Assembly: GCA_020348925.1 (NCBI GenBank) | Contig: CP070758.1 | Location: 4,794,221-4,827,114 of the forward strand | Length of the DNA: 32,894 nt | Source: Gemmatimonadota bacterium | GTDB lineage: Bacteria; JBHIER01; G020348925 | Direction of reading: 5' to 3' | Shown here: positions 1-32,894 of the stretch, in pieces | Position numbering within the stretch: position 1 is the first letter of the stretch | Layout of the letters: the number at the start of each line of letters is the position of its first letter | Made by a program: the position numbers and the translations under genes | Notes under the pieces: generated by a model | Told to the model about the DNA's origin: nothing | Database searches by the model: none | Seen by the model: the letters and a program-made list of their open reading frames with translations, nothing else

Positions 1-1903
1 CCTCGGAATCGATGACACCGTCGTTGTCGAAATCCCATTGCCAGGACGTGGCGTTTCCAGTGGATTGGTCTGTGAAGTGGACTTGGAGCGGGGCGTGGCC
101 GGTAGGGGGGTCGGCCGCGAACTGGGCGTAAAGGCTCGAGACTTTGAGGAGCCAGAGATCGTACCGACCGGCACCGTAAGAGTCGGTGTGGCCGGTTATG
201 ACGTAGTTCCCATCGCTTGTTTTACAGACTGCGCTCGGCCAGTCGGAACCGGAACCGCCAAAGTTCTTCGCCCAGACTTGGTTTCCCTCTGAATCCAGTT
301 CTATCATCCGCAGGTCATTTCTCAGGGTTTCGTACGATTTGATGGAACCGCAGACGAGGTATCCGCCGTCGTCCGTCTCGCAGAGTGACGTCCCGCGATC
401 GTGCAATGCCTCGCCGAAATTACTCCGCCACATCTCGTTTCCCTGAGCGTCGGTTTTTATGACCAGCCAGTTCAGCGGGGTGAAAACGTTGCTCTCGCCA
501 TTGAGCAGATAGCCGCCATCGCTTGTCTGGCAGACGGCATTGCCCCAATCGAAAGGAAAAGCTTCGGTATTCCCGTAAAAGTCATTCCATTCTTGATTCC
601 CGTCCGAATCCGTCTTGATCAAGAAGTAGTCCTGATTTGATGAATATGAAGAGTTGGCACCAATAATTATGAGGCCTCCGTCGGATGTCGTTCGGACATC
701 CCATCCCACATCCAGTCCATGGCCACCGAATACTCTTGTCCACAGCGTATCACCGTCGGAATTCGTTTTGATGAGCCAGACATCGCTACCACCTGCACCG
801 AAGGATTCGGTATATCCGCAGATGATGTACGTGCCATCGCTCATCTCACAGGCGGATCTTCCGATGTCTTCTTCCGGGCCCCCGAAGGTCCTCGTCCACA
901 GCTCGTCTCCGTTCGAGTCGGTCTTGATGAGGTACACATCATTCAGACCTTGTCCGAAGGATGTGGTGGAGCCTGTCAGGAGATAACCGCCGTCGTTCGT
1001 CCGGCACACCGAATATCCGTACTCCCAGCCGGGGCCGCCGAAGGTGCGCGACCATTGCTCGTCTCCCTGGGAGTCCGTCTTTACGAGATATATGTCGGAG
1101 GCACCTGCACCGAACGAATAGGTATAGCCGCATATGATGAAGCCCCCGTCGCCGGTCTCCTGGACGGACCTGCCTCCCTCGGAATCAGGGCCGCCGAATG
1201 TTTTGGCCCAGGTGGCTGCATCTTCATTGATGATGCGCGAAATCTTGGTTGAGGAGATATCAGTTTTCGTTTTGGTTTCTCCGCCACTGTCCCGTGTCAT
1301 AGCCAGGGCAGTGGTTATGGCCTGAATGTTATGATAGTGATTCGATTGACCCTGAACACCGGTCACGATATTTCCGTCAATGACTGGCGGGTGCGTATTT
1401 CCCATGAAATTTGCCCCCGCAGCCTCGTATTCGCTGATGAAATTATTTGAACCGACAATGTCAACATCTTGCAAACGATCAGCAGCAGCTAATACGCGCG
1501 GTCCTGAACACATTGTAAAAACAACCAATCCCGAATCAACGGCGGCCGTTACAAGGTCCATGGCTTCCTGACTGCCTATAATATCGGCCCACGGATTACC
1601 GCCACCCGCATACTCCGGGGGTAATATTAAAACATCATACTCTGTGATATCCGTGATCTCCGAGACAAGCACATCAGCCGTTAGGATGGGGATTCCAAAG
1701 AAAGGACAGTGTGGGAGTGATTCGTTCACTCCTGTCAGAGTGATGTCCCAGCCGTATTCCTCCAGATCGTCCCAGATGAAAAAGAAGTTCGGTCCATAAC
1801 CGTTCCCCATGAGAATTAATACCTCGATGTTTTCTGCCATAAGGCTGCAGACGGCCACGAGGACAAAAGCCAAACAGAGAGTAATAGTGAACACAGTCTT
1901 CAT
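1..1903 (-). CDS. Secreted DJ-1/PfpI-like domain + seven-repeat beta-propeller + PKD protein (3' end outside window)
   Basis: This frame is open from an ATG at 1903 to the left edge (634 codons, no stop), so the C-terminus is missing. An AAGGAGG ribosome site lies just upstream. Residues 1-23 are a signal peptide. About 24-200 resemble a DJ-1/PfpI (class I glutamine amidotransferase-like) fold: a VLILPPEYAGG strand and turn, then a nucleophile-elbow-like FTMCSGPRVLAAA with Cys132. About 232-590 hold seven repeats of about 51 residues of the type W-x-x-TFGG...S-x-x-x-T-x-DGGY...DxxLIKTDSxGd, which predicts a seven-bladed propeller. From about 591 a PKD domain begins (APLQVHFTDQS, WQWDFDNDG). 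Enzymatic activity of the PfpI part is uncertain. The likely location is the periplasm or outside the cell; further PKD or sorting domains probably lie beyond the edge. Confidence 0.85.
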   Translation of the reverse strand, partial: MKTVFTITLCLAFVLVAVCSLMAENIEVLILMGNGYGPNFFFIWDDLEEYGWDITLTGVNESLPHCPFFGIPILTADVLVSEITDITEYDVLILPPEYAGGGNPWADIIGSQEAMDLVTAAVDSGLVVFTMCSGPRVLAAADRLQDVDIVGSNNFISEYEAAGANFMGNTHPPVIDGNIVTGVQGQSNHYHNIQAITTALAMTRDSGGETKTKTDISSTKISRIINEDAATWAKTFGGPDSEGGRSVQETGDGGFIICGYTYSFGAGASDIYLVKTDSQGDEQWSRTFGGPGWEYGYSVCRTNDGGYLLTGSTTSFGQGLNDVYLIKTDSNGDELWTRTFGGPEEDIGRSACEMSDGTYIICGYTESFGAGGSDVWLIKTNSDGDTLWTRVFGGHGLDVGWDVRTTSDGGLIIIGANSSYSSNQDYFLIKTDSDGNQEWNDFYGNTEAFPFDWGNAVCQTSDGGYLLNGESNVFTPLNWLVIKTDAQGNEMWRSNFGEALHDRGTSLCETDDGGYLVCGSIKSYETLRNDLRMIELDSEGNQVWAKNFGGSGSDWPSAVCKTSDGNYVITGHTDSYGAGRYDLWLLKVSSLYAQFAADPPTGHAPLQVHFTDQSTGNATSWQWDFDNDGVIDSE

Positions 1904-2564
1904 GGTATCCCCTCCTTGTTCAATAGGTACGGTACATGTGGTTTTTTGGGTGGTATGCATATTCAGTCCCGATTCTCCCAATGGCGGTGTGTTAGATCAT
2001 GGTTGCAAAACTTTTGTTTCACTGATGGAAGATGTTTATGGTTACGCAAAATACATGCCACAAGTTCCCTACACAGACGTCAAAATTGATATTTTTTGAA
2101 GGTTTTGAAATAGAGTGTGTTACACGGTTACCGCTGTTGATAGTCGGTGCGATCGGGGAAATCATGCAGGAAGTTGCACGAGGGGAGAGGAAATGTTTTG
2201 CAGGTCCTTCACGTCGCTCTTCAGTCGAGGGGTGGTGCGACGTAATACGATCTGAAGGAAATATCGATCATGGATGGAAAGAGAAGAAGATATATGGCCT
2301 GCTTTATTCACAAGCTGTCATTCCTGCCCCCGTAATAGAATACGGGGTAAACTCCGTGCCGGAATCTCCTCGATTGGCTCAACCTCATATCTACTGAGCA
2401 GATTCCGGGATAAAACCGGAATGGCACAGTCTCTCATCGTGGAAGGTGCCATTAAACAACGTTGAAAATCAGTGTTTTTTTAACTCTATAGATATGTTCA
2501 TTTTACGTTGAACTCTGGTTGATTTTATGAATAATCCAGGTACAATGTGATCCCAAACAAAATT
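1904..2564. other. Gene-poor intergenic region
   Basis: I see no supported gene here. Short open frames on the plus strand have no ribosome site and no recognisable domain, and one runs through the dispersed repeat at 2315-2429. The stretch next to 1903 should hold the promoter of the leftward secreted-protein gene, but I found no convincing -35/-10 pair. Confidence 0.5.
2315..2429. repeat. Dispersed palindromic repeat (CTGTCATTCC...GGAATGGCACAG ends)
   Basis: The element begins CTGTCATTCCTG and ends GGAATGGCACAG, which are imperfect inverted termini. An internal hairpin, CCCCGTA-atagaa-TACGGGG, lies at 2328-2347. It resembles other elements in this window with GTCATT/AATGAC ends (2891-3022 and 26143-26260), so it is probably a small non-coding dispersed repeat rather than coding sequence. 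Confidence 0.5.
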
Positions 2565-2584
2565 CTCCCCTTAGGTAAAGGGGA

Positions 2585-2818
2585 GTGAGAGGGGATTGTT
2601 TCACGGAGATTTCTTTCGGTTTACCAAAGAATGCGAAGGTTATACTTACAGTCTATAATATTCTGGGGCAAGAAGTGGCAGTGTTGGTTGACGGTGATCT
2701 AAATGCCGGTCACCACACAGTGAACTGGAATGGTGAGAATGCCACCAGCGGCGTCTACTTCTATAGGATCGAGGCGAACGAATTCACGGCCACGAGACGG
2801 ATGGTGTTGATGAAATAG
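2585..2818 (+). pseudogene. Orphan C-terminal sorting domain (T9SS type A / FlgD Ig-like) remnant
   Basis: The frame reads TEISFGLPKNAKVILTVYN, then LGQEVAVLVDG, a WNGENATSGVYFYRI core and a basic RRMVLMK tail before the stop. This is the usual C-terminal secretion or sorting module of large exported proteins in FCB-group bacteria. Only this last domain is present. The possible GTG at 2585 has no passenger domain behind it and is preceded by a hairpin at 2565-2585 (CTCCCCTT/AAGGGGAG) that looks like dispersed-repeat debris. The original terminator still follows at 2841. I read it as the 3' remnant of a deleted secreted-protein gene; expression as a 77-residue peptide is possible but unlikely. 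Confidence 0.65.
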
Positions 2819-2840
2819 TGACCTGTGGCATTTAACCAGA

Positions 2841-2876
2841 AGCCGCCGGGAGTGTCACTCCTCGGCGGCTTTTTTG
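2841..2876 (+). terminator. Rho-independent terminator after the sorting-domain remnant
   Basis: AGCCGCCGGGAGTG pairs with CACTCCTCGGCGGCT (one bulged T) and is followed by a run of T. It lies 22 bases after the stop of the remnant gene, which fits it being that gene's original terminator. Confidence 0.85.
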
Positions 2877-2890
2877 TAGGAAATTTATTT

Positions 2891-3022
2891 CTGTCATTGC
2901 GAAAAAGGCCGTCGGATTGAGATTCCTCACTTGGTTCGAAAGAGGCTCCGCAAAGCGCAGTGAAGAATCTCACTCATTAGGGAAGAGATTCTTCGCCCGA
3001 CAAAGCGGACTCAGAATGACAG
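2891..3022. repeat. Dispersed palindromic repeat (CTGTCATT...AATGACAG)
   Basis: Perfect 8-base inverted termini, CTGTCATT (2891-2898) and AATGACAG (3015-3022), enclose an internal perfect 10-base inverted repeat, GAAGAATCTC (2962-2971) and GAGATTCTTC (2985-2994). This architecture is typical of small dispersed palindromic elements found in intergenic DNA of many bacteria. It carries no open frame of note. Confidence 0.65.
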
Positions 3023-3131
3023 TTCCGTTAAAATGTTTGCCAAGAATCGCTCAATTAAGGTTATAAATAAATAGGGCTGACGACGAAAAGGGGAAATCAT
3101 TAGCTTTCAATTGATATCCCTTGTATTGACG

Positions 3132-3209
<78 letters not shown>

Positions 3210-3224
3210 ACGAAAAACCTGAGT

Positions 3225-3253
3225 AATATAACAAAAGATTCTTTCAATGCCAA
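3225..3253 (-). promoter_or_regulatory. Sigma70-like promoter for tRNA-Pro
   Basis: On the minus strand TTGGCA (3253-3248) and TATATT (3230-3225) are separated by exactly 17 bases. The -10 ends 16 bases before the mature tRNA 5' end. Confidence 0.7.
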
Positions 3254-3404
3254 GCCTAAGTTATTCAGACATCGGTGCCAGAGCCGGAAAACCGCGCCAC
3301 AAAACTGGAGCCACAATATGACACAAAATGACAGAAGATGACACAAAACACATGCCCCTCAGCCGATACGGGATTTTCGGGCCGAGCCATTTGATTTTGT
3401 TTGC

Positions 3405-5696
3405 TTATTCCCAGGCTTTCTGGACTATGCGGCCTTCAAGAATCATTTGCTCCGTCAGAAGCGGTAGGGCCTGATCTTGGTCTCCCATGACCAGTTTGTA
3501 TTCGTCGGCGAATGTGTTCTGCTCCCCTTCGTTGGAATAGGGGAGAACAAAGAAGACCCTTCCGTCTTCGTTCGATTTTAGGAATTGAATGTAGGGGAAC
3601 GTCCGGCCGTGCGGCGTATGGATGTTTGTGGAGAGTATGACTTCGGTGTGGGGGGGCAAGCGTGTCACCTCAATTCGGGCGCCGCGGACGTATTCAAAAA
3701 GCTTGATGCGGGCGACGTTTGGTTCGCTCAATGTTTCATCCCGGCCACGGCTCTCTGCGACGAGGCGCAATCGAGCCAGAGGGGGATAGTACACCTGGTT
3801 CTGCACATCGATGAAGGAGCCGCCATAGCGCCAGACGAGGCGGTATAAGACCGTCGGGAACATGCGGGGGGCAAAGACGATTCGGCCGGTGTTCGGGTCA
3901 AAATCCGAAACGTAGGCGAGCATGCTTTTATCCAGGATCATACTCTGATACATACTCGGCAGATCCTGGCAGAGGATATAACGGACTCTGTTTTCATCCA
4001 AAAAACGGTACGCGTCGGTGTTCTCTGTACTGAAGAAAAACCGGTTCAACCGACTCAGGTCGGTGGCGTGCTCGCCGAAATTGTCGGCCAATACCGGCCA
4101 TTTACCGTAATACTTGATGTAATGCCCGAGATTCCAATCGCTGAGGACCCCATAGTCTGGGGGCGCATGAGACCGAAGGGAGAGGGCGTCGGAAGGACGA
4201 TTCTCTTTCAAGTATTGTAATATGGGCTTGGTTTCTCTGTAAACCGCAGAAGTGATATCCTGGCCGCCGAAGGATTTCGTACACGGGTAATACGATACGA
4301 GGAGACCTGCGACAAGGAGAGGAATGACAAGCCATTGAAACGGCAGCTTTTTGTATGTCCAGTTTATGAGGGAAACCAACATCAGACCGTAGAGGATCGC
4401 CAGGTATGGAAGGAAGCGGACTTGGAACAGGCCAAAAGCGGCAAAGATGATGGTTACCACAAACAGGATTTTTTCGTGCGCGTTGAGCCGGGACCAACGG
4501 GAGACCATTACGATCCAGACGATGGGGAGCAGGAGAATTGCCCAGGACATGTATTGGCCGAGTTCATCAAAGGCTCTGTCCCATGAGGTTCTGAGCAGGG
4601 AATGGCTCTCTGCGATCTGGGCCTGCCATCCTGTCCACGTTCGCAGCAAATAGGTTGTACCGATGAAAATTTGTTTGAGAAGAAAGAGCGTTAGGACCAC
4701 GGTCAGGGTCGCTGTCGCAGCACAGGATGCGTACTTCGCATAACGGGGGAATTTCGGATGGGACGCGCCTGACAACCATAGGGTGAAAAAGAAAAGGGAC
4801 ATGACCAAAAGGACCATCGATTGAAAAAGACCGTAATGGGTGTGGGCCAACGGCACGCCCCGAAGGTGATAAAAGAGGCCGAAGGGTAGCGTCGTCAAAA
4901 AACCGGTCCCGTTGACCGCGACGCCAAAAGCCCACAAATGAGACCGTGTGGTCTTGCCGGCAAATGGCAGCAAACTCAGAAGAAAAACTCCTTCGAGGAG
5001 AAGCAGACCGTGCTGAACCAGCAGCCCCAGGCCGAGACAGATGCCCGGAAGGGTCCAGTTCCATTGGAAGTTCTTTTTACGCCGGATGGTTGGGAGGCTT
5101 TTCATAAGACTGGCTACGAATAGAGCGACATACAGAAGTTCGGCCGCGTGATGGTCCAACTGTCCCACATAGCTGTAATGGATGACAATGGGCAAGACCG
5201 CCGGAGCGCACGCTGCGAGAAAGGCGTTCCACCTCTTTCCGGGCCAAAATCGAAGTCCCATTGTGTAGACGACGAGAGCTGTTGCACAAAAGAGCAAAAG
5301 CGGGAGAAAGAGGAGACCTCCGGGAGGCGACGTGTGTCCCGGAAAGAGACTGAGAAAACCCCAGACGCCGGTGAGAAGGAGATCATACAGCGGTGGCCAA
5401 ATGATGTATGCCCCGAAGGGATGATTCATGTATGAGTCGAAGACAGGGATATCGGGGAAGGAGTGCATGATCAACTCCGCCCTCCGGAGATGGTAGCAGG
5501 CGTCCGGGTCCCTGATGACTGGATCCCCGCCGGTGAAGGTCATAGCGTAGTAAGGAAGAACGCGCAGTCCGAGGGAGATGACGAGGAGGGCTGCGATGAA
5601 AGGGAGATGTTGAAGAACCTTCGAGCGCTGTGAGGCACCGCGAGGGTCCGAGCTGTCGCGAGGTGCGGGGTGATTCTTATCTCTTTTTCTTGTCAT
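3405..5696 (-). CDS. STT3/PglB/AglB-family oligosaccharyltransferase-like membrane protein
   Basis: A 763-residue multi-spanning protein. The first loop has the DPDACYH motif (residues 63-69), matching the first acidic metal-binding motif of STT3 proteins. The LDHHAAE motif (180-186) matches the DHH signature. QIAESHS (about 360-366) matches the TIxE/SVSE loop. The first part of the soluble C-terminal domain has SDWNLGHYI followed by LADN (519-538), at the place of the WWDYG acceptor-binding motif. Such enzymes transfer a glycan from a polyprenyl carrier to protein on the periplasmic face. I chose ATG 5696, which has an AGAAGGA site upstream; an in-frame GTG at 5720 has none. It lies 62 bases after an SMR-type membrane protein gene and is last in the smpB run. 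The acceptor motif is non-canonical, so the acceptor could differ from the Asn sequon. Confidence 0.85.
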   Translation of the reverse strand: MTRKRDKNHPAPRDSSDPRGASQRSKVLQHLPFIAALLVISLGLRVLPYYAMTFTGGDPVIRDPDACYHLRRAELIMHSFPDIPVFDSYMNHPFGAYIIWPPLYDLLLTGVWGFLSLFPGHTSPPGGLLFLPLLLFCATALVVYTMGLRFWPGKRWNAFLAACAPAVLPIVIHYSYVGQLDHHAAELLYVALFVASLMKSLPTIRRKKNFQWNWTLPGICLGLGLLVQHGLLLLEGVFLLSLLPFAGKTTRSHLWAFGVAVNGTGFLTTLPFGLFYHLRGVPLAHTHYGLFQSMVLLVMSLFFFTLWLSGASHPKFPRYAKYASCAATATLTVVLTLFLLKQIFIGTTYLLRTWTGWQAQIAESHSLLRTSWDRAFDELGQYMSWAILLLPIVWIVMVSRWSRLNAHEKILFVVTIIFAAFGLFQVRFLPYLAILYGLMLVSLINWTYKKLPFQWLVIPLLVAGLLVSYYPCTKSFGGQDITSAVYRETKPILQYLKENRPSDALSLRSHAPPDYGVLSDWNLGHYIKYYGKWPVLADNFGEHATDLSRLNRFFFSTENTDAYRFLDENRVRYILCQDLPSMYQSMILDKSMLAYVSDFDPNTGRIVFAPRMFPTVLYRLVWRYGGSFIDVQNQVYYPPLARLRLVAESRGRDETLSEPNVARIKLFEYVRGARIEVTRLPPHTEVILSTNIHTPHGRTFPYIQFLKSNEDGRVFFVLPYSNEGEQNTFADEYKLVMGDQDQALPLLTEQMILEGRIVQKAWE

Positions 5697-5758
5697 ATGT
5701 TCCTTCTTCTCCGGATACACGATAGGAGGCGTAGAACGGAGTCCATTGGTGTTTGAAC

Positions 5759-6124
5759 CTAACTTTTAAAGATGAGACAGAGTCCGACAACGACGGTCAA
5801 CGTTCCCAGAACTCTCAAGGTGGACAGATGCTCCTGAAAGAGCCAGTAGGAGAGGAGCATAATTAAAATATAGCCTAAACTCAATACAGGATAGGCGTAA
5901 CTGAGATCGACGCGCGACAGAGCGATGATCCAGAAGAAGGCACTTATTCCGTAAAGGAACAGTCCGAGGATAATAAACGGATTCGAGAAGGCGTGATAGA
6001 CGGTCGCAAAGATTTTGTTCATGTGAAGGTCGAGAGGACCTCTAACGAGAGCGCCCTTTTTTATACACAGCTGTCCAATGACATTGAGAAGGACACTTAT
6101 CAGGACGTACCAGAGATGACTCAT
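5759..6124 (-). CDS. SMR/EamA-type four-helix membrane protein (possible lipid-carrier flippase subunit)
   Basis: 121 residues with four hydrophobic helices. The third and fourth carry the family-like DLSYAYPVLSLGYIL and GTLTVVVGLCLIF. The size and the YPVLS-type motif resemble small multidrug-resistance proteins and the ArnE/ArnF subunits that flip aminoarabinose-phosphoundecaprenol. A GAGG site lies 8 bases before ATG 6124. It is 52 bases after rdgB and is followed by the STT3-like gene, so a role in moving a polyprenyl-linked sugar is attractive. That role is inferred from context; a drug or polyamine exporter cannot be excluded. Confidence 0.75.
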   Translation of the reverse strand: MSHLWYVLISVLLNVIGQLCIKKGALVRGPLDLHMNKIFATVYHAFSNPFIILGLFLYGISAFFWIIALSRVDLSYAYPVLSLGYILIMLLSYWLFQEHLSTLRVLGTLTVVVGLCLIFKS

Positions 6125-6176
6125 TTCATAAACCTCATCTTCAATGATCGAAGGGCTTTCTTGCCTCGATCTGTAG

Positions 6177-6797
6177 TCAACGGTTGTGGTGCTTCTTTGA
6201 CCTGTTCTCGAAAGTCTCTGTCAAGAGTTTTTTGGCCAAGGCAAGCGCTCTGGCCCGGTGGCTTATTCGGTTCTTCACCGCCTCTCCCAATTCGGCGAAG
6301 GTCCTGTTGTACTCGGGGACGATGAAGAGAGGATCGTACCCGAATCCGGCAGTACCCCTCGGTTCACAGGAAATAATACCCTCGCATGTCCCTTCGACCG
6401 TTCTGGTCGTCGCTCCGGGTTGCGCCAGGGCGATGACGCAGCGGAATCGAGCTTGGCGCCGACTGTTGGGGACTTCTTGCATGAGATAAAGGACCTTCCT
6501 GATGTTATCCTCATCGCTGCATTGAGGTCCGGCAAAACGTGAGGAGAGAACACCGGGACGTCCGTTTAGGGCCTCAATTTCCAGACCCGAATCATCAGCC
6601 AAGACCGGGAATCGAACTTCTTTGCAGACGATCTCGGCTTTCTTTATTGCGTTCTCGTGGAACGTTTTACCGTCTTCAACGATCTTGGGAAGGGACGGAT
6701 AATGGGCGCAGGAATGAATATCGAGATGGAGATCCTGGAGAATACTCTTCATCTCCTGGATTTTCCCTTTGTTCCGTGTGGCTAATATCAGTTTCAT
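6177..6797 (-). CDS. rdgB: Non-canonical purine NTP pyrophosphatase (RdgB/HAM1, XTP/dITP diphosphatase)
   Basis: 206 residues, the normal length. It begins with [16 protein letters not shown], the nucleotide-binding N-terminus of the family. DDSGLEIEALNGRPGVLSSRF follows, then AGFGYDPLF and SHRARAL near the C-terminus. The enzyme hydrolyses dITP, XTP and ITP to the monophosphates and so keeps deaminated purines out of DNA and RNA. Its ATG overlaps the rph stop by one base (TAATG), so the two are translationally coupled, a common pairing in bacteria. Confidence 0.95.
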   Translation of the reverse strand: MKLILATRNKGKIQEMKSILQDLHLDIHSCAHYPSLPKIVEDGKTFHENAIKKAEIVCKEVRFPVLADDSGLEIEALNGRPGVLSSRFAGPQCSDEDNIRKVLYLMQEVPNSRRQARFRCVIALAQPGATTRTVEGTCEGIISCEPRGTAGFGYDPLFIVPEYNRTFAELGEAVKNRISHRARALALAKKLLTETFENRSKKHHNR

Positions 6798-7519
6798 TAC
6801 GTGTGAACCTGGAGGGCCTTCCGCTGGCTTTCGATGATCTCTTTGATGCCTTTTTTGGCCAGTGCGAGGAGGCTTTTCATTTTCGCTTCCGAGAAAGGTT
6901 CTTTCTCCGCTGTCCCCTGAATTTCGACAAATTTTCCAGAACCGGTCATAATGATGTTCATATCCACATCAGCATGGGAATCCTCGCTGTACGTCAAATC
7001 GACGTACGGGACGTCTCGAACGATACCGACGCTCACGGCCCCAACGAAATCAGTAATGAGTCCGGCTTCGATCAATGTGTCGCCCCCGATGAGGCGAAGT
7101 GCATCGTACAGAGCCACAAAACCGCCCGAAATCGAAGCGGTTCGTGTACCGCCATCGGCCTGTATGACGTCGCAGTCAATAAAAATGGTTTGCTCACCTA
7201 AGTAGGTGAGGTTCGTGACCGCTCTCATGGAACGTCCGATGAGGCGCTGGATTTCGTGAGTCCTGCCGCTCACACGCCCTTTCGTTGATTCGCGGATGAT
7301 GCGTTTATCGGAGCTGCACGGTAACATTCCGTATTCAGCGGTGATCCAGCCTTGATTCGATCCGCGCAGAAACGGTGGGACTCCCTCTTCAATACTGGCT
7401 GAACAGATCACCCGGGTCTTGCCCACCTCGATGAGGGCTGATCCCCTCGCATTCTGAAGATAATTTCGTCGGATCGTAATCGGCCTGATCTCGTCAGGCG
7501 CTCTTTTGTCGTTTCTCAT
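6797..7519 (-). CDS. rph: Ribonuclease PH
   Basis: 240 residues, full length. The N-terminal [14 protein letters not shown], the GRSMRAV segment and the [19 protein letters not shown] phosphorolytic core are family hallmarks. The enzyme removes 3' nucleotides of tRNA precursors by phosphorolysis. An AAGGA site lies six bases upstream of ATG 7519. The start overlaps the murI stop by four bases (ATGA) and the stop overlaps the rdgB start by one base. Confidence 0.96.
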
Positions 7520-8394
7520 AAGATGTCCTTTTTTGGATTTTCGTACTTTTCAATATCGACACGTTCCACCGACCCCAGTGAATTCCCGAGAAATCGCTCG
7601 GCCACCTCTCGAAAGCGGTGGGGCACATCACTCACATAATAGGTTCGTCTTGCATCCTCCCTGTGACGGCGGAGCAATTCTCTCTTTTGGAGAAGCGCAC
7701 GGAGTTCTCTGGCCGTCTCTTCAGCCGAGTCGATAAGAGTGATATCCGGACCCATAACCTTGGAGATGACGAGTTTCAAGAGGGGATAGTGGGTGCACCC
7801 GAGAATGAGGGTATCAATGTTCTGTTTTTTGAGAGGGGTCAGGTATGCCTCGGCAATGAGAAGGGTTGGGCGACGATCGACCCAGCCTTCTTCTGCCAGG
7901 GGGACGAAGAGGGGACACGCTTGTCCGAAGACTTTGAAGGTACTCCCGTGCCGGCGAATGGCTTGGTGGTAAGCCTCACTTTCAATTGTGCCCACAGTGC
8001 CGATGACCCCGATTTTTCCCGTCTTGGTCGTTTGAACGGCTGCCTTTACTCCGGGTTCGATAACGCCCATGACAGGCACAGGCATATGCTCCTGGACGGT
8101 CTGCAGAGCGACAGATGAGGCCGTGTTGCAGGCGATCACGATTGCCTTAATACCCTCTTCCAAAAGAAATTGAGAATTTTGCAGAGCGAACCGTCTGACG
8201 AGTTTTTCTGATTTGGGGCCATAGGGAACCCTGGCGGTATCTCCAAAATAGACCGTGCTCTCGTGAGGGAGGATTCGATGGATCTGTCTCACCACGGTGA
8301 GACCCCCGATGCCTGAATCGAAGACCCCGATCGCTTTCCGCGGGTCGCCTTTCTCAACTAAATTTTCCTGAAAATTACTGGGGTTCCTTGGCAT
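7516..8394 (-). CDS. murI: Glutamate racemase
   Basis: 292 residues. [18 protein letters not shown] near the N-terminus, [11 protein letters not shown] with the first catalytic Cys and [11 protein letters not shown] with the second are all present. The protein makes D-glutamate for peptidoglycan. It lies 23 bases after the cell-wall amidase gene and overlaps rph by four bases. The ATG at 8394 has only a weak ribosome site, so translation may be coupled. About 20 residues precede the conserved core, slightly more than usual, so a later start is possible. Confidence 0.96.
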
Positions 8395-8417
8395 GTGATT
8401 GGATTTTTTCGGTGAAA

Positions 8418-9974
8418 TTACATTGTGCTTTCGTATTTCGTCTTAAACCTTTGTATCCCATTGTAAATAGCTTCAGCGATCTTTTGCCTGAATCTTTTTT
8501 CTTTCAGAAGCTTCTCTTCATATGTGTTGGAGATGAAAGCGATTTCTATCAAGACGGCAGGCATTTTGGCGCCCACGAGGACAAAGAAGCCAGCCTGATC
8601 GACGCCGCGGTTTTTGATGCCCAAATTCAAATCCATGTCCGTTTGAATGGATGCAGCCAGATCCTCACTCTCCTTCAGAAATGAGCTCTGGAGCATGTCA
8701 CTGACGATATCCCTGAGGACAAAATCTTCGTCGCTGAGCTCGGTCGCTCCAGAGGCATACTCTTCTTCAAACTTGAGAGCCGCGTTTTCGAGCATAGCCA
8801 CGGCCCGGGCTTCATCGTTTTTCGCAGGAGAGAGAAAGAACGTTTGACATCCTCCAACCTGTCGACGCTTCGCAGCGTTCGCGTGGATGCTGATAAAGAG
8901 ATCAGCCCCGGTGCTGTTGGCAATTTCGGTGCGTTGTTGAAGAGGAATGTAGGAATCGTCATCGCGAGTAAGAATGACATTTACCCCCAGATGTTTTCGC
9001 AGCAGATTGGCCAACCGCTTCGTGACGTCCAGTACAATTTCCTTCTCTTTGAGCCCTGTCGGTCCTGTTGCGCCAGGATCTTTTCCGCCATGACCGGCAT
9101 CGAGCACGATGAGATCGAAAAGAGCCAGATTTTGATTTGGCTTCAACTCCGAGGGGAAGTCATTTTTTTCAGATCCGGATGCGTCGTTGCCCTGAGATTG
9201 TCGCAGGAGGATGACGATTTCACTGGGATCCTCCCTCTGAAACACCTTGTAATCGCTGGGGACCTTTGATAATTGCATGGAGATTTGACACGATGCACCA
9301 AACTGATAGGCTCTCACTTTTGTCACGCACCCTACTCCCGATGAAGAAGAGAACTGTTCGGGGTCAAGCCTTCCCCCGAGTATCGTCACGTTGAGCCAGT
9401 TGGAAGGGCCCAGGGCGTGCTCGATGGAGAAGGTCTCCAGGGCAGAGACCGTGATTAAAGTCCCGTTGCTTTTGGATTCTATCGTCATGTCGGTGATGTT
9501 GAGACCGGGGGAGAGGATTTGGAGTCGTTTCTCGTCTTGGTTCCACGAGAGCCATCCAGGCAGGGCATTGTCCAATATGCGGCAGAACAACTGTACGGGC
9601 ACCCAGACCGCTCCTTCGCGATAGAGTGTCTGCAAGGGCATATGAAAAGCTTCTCTGTCAATGACAATGTCCGAATGGGAGAGGGTGAACGTGATCACGT
9701 GGCCGCTAAATTTCAGATCCATTTTTTTCTTTTCCGATGACCAAAATTGTTTGGCCCACAAAACGTTCGCCAAGTCATTTACTGATACATACAGAATCGA
9801 GTTGAGCTCGATGGTGCGCATATGATCTTGAATTTGGCCGTTTTTCGAAAATACGGGAATGGAAGAACCCCAGAGAGGGCAGACTGCGGTTAACAGAACA
9901 CCAAGACCTCCGAGAAGGGGGATTATTTTTGATCCCAAGTATTTAAATATATTTGTCTTGAAACTATGAAACAT
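8418..9974 (-). CDS. N-acetylmuramoyl-L-alanine amidase (stalk domain + AMIN + Amidase_3)
   Basis: 518 residues. A hydrophobic segment at about 15-35 serves as signal or anchor. About 45-150 look like the copper-amine-oxidase N-terminal (stalk) domain ([23 protein letters not shown]). An AMIN-like beta domain follows (about 155-255), and the C-terminal catalytic domain starts near 285. It has the zinc ligands of Amidase_3: [12 protein letters not shown], the Glu in LKEKEIVLD and the His in SIHANA, plus the catalytic Glu in [10 protein letters not shown]. It should cleave the amide bond between muramic acid and L-Ala during cell separation. Its start overlaps smpB by 11 bases and murI follows. 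Confidence 0.93.
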
Positions 9975-10416
9975 ATTTGCCCTTGAACTCTCTTTCCATC
10001 TCTCTCTTGGTGTCTCGCTCCATTATTGCCCGTCGCTTATCATACTCCTTTTTGCCCCGAACCAACGCCAGTTCAATCTTTGCGTTTCCTCTGTTGAAGT
10101 AGATTTTCAAGGGGACCAAAGTGAGTCCCTTCTCCTGAACTTTTCCCAGGAGTCGTCGAATTTCAAATTTATGCAGAAGTAATTTTCTCTTCCGTTTTGG
10201 ATCTGGATTGTATCTGTTTCCCTGCTCGTAAGGGCTGATATGCATCCCGTAGAGGTATACTTCTCCGTTTTCGACTCGGGCGTAACTTTCCTTTAAATTG
10301 GCACGTCCCATGCGGAGCGCTTTTACTTCGGTTCCCGTCAGGACAATCCCTGTTTCGAAAGACTGCACTATGTAATAATCGTGTCTTGCTTTCCGATTTG
10401 TAGCTATGATCTCCAT
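9964..10416 (-). CDS. smpB: SsrA-binding protein SmpB
   Basis: 150 residues, the normal size. [12 protein letters not shown] near the start, [25 protein letters not shown], and a basic C-terminal tail ([16 protein letters not shown]) are the family signature. SmpB binds tmRNA and brings it to stalled ribosomes. It is the first gene of the long minus-strand run. The ATG at 10416 has a GAGGAGG site five bases upstream, and a promoter lies at 10439-10467. The tmRNA gene itself is not in the window. Confidence 0.97.
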
Positions 10417-10438
10417 TGTGCCTCCTCACAGTGGCTTC

Positions 10439-10467
10439 AATATATGTTGCATGTGAAATTTTGGCAA
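10439..10467 (-). promoter_or_regulatory. Sigma70-like promoter of the smpB run
   Basis: On the minus strand TTGCCA (10467-10462) and TATATT (10444-10439) are 17 bases apart. The -10 lies 22 bases before the smpB start codon. It is arranged back to back with the tRNA-Leu promoter, the two -35 boxes being 8 bases apart. Confidence 0.7.
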
Positions 10468-10475
10468 TAAAAATC

Positions 10476-10504
10476 TTGACTTGCATAATGAATTATATTA
10501 TTAT
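10476..10504 (+). promoter_or_regulatory. Sigma70-like promoter for tRNA-Leu
   Basis: TTGACT (10476-10481) and TATTAT (10499-10504) are 17 bases apart, and the -10 ends 23 bases before the tRNA. Confidence 0.75.
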
Positions 10505-10527
10505 TAAACAAGCAGTACGTTCCAATT

Positions 10528-10612
10528 GCCGAAGTGGTGGAATTTGGTAGACGCGCTGCGTTCAGGGCGCAGTGCCCGTATGGGCGTGGGGGTTCAAATC
10601 CCCCCTTCGGCA
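10528..10612 (+). tRNA. tRNA-Leu (anticodon CAG)
   Basis: A class II cloverleaf. The acceptor GCCGAAG pairs with CTTCGGC. The anticodon stem CTGCG/CGCAG carries the loop TTCAGGG, giving anticodon CAG. There is a long variable arm (TGCCC-gta-TGGGC) and a GGTTCAAATCC T-arm. The 3' CCA is not encoded, since discriminator A is followed by CTC. A terminator follows directly. Confidence 0.96.
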
Positions 10613-10617
10613 CTCTG

Positions 10618-10654
10618 AGAGAGGTCATTCGACGCGATCATGGCCTCTCTTTTT
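10618..10654 (+). terminator. Rho-independent terminator after tRNA-Leu
   Basis: AGAGAGGTCAT (10618-10628) pairs with ATGGCCTCTCT (10640-10650; one G-T pair) and is followed by TTTT. Confidence 0.85.
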
Positions 10655-10922
10655 CATCAAAAACTTCTATGTCACAGTCTCACAGCATATTAGAATTTAG
10701 AGGCATTGAATTCCAACAGTTTTTCTTATCGAAGAACAGGGTGCATTTTATCTTTCATCCTGTGTGCGCTTCGAGAAGAACAGTAGCCTTTTCCTGGTTC
10801 GACCCACGATCACCCTTCGGGATATTTCATGGGTTCTCAGGTGTCGTCAGGGTGGACCAGGAGCTCCGTCCGGGAACTTAATACCGAATACGTCAGTGTT
10901 CAGCTCGATATGGAGGATATGA

Positions 10923-11711
10923 ATGCTGAAGAAAATTGAATTTAGCAACGAAGAAATTCGAGAGATTGATACCTACTGTCGATGTATGGACAAGAGTTTT
11001 CCCCATGACTATTTTAAGGCCAAGCGCAAAGGAACACAGAGATTTACAAGTATCCTGCGTTCTTACGTTTACGCTTTATCCATCTGTAGCAGTGAGACCA
11101 AATTAAAACCGAGAACCATGGGCAGGGAAGTGGTCAAGGGAAAACTGAAAGAGTTCGTGAGCAAAAAGAATTGCGAAATAGATACCAGCCTGGTGAAAAA
11201 CGTTATTTTGAATATTATGAAGGAAAAGAATATCATCGAGGCTCACGGATTGTGGATTCCCCTCCAATCCGTCTATTCGGGGGATCTTATCTCTGCGTTG
11301 AACGATGCTCTGCCAAAGTACTCCAAACCGAAGGAGTTGGAGCGTTTTGACCGGGATGAGATGATTATAAAGGAAGCCTTTTCTCATATTGAGAGAATTT
11401 TTAAGAAGGAAAAGATACATCGAGCGAAAATTAGTGAGAGACGATTCGAAGCCCTTTTAAAGAAATATAGAAAGACCGAGATTCTCAGAGCATTTTCCAA
11501 TAATGTTAAAAAGATTCTTCAGTATTACGATCAGCGGAAAGAGAGTGAGGAACGCTCAAACTTCTTGAGAGAAATCTGCTCGAGGCCTACGTTGAAATCA
11601 CTTACTCCTGAAGAAATTGACAGGTTGGCTCAATACGGATACAAATTCCGGATCATCGAGAAAGGGAAAAAGAGCGAACGGATCGTTATTACAAAAAAGA
11701 GGCAACGGTGA
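10923..11711 (+). CDS. Hypothetical lysine/glutamate-rich protein
   Basis: 262 residues that I do not recognise. A GGAGG site lies about six bases before ATG 10923. The product is charged and probably helical, with no signal peptide or membrane segment. A possible nucleic-acid-binding character is suggested by many Lys and Arg, especially in the middle (residues about 150-215) and at the C-terminus (GKKSERIVITKKRQR). The gene is visibly richer in A+T than its neighbours and stands alone on the plus strand between tRNA-Leu and the convergent skp gene. That fits a recently acquired or lineage-specific gene next to a tRNA. No function is offered. Confidence 0.7.
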   Translation: MLKKIEFSNEEIREIDTYCRCMDKSFPHDYFKAKRKGTQRFTSILRSYVYALSICSSETKLKPRTMGREVVKGKLKEFVSKKNCEIDTSLVKNVILNIMKEKNIIEAHGLWIPLQSVYSGDLISALNDALPKYSKPKELERFDRDEMIIKEAFSHIERIFKKEKIHRAKISERRFEALLKKYRKTEILRAFSNNVKKILQYYDQRKESEERSNFLREICSRPTLKSLTPEEIDRLAQYGYKFRIIEKGKKSERIVITKKRQR

Positions 11712-11768
11712 GATGGTGATACTTCCGCCTTTCGCCTGAGGGCTCGGGGGGATGCTCGAAGGATGCCG

Positions 11769-11789
11769 AAAAAACACCCTCCAGGGCGC
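11769..11789 (-). terminator. Rho-independent terminator of clpC-bamA-skp
   Basis: On the minus strand CGCCC-TGGA-GGGTG is followed by six T. The stem is short but GC-rich (one G-T pair). It lies about 70 bases beyond the skp stop. Confidence 0.6.
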
Positions 11790-11857
11790 GTCTCCAATCA
11801 GATGATTTTTGAAATTGCGAGGTTGTTTCCGCGGAAATTTTGTCTGTGACCGCTCTC

Positions 11858-12409
11858 TTATTCGGCCTCCTTATTTAGCTCTTCGATAACCCGGTCCGTC
11901 AGGTCAAACGTCGGTTTCGCAAATACGAGGCCGCCACCGACCGCGTCAAATATGAACGTGTAATCCTCTTCTTCCCCTATATTTTTAAGGATGGCGTCGA
12001 TCTTTTCAATGATCGGTTTCGTCAATTCTTCGTTTCTCTTAACGGCTTCTCCTTGTGGACCCCAAATACTGGTTACAAATTGCTGGTATTCGGCGTACTT
12101 CGTCTGGAGCGTCTGTTCCTTCTCCCTTTTCTTCTCCTCGCTCAACAGAAGACTTTGAGCCTCGAGTTCTTGCTGAAGATCCTCAACTTCTTTTCTCATT
12201 TCTTCAGCCTTCTTTTCCCATTCCGTCACTTCCTGATCGAGCTTGGATTGGGCATCGGATGTTCCTTTATAGGAACGAAAGATCCTCTCTGAGTCAATGA
12301 ACCCGATCTTCAGGTCGGCGGCTTGCGTCGGCAGAGTAAGAAGGAGAAATACACCGATGCCGAATACTGTCAACGTCAACGCTGAGTAACGAGTGGCCAT
12401 TTTTATCAT
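11858..12409 (-). CDS. Skp/OmpH-family periplasmic chaperone
   Basis: 183 residues. A signal peptide ends around PTQAA (about residue 31). The mature protein opens with DLKIGFIDSERIF, a typical OmpH start, and continues as a long coiled coil (about 55-115, repeated Glu/Lys heptads). The C-terminal beta part ends VVGGG-like (AVGGGLVFAKPTFDLTDRVIEEL). Skp-type trimers hold unfolded outer-membrane proteins on the way to BamA, which is encoded 81 bases upstream. Two in-frame ATGs (12409 and 12400) share one AGGA site; the second has the better spacing. Confidence 0.93.
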   Translation of the reverse strand: MIKMATRYSALTLTVFGIGVFLLLTLPTQAADLKIGFIDSERIFRSYKGTSDAQSKLDQEVTEWEKKAEEMRKEVEDLQQELEAQSLLLSEEKKREKEQTLQTKYAEYQQFVTSIWGPQGEAVKRNEELTKPIIEKIDAILKNIGEEEDYTFIFDAVGGGLVFAKPTFDLTDRVIEELNKEAE

Positions 12410-12490
12410 TTCCTGTACTCCTTTGTGAAAGGTCCATACTCACGGTTTTTTGAAATGAGGACAATGGGTAATATACCAAGCCGGTCTTTA

Positions 12491-14782
12491 TCAGAAGCGT
12501 GTCCCCATTTGAAAATGGGGTTGCCATTCACCTTTTTTCTGTTCGAAGAGGTCATCGAGTCTGTAAGCGAGGTCGATCCCGATAAGTCCTATCATAGGGG
12601 CCACGATTCGGATGCCGAAGCCGACGCTTCGCTGAAGATCAAAGGGGTCCGTTTCAGACAGGGATGACCAGGCGTTCCCGGCGTCGGCAAACAGGATCCC
12701 GTATATCTGATGTTCCACCACGGGGAATTGACCTTCCAACGAGAAGATGAGCATCGTCCTTCCGCCGATCTCGGTCCTTTGACTTCGCGGCCCGACAGAT
12801 CGGTCATCGTACCCTCTGATCATCCCGTCAAAACTCGTCCCGCCGGGAAAAAACCGTTCGCTGAAAGGTACATATTCGTGACTGCGGACAATACCCCCCT
12901 GTCCCTTCAGCATGAGGGTCAGCTTTTTGAACATGGGGAAGTACCAGTAGGTGTCAAAGGTATGCTTGTTATACCTGTAATCTCCTCCCAGAAGTCCACC
13001 GGCAAACTGGACGTAATACGAGTTCACCGTGCCCTTTGTGGCAAACTCGGGCAGATCCCTGCTGTCCCGGATGATGGTGAAGCCAATGCTGCTTGTCGTT
13101 CGAGGCCAGTCAATGTTCCGGAGTCCGGCAGGATCCGCATAGTTCGGAGAGATGTCCGTATACTCGATCTGTTCCCAGCGATACGTACCGAATAGGCGAA
13201 AGTAGTCATCGGGCCATTTCAATCGCCGTCCCACTTTCAGCGCAGCACCGGTTCTGCGTTCGTCATAGAAGGTTGTCCAATCTCTTGAGGAACGGTACAC
13301 GTCCACACCCATGCTGGTTCGGGTGCCGAAGACCCACGGTTCCGAGAAACCCAAGCGAACGGTCTTTCGAATCTGCCCGAATTCCCAGGCAAAATCGAGT
13401 CGCTGCCCCATTCCTCTGAAATTGGGAATCGAAAATCCAATGGAACCGATCAACTTGTCGCGAGCACTATAGCCGGCAGCAAAATTTGCCTGACCCGTCG
13501 GTTTCTCCTCGACGCGGAAGGTGAGATCGATATCTCCGTTCTCCAGCGGCTCGGGTTCAATCTGGACATCATTGAAGAAATTGAGTTGATATACCTCGCG
13601 AACGCTTCTCTGAAGTGCCGAGCTTTGGAAGAGATCCCCCGGTTTTACCACCAGCTCACGGCGGACGACGTAATCACGTGTCTTCAAATTCCCAGCGATG
13701 TCGATTCTGTGGATTTTTGCCGGTATGCCCTCGTTGATCAGAAAATTTATGTCGATCGTTTGGTCGTGGACCGTCTCTTTTGGAAAGATTTGAACGTACA
13801 AATACCCTTTCTCCGTATATGCCGTGTGCAGATCCTGGGTCGTTTGATCGAATTTTTCTTGATTATAGGTATCACCCTCTTTGAACTTGAGGAATACTTC
13901 CAATTCCTCAATGGTGTAGAGTTCGTTCCCCGCCCACCTGACTGTGCCGAATTGATATCGGGATCCTTCCGACACGCTGATATGAAGAGCCATTCCTTCC
14001 TTACTCTCATCGTAGGAGATCGAATGATCGAGCACCTCTGCATCTCGATATCCCTCTCTCTTGTAGAAATCGACGATTCGTTTCAGATCCTCTTCGAACA
14101 CATCCTCTTTGAAAGAGCCGCCCCGTAAGAACCCTTTCGGCTTCGTCTTCATCTGTTTTCGGATTTTCTTCTCATCGAAGATCGTATTGCCCTCGATGTC
14201 GATGGTTCTCACTTTCACCTTTTTCCCCTCTGTAATGGTGTAGGTTAGAACAATCCTACCGTGAGTCTGAGATTCGAAGGTTTCCGAAGTTACATCAACT
14301 AAAAGAAATCCCTTCTCCTGGTAGAGGGAGGTGATGGCTTTTTCCCCCCTGAGGATCCTTTGGGGTTTGATGACTTGGCCTTGAGTTATTTTGAGAGCAC
14401 TCTCAATTTCGTCGGTATCGAGTTCCTTGTTCCCTTGGATGGTGAGTTTTTCCAAAACAGGGTATTCTTCGACGACGATTTTCAGTTTAATGCCTTCCGG
14501 CGTCTGACCCATATCCAGAATCCTGACGTCACTAAAAATTCCCAAAGAATATAATTGTCGGAGGGCGTCCTGCACGTCCTCGGCCGTAATCTCACGGCCC
14601 ACAGTCAATCCGGACATAGTAATAATCAGAGAGGTGTCTGATGTTCTGTTTCCTTCAACTTGGATCTCGAGAATTGTTGTGGCTATATTTTGACAGAAGG
14701 CAGTCGTCGATACGAGGAGAATCAATACGAAGAGAGCGTACAGGGGTATTGCGGATAATCGGGGTGGGATGTTATGCATCAT
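12491..14782 (-). CDS. bamA: Outer-membrane protein assembly factor BamA (Omp85)
   Basis: 763 residues. After a signal peptide (about 1-30, ending near AFCQ) come five POTRA-like beta-alpha-alpha-beta-beta repeats up to about residue 425, then a 16-strand barrel. The barrel contains the IRGYDDRSVGPRSQ loop, the counterpart of the conserved VRGF/Y motif of loop 6. It ends in a final strand closing with aromatic Phe (FQMGTRF), itself the signature recognised by Bam. The protein inserts beta-barrels into the outer membrane. It follows clpC by only nine bases and precedes skp, so the three are probably one transcript. Confidence 0.96.
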   Translation of the reverse strand: MMHNIPPRLSAIPLYALFVLILLVSTTAFCQNIATTILEIQVEGNRTSDTSLIITMSGLTVGREITAEDVQDALRQLYSLGIFSDVRILDMGQTPEGIKLKIVVEEYPVLEKLTIQGNKELDTDEIESALKITQGQVIKPQRILRGEKAITSLYQEKGFLLVDVTSETFESQTHGRIVLTYTITEGKKVKVRTIDIEGNTIFDEKKIRKQMKTKPKGFLRGGSFKEDVFEEDLKRIVDFYKREGYRDAEVLDHSISYDESKEGMALHISVSEGSRYQFGTVRWAGNELYTIEELEVFLKFKEGDTYNQEKFDQTTQDLHTAYTEKGYLYVQIFPKETVHDQTIDINFLINEGIPAKIHRIDIAGNLKTRDYVVRRELVVKPGDLFQSSALQRSVREVYQLNFFNDVQIEPEPLENGDIDLTFRVEEKPTGQANFAAGYSARDKLIGSIGFSIPNFRGMGQRLDFAWEFGQIRKTVRLGFSEPWVFGTRTSMGVDVYRSSRDWTTFYDERRTGAALKVGRRLKWPDDYFRLFGTYRWEQIEYTDISPNYADPAGLRNIDWPRTTSSIGFTIIRDSRDLPEFATKGTVNSYYVQFAGGLLGGDYRYNKHTFDTYWYFPMFKKLTLMLKGQGGIVRSHEYVPFSERFFPGGTSFDGMIRGYDDRSVGPRSQRTEIGGRTMLIFSLEGQFPVVEHQIYGILFADAGNAWSSLSETDPFDLQRSVGFGIRIVAPMIGLIGIDLAYRLDDLFEQKKGEWQPHFQMGTRF

Positions 14783-14791
14783 GGGAAGGGA

Positions 14792-17248
14792 TTACGATTG
14801 TTCGATAGGAGCAGGGGATTGGTCACTGACCGATTCTTTCTTCCCTCGAAATTGGAGTTCATCTCCCTTACGGCCGATGAATACCTCGGATCCCTCATGA
14901 AACGATCCCTTTAAAATTTCCTCGGCCAGCGGATCTTCTATATATTTTTGTATAACCCGCCGCAACGGTCGGGCTCCGAACGTCGGATCGTACCCTTTTT
15001 CAGCAAGAAACTCTTTGGCGTTTGGGGTCAGGGTGATGGTCATCTCCTTTTTTTCCATTCTCTGGCTAACCTCATCGATGAGGAGATCGATGATCGTGTG
15101 GATCTCCTCCACCCCCAGATGGTGAAAAACGATGATCTCATCGATTCTGTTCAAAAATTCCGGGTTGAAAATACGCTTCGTCTCCTCCATCACCCGCTCT
15201 TTCATCTGGTCGTAGGAGGACCGGATGTCCGAACGATGGAATCCGAGGGAGCGGCCTTTTTTTGTCTCACGGGTTCCGATGTTGGACGTCATAATCAAAA
15301 TGGTATTTCGGAAGTCGACCTTACGACCCAAGCTGTCGGTCAATTGTCCATCATCGAGGACTTGAAGAAGGATGTTGAACACATCAGGGTGGGCCTTTTC
15401 GATTTCATCAAAAAGCACGACCGAGTATGGTTTGCGTCGGACTTTCTCCGTCAATTGGCCTCCCTCCTCGTAGCCCACATAACCGGGTGGGGCTCCGATG
15501 AGACGGGAGACCGAGAACTTTTCCATGTATTCCGACATGTCAAGGCGGACCAGGGCTTCATCGTCTTCAAAGAGGAACTGGGCCAATACTCTCGCCATCT
15601 CCGTTTTGCCCACACCCGTCGGGCCGAGGAAGATGAACGATCCGATGGGACGGTTCGGATCCTTGAGACCGGCCCTGGTTCGGCGAATGGCCTTGGCCAG
15701 AGCCGCTATCGGCTCATCCTGGCCGATGATCCGTTTCTTCAGTTCCGTCTCCATACTCAGGAGACGATCCGATTCGGCCTGAACGAGCCGGAAGAGTGGG
15801 ATGCCCGTCATCTTTGAGATCACCTCGGCCACGTCCTCCTCAATCACCTCGACAACTTCTTTCTCCTGCTCTTGCTCCCAAGCCTTTTTCGCTTTTTCGA
15901 ATTTTTCCTTTTGACGCCGTTCCATATCTCGCAGCCGGGCGGCTTCTTCAAATTTTTGGCCGGTAACAGCTTCTTTTTTGCGCTTGGTGATACGATCCAG
16001 CTCCACCTCTAGCTCTCGGATATCTTCGGGTAAAATCATTTTCAGAAGATGGACACGAGAGCCGGTTTCGTCGATGACATCGATGGCTTTATCCGGGAGA
16101 TATTTGTTTCGCATGTAACGGTCAGACAGGATGACGCCGGCGTTCAGAGCTTCATCGGTAATTTTCACGCGGTGGTGCTCTTCGTACCGGGAACGCAGTC
16201 CCTTCAAGATTTCTATCGTCTCGTCGACGGAAGGCGGATCGACCATGATGGTCTGGAAGCGACGCTCCAGGGCGCCGTCCTTTTCGATGTACTTGCGGTA
16301 TTCGTCCAAGGTCGTGGCTCCGATGCATTGGAGCTCCCCTCTCGAAAGGGCCGGCTTGAACATGTTCGAAGCATCGAGGGTTCCCTCGGCACTGCCGGCG
16401 CCGACGATGGTGTGCAGCTCATCGATGAACAGGATGACGTTGCGTGAATTGTGGAGCTCGTTCATGACAGCCTTCATCCGCTCTTCGAACTGGCCCCGAT
16501 ATTTGGTGCCGGCCACCATGGATCCCATATCCAACGTCACAACCCTTTTGCCTTCCAAAACCTGGGGGACCCGTCGCTCAACAATTTTCTGCGCCAAGCC
16601 TTCGACGATGGCCGTCTTGCCAACACCGGGCTCACCGATGAGGACGGGATTGTTCTTCTTCCTGCGACTCAGAATCTGGGCGAGTCGCTCGATCTCCTTC
16701 TCCCGTCCTATGATGGGATCCAGTTTCTCCTCCCGGGCGAGTTCCGTCAAGTCGCGGCTGAAGTGATCCAGAAATGGGGTGTCACTCTTGCCCTTCTTCT
16801 TGCCCGCATTTTTCCCGCTGAGGACGTTCTCGATCTCGGTTTTGATGGTCTCGTAATCGATGTTAAAGGTGGACAGGATTTGCGAGGCGACACCTTCGCG
16901 GTCCTTGACCAGAGCCAGGAAGAGGTGTTCCGTCCCGACGTATTTCGATTTCAGGGACCGGGCTTCGTACGTGGCGACCTCGAGGGCCTGCTTGGCCCGG
17001 GGTGTAAATGGAACCTGACCGATGGTGAGCGCACCGCCCGCGGAGGACGTGGCATCCTCGATGGACTGGCGGAGTTCATCCAGCTCCATCCCGAGGTTTT
17101 CCATGATCGTCACCGCCGCGCCTTCACCCTCGCGGATGATGCCCAGGAGCAAATGCTCCGTCCCGACGTAGTCGTGGCCCAACCGGCTCGACTCCTCGCG
17201 CGCCAACTGCATCACTTTTTTTACCCGGTCTGTAAACATGCTGTTCAT
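14792..17248 (-). CDS. clpC: ATP-dependent Clp protease ATP-binding subunit ClpC
   Basis: 818 residues. An N-terminal double Clp repeat (1-145) precedes AAA+ domain 1, with Walker A GEPGVGKT at 205-212 and DELH at 276-279. A middle UVR-like coiled segment (about 420-455, KKEAVTGQKFEEAARLRD) marks ClpC rather than ClpB. AAA+ domain 2 has Walker A GPTGVGKT at 542-549 and the GAPPGYVGYEEGG pore loop. ClpC unfolds substrates for ClpP and in Firmicutes reads phospho-arginine marks made by McsB; mcsA and mcsB lie further upstream in this window. A GGGAG site lies nine bases before ATG 17248, and a promoter is at 17313-17341. No clpP or ctsR is visible. Confidence 0.97.
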   Translation of the reverse strand: MNSMFTDRVKKVMQLAREESSRLGHDYVGTEHLLLGIIREGEGAAVTIMENLGMELDELRQSIEDATSSAGGALTIGQVPFTPRAKQALEVATYEARSLKSKYVGTEHLFLALVKDREGVASQILSTFNIDYETIKTEIENVLSGKNAGKKKGKSDTPFLDHFSRDLTELAREEKLDPIIGREKEIERLAQILSRRKKNNPVLIGEPGVGKTAIVEGLAQKIVERRVPQVLEGKRVVTLDMGSMVAGTKYRGQFEERMKAVMNELHNSRNVILFIDELHTIVGAGSAEGTLDASNMFKPALSRGELQCIGATTLDEYRKYIEKDGALERRFQTIMVDPPSVDETIEILKGLRSRYEEHHRVKITDEALNAGVILSDRYMRNKYLPDKAIDVIDETGSRVHLLKMILPEDIRELEVELDRITKRKKEAVTGQKFEEAARLRDMERRQKEKFEKAKKAWEQEQEKEVVEVIEEDVAEVISKMTGIPLFRLVQAESDRLLSMETELKKRIIGQDEPIAALAKAIRRTRAGLKDPNRPIGSFIFLGPTGVGKTEMARVLAQFLFEDDEALVRLDMSEYMEKFSVSRLIGAPPGYVGYEEGGQLTEKVRRKPYSVVLFDEIEKAHPDVFNILLQVLDDGQLTDSLGRKVDFRNTILIMTSNIGTRETKKGRSLGFHRSDIRSSYDQMKERVMEETKRIFNPEFLNRIDEIIVFHHLGVEEIHTIIDLLIDEVSQRMEKKEMTITLTPNAKEFLAEKGYDPTFGARPLRRVIQKYIEDPLAEEILKGSFHEGSEVFIGRKGDELQFRGKKESVSDQSPAPIEQS

Positions 17249-17312
17249 TTCAAGCGTCTCCCGTTTCTTATAAGACCGTCGTGGTATCGGTTTGTTCCAT
17301 GTTCACGTCAGA

Positions 17313-17341
17313 AATATATGAATAATTTTGGGTAAAGTCAA
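17313..17341 (-). promoter_or_regulatory. Sigma70-like promoter of clpC-bamA-skp
   Basis: On the minus strand TTGACT (17341-17336) and TATATT (17318-17313) are separated by 17 bases, about 65 bases before the clpC start. I see no tandem CtsR heptads. Confidence 0.78.
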
Positions 17342-17806
17342 CTCCCGGGGTTAAAATCGGGCTCGGCTTCGCACTGGGGATGATGGATCATAAAGGGAGT
17401 CCTCATTGAGATCACTGCGAGAGTGGCGATGGACGTTAGGATATGTTTCTTGGTGTCCCAAAGTTCAATCTCGGAGATTGTACGAATTTTAGGATGCATG
17501 AAGAGTTGGAGATCCTGATGCTGATCGAGATTCAGGCGTGACAACGTCACCGTCAGAACCGGTGAAGGAATGGGCAACGGAAGAGGATTTGAGGATCCTT
17601 GGGAGAGCGTCGCAATGACGTGGAACAAAAGACCCAAACGCATCTTTCTCACATCAACGTGTTTCCCACCAATTCAGCGCTGCTTAAAGTTTTCTCGCAT
17701 CGCGGATTTTCTCACGGGACGATATGAAGAAGCTCAGAATAACAGAATGCTCGTATTGCTTATAATGACAAGGAAGATAAAGAGTTGAGATACTTATAAA
17801 AATGCC
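17342..17806. other. Intergenic stretch with repeat debris
   Basis: No supported gene. A minus-strand frame (17338-17652, GTG start) lacks a ribosome site and runs into the clpC promoter. Fragments resembling the ends of the dispersed repeats occur at 17610-17619 (TCGCAATGAC) and near 17733-17746 (CTCAGAATAACAG), so a degraded element probably occupies part of this region. Confidence 0.4.
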
Positions 17807-17835
17807 TTGACAAAGGTAAATAAAAGTGTTATTAT
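17807..17835 (+). promoter_or_regulatory. Strong sigma70-like promoter, rightward
   Basis: TTGACA (17807-17812) and TATTAT (17830-17835) are 17 bases apart. The nearest coding start on this strand is 345 bases away, and a terminator-like hairpin lies between. Confidence 0.75.
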
Positions 17836-17841
17836 GTGAAG

Positions 17842-17975
17842 TGTCATAATTTCCAGCAGGACCAACCCGTTAGTTTTAATGTGCGTTTCAGGGGGAGATA
17901 AGGGGTGAAACATTCCCTTTTTCAAAAAAAGCTGAAATCGAGAATAGTGCAGGAAGTCACCACTTCCTATTTTTT
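17842..17975 (+). ncRNA. Candidate small RNA or attenuated leader (about 134 nt)
   Basis: The interval runs from the expected start of the 17807-17835 promoter to a terminator-like hairpin (17951-17975). It contains a possible long-range pairing of GTTTCA (17885-17890) with TGAAAC (17906-17911) and no open frame of note. It matches no RNA family I can recognise. It could be a free small RNA or the 5' leader of the propeller-dockerin gene at 18181. The boundaries are inferred. Confidence 0.4.
17951..17975 (+). terminator. Rho-independent terminator-like hairpin upstream of the dockerin gene
   Basis: AGGAAGT (17951-17957), loop CACC, ACTTCCT (17962-17968), then A and six T. It lies between a strong promoter and the next gene, so it either ends a small RNA or acts as an attenuator. 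Confidence 0.65.
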
Positions 17976-18092
17976 AATGAAAAAAGATGTTTCGACCAGT
18001 AATCCCAGAAATCAACCATGTCATAGAAATCTCTTTTCTGATTCCTGACCCCAAAATCGTTGGGATTTTGAAGCAAAAAGGTGCCAGGAGCC

Positions 18093-18121
18093 ATTCTCTT
18101 CATCTATGGTAATGATATAAT
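18093..18121 (+). promoter_or_regulatory. Possible promoter of the propeller-dockerin gene
   Basis: A perfect -10 box TATAAT (18116-18121) lies 59 bases before the ATG at 18181, but the -35 position (ATTCTC, 17 bases upstream) is poor. A hairpin CAAAATC/GATTTTG (18052-18070) precedes it. Confidence 0.35.
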
Positions 18122-18180
18122 AGATTATTATTATGAAAATTAGTTTAGCTTCCAAGAAAAGAAGAACAGAGGAGGGTACA

Positions 18181-19497
18181 ATGCAGAGGAAGAGCATCTC
18201 AACCAGGCACATGCTCCTTTCACTCATAATTGTTACATGTCTTTCTTCAAGAACGCATTCTCAGATCCGTTTCACTGAACACGTCATTGCAACCAACTAT
18301 ACCACTGCATCCTATGTGTACGCCGCTGACCTGGACAAGGACTATGACATTGATATTTTAGGCGCCTCACGTGGTCTGGAACATCAAAGCTGGTGGGAGA
18401 ATGACGGACACCAGAATTTTACTGAGCATATTTTAGACGATACTTTCCCTAGTTCGAATTGTATATTGGCCGTGGATTTAGACCAGGACGGAGATGAGGA
18501 TATCTTGGCTTCAAGCAGTGCCGACAATTTCATAAAATGGTGGGAAAATGATGGCACTGCGACGTTCACGGATCACGTCATTACGGATGCGTTTTCCTCC
18601 GCAATGGGTGTTTTCGCCATCGATATGGACAGTGACGGCGACATCGATGTCATTGGGGCCTCTCGTAGTCGTAGAGCAGTGCACTGGTGGGAAAACGACA
18701 GAAACCAGAATTTCACCGAACATGCCATTTCGGATACTATCAGTTCACCCTACGACGTTTTTGCTTGTGATCTTGACGGAGACGACGATATTGACGTAAT
18801 TGGAACCAGCCAAAACAAGCATTCCCATGTCTGGTGGGAAAACGACGGCAGCGAGATCTTTACGGAACACGTGTTCGCCTCGAATTACGGCACCTGTGAT
18901 TATTTCGAAGCCGCCGATGTGGACGGTGATGATCGACTGGATATCGTCGGTGCCTCGTTCGGCTCCGGTGGCGTGACCTGGTGGCGCAATGAAGGGAATA
19001 AGACTTTCACGCAAAGAACAATTTCCGAGACCTTCCCCTCAGCCGGAAAGGTGCAAGCCGTCGATCTGGATGAGGATGATGACATGGATATCGTTGGTGT
19101 ATCTTACAGTATGAATACTGTTGCCTGGTGGGAGAACGACGGAGGTGAGAACTTTACTCAGCATACGATTTCGGATAGCCTTGTCGGTCCTTGGCATCTT
19201 TTTGCAACTGACATAGACGGGGATAACGATATCGATATGCTGGTCAGTGGATTTGGGTCCGATCAGATCGTATGGTTTGAGCACAGTACGTCAAGCCGAA
19301 CGAGGGGAGATACGAACGGAGATTGGGATGTCGATCTTTTGGATGTCATAACAGCGGTAAACCATATTTTAGAAATTTCGATCCTTGAGGGGGATGACCT
19401 CTGGGCGGCCGATTGCAGCGACGACGGGGAAATTGACCTCCTTGATCTCATTGGTATTGTGAATGTGATTTTGGGAATCGGAAATTGTGAACCTTGA
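18181..19497 (+). CDS. Secreted seven-repeat FG-GAP/VCBS-type propeller with C-terminal dockerin
   Basis: 438 residues from ATG 18181, chosen for its GAGGAGGG site; a longer frame from 18133 has none. Residues 1-27 are a signal peptide ending THS. Seven repeats of about 49 residues follow. Each has a calcium-loop-like D-x-D-x-D-D-x-D segment (ADLDKDYDIDILGAS and variants) and a WWENDG turn, then FTEH, which predicts a seven-bladed propeller. The last 65 residues form a type I dockerin-like pair of EF-hand motifs: GDTNGDWDVDLLDVITAVNHIL and ADCSDDGEIDLLDLIGIVNVIL. Dockerins bind cohesins, which suggests attachment to a scaffold or surface protein. It lies opposite in strand between mcsB and clpC, with its own terminator. 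Confidence 0.88.
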   Translation: MQRKSISTRHMLLSLIIVTCLSSRTHSQIRFTEHVIATNYTTASYVYAADLDKDYDIDILGASRGLEHQSWWENDGHQNFTEHILDDTFPSSNCILAVDLDQDGDEDILASSSADNFIKWWENDGTATFTDHVITDAFSSAMGVFAIDMDSDGDIDVIGASRSRRAVHWWENDRNQNFTEHAISDTISSPYDVFACDLDGDDDIDVIGTSQNKHSHVWWENDGSEIFTEHVFASNYGTCDYFEAADVDGDDRLDIVGASFGSGGVTWWRNEGNKTFTQRTISETFPSAGKVQAVDLDEDDDMDIVGVSYSMNTVAWWENDGGENFTQHTISDSLVGPWHLFATDIDGDNDIDMLVSGFGSDQIVWFEHSTSSRTRGDTNGDWDVDLLDVITAVNHILEISILEGDDLWAADCSDDGEIDLLDLIGIVNVILGIGNCEP

Positions 19498-19521
19498 TTT
19501 CTATGATTCTTGTGAGAATCA

Positions 19522-19557
19522 ATGACTTTTAACCTAAAATGGAAAGTCATGTTTTTC
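19522..19557 (+). terminator. Terminator after the propeller-dockerin gene
   Basis: ATGACTTT (19522-19529) pairs with AAAGTCAT (19543-19550) and is followed by GTTTTTCTTT. A second small hairpin, GATTCT-tgtg-AGAATC, lies just before it. Confidence 0.65.
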
Positions 19558-19663
19558 TTTAATATTCGATGCTGTTCTTTCAACATATCCTCTCAATATT
19601 TCTCCACAAAACTTCTGTGAATCAACGTGATCTCACACTTCCGTGAATCGTAGAAGGTAAAGG

Positions 19664-20746
19664 TTACCCGCTCAGGATCTTTCGCACGAAGTCGGCGCGG
19701 TAGATGTCCCGCTCGGCCGGCTCCATTTTCTTCCCGGCTCTTTTCTGCAGGTGCGAAGGTTGGGTCTCTATCATGAGCTGATTGATGGTTTGGACAGTGA
19801 CGTCAGGAATCATGCCCATGGCGACGCCCAGTCGAATGGCCGAAGAGAGGTTCATGAATTCCTGGGATGTGAGCACTCTGGCGTTTTTCACGATACCGTA
19901 TGCCCGCCAGATTTTGTCCTCGATCTGCGGTTGTGCATCTTTGAGCAGGGTCTTTCGCGCGTTCTGCTCGAACTCGATAATCTGCTTCGTGACCCGCTCC
20001 AGGCTGTTGATGATGTCCTCTTCGGACTGCCCCAGTGTGGTCTGATTCGAAATCTGGAAAAGGTTTCCCAAGACCGCTGTTCCCTCTCCGTAAAATCCTC
20101 TGACAGCGAGCCCGACTTGGGTGATACCTCTCAGCACCTTATCGATCTCCTGGGTCAAAACGAGAGCCGGGAGATGGATGAGAATCGAAGCCCGCAAACC
20201 CGTTCCCGTATTGGTCGGACACGCCGTGAGATAGCCGAATTCGTCGGAGAAGGCGTATTCAAGGGAACCGCTCAATTCATCATCAATGCGGTCTATGATG
20301 CGCCACACGTCCTTGGGCTGAAATCCTGAATGGAGCCCCTGGAGCCTGACGTGGTCTTCCTCATTGATCATGATGCTGACGATCTCCTTCTCTCCCACGA
20401 GGAGTCCGCGCGCACCTTTCTTTTCGAGAAAATCCGGGCTGACCAGGTTCCGTTCGACCATGAACTGTTTATCGATATCCGTCAGTTCCGACGTATCGAG
20501 AAAGATGGCGTTTTTCAGAAATTTATTCTCCCCCTGGGCGTTGCGAAGCTGAAGTTGCACCTCTTCCAACTGTTCCCTGGACGCCCGGTGGGAGAAGGGA
20601 ATGCCTTTTAAATTTCGGGCGAGCCGGACGCGGCTGCTTATTACAATACCAGGATACTCCCCCGTCCCGTCAAGCCATCCGACCGGACTTTGAATCATCA
20701 TCTGCAGAAAGTGTCTGGCCCCGCCGGTTACTTCTTTCTCCGCCAT
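19664..20746 (-). CDS. mcsB: Protein arginine kinase McsB
   Basis: 360 residues, the normal McsB length. The phosphagen-kinase fold is marked by ISSRVRLARN (36-45), INEEDHVRLQ (about 127-136) and ACPTNTGTGLRAS with Cys176 at the active site. Near the end is RDIYRA (346-351), the RDxxRA motif that in Firmicute McsB forms the allosteric phospho-arginine pocket. The enzyme phosphorylates arginines in proteins, tagging them for ClpCP. ATG 20746 has a GGAG site five bases upstream and overlaps mcsA by 19 bases. The clpC gene lies 2.4 kb downstream beyond an inserted plus-strand gene. Confidence 0.95.
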   Translation of the reverse strand: MAEKEVTGGARHFLQMMIQSPVGWLDGTGEYPGIVISSRVRLARNLKGIPFSHRASREQLEEVQLQLRNAQGENKFLKNAIFLDTSELTDIDKQFMVERNLVSPDFLEKKGARGLLVGEKEIVSIMINEEDHVRLQGLHSGFQPKDVWRIIDRIDDELSGSLEYAFSDEFGYLTACPTNTGTGLRASILIHLPALVLTQEIDKVLRGITQVGLAVRGFYGEGTAVLGNLFQISNQTTLGQSEEDIINSLERVTKQIIEFEQNARKTLLKDAQPQIEDKIWRAYGIVKNARVLTSQEFMNLSSAIRLGVAMGMIPDVTVQTINQLMIETQPSHLQKRAGKKMEPAERDIYRADFVRKILSG

Positions 20747-21249
20747 GCCTTCTCCATCTCGTGGATTGTATCACGCAGTGCCGCGGCCCGTTCGAACTCC
20801 TCCGCTTTGATGGCCCTCTTCATTTTTTCCCGCAGCTTTCGTATTTCTTTTTTTTGCTCGACGTATTCTTTTTCGAAATTCGGGACTTTCCCCCGGTGCT
20901 GATTACTGCCATGTATTTTCCGCAACAGCCCTTTCAGACCTTCGGTGAATATATCATAGCACTCGCTGCAACCCAGCCTCCCGGTTTTCTTGAAGTCGAC
21001 GTAAGTCAGGCCGCATTGGGCACACGTAAGTTTTTTCATCTCTTCCGTCTCACCAGATCCGCCTTCCTCAGCCATGCCTGCCAGCAAGTCCCCAATTGGA
21101 AAATCGGAACTGGAAAAAGGAGCCTTGAGCCCTCTTTTCTCGGCGCACTCATGGCACAGCCGCAGCACCGTCTTCTCGTTATTGACGATCTGGGTGAAGA
21201 CGATCATCGCAGGGCGTTCATTGCAATCCTGGCACATCATCTTTTTCAT
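20728..21249 (-). CDS. mcsA: McsA, zinc-finger/UVR activator of McsB
   Basis: 173 residues. Two zinc-binding cysteine pairs sit in the N-terminal part (CQDC and CHEC at about 6-36) and two more in the middle (CAQC and CSEC). The C-terminal UVR motif (EIRKLREKMKRAIKAEEFERAAALRD) is of the UvrB/UvrC type. In Firmicutes McsA binds and activates McsB. It overlaps the 3' end of lolD by 32 bases and mcsB by 19 bases, which indicates translational coupling. A second ATG at 21240 is a possible start. Confidence 0.92.
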   Translation of the reverse strand: MKKMMCQDCNERPAMIVFTQIVNNEKTVLRLCHECAEKRGLKAPFSSSDFPIGDLLAGMAEEGGSGETEEMKKLTCAQCGLTYVDFKKTGRLGCSECYDIFTEGLKGLLRKIHGSNQHRGKVPNFEKEYVEQKKEIRKLREKMKRAIKAEEFERAAALRDTIHEMEKAWRRKK

Positions 21250-21967
21250 TTCCTCGCGCGTTATGGTGCATCATGTTGTCGAATTCGATCTCAATCCTGC
21301 CGTCGGCCAGCCGGATCTTCCGGTCGGCCCTGTCCGCCAGTTCCTCGTTGTGAGTGACGACGACAAAGGCCTGGTGTTTGGCTCGACTGAGCTGCCACAT
21401 GAGTTCATGCAGAGCTTCTCCCGAACGGCGATCCAGATTGCCGGACGGTTCGTCAGCCAAAACGATCTCCGGCTTGTTGAGGAGGGCCCGGGCCAGAGCC
21501 ACTCGCTGCAGCTCCCCACCGGAGAGTTGACCCGGTTTGTGGTGTTCACGCTTGGGCAGACCGACTTCGTGGAGCAGTTGCCGGGCGGCACCGGTGACAT
21601 CCCCGAAAGGTCGGCCGTTGATGATACCGGGCATGATCACATTTTCCAGTGCCGTGAACTCCGGCAAGAGATGATGAAACTGGAACACAAATCCTACGTA
21701 GGTGTTGCGAAAGTGAGCCAGTCTGTCATCTGAGAATGAGAACACATCCTTGGACTTCACCTCGAGTCGCCCTTTCGAAGGACGTTCCAGTGCGCCTAAA
21801 ATATAGAGAAGCGTACTTTTTCCTACCCCGGAAGCGCCAACAATCGAAATGATTTCACCCTTTCGAATTTCAAGGTCGATCCCTGTCAGGACGTCCAGTC
21901 GGCCTTGGCCCACAGGGAAGCTCTTATGGATGTCGTACGCCTTCAGAAGGATTTCAGGTGTCTTCAT
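21218..21967 (-). CDS. lolD: Lipoprotein-releasing ABC transporter ATPase LolD
   Basis: 249 residues from ATG 21967, the start that matches the family; a longer frame to 22039 would overlap the permease by about 70 bases. Walker A GASGVGKS is at 44-51, the signature LSGGE at 148-152 and Walker B IVLADEP at 168-174. With a LolC/LolE permease it extracts lipoproteins from the inner membrane for delivery to the outer membrane. The start lies one base after the permease stop. MacB-type exporters are related, but the adjacent LolC/E-type permease supports LolD. Confidence 0.92.
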   Translation of the reverse strand: MKTPEILLKAYDIHKSFPVGQGRLDVLTGIDLEIRKGEIISIVGASGVGKSTLLYILGALERPSKGRLEVKSKDVFSFSDDRLAHFRNTYVGFVFQFHHLLPEFTALENVIMPGIINGRPFGDVTGAARQLLHEVGLPKREHHKPGQLSGGELQRVALARALLNKPEIVLADEPSGNLDRRSGEALHELMWQLSRAKHQAFVVVTHNEELADRADRKIRLADGRIEIEFDNMMHHNARGNEKDDVPGLQ

Positions 21968-21968
21968 G

Positions 21969-23207
21969 TTACTCGTACCGTATGGCTTCGACAGGGTCCA
22001 AACGGGAGGCCCTCTTGGCCGGATAGAGTGTGGCCACAAAGCAGATGGCGATACCGGCGAGAGAGACGAAGAGAAAATCGGACGGCTGCATCAGGACCGG
22101 CAGCGTACTGATGAAGTAGATTTCCGCCGGAAGTTGAAAAAAGCGGAAGGTGTCCTGAGCCCAGCACAGAAGATACCCCAGGAAACAGCCCAAGACGGTT
22201 CCGATCACACCGACAACGAGACCTTCGAACATAAAGATCTTCATAATACCCTTCGATGTGGCTCCCATCGATTTCAGAATGCCGATCTCCTTTCGCTTTT
22301 CCAAAACAATCATGATGAGTGTGCTGATGATGTTGAACGCAGCCACGAGAATGATCAGGCTCAGAATAATGAACATGGCCCACTTCTCAATCGTCATCCA
22401 GTTGAAGAGGGTCTTGTTCTGCTCCATCCAGTCTGTGGTGAGATAGGGGTACCCCAAAAGCTCTGTTATTTTTCTCGCGACACTTTTGGCCCGATACATG
22501 TCGTCGAGCTTAATCCCCAGGCCGCTGATGGTGTCGCCCATCTGGAAGAATTTCTGGGCGTCCTCGAGTGAGATGTACGCCAGAGATGCATCGTACTCAT
22601 AGAGACCCGTCTCGAAGAGGCCGGTCACAATAAATTTTTTCGCCCGCGGGAAATCGAGCAAGGCGGAGCCGTCATACGTTTTCGGACTGAGGGCCACCAC
22701 CTCGTCATCGAGCCATACTTTCAATCGATTGGCAAGGGTGACACCGAGGACGATGCCCGACTGTTTTTTCCCCTCCTCCGTCTTGGTCGTGTAGGTCGGC
22801 TGGCCGTGGATGATGTTCTTTTCCAAATCCGTCACGCGGCTGACGGTGGCCGAATCGGCGCCGATGACGCGGGCTCCGGCAGCATTCTGGCCCGCAGAGA
22901 GCATGGTCTCCCAGTAAACAAAGGGGGAAACACCGACGACGTGATCGAGGTGTTCGACCTGTGAGAGAACACTCTCATACTGGTCGATCCCTCTGTTGTA
23001 GAACGTCGTCACCCGGATGTGGGCGTCCGTACCTACAATTCTTGTTCTCACCTCTTGTTCGAAACCGTTCATGACTGAGAGAACAATGATGAGGGCGGCG
23101 ACACCGACCATGACGCCCCCGATGGAGATGTAGGTGATAAGAGAAATGAATCCCGTCTTTCTCTTTGATTTCAAGTACCGTTTCGCAATGAAGAATTCGT
23201 AGGACAT
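21969..23207 (-). CDS. Lipoprotein-releasing ABC transporter permease (LolC/LolE family)
   Basis: 412 residues from ATG 23207 (TGATG overlap with the lysS stop); a GTG at 23210 is also possible. YEFFIAKRYLKSKRKTGFISLITYISIGGV is the family N-terminus, read in two pieces around Arg15. One N-terminal membrane helix is followed by a periplasmic MacB-like domain and three C-terminal helices of the FtsX type, with the EKRKEIGILKSMGAT coupling helix. Only one permease gene is present, as in lineages that use a single LolF-like or homodimeric permease. It forms the transporter with LolD. Confidence 0.92.
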   Translation of the reverse strand: MSYEFFIAKRYLKSKRKTGFISLITYISIGGVMVGVAALIIVLSVMNGFEQEVRTRIVGTDAHIRVTTFYNRGIDQYESVLSQVEHLDHVVGVSPFVYWETMLSAGQNAAGARVIGADSATVSRVTDLEKNIIHGQPTYTTKTEEGKKQSGIVLGVTLANRLKVWLDDEVVALSPKTYDGSALLDFPRAKKFIVTGLFETGLYEYDASLAYISLEDAQKFFQMGDTISGLGIKLDDMYRAKSVARKITELLGYPYLTTDWMEQNKTLFNWMTIEKWAMFIILSLIILVAAFNIISTLIMIVLEKRKEIGILKSMGATSKGIMKIFMFEGLVVGVIGTVLGCFLGYLLCWAQDTFRFFQLPAEIYFISTLPVLMQPSDFLFVSLAGIAICFVATLYPAKRASRLDPVEAIRYE

Positions 23208-24733
23208 CACGCCGTTTGTTTCTTCTGATTGTCAACAGGATCGTCGTCCGACATGCCGTGAGTGTCACCCTCCCGTTCAGGTCTCATCTGGGGAAAGAGA
23301 ATAACGTCCCGGATGGAGGGAGAGTTCGTAAAGAGCATGACCAGGCGATCGATGCCGATCCCGAGACCGGCCATGGGAGGCATCCCGTACTCCATAGCCC
23401 GCAGAAAATCCTCATCCAGAACTTGCGCTTCCTCATCCCCGTCCTCCAGGAGTTTTCTCTGCTGCTCAAACCGTTCCCGCTGATCGAGGGGGTCGTTCAA
23501 CTCCGAAAAGGCGTTGCCGATTTCGCCACCGCCGATGACGGGTTCAAAACGCTCGGTTAAATCAGACTTGTCCCGATGTCTCTTGGCCAGAGGGGACATG
23601 TCAACAGGATGGTCCTTGATGAATGTCGGTTGCATGAGATATGGCTCCACCAACTCCGAGTAAATCTCATCGATCAATTTGCCCGGACCAAGACGCTCGT
23701 CCACTTTTAAATTCCTTTCGTCGCAGAAGGCTCTGAGCTCATCGACGTTCTTCCCATAGAGGTCAGCATCCGCATACTTCTGAATTGACTCGAAGAGGGA
23801 TAATCGCTCCCATGGTGGAGAGAGATCAATGCGGTGTCCTTGATACGCAATGTCCGTCTTTCCCAAGACCCTCTGGGCCACAGTGGAAATCATTTCCTCC
23901 ACAAGTTCCATGAGGTCATTGTAGTCGATGTAGGCCTGGTAGAGTTCCATCTGGGTGAACTCCGGTTGGTGGGTCCGGTCCATACCTTCGTTGCGAAAAT
24001 CCTTGGCGAATTCGTAGACCTTCTCGAAGCCACCGACGATCAGTCTTTTCAAGTACAATTCGTCAGCGATTCGGAGGTAAAAATCGACATCGAGGGCGTT
24101 GTGATGGGTGATGAAGGGGCGGGCCGAGGCACCGCCGTAAATCGGCTGGAGCACAGGGGTCTCAACCTCCAGGAAGCCGCGCGCATCGAGAAAGGATCGC
24201 AGAGCCCGAATGATCTCCGTGCGCATTCGGAAGGTCTCTTTCACGTCCGGATTCATGATGAGATCGAGATACCTCTGTCGATATCGGATCTCCTTGTCCC
24301 GGAGGCCGTGCCATTTTTCCGGCAGTGGTCGTAGCGATTTCGACAGAAGTGTCACGGTCTCGACCTGGACCGTGACCTCACCGGTGCGCGTCCGGAATAC
24401 GTGGCCACGCACGCCGATGATGTCCCCGATATCAAAAAGCTGGAAGAGGTCAAAGGCCTCCTGGCCCACGTCGTCCAGCCGGATATAGATCTGAAGCCGC
24501 CCTGCGTCGTCTTCAACATGGGCAAAGCTCGTCTTGCCATGCCGTCTGACGGTCATCAATCTCCCGGCGATCGACACCTTTTCTTGGGAAGACTCGAAAT
24601 GTTCAAACGAATCGAGAATTCCTTTCGAAGTGTGCGAAACCTCATACGCGTAAGGATAAGGGTTTATTCCCAGTTGGCGAATTTCTTCCAGTTTTCTCAA
24701 GCGCTGTTGACGCAGTTCACTCGTTTCTTCCAC
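23207..24733 (-). CDS. lysS: Lysyl-tRNA synthetase, class II
   Basis: 508 residues. An N-terminal OB-fold anticodon domain (VSIAGRLMTVRRHGKTSF) is followed by the class II core: motif 1 around FLDARGFLEVETPVL, motif 2 FRNEGMDRTHQPEFTQME and motif 3 GLGIGIDRLVMLF. The start is GTG 24733, with AAAGGA seven bases upstream. It charges tRNA-Lys. It is the first gene of the lysS-lolC/E-lolD-mcsA-mcsB run and has its own promoter. Confidence 0.97.
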   Translation of the reverse strand: MEETSELRQQRLRKLEEIRQLGINPYPYAYEVSHTSKGILDSFEHFESSQEKVSIAGRLMTVRRHGKTSFAHVEDDAGRLQIYIRLDDVGQEAFDLFQLFDIGDIIGVRGHVFRTRTGEVTVQVETVTLLSKSLRPLPEKWHGLRDKEIRYRQRYLDLIMNPDVKETFRMRTEIIRALRSFLDARGFLEVETPVLQPIYGGASARPFITHHNALDVDFYLRIADELYLKRLIVGGFEKVYEFAKDFRNEGMDRTHQPEFTQMELYQAYIDYNDLMELVEEMISTVAQRVLGKTDIAYQGHRIDLSPPWERLSLFESIQKYADADLYGKNVDELRAFCDERNLKVDERLGPGKLIDEIYSELVEPYLMQPTFIKDHPVDMSPLAKRHRDKSDLTERFEPVIGGGEIGNAFSELNDPLDQRERFEQQRKLLEDGDEEAQVLDEDFLRAMEYGMPPMAGLGIGIDRLVMLFTNSPSIRDVILFPQMRPEREGDTHGMSDDDPVDNQKKQTA

Positions 24734-24797
24734 TTCAAGGTCCTTTCGTATCCTTTGCTAACTTCAAGACTGGTGTGAATTTCGTAAAAGCAAATCA

Positions 24798-24826
24798 AAT
24801 ATAGTACTTCCAGCCAAAGGTGTCAA
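24798..24826 (-). promoter_or_regulatory. Sigma70-like promoter of the lysS-lol-mcsAB run
   Basis: On the minus strand a perfect TTGACA (24826-24821) and TATATT (24803-24798) are 17 bases apart, about 65 bases before the lysS GTG. Confidence 0.82.
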
Positions 24827-24890
24827 GGACAAAGGATTGTCTTCGAAGTATCAGGGTGTTTTCAATATGGAATTTTGGGCTCTGTTTGTT

Positions 24891-24931
24891 GTCGGCATGA
24901 CGTGGGAGGATTCGGATGATAAGAATGACGG
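24891..24931. repeat. Fragment of dispersed GTCAT-type repeat
   Basis: Two inverted-repeat-like ends (GGCATGACG and AAGAATGACGG) lie 30 bases apart in the prfB-lysS gap. They resemble the ends of the longer dispersed elements at 2891-3022 and 26143-26260. Confidence 0.3.
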
Positions 24932-24980
24932 GTCCCGTTTCAATGCATTCTCGAAATCCATGAGGCGCACCGGGTGAAGC

Positions 24981-26085
24981 TTAACGCTCCCGTTGGGAGT
25001 GAAGGTAGCCGGTGATGAAACGATCGAGCTCGCCGTCCATGACGCCCTGGGTGTCGCCTGTTTCGACCCCGGTTCGATGATCTTTCACCATGTTGTATGG
25101 ATGGAAGACATACGATCGTATCTGACTGCCCCACTCGATCTTTTTCTTTTCGGCTTTCTCCTTTTCGGCCTGTTTCTTCTCCTCCTCTTCTTTGTAATGT
25201 TGATACAGTCTTGCCAGGAGGATCTTCATGGCGTTTTCGCGGTTGCGATGTTGGGAACGTTCAGACTGGCATTGGGCCGCTATGCCGGTAGGAAGGTGGG
25301 TGATGCGGACCGCCGATGATACCTTGTTGACATGTTGCCCACCGGCACCGCTGGCCCTGAAGGTGTCGATACGAAGATCGTTGTCCGTCACTTCGATTTC
25401 AATATCTTCCTCCACTTCGGGGAGTACGAAGACCGAGGCGAAGGAGGTGTGTCGTCGTCGATTGGCGTCGAAAGGAGAGATGCGGACCAGCCTGTGGACA
25501 CCCTTTTCCGCCTTCAGATATCCATACGCATACTCACCCCTCACTTCGATGGTGGTACTTTTAATACCGGCTTCCTCACCCGGCATGGTGTCCATGATTT
25601 CGGTCTCATAGCCGCTCCGTTCGCTCCATCGCAGGTACATGCGCATGAGCATTTCGGCCCAGTCCTGGGCTTCCGTCCCACCCGCGCCTGAATGAATTTC
25701 TAATATGGCGCTTTTGGGATCGTCCTCATCGGCGAGCGTGCTTTTCAGCTCGAGCCCTTCGATCTCATTGAATAGTTTTTCAACCGAGCGCCGGACCTCT
25801 TCGAATGTATCGGAATCTTCCTCCTCCTCGGCCAATTGGAACAGAAGGACCAGATCTTCACACTGTTTGTTCAGGGATTCCCATTCCTCAACCGGTTTCC
25901 TTTTCGTACTGATTGACTGTAAGATACTTTGAGCGCGCTCTTGATCGCCCCAGAAATCGGGTTTGGCCGATTCGTCCTCTAATGCTTTAATCTCAGCCTT
26001 ACGTTTGTCGATGTCAAAGATACCCCCGCAGGTTTCCCAATTTCTCCTCACACAATTCCAATACTTCTTTGACATCCGCTTCCAT
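24981..26085 (-). CDS. prfB: Peptide chain release factor 2 with programmed +1 frameshift
   Basis: The true start is ATG 26085, with AAGGAGAG upstream. Frame 0 reads 23 codons (26085-26017) and meets an in-frame TGA at 26016-26014. Skipping the T at 26016 continues at GAC (26015) for 344 codons to the stop at 24981, giving 367 residues, the normal RF2 length. The product has the stop-codon-reading SPF motif (203-205) and the catalytic GGQ (248-250), so it is RF2 rather than RF1. It releases peptides at UGA and UAA. A single unshifted frame from 26174 exists but its N-terminus is not RF2-like. It probably follows the exonuclease gene upstream, across a dispersed repeat. Confidence 0.95.
26013..26028 (-). 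promoter_or_regulatory. RF2 programmed frameshift site
   Basis: On the minus strand CGGGGG, TAT, CTT TGA C: a Shine-Dalgarno-like G run three bases before the CTT-TGA-C slip site. This is the known autoregulatory arrangement, in which low RF2 lets the ribosome slip by +1 from CTT to TTT and make full-length protein. Confidence 0.95.
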
Positions 26086-26142
26086 CGTTCTCTCCTTTTC
26101 TCTGTTTTTAAATCACCGTCTTCAACCGAATATGTCTGGTCC

Positions 26143-26260
26143 GTCATTGCGAACCCTGAGCCCCTGAGCACCATTCGAGGACGAAGGGCGCACCAATCTC
26201 AATGTGAGGAAGAGATCGTTCCGTCCTCCCGCGTTTCCACACCGGCCTCCTCGAGATGAC
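26143..26260. repeat. Dispersed palindromic repeat (GTCATTGCGA...TCGAGATGAC)
   Basis: Imperfect inverted ends GTCATTGCGA (26143-26152) and TCGAGATGAC (26251-26260) enclose a core with AATCTCA and GAGAT motifs like the element at 2891-3022. It fills the gap between the exonuclease gene and prfB. Confidence 0.55.
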
Positions 26261-26301
26261 TAAAAATAATAATACTTTCGCGGTTTTCGAAGTAAAATCT
26301 T

Positions 26302-27264
26302 TCACCACAAGCTCAATTGAGGTGATGATTTCAGAGGGAGCGGTTCTGCCCGAAACCCCGCTTCTCTCAAATACGTGCAAAATCGATGTGGGCCGTGAAC
26401 GGTGTACACCGTCCTCGGTTGTACTCTTCGAACGTATTCGAACAATCCGTTGAAATCCGCATGATCGCTCAGGGGAAAGCTCGTGTCGGCACCGAAGCGA
26501 AACCGCGTTCCCCCGTCAAGGGCCCAGCCTGTGAGTGCTGCCGTTCGTTTGCTCTTGATCCCCTTGAGGAGACCCTGTTTTCTCATGCCCCAGGGCCCTA
26601 TTACGACCGAATCCCTCACATCACCACCCTCGAAGAGTCTGTACGGTCCAAAGGTCACACCGGCACGTTCGTAGAGTTTGGCACTATCGAAGACAGATTG
26701 AGAGACTGCGGCGGGAATGTTTCGGTTTCCCAGGAGCTTCATCACCTCCTGGGCTTTTCCCAAACGGTAGGCAAAGAGCACGGGGATGGTACCGCCGTTC
26801 AAACACGTCTCGACGAACCGAACGATATTTTCATTCACTTCCTCCCGAGGAGGGAAGACATATTTGGGATTACCGTACGTGCATTCCATGATGAGAATAT
26901 CGCAATTTTTAATCTGGGCCTGTTCCGCCGTTGAACCTCTGGCCAATTTGAAATCTCCGGTGTATACAATCCGCTCTTCATGTTCAATGAGAATCTGTGC
27001 CGCACCAAGCATATGGCCTGAAGGGAAAAGCTCGACGGTACAGCCGTTGATTGAAAACGGTTCATTGAAGGATTTGGCAACAACATGCCCCTTTTTGAAT
27101 TTGTCCTTATAGAAAAGAGCGGTTCCTTCGGAGACCAAAACGTGTTCGTGCCGCCGTAAATGATCGCTGTGCCCGTGAGAGACGAAGGAAAAGGGTTTCT
27201 TCACCCTGGGATCAAGCCAGAGGTCGACATCTTTGACGTAAATATCATTCTTCAAGTCGAGCAT
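26302..27264 (-). CDS. Metallo-beta-lactamase-fold exonuclease-like protein
   Basis: 320 residues. The metal motif SHGHSDH (29-35), the GHMLGAAQ segment, YTGDFKL with a metal-binding Asp, the MECTYGNP turn, a later SDHADFNGL and VYTVHGP mark a beta-lactamase-fold nuclease of the RNase J/CPSF-like superfamily. It most resembles the short ligase-associated DNA exonuclease group. No ligase gene is near. A divergent mrfB-mrfA pair starts about 460 bases away, so a DNA-repair role is the better guess, but an RNA-processing role is not excluded. The ribosome site is weak; the promoter at 27340-27368 is strong. Confidence 0.85.
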   Translation of the reverse strand: MLDLKNDIYVKDVDLWLDPRVKKPFSFVSHGHSDHLRRHEHVLVSEGTALFYKDKFKKGHVVAKSFNEPFSINGCTVELFPSGHMLGAAQILIEHEERIVYTGDFKLARGSTAEQAQIKNCDILIMECTYGNPKYVFPPREEVNENIVRFVETCLNGGTIPVLFAYRLGKAQEVMKLLGNRNIPAAVSQSVFDSAKLYERAGVTFGPYRLFEGGDVRDSVVIGPWGMRKQGLLKGIKSKRTAALTGWALDGGTRFRFGADTSFPLSDHADFNGLFEYVRRVQPRTVYTVHGPHRFCTYLREAGFRAEPLPLKSSPQLSLW

Positions 27265-27339
27265 GTGTTCTCTTGTTCTCTATCATACTATGTTCATTTT
27301 CGCACAATTCGTTTGAAAGCGTCATTGAATTCGGGTTAG

Positions 27340-27368
27340 AGTATAAGAAAATGGGAGAACAATGTCAA
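27340..27368 (-). promoter_or_regulatory. Sigma70-like promoter of the exonuclease gene
   Basis: On the minus strand TTGACA (27368-27363) and TATACT (27345-27340) are 17 bases apart, about 75 bases before the start codon. Confidence 0.8.
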
Positions 27369-27387
27369 GTATCGTTGATGAACGTTT

Positions 27388-27463
27388 GCGAAAAGTTCGC
27401 GATCCTGGTCGTAGGGATATATATCCCTATAATACAATTCGCCCGGCATACATATACCGGGCG
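27388..27463. promoter_or_regulatory. Three dyad symmetries in the exonuclease/mrfBA divergent region
   Basis: GCGAA-AAG-TTCGC lies at 27388-27400. The perfect 18-base palindrome TAGGGATATATATCCCTA lies at 27412-27429, its right edge overlapping a TATAAT box at 27428-27433. CGCCCGG/CCGGGCG with a ten-base loop lies at 27440-27463. The middle one looks like an operator over a -10 element. No good -35 is seen 17 bases upstream, so a rightward promoter would need an activator. Confidence 0.5.
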
Positions 27464-27726
27464 ATCAAGATCTCATACAGCAATTAACCTTTTCAATGAT
27501 AAGATGTTGTTCTCTCAGAATCAACATATTTTTCTCAAACGTTGAAAGATCTTAAATTTTGTCCTGAAGGAGAATATCGGACGGGGAGAACGATCTTGTC
27601 ATCCAAGAGGAGCACTGCAATACGCCGATCTTTTCCACTTGTCCCAATGAGGTTCGCTCCATATCTTCTCTGCCAGAGCGAAATCGCAGCCAACATGTTC
27701 GTAAGTCAAAAATGATGGGAGCACCA

Positions 27727-28803
27727 ATGCCATCCTTTGACGAAATTACAAGGCGGTGGAAGGAGAGGGTCGAGCGGGCTCGGGAGTACGAGGTTGTCCA
27801 AGAGGACGGGGAAGCGTCTGACGTTTTCCTGGAGTCGAGAGTCTCTGGGCGGGAGTACGAGCAGGCCCAGGCCCTTCTGCGTTCACTTCTCAAAAGGTAT
27901 CAAAACGTACGCTTGGCCGATGCCCTGCCCGGCGAGATGATTTCCAACCCCCACGGATCCTGCTTTCATATCGAACACATCGACCAATGGCCACTGTTTA
28001 ATTTCAGCAGCGAGCAATCAATGGAGATCCTTCTGTCGGATTTGAAGCTTCTCTACGGTATCGGGTATGTGACCGAAGAATCACTGAGGGGGGAAGGTTT
28101 TTCCACGATAACCCATTTGAAGGACCATCACGTCTGGGGCACTGCGGCTCAGAGGTTTCTCGGCTTGCTGCAATCGGCCGATACGCCGAAATTGCAGAAC
28201 TGGCTGTGGCACTGGTTGCCGAAATCTCATCCGAAGGCGCTCTGTCTGGCGGGGCTCCACGATGTGACCGATTTTCTCATTTTCGATATCGAGACCATGG
28301 GTCTCTTCGGGCGGCCGATTATTTTGATCGGATGTGCGCAACCACAGGGTGAAACATTGATCGTTCATCAATACCTTCTTCAAGAAGTGTCCGAAGAGCC
28401 GGCCGCATTGTCGGAATTTTGTGGACACGTGACAAAACGGACGGCATTGATTTCTTATAATGGCCGATCCTTTGACCTCCCGTATATCCGGGAGCGATTG
28501 GGATATTACGGACAGGGTGGTGTTACCGAATGCGCCCACTTCGATATGCTCCACTTTGCCCGCCGGGAGTGGCGAGGGAGCTTTGCGGATTGCAGATTGA
28601 CCACACTGGAACGAGAGGTATTCGGTCACATCCGGAAGAACGATGTGCCCAGCGCTCTTGTGCCGGAGTTCTATGATGTGTATCTGAAGACCGGCAATAT
28701 CGGGCCGCTTGTGCCGATCATCCAGCATAACAGACAGGATGTGATCACGCTGGCGAACATCTTCTCGGAACTCTGTCGGAGGTGGGGGAATGGAGATTGG
28801 TAA
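27727..28803 (+). CDS. mrfB: MrfB/YprB-like DEDD exonuclease (RNase H-like)
   Basis: 358 residues from ATG 27727, preceded by GGGAG at five bases; an ATG at 27712 lacks such a site. About 100-140 look like a helix-hairpin-helix stretch (LLYGIGYVTEESLRGEG). The catalytic domain starts near 183: FDIETMG (Asp187, Glu189), SYNGRSFDLP (Asp250) and HNRQDVITL (Asp338) supply the four acidic residues. In Bacillus subtilis MrfB works with the MrfA helicase in repair of mitomycin C damage. It overlaps the helicase gene by 14 bases. It lacks a long C-terminal extension, so it is shorter than some homologues. Confidence 0.88.
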   Translation: MPSFDEITRRWKERVERAREYEVVQEDGEASDVFLESRVSGREYEQAQALLRSLLKRYQNVRLADALPGEMISNPHGSCFHIEHIDQWPLFNFSSEQSMEILLSDLKLLYGIGYVTEESLRGEGFSTITHLKDHHVWGTAAQRFLGLLQSADTPKLQNWLWHWLPKSHPKALCLAGLHDVTDFLIFDIETMGLFGRPIILIGCAQPQGETLIVHQYLLQEVSEEPAALSEFCGHVTKRTALISYNGRSFDLPYIRERLGYYGQGGVTECAHFDMLHFARREWRGSFADCRLTTLEREVFGHIRKNDVPSALVPEFYDVYLKTGNIGPLVPIIQHNRQDVITLANIFSELCRRWGNGDW

Positions 28804-31042
28804 ATTTATTGAGACGTTCTTATTGCCTTCACCCCAGGTGGAACACGTGGAAGTGATCCCGCCCAGAGGACCCCAATACGGGGACCTCGAACACGAACTC
28901 TGTCCTCCGCTGAAGAAATACCTCCAGACGCACTACATTCGATTGTACACCCATCAAGCCGAAGCTGTCGATAGTATTCTGGAGGGCAAACATATCATCA
29001 TCACCACACCCACGGCTTCGGGCAAAACACTTGCTTTCAATACACCTGTTTTTCACACGCTCTTTGTGGATGAAGATGCGACGGCTCTGTACCTATATCC
29101 TATGAAAGCCCTGGCCAACGATCAGCTCAATGTCCTGTTGCACCTTGAAAAGGCCACCGGCATCAAAGTTTTTTCAAGTATCTACGACGGCGATACCCCG
29201 CAGAATGCGCGGGCGAAGATCCGGGAGCGGTCCCGCATCATTGTGACCAATCCCTACGCGCTCCATCAATATCTTCCGTGGCATCAGAAATGGGCCCGCT
29301 TCTTTCAGAACCTCAAAATCGTCGTCATCGACGAGGCCCATACCTATCGTGGAGTTTTCGGTTCCAACGTGGCTCTCCTCCTCAGGCGGTTGCGACGCGT
29401 CTGCGATCGTTACGGTTCGACGCCACAGTTCGTTCTTTCGTCGGCCACCCTGGCCAATCCTGAGGAGCTGTCCAGGAGACTTGTGGGAGAGGTATGTGAG
29501 GTTGTCTCGAAGGAGGGCTCCGGAAGAGGACAGAAATTCTTCCTCTTCTGGAATCCGCCGTTTCTCGATGATCATAAAATCGTCCGAAGATCACCACATC
29601 AGGAAACCGTTGATCTGTTGACGACTCACCTCCGGCACGGATTTCAGACCCTCTGTTTTACCGTCTCGAGAAGGATGGCCGAACTGGTGGCGACCTGGGC
29701 CAAAAATATGTTGGCTCAGGAAAAGGATGATTGTGCCGATCGGATTGCCACATACCGCGCCGGATATCTGCCCCAGGAACGACGCCGGATCGAAGAGAAG
29801 CTGCGCCGGGGCGATCTGCACGGTGTGGTCTCAACCGTTGCCCTGGAGGTGGGCATCGATATCGGTTCCCTGGACTCGGTCATTATTTCAGGCTATCCTG
29901 GAACGATCATATCCACGTGGCAGCAGGCGGGGCGGTCGGGTCGGGGGATGGAAGATTCGGCGGCCGTACTGGTGGCCTTCGACGGTCCGCTCGATCAGTA
30001 CATCGTGAAGCACCCGCAAAAGTTCTTCGGCAGCTCGCCGGAACACGCCATCGTCGATTTGGAGAACCCGTACATTCTCATGGGGCATGTTCTGTGCGCC
30101 TCGGCTGAGTTTCCCCTGACCGATGCTGATACGATCTTTTTCGGATCTCAATTCTCTGAAGCCCGCCAGGAGCTGGTCAAAGAGCGTTTGATAACACGGA
30201 CCCCGCGAGGATGGATTTATTCGGGACTGGCCAGGCCGGCTGAGGTCGTGCATCTCAATGCCATTTCAGATCGGACGGTGACCGTCTGGTGTGAGGGTGA
30301 ACTTTTGGAGACCATGGACTTTGTCCAAGCCAACCGCGAGGTCTATCCGGGTGCGGTGCTCCTGCATCAAGGGGAAACGTATCTTGTGCGGAAGCTGGAT
30401 CTGGTGAGCATGACGGCCACAGCCGAGGCCAAGACCGTGGACTATTATACCGAGGCTCAGGAGGTGACGGATGTCGGCATAGTGGAAAGACTGCGCACGA
30501 AGGATTCGCGGATCGAGCTCAGCGTCGGCGACGTCAACGTTACCGAGCACCATCCGTCGTATCGGCTGAAGCGATACGACCGGGTTCTCGGTCACAGACC
30601 CCTGAATTTACCACCTGTCGATTTCGAGAGTGTGGGGATGTGGTTCACCGTCCCTCCGGAGGTTGAGGACGAGGTTAAAGAGTCCGGGTGCGACTTCGCG
30701 GGTGGGCTCCACGCTGTGGAGCACGGCATGATTGCCATGGCCCCGCTCTACGCCATGTGCGACCGCTGGGATCTGGGTGGTCTGTCCGCATCGTTCCACG
30801 CCGACACCGGCCGACCCACGATCTTCATCTATGACGCCTTCGAAGGTGGCATCGGCATTTCGGAGAAATGCTACGAGCTGTTCGATGACCTTGTTCGGGC
30901 CACTCAGGAACTCATCCGTGACTGTGAATGTGAGGAGGGCTGCCCCTCCTGCATATTCTCCCCCAAATGCGGGAATGACAATCGACCTTTAGACAAGCAA
31001 GCGGCGCTGATTCTCTTACAAGGGTTACTCAGGCAGATATGA
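28790..31042 (+). CDS. mrfA: MrfA/YprA-like DEAH-box helicase with DUF1998 (MZB) domain
   Basis: 750 residues. Walker A TPTASGKT (73-80), DEAH (181-184), LSSATLANPEEL, and a second RecA domain with VSTVALEVGIDIG and the arginine-finger motif QQAGRSGRG make a complete superfamily 2 helicase. The C-terminal DUF1998 region has LHAVEHGM and a four-cysteine cluster CECEEGCPSCIFSPKCG, as in MrfA. The Bacillus enzyme is a 3'-5' helicase acting in a repair route separate from UvrABC. The gene starts inside mrfB, so the two are co-expressed. Confidence 0.93.
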   Translation: MEIGKFIETFLLPSPQVEHVEVIPPRGPQYGDLEHELCPPLKKYLQTHYIRLYTHQAEAVDSILEGKHIIITTPTASGKTLAFNTPVFHTLFVDEDATALYLYPMKALANDQLNVLLHLEKATGIKVFSSIYDGDTPQNARAKIRERSRIIVTNPYALHQYLPWHQKWARFFQNLKIVVIDEAHTYRGVFGSNVALLLRRLRRVCDRYGSTPQFVLSSATLANPEELSRRLVGEVCEVVSKEGSGRGQKFFLFWNPPFLDDHKIVRRSPHQETVDLLTTHLRHGFQTLCFTVSRRMAELVATWAKNMLAQEKDDCADRIATYRAGYLPQERRRIEEKLRRGDLHGVVSTVALEVGIDIGSLDSVIISGYPGTIISTWQQAGRSGRGMEDSAAVLVAFDGPLDQYIVKHPQKFFGSSPEHAIVDLENPYILMGHVLCASAEFPLTDADTIFFGSQFSEARQELVKERLITRTPRGWIYSGLARPAEVVHLNAISDRTVTVWCEGELLETMDFVQANREVYPGAVLLHQGETYLVRKLDLVSMTATAEAKTVDYYTEAQEVTDVGIVERLRTKDSRIELSVGDVNVTEHHPSYRLKRYDRVLGHRPLNLPPVDFESVGMWFTVPPEVEDEVKESGCDFAGGLHAVEHGMIAMAPLYAMCDRWDLGGLSASFHADTGRPTIFIYDAFEGGIGISEKCYELFDDLVRATQELIRDCECEEGCPSCIFSPKCGNDNRPLDKQAALILLQGLLRQI

Positions 31043-31092
31043 GATGTGAGTCAATTCCGGTTTGATGGACGCGGTTCCTTTTCTCTTTTTGA

Positions 31093-31395
31093 ATGAAAAA
31101 GTTATGGCTCTCAACAGCCTGCTCTATGCTGTCCTATTCGCCCTACGATAATGTGGAGCTCAGGAATTATCCGGCGATGCTCGTCACGACTGTGTTCCAT
31201 GATTCCCAGATGCAGTACTGGGAGCAGGCGAAATGGGTGGCCAAAATTCGTGATCTGAAGACGGACAGCAATCTGCTGCTTCTGCACACCCAGATGGGGG
31301 CCGGCCACAGCGGGAAATCCGGCCGCTTTGAAAAGTACAGGATAACGGTTTTGGAGTACGCCTTCATGCTTGATCTGCTGGGCATTACTGAGTAA
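31093..31395 (+). pseudogene. 3' remnant of an oligopeptidase B (S9 family) gene
   Basis: From 31132 the frame reads [20 protein letters not shown], then [20 protein letters not shown] and [12 protein letters not shown], ending [12 protein letters not shown]. This is the last 85-90 residues of PtrB-type oligopeptidase B, with the catalytic Asp (HDSQ) and His (AGHSGK). The propeller and the catalytic Ser half are absent, and the upstream sequence is unrelated. A full enzyme has about 680-700 residues, so this is a truncated, non-functional copy left by a deletion or rearrangement. The good conservation suggests it is fairly recent. Confidence 0.85.
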
Positions 31396-31836
31396 TTCAG
31401 GTTCTTGTTGTGGTTTGGAAATAACACTTGTCGTTTCCGATTCATTATTATATATTGTAAAATAGTATTCATCTTCCATAAGAAGTGATGCTGTTTTGTC
31501 CGACATTGAGCCCCCATGAACATGCGTATGGCTTTTCGATCAGTGATATTCGTCCGGGCAGAGAGGCAGGCATGACGCTGCCTGTGTGTCGGACGTCTTT
31601 CGATTGACCTCGAATCCAACGACAGCACAAAGAGAAGCAATTTTTTTCAACAGGGTCAATTGAACAGGCTTGATGCTGCACGGCAGCTTCAGCCAGACAT
31701 GGGTCGTGGAGACAATGGTATGCCTTCTGTGCACTCATTTGAAGATGAATGAGGGAGTGTTTTTGTGTTTGAGTCAGGGGAAAAATAAAACATTAAGATG
31801 TGAGTCCTTTCCTGGCTCTCAGTGGAGCATGTTCTG
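31396..31836. other. Intergenic region with inverted repeats
   Basis: No supported gene; overlapping short minus-strand frames show no recognisable motif. An eight-base inverted pair, GTCCGACA (31498-31505) and TGTCGGAC (31587-31594), brackets a segment containing the hairpin AGGCAG/CTGCCT (31564-31583), possibly a small element. Confidence 0.4.
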
Positions 31837-32586
31837 ATGGAAGGTGTGAACAAAACAGTTCTCGTTATCGCCAGAGATCAAGAGACGATCTCGTTTCTTA
31901 CAAAACACATCGTGAAAAAATATGATCTCATCACGACATCTTCTGGGAAGGTTGGATTTCAAAGATTTTCGCAGATCAAGAATATTGACTTCGTCTTTCT
32001 GGACGATGAGTTATCAGATTTGAACGGTCTTCGTTTACTTCGCGGTATTCGCGAAATGGATAAGAACGTATCAATCGCCTTCATCAAGGAAGACGGTTCG
32101 GTCTTCATTGTTTCCGGAGAAGCCGAATACGGGTTCCCACTTTTTTTCAACAAGCCTTTCAAAGAGAAGGACTTGGAAAATATATTTTTGAATCTTGTGC
32201 CGACTCCTCACATGCAAGAGAGAGATGTTCAAAATGCTCTTGATTATATCGAAAAACATATGATGAAACGTATCACGGCGAAAGATGTTGCCAGTGCGTG
32301 TAATTTGAGCTATCGTCAGTTGGCCAGGAAATTTAGAAAGGCCTTGGGCATAACTCTTATGGAGTATGTAAAACGGCTGCGTGTGCAGAAAGCCAAAGGG
32401 TTACTGCGGGGAAAAGCGATGTGGATTGATGACATTGCGGCTGTCCTCGGTTTTGCGGATGTCAGGGCATTCCGCAAAGCTTTCAAAAGCCTGACCGGCA
32501 TGACGCCGAAACAGTATCAGACGCATGCGCACGAATTGAAGCCCGAGAACACCTCCTCTCGAAGACAACCTCCGTTTCAAATCTGA
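31837..32586 (+). CDS. Response-regulator-like AraC-family transcription factor
   Basis: 249 residues from ATG 31837, with GGAG nine bases upstream; a GTG at 31822 is an alternative. Residues 1-about 120 form a CheY-like receiver with FLDDELSDLNGL (phospho-acceptor position Asp56) and NKPF. The first acidic pair is reduced (VIARDQE) and the usual Thr/Ser of strand 4 is not obvious, so phosphorylation may be lost. About 135-240 hold two helix-turn-helix motifs of the AraC type: ITAKDVASACNLSYRQLARKF, then VLGFADVRAFRKAFKSLTG, ending TPKQYQ. No sensor kinase gene is in the window. Confidence 0.9.
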   Translation: MEGVNKTVLVIARDQETISFLTKHIVKKYDLITTSSGKVGFQRFSQIKNIDFVFLDDELSDLNGLRLLRGIREMDKNVSIAFIKEDGSVFIVSGEAEYGFPLFFNKPFKEKDLENIFLNLVPTPHMQERDVQNALDYIEKHMMKRITAKDVASACNLSYRQLARKFRKALGITLMEYVKRLRVQKAKGLLRGKAMWIDDIAAVLGFADVRAFRKAFKSLTGMTPKQYQTHAHELKPENTSSRRQPPFQI

Positions 32587-32894
32587 CATTTTTCAAAAAT
32601 TGATCCCAGCATAATCTTTCTCACATAAAAGTATACCGACCGCGTCAGGTTTTCTGAAACCATGTTACATAGGTGAAAACTTCACCATGCTCGTCAGAAT
32701 ATGAACCAGAGGCGTTCATATTTACAAAATTTGTTCATATTAAGAAATTGTACAAAAATTTTGGTGGCGTCCTAAAAATGGTTGCTTATAATGTTCTTTG
32801 ACATATTGTAAGGTTTTGTAATTCCAAGTACTTTCCATAAGGTATTGGTCAAAATAACCGGTTATTTGCCTCATGGGAGTCTTGGAATGCAAAA
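32587..32894. other. AT-rich intergenic end of the window with operator-like repeats
   Basis: No gene is seen up to the edge. The region holds the repeat cluster at 32672-32741, a TATAAT at 32787-32792 without a good -35, and TTGACA at 32798-32803 without a good -10. It is probably the regulatory region of a gene beyond the window. Confidence 0.45.
32672..32741. promoter_or_regulatory. Cluster of inverted and direct repeats (GTTCATATT x3, GGTGAA/TTCACC)
   Basis: GGTGAA-aac-TTCACC is at 32672-32686. AATATGAAC (32698-32706) and GTTCATATT (32714-32722) form a perfect nine-base inverted repeat with a seven-base spacer. GTTCATATT recurs at 32733-32741, 19 bases after the second copy, roughly two helical turns. 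This looks like a multi-site operator; AraC-type factors often bind direct repeats, and one is encoded just upstream. Confidence 0.5.

Follow-up and report, generated by a model that had tools for sequence, protein, structure and literature searches.

The N-x-S/T sequon is treated as a near-universal rule of oligosaccharyltransferases, read by the WWD of the WWDxG motif. These residues are reported to hydrogen-bond the hydroxyl of the Ser/Thr at position +2 (PMC7226087), a +2 Ser/Thr pocket is likewise described in PMC8342417, and mutations in WWDYG are reported to abolish N-glycosylation in known enzymes (PMC2952790). In A. fulgidus AglB, D47, D161 and H163 are given as the metal ligands, and E360 belongs to the TIAE motif (PMC8342417). 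Homologues of AglB in bacteria and variants of WWDxG in archaea are already known. The former are placed inside the euryarchaeal AglB clade as a result of transfer (PMC4973528), and the latter have been reported (PMC5131992); the accounts available from these two sources describe no group-wide loss of WWD in bacteria. Small flippases also occur with related transferases. The SMR-type flippases ArnE/ArnF act on glycolipids, and lipid SMRs are described as often having Asn at the position of the Glu of drug-type SMRs (PMC9574504).

Herein, we analyzed a locus of a Gemmatimonadota bacterium within a window (the whole stretch of DNA under analysis) of 32,894 nucleotides. It encodes an AglB-like protein in which the counterparts of the catalytic residues are retained and the first Trp and the Asp of WWD are replaced. 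In the open-access literature searched, we found no description of a whole group in which the catalytic residues are fixed while the WWD positions have become free to vary.

Results

Gene organization of the locus

The host genome is a single contig of 5.04 Mb, 96.3% complete, and the sampled relatives have only the domain in common with it. The gene of interest (3405..5696, (-) strand) was assigned as an AglB/STT3-like GT-C transferase of 763 aa from Pfam, NCBIfam and the AlphaFold2 fold. A longer ORF, 3405-5720(-) with a GTG start, would give 771 aa, 8 aa more than the 763-aa form. Translation more probably begins at the ATG at 5696, which is preceded by a purine-rich GAAGGA-like site (by eye). 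The gene for an ArnF-like SMR/EamA small membrane protein of 121 aa (5759..6124, (-)) lies 62 nt upstream of this ATG. Further upstream and co-directional are rdgB (6177-6797), rph (6797-7519), murI (7516-8394), an amidase gene (8418-9974) and smpB (9964-10416), all on the (-) strand, and tRNA-Pro(TGG) (3132..3209, (-)) is downstream of the STT3-like gene. From smpB to the STT3-like gene, the direction is the same throughout and the gaps are short. A consensus scan placed promoter-like sites on the (-) strand before smpB, inside the STT3 gene and before the tRNA, the total number of sites being 9 vs. 5.9 in shuffles. An earlier note on this DNA had described the gene as standing at the end of a housekeeping run without other glycan genes nearby. 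The family matches of the run bore out the first point. For the second, the window ORFs tested against Pfam and NCBIfam gave no glycosyltransferase family match except the STT3-like gene itself.

Three other features of the window were recorded. An FG-GAP repeat protein is encoded at 18133-19497 (+), with a C-terminal dockerin match below threshold. At 10528-11711 (+), on the strand opposite to the neighbouring genes, tRNA-Leu(CAG) is followed by a 262-aa ORF without a Pfam or NCBIfam match; this is possibly a small insertion. At about 2600-2815 (+), the reverse strand, read by eye, would specify a C-terminal sorting domain of the FlgD-like/T9SS type.

Family assignment and predicted fold

The 763-aa protein matched Pfam AglB_L1 (PF18079; 9.2e-12, 45.3 bits, cut-off 23.6), indicating that the AglB long peripheral domain is present (3423..3683, (-)). 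It also gave a Pfam AglB_core-like match (1e-8) and a match to the archaeosortase-associated NCBIfam family archaeo_STT3, TIGR04154 (233.6 bits, 5e-69), which was below the 450-bit cut-off. The match to Pfam STT3 (PF02516) reached 22.5 bits, below the cut-off of 24.5, and no other STT3-type gene was found in the genome with this profile. The AlphaFold2 model, made from 45 input sequences, had a pLDDT of 88.1 and a pTM of 0.90 and contained both the GT-C transmembrane domain and the C-terminal globular domain. The top four Foldseek matches in the PDB were all A. fulgidus AglB. In VIA-align, A. fulgidus AglB scored Z 36.0 over 658 residues (3waj) and Z 34.2 over 709 residues, nearly full length (7e9s); the scores of other folds were about 28-33 for eukaryotic STT3, 24.1 for PglB (5ogl), 23.8 for ArnT (5f15) and 23.4 for DPY19. 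Judged from sequence and model, the gene encodes a full-length AglB/STT3-type GT-C protein, in agreement with the bacterial STT3-type identity proposed earlier. A structure prediction had been suggested as a check on that proposal; the model has the acidic and metal-site residues and lies closer to AglB than to GT-C folds with non-protein acceptors, and a fold alone shows no function.

A. fulgidus AglB-L (3waj, 7e9s, 5gmy) shares with the window protein the whole-length fold, the AglB_L1 peripheral domain and the DxD, DHH and TIXE-Glu elements. The two proteins differ in the TIXE motif, which is QIAE in the window protein. For the second signature residue of the DK or MI motif (Lys or Ile), no Lys could be assigned, the helix region being too variable to align well. 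Campylobacter-type PglB has the GT-C fold, the DxD and the TIXE-type active site in common with the window protein.

Relatives, controls and tree

TIGR04154 was matched at E <= 1e-10 in 19 of 386 genomes, the host genome included. An alignment-based scan of named genomes, with a DxYYHxRR stretch as the pattern, yielded 67 loci from 77 pattern matches. The bacterial loci came from Myxococcota and other Deltaproteobacteria, Acidobacteriota, Planctomycetota, Omnitrophota, Binatota, Lentisphaerota, Oligoflexia, Schekmanbacteria, Fischerbacteria and others, and the scan also returned euryarchaea. Residues were counted over 55 bacterial rows, of which 53 are distinct (the identical pairs L007/L039 and L014/L062 are each counted twice), and over 15 archaeal rows. 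Fragments, rows with frame problems and overlong rows were dropped from these counts and from the tree (L018, L030, L056, L067, L071, L075, L076, L090, L095, L099 and L100). Among the dropped rows, the archaeal L067 and L076 have WWD, and the bacterial L018 and L030 lack the first Trp. The relatives L010, L020, L021, L022, L023, L025 and L028 were also outside the counts and the tree, for which rows were trimmed at 1000 aa.

Controls were drawn from the same genome sample: of 15 bacterial PglB-type proteins chosen, 12 were used, and all of these (12/12) carry WWDYG or WWDFG. L119 was not recovered, and L109 (the L022 gene) and L130 (a weak 588-aa match) were left out. Since these two lack WWD, the control set is partly motif-chosen, although the tree still joined the 12 in one clade with a support of 100. 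The archaeal rows also formed one clade (support 98). The window protein paired with L036 of Candidatus Fischerbacteria (support 86, not starred). As regards a single origin of the bacterial rows, the quick tree implies 3 changes, of which the starred branches force only 1, and many branches are long. A tree of STT3 homologues had been proposed as a check; in it, the window protein fell with the AglB-like proteins and not on the branch of Campylobacter-type PglB.

Conservation of the catalytic residues

The counterparts of the catalytic residues were assigned by motif and alignment rather than from superposed coordinates. D65 of the first DxD-type motif, DPD (codon at 5502..5504, (-)), is the counterpart of AglB D47. 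The second motif, DHH (D181-H182-H183, 5148..5156, (-)), corresponds to the metal ligands D161/H163, and the TIXE-type motif of external loop 5 (Q360-I-A-E363, 4608..4619, (-)) corresponds to TIAE with E360. The match of D65, D181, H183 and E363 to the AglB residues indicates that the acidic and metal site is intact. Among the bacterial AglB-like rows, D65, D181 and E363 were invariant (55/55 each), H183 was found in 50/55 and R427 in 53/55. The archaeal rows gave 15/15 for D65 and E363 and 14/15 for D181 and H183. When the 679 columns were ranked by entropy over 56 rows (the 55 bacterial rows and the window protein), the columns of D65, D181, H183, E363 and R427 all stood at about the 3rd percentile or lower. 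The conservation of D65, Y68 and H69 among the scanned loci is partly built in because DxYYHxRR was the scan pattern; that of D181, H183, E363 and R427 is free of this bias. By motif register and not by superposition, we take H525 to be the equivalent of PglB Y468 and R427 that of PglB R375, an assumption that carries no weight in the argument.

Variation at the WWDxG position

The motifs DPDACYH, LDHHAAE, IAES and SDWNLG, named in the earlier note, were all present in the translated ORF. At the WWDxG position (S519-D-W-N-L-G-H525, 4122..4142, (-); motif alignment), the window protein has Asp for the first Trp and Asn for the Asp; the second Trp and the Gly are retained and are followed by His. 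A Blastocatellia relative (L055) has the identical DWNLG letters. The protein therefore departs from WWDxG, the criterion for a canonical N-x-S/T oligosaccharyltransferase, and we filed it as AglB-like within the STT3 superfamily and not as a canonical sequon enzyme. The altered motif had been presented as unusual. It is real, but it is the norm among bacterial relatives: the full WWD and the first Trp were each found in 0/55 rows, and the Asp was found in 14/55. WWD was present in 8 of the 15 archaeal rows, and the first Trp was missing in 6. Archaeal AglB proteins with SSWSYG, SLWYWG or SKWDYG in place of WWDYG were seen in Methanothrix and others (L053, L073, L094, L080, L083 and L088). The columns of the first Trp and the Asp ranked at the 73rd and 61st entropy percentile, both above the median variability, whereas those of W521, G524 and H525 ranked at about the 6th, 3rd and 5th. 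This pattern indicates a release of the +2 readers and not a general decay. Given that the catalytic columns are fixed and WWD is absent from all 55 rows, bacterial AglB-like proteins of many phyla appear to have kept catalysis and dropped the +2 readers. The retention of WWD in the PglB-type controls shows that the loss marks the AglB-like bacterial rows and not bacterial oligosaccharyltransferases at large. The His after the Gly, present in 48/55 bacterial rows, was considered as a feature new to these rows and rejected; the motif of A. fulgidus AglB-L is WWDYGH (3wai), so that Gly-His is common to both proteins and the difference lies in WWDYG vs. SDWNLG.

The protein could still be an ordinary N-x-S/T oligosaccharyltransferase in which other pocket residues bind the +2 Ser/Thr and drift of WWD is tolerated. 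The second Trp (48/55) and the Gly (51/55) are conserved, which argues that the pocket is still maintained, and the Asn that stands in place of the Asp could still form a hydrogen bond with a hydroxyl. Absence of the first Trp in archaeal rows and the WWDxG variants reported in archaeal paralogues (PMC5131992) are consistent with such tolerance. However, WWD was kept in every member of the partly motif-chosen control set, and the variability of both reader columns would not be expected of positions that still read this hydroxyl. We consider this explanation rather unlikely. The suggestion that acceptor recognition may differ is a fair inference from the intact acidic and metal site and the non-canonical WWDxG.

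The neighbouring ArnF-like gene

The upstream small protein had been likened to ArnE/F and regarded as paired with the transferase. The likeness held in part: the protein matched NCBIfam ArnF (NF002816) with 60.2 bits, below the cut-off of 99, and also matched ArnE, EamA and SMR families. It resembles the ArnE/ArnF flippases in the ArnF profile match, in the lack of the central Glu and in being a singleton (the only copy found in the genome; next match E 6.7). It differs from these systems in scoring below the ArnF cut-off and in that no arn genes were seen beside it. At the position of the central Glu of drug-type SMRs, located by eye, it has Asn; 8 aligned SMR homologues, with L143 set aside, also lack that Glu, and the Asn is not conserved among them.

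As for the pairing, only adjacency was supported. A profile search with positive controls found an SMR gene at 0/67 other AglB-like loci, 37 of which had more than 3 kb on both flanks, and tblastn at the 67 loci returned, apart from the copies of the window itself, a single weak match in archaeal L088 (E 0.044). An ArnF-like match was present in 13 of 38 genomes and was not seen beside the STT3 gene, as judged from the STT3 flanks. We therefore rejected SMR-STT3 as a generally conserved module, and the idea of a paired flippase is weak because the pairing was seen nowhere else. In the genome of L057, an ORF near the ArnF-like SMR gene (L143) reads by eye as a GtrB/Dpm1-like GT2, which suggests a three-component system there.

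The adjacency bears on a second explanation, namely that the protein is a GT-C transferase with a non-protein acceptor (an envelope glycolipid or polysaccharide), similar to ArnT, and that the ArnF-like SMR is its donor flippase. The sole SMR copy found in the genome is adjacent, ArnT is among the next-best folds, and small flippases (ArnE-like or SMR) are described with GT-C transferases in three-component systems (PMC11127046). The window resembles those systems in having a small flippase-like protein beside a GT-C transferase, but it has no adjoining GT2 polyprenyl-phosphate-sugar synthase, and its transferase is AglB-like. In addition, AglB scored at least 10 Z units above ArnT with matches that extend over both the C-terminal core and AglB_L1, the Glu of the TIXE-type motif does not vary, and no SMR pairing was found in the other genomes examined. 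We regard this explanation as unlikely.

Glycan genes near the relatives and donor pathway

The neighbours tested at bacterial relatives were mixed and mostly unrelated to glycans, with glycan-type neighbours at L035, L039, L062 and L091. At L035, the AglB-like gene stands in a run with a GT4-family phosphosugar transferase, a PMT_2 protein and a GT1 (L035:363-10783), and a GFTLIE-type pilin-like gene follows 72 nt further on. L039 and L062 have a GT2 beside the AglB-like gene, and L091, a myxococcotal MAG, has tandem STT3/AglB-like genes (5589-7703 and 7884-10196). For L036, which stands closest to the window protein in the tree, the single tested neighbour of the AglB-like gene was not a glycan gene. 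We base no claim about the acceptor on nearby GFTLIE-type pilins; one occurred within the available flank at 4 bacterial loci (L035, L048, L091 and L101) of the 67 scanned, possibly by chance.

In the host genome, the only PNPT-family enzyme found adjoins a MurF-like ORF and reads by eye as MraY. The donor-pathway candidates are therefore limited to a single full WcaJ/WbaP-like protein and a second match, which was weaker.

Discussion

From the sequence family, the predicted fold, the catalytic residues and the group-wide loss of WWD, we infer an active extracytoplasmic AglB-like oligosaccharyltransferase with a relaxed or rewired acceptor choice, to which we give about an even chance; the acceptor could be non-protein. 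The enzyme would act at the outer face of the cytoplasmic membrane, with a metal ion bound by D65, D181 and H183, and E363 of the TIXE-like loop would complete the active site. The acceptor, most likely an exported protein, would lie along this loop and receive a glycan from a polyprenyl-phosphate carrier. The loop would frame the peptide, and reading of the hydroxyl would be slight or altered. Since the first Trp and the Asp of WWD are replaced, as in the other bacterial AglB-like rows, the choice of acceptor has probably been relaxed or rewired. That the gene is a decaying copy of STT3 or an inactive one, as the single copy, the 18-30% identity to 14 relatives and the lack of adjoining glycan genes might suggest, is highly improbable given 763 open codons, intact catalytic residues, a complete and confident predicted fold and conservation of the same residues across the group.

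The weakest part of the oligosaccharyltransferase proposal concerns the donor, which the adjacent ArnF-like SMR protein may supply as an undecaprenyl-monophosphate glycan, a suggestion drawn from adjacency in one genome. The monophosphate donor reported for A. fulgidus AglB (PMC8342417) and the ArnE/F chemistry described in PMC9574504 would fit it.

A wider claim is possible, though tentative: bacterial AglB-like transferases of many phyla, with their active site intact, may glycosylate exported proteins without the N-x-S/T rule, either at Asn by main-chain framing alone or at another residue. Asn-2 of the Halobacterium S-layer protein is a reported precedent for Asn glycosylation without Ser/Thr (PMC2952790). 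If the claim is true, these enzymes would be a bacterial counterpart of that unexplained Ser-independent glycosylation. Catalysis and sequon reading come apart in a natural group whose catalytic site is kept while its WWD readers vary. The group is a ready set of enzymes for probing the need for the hydroxyl rule and a source for wider acceptor choice in glycoengineering.
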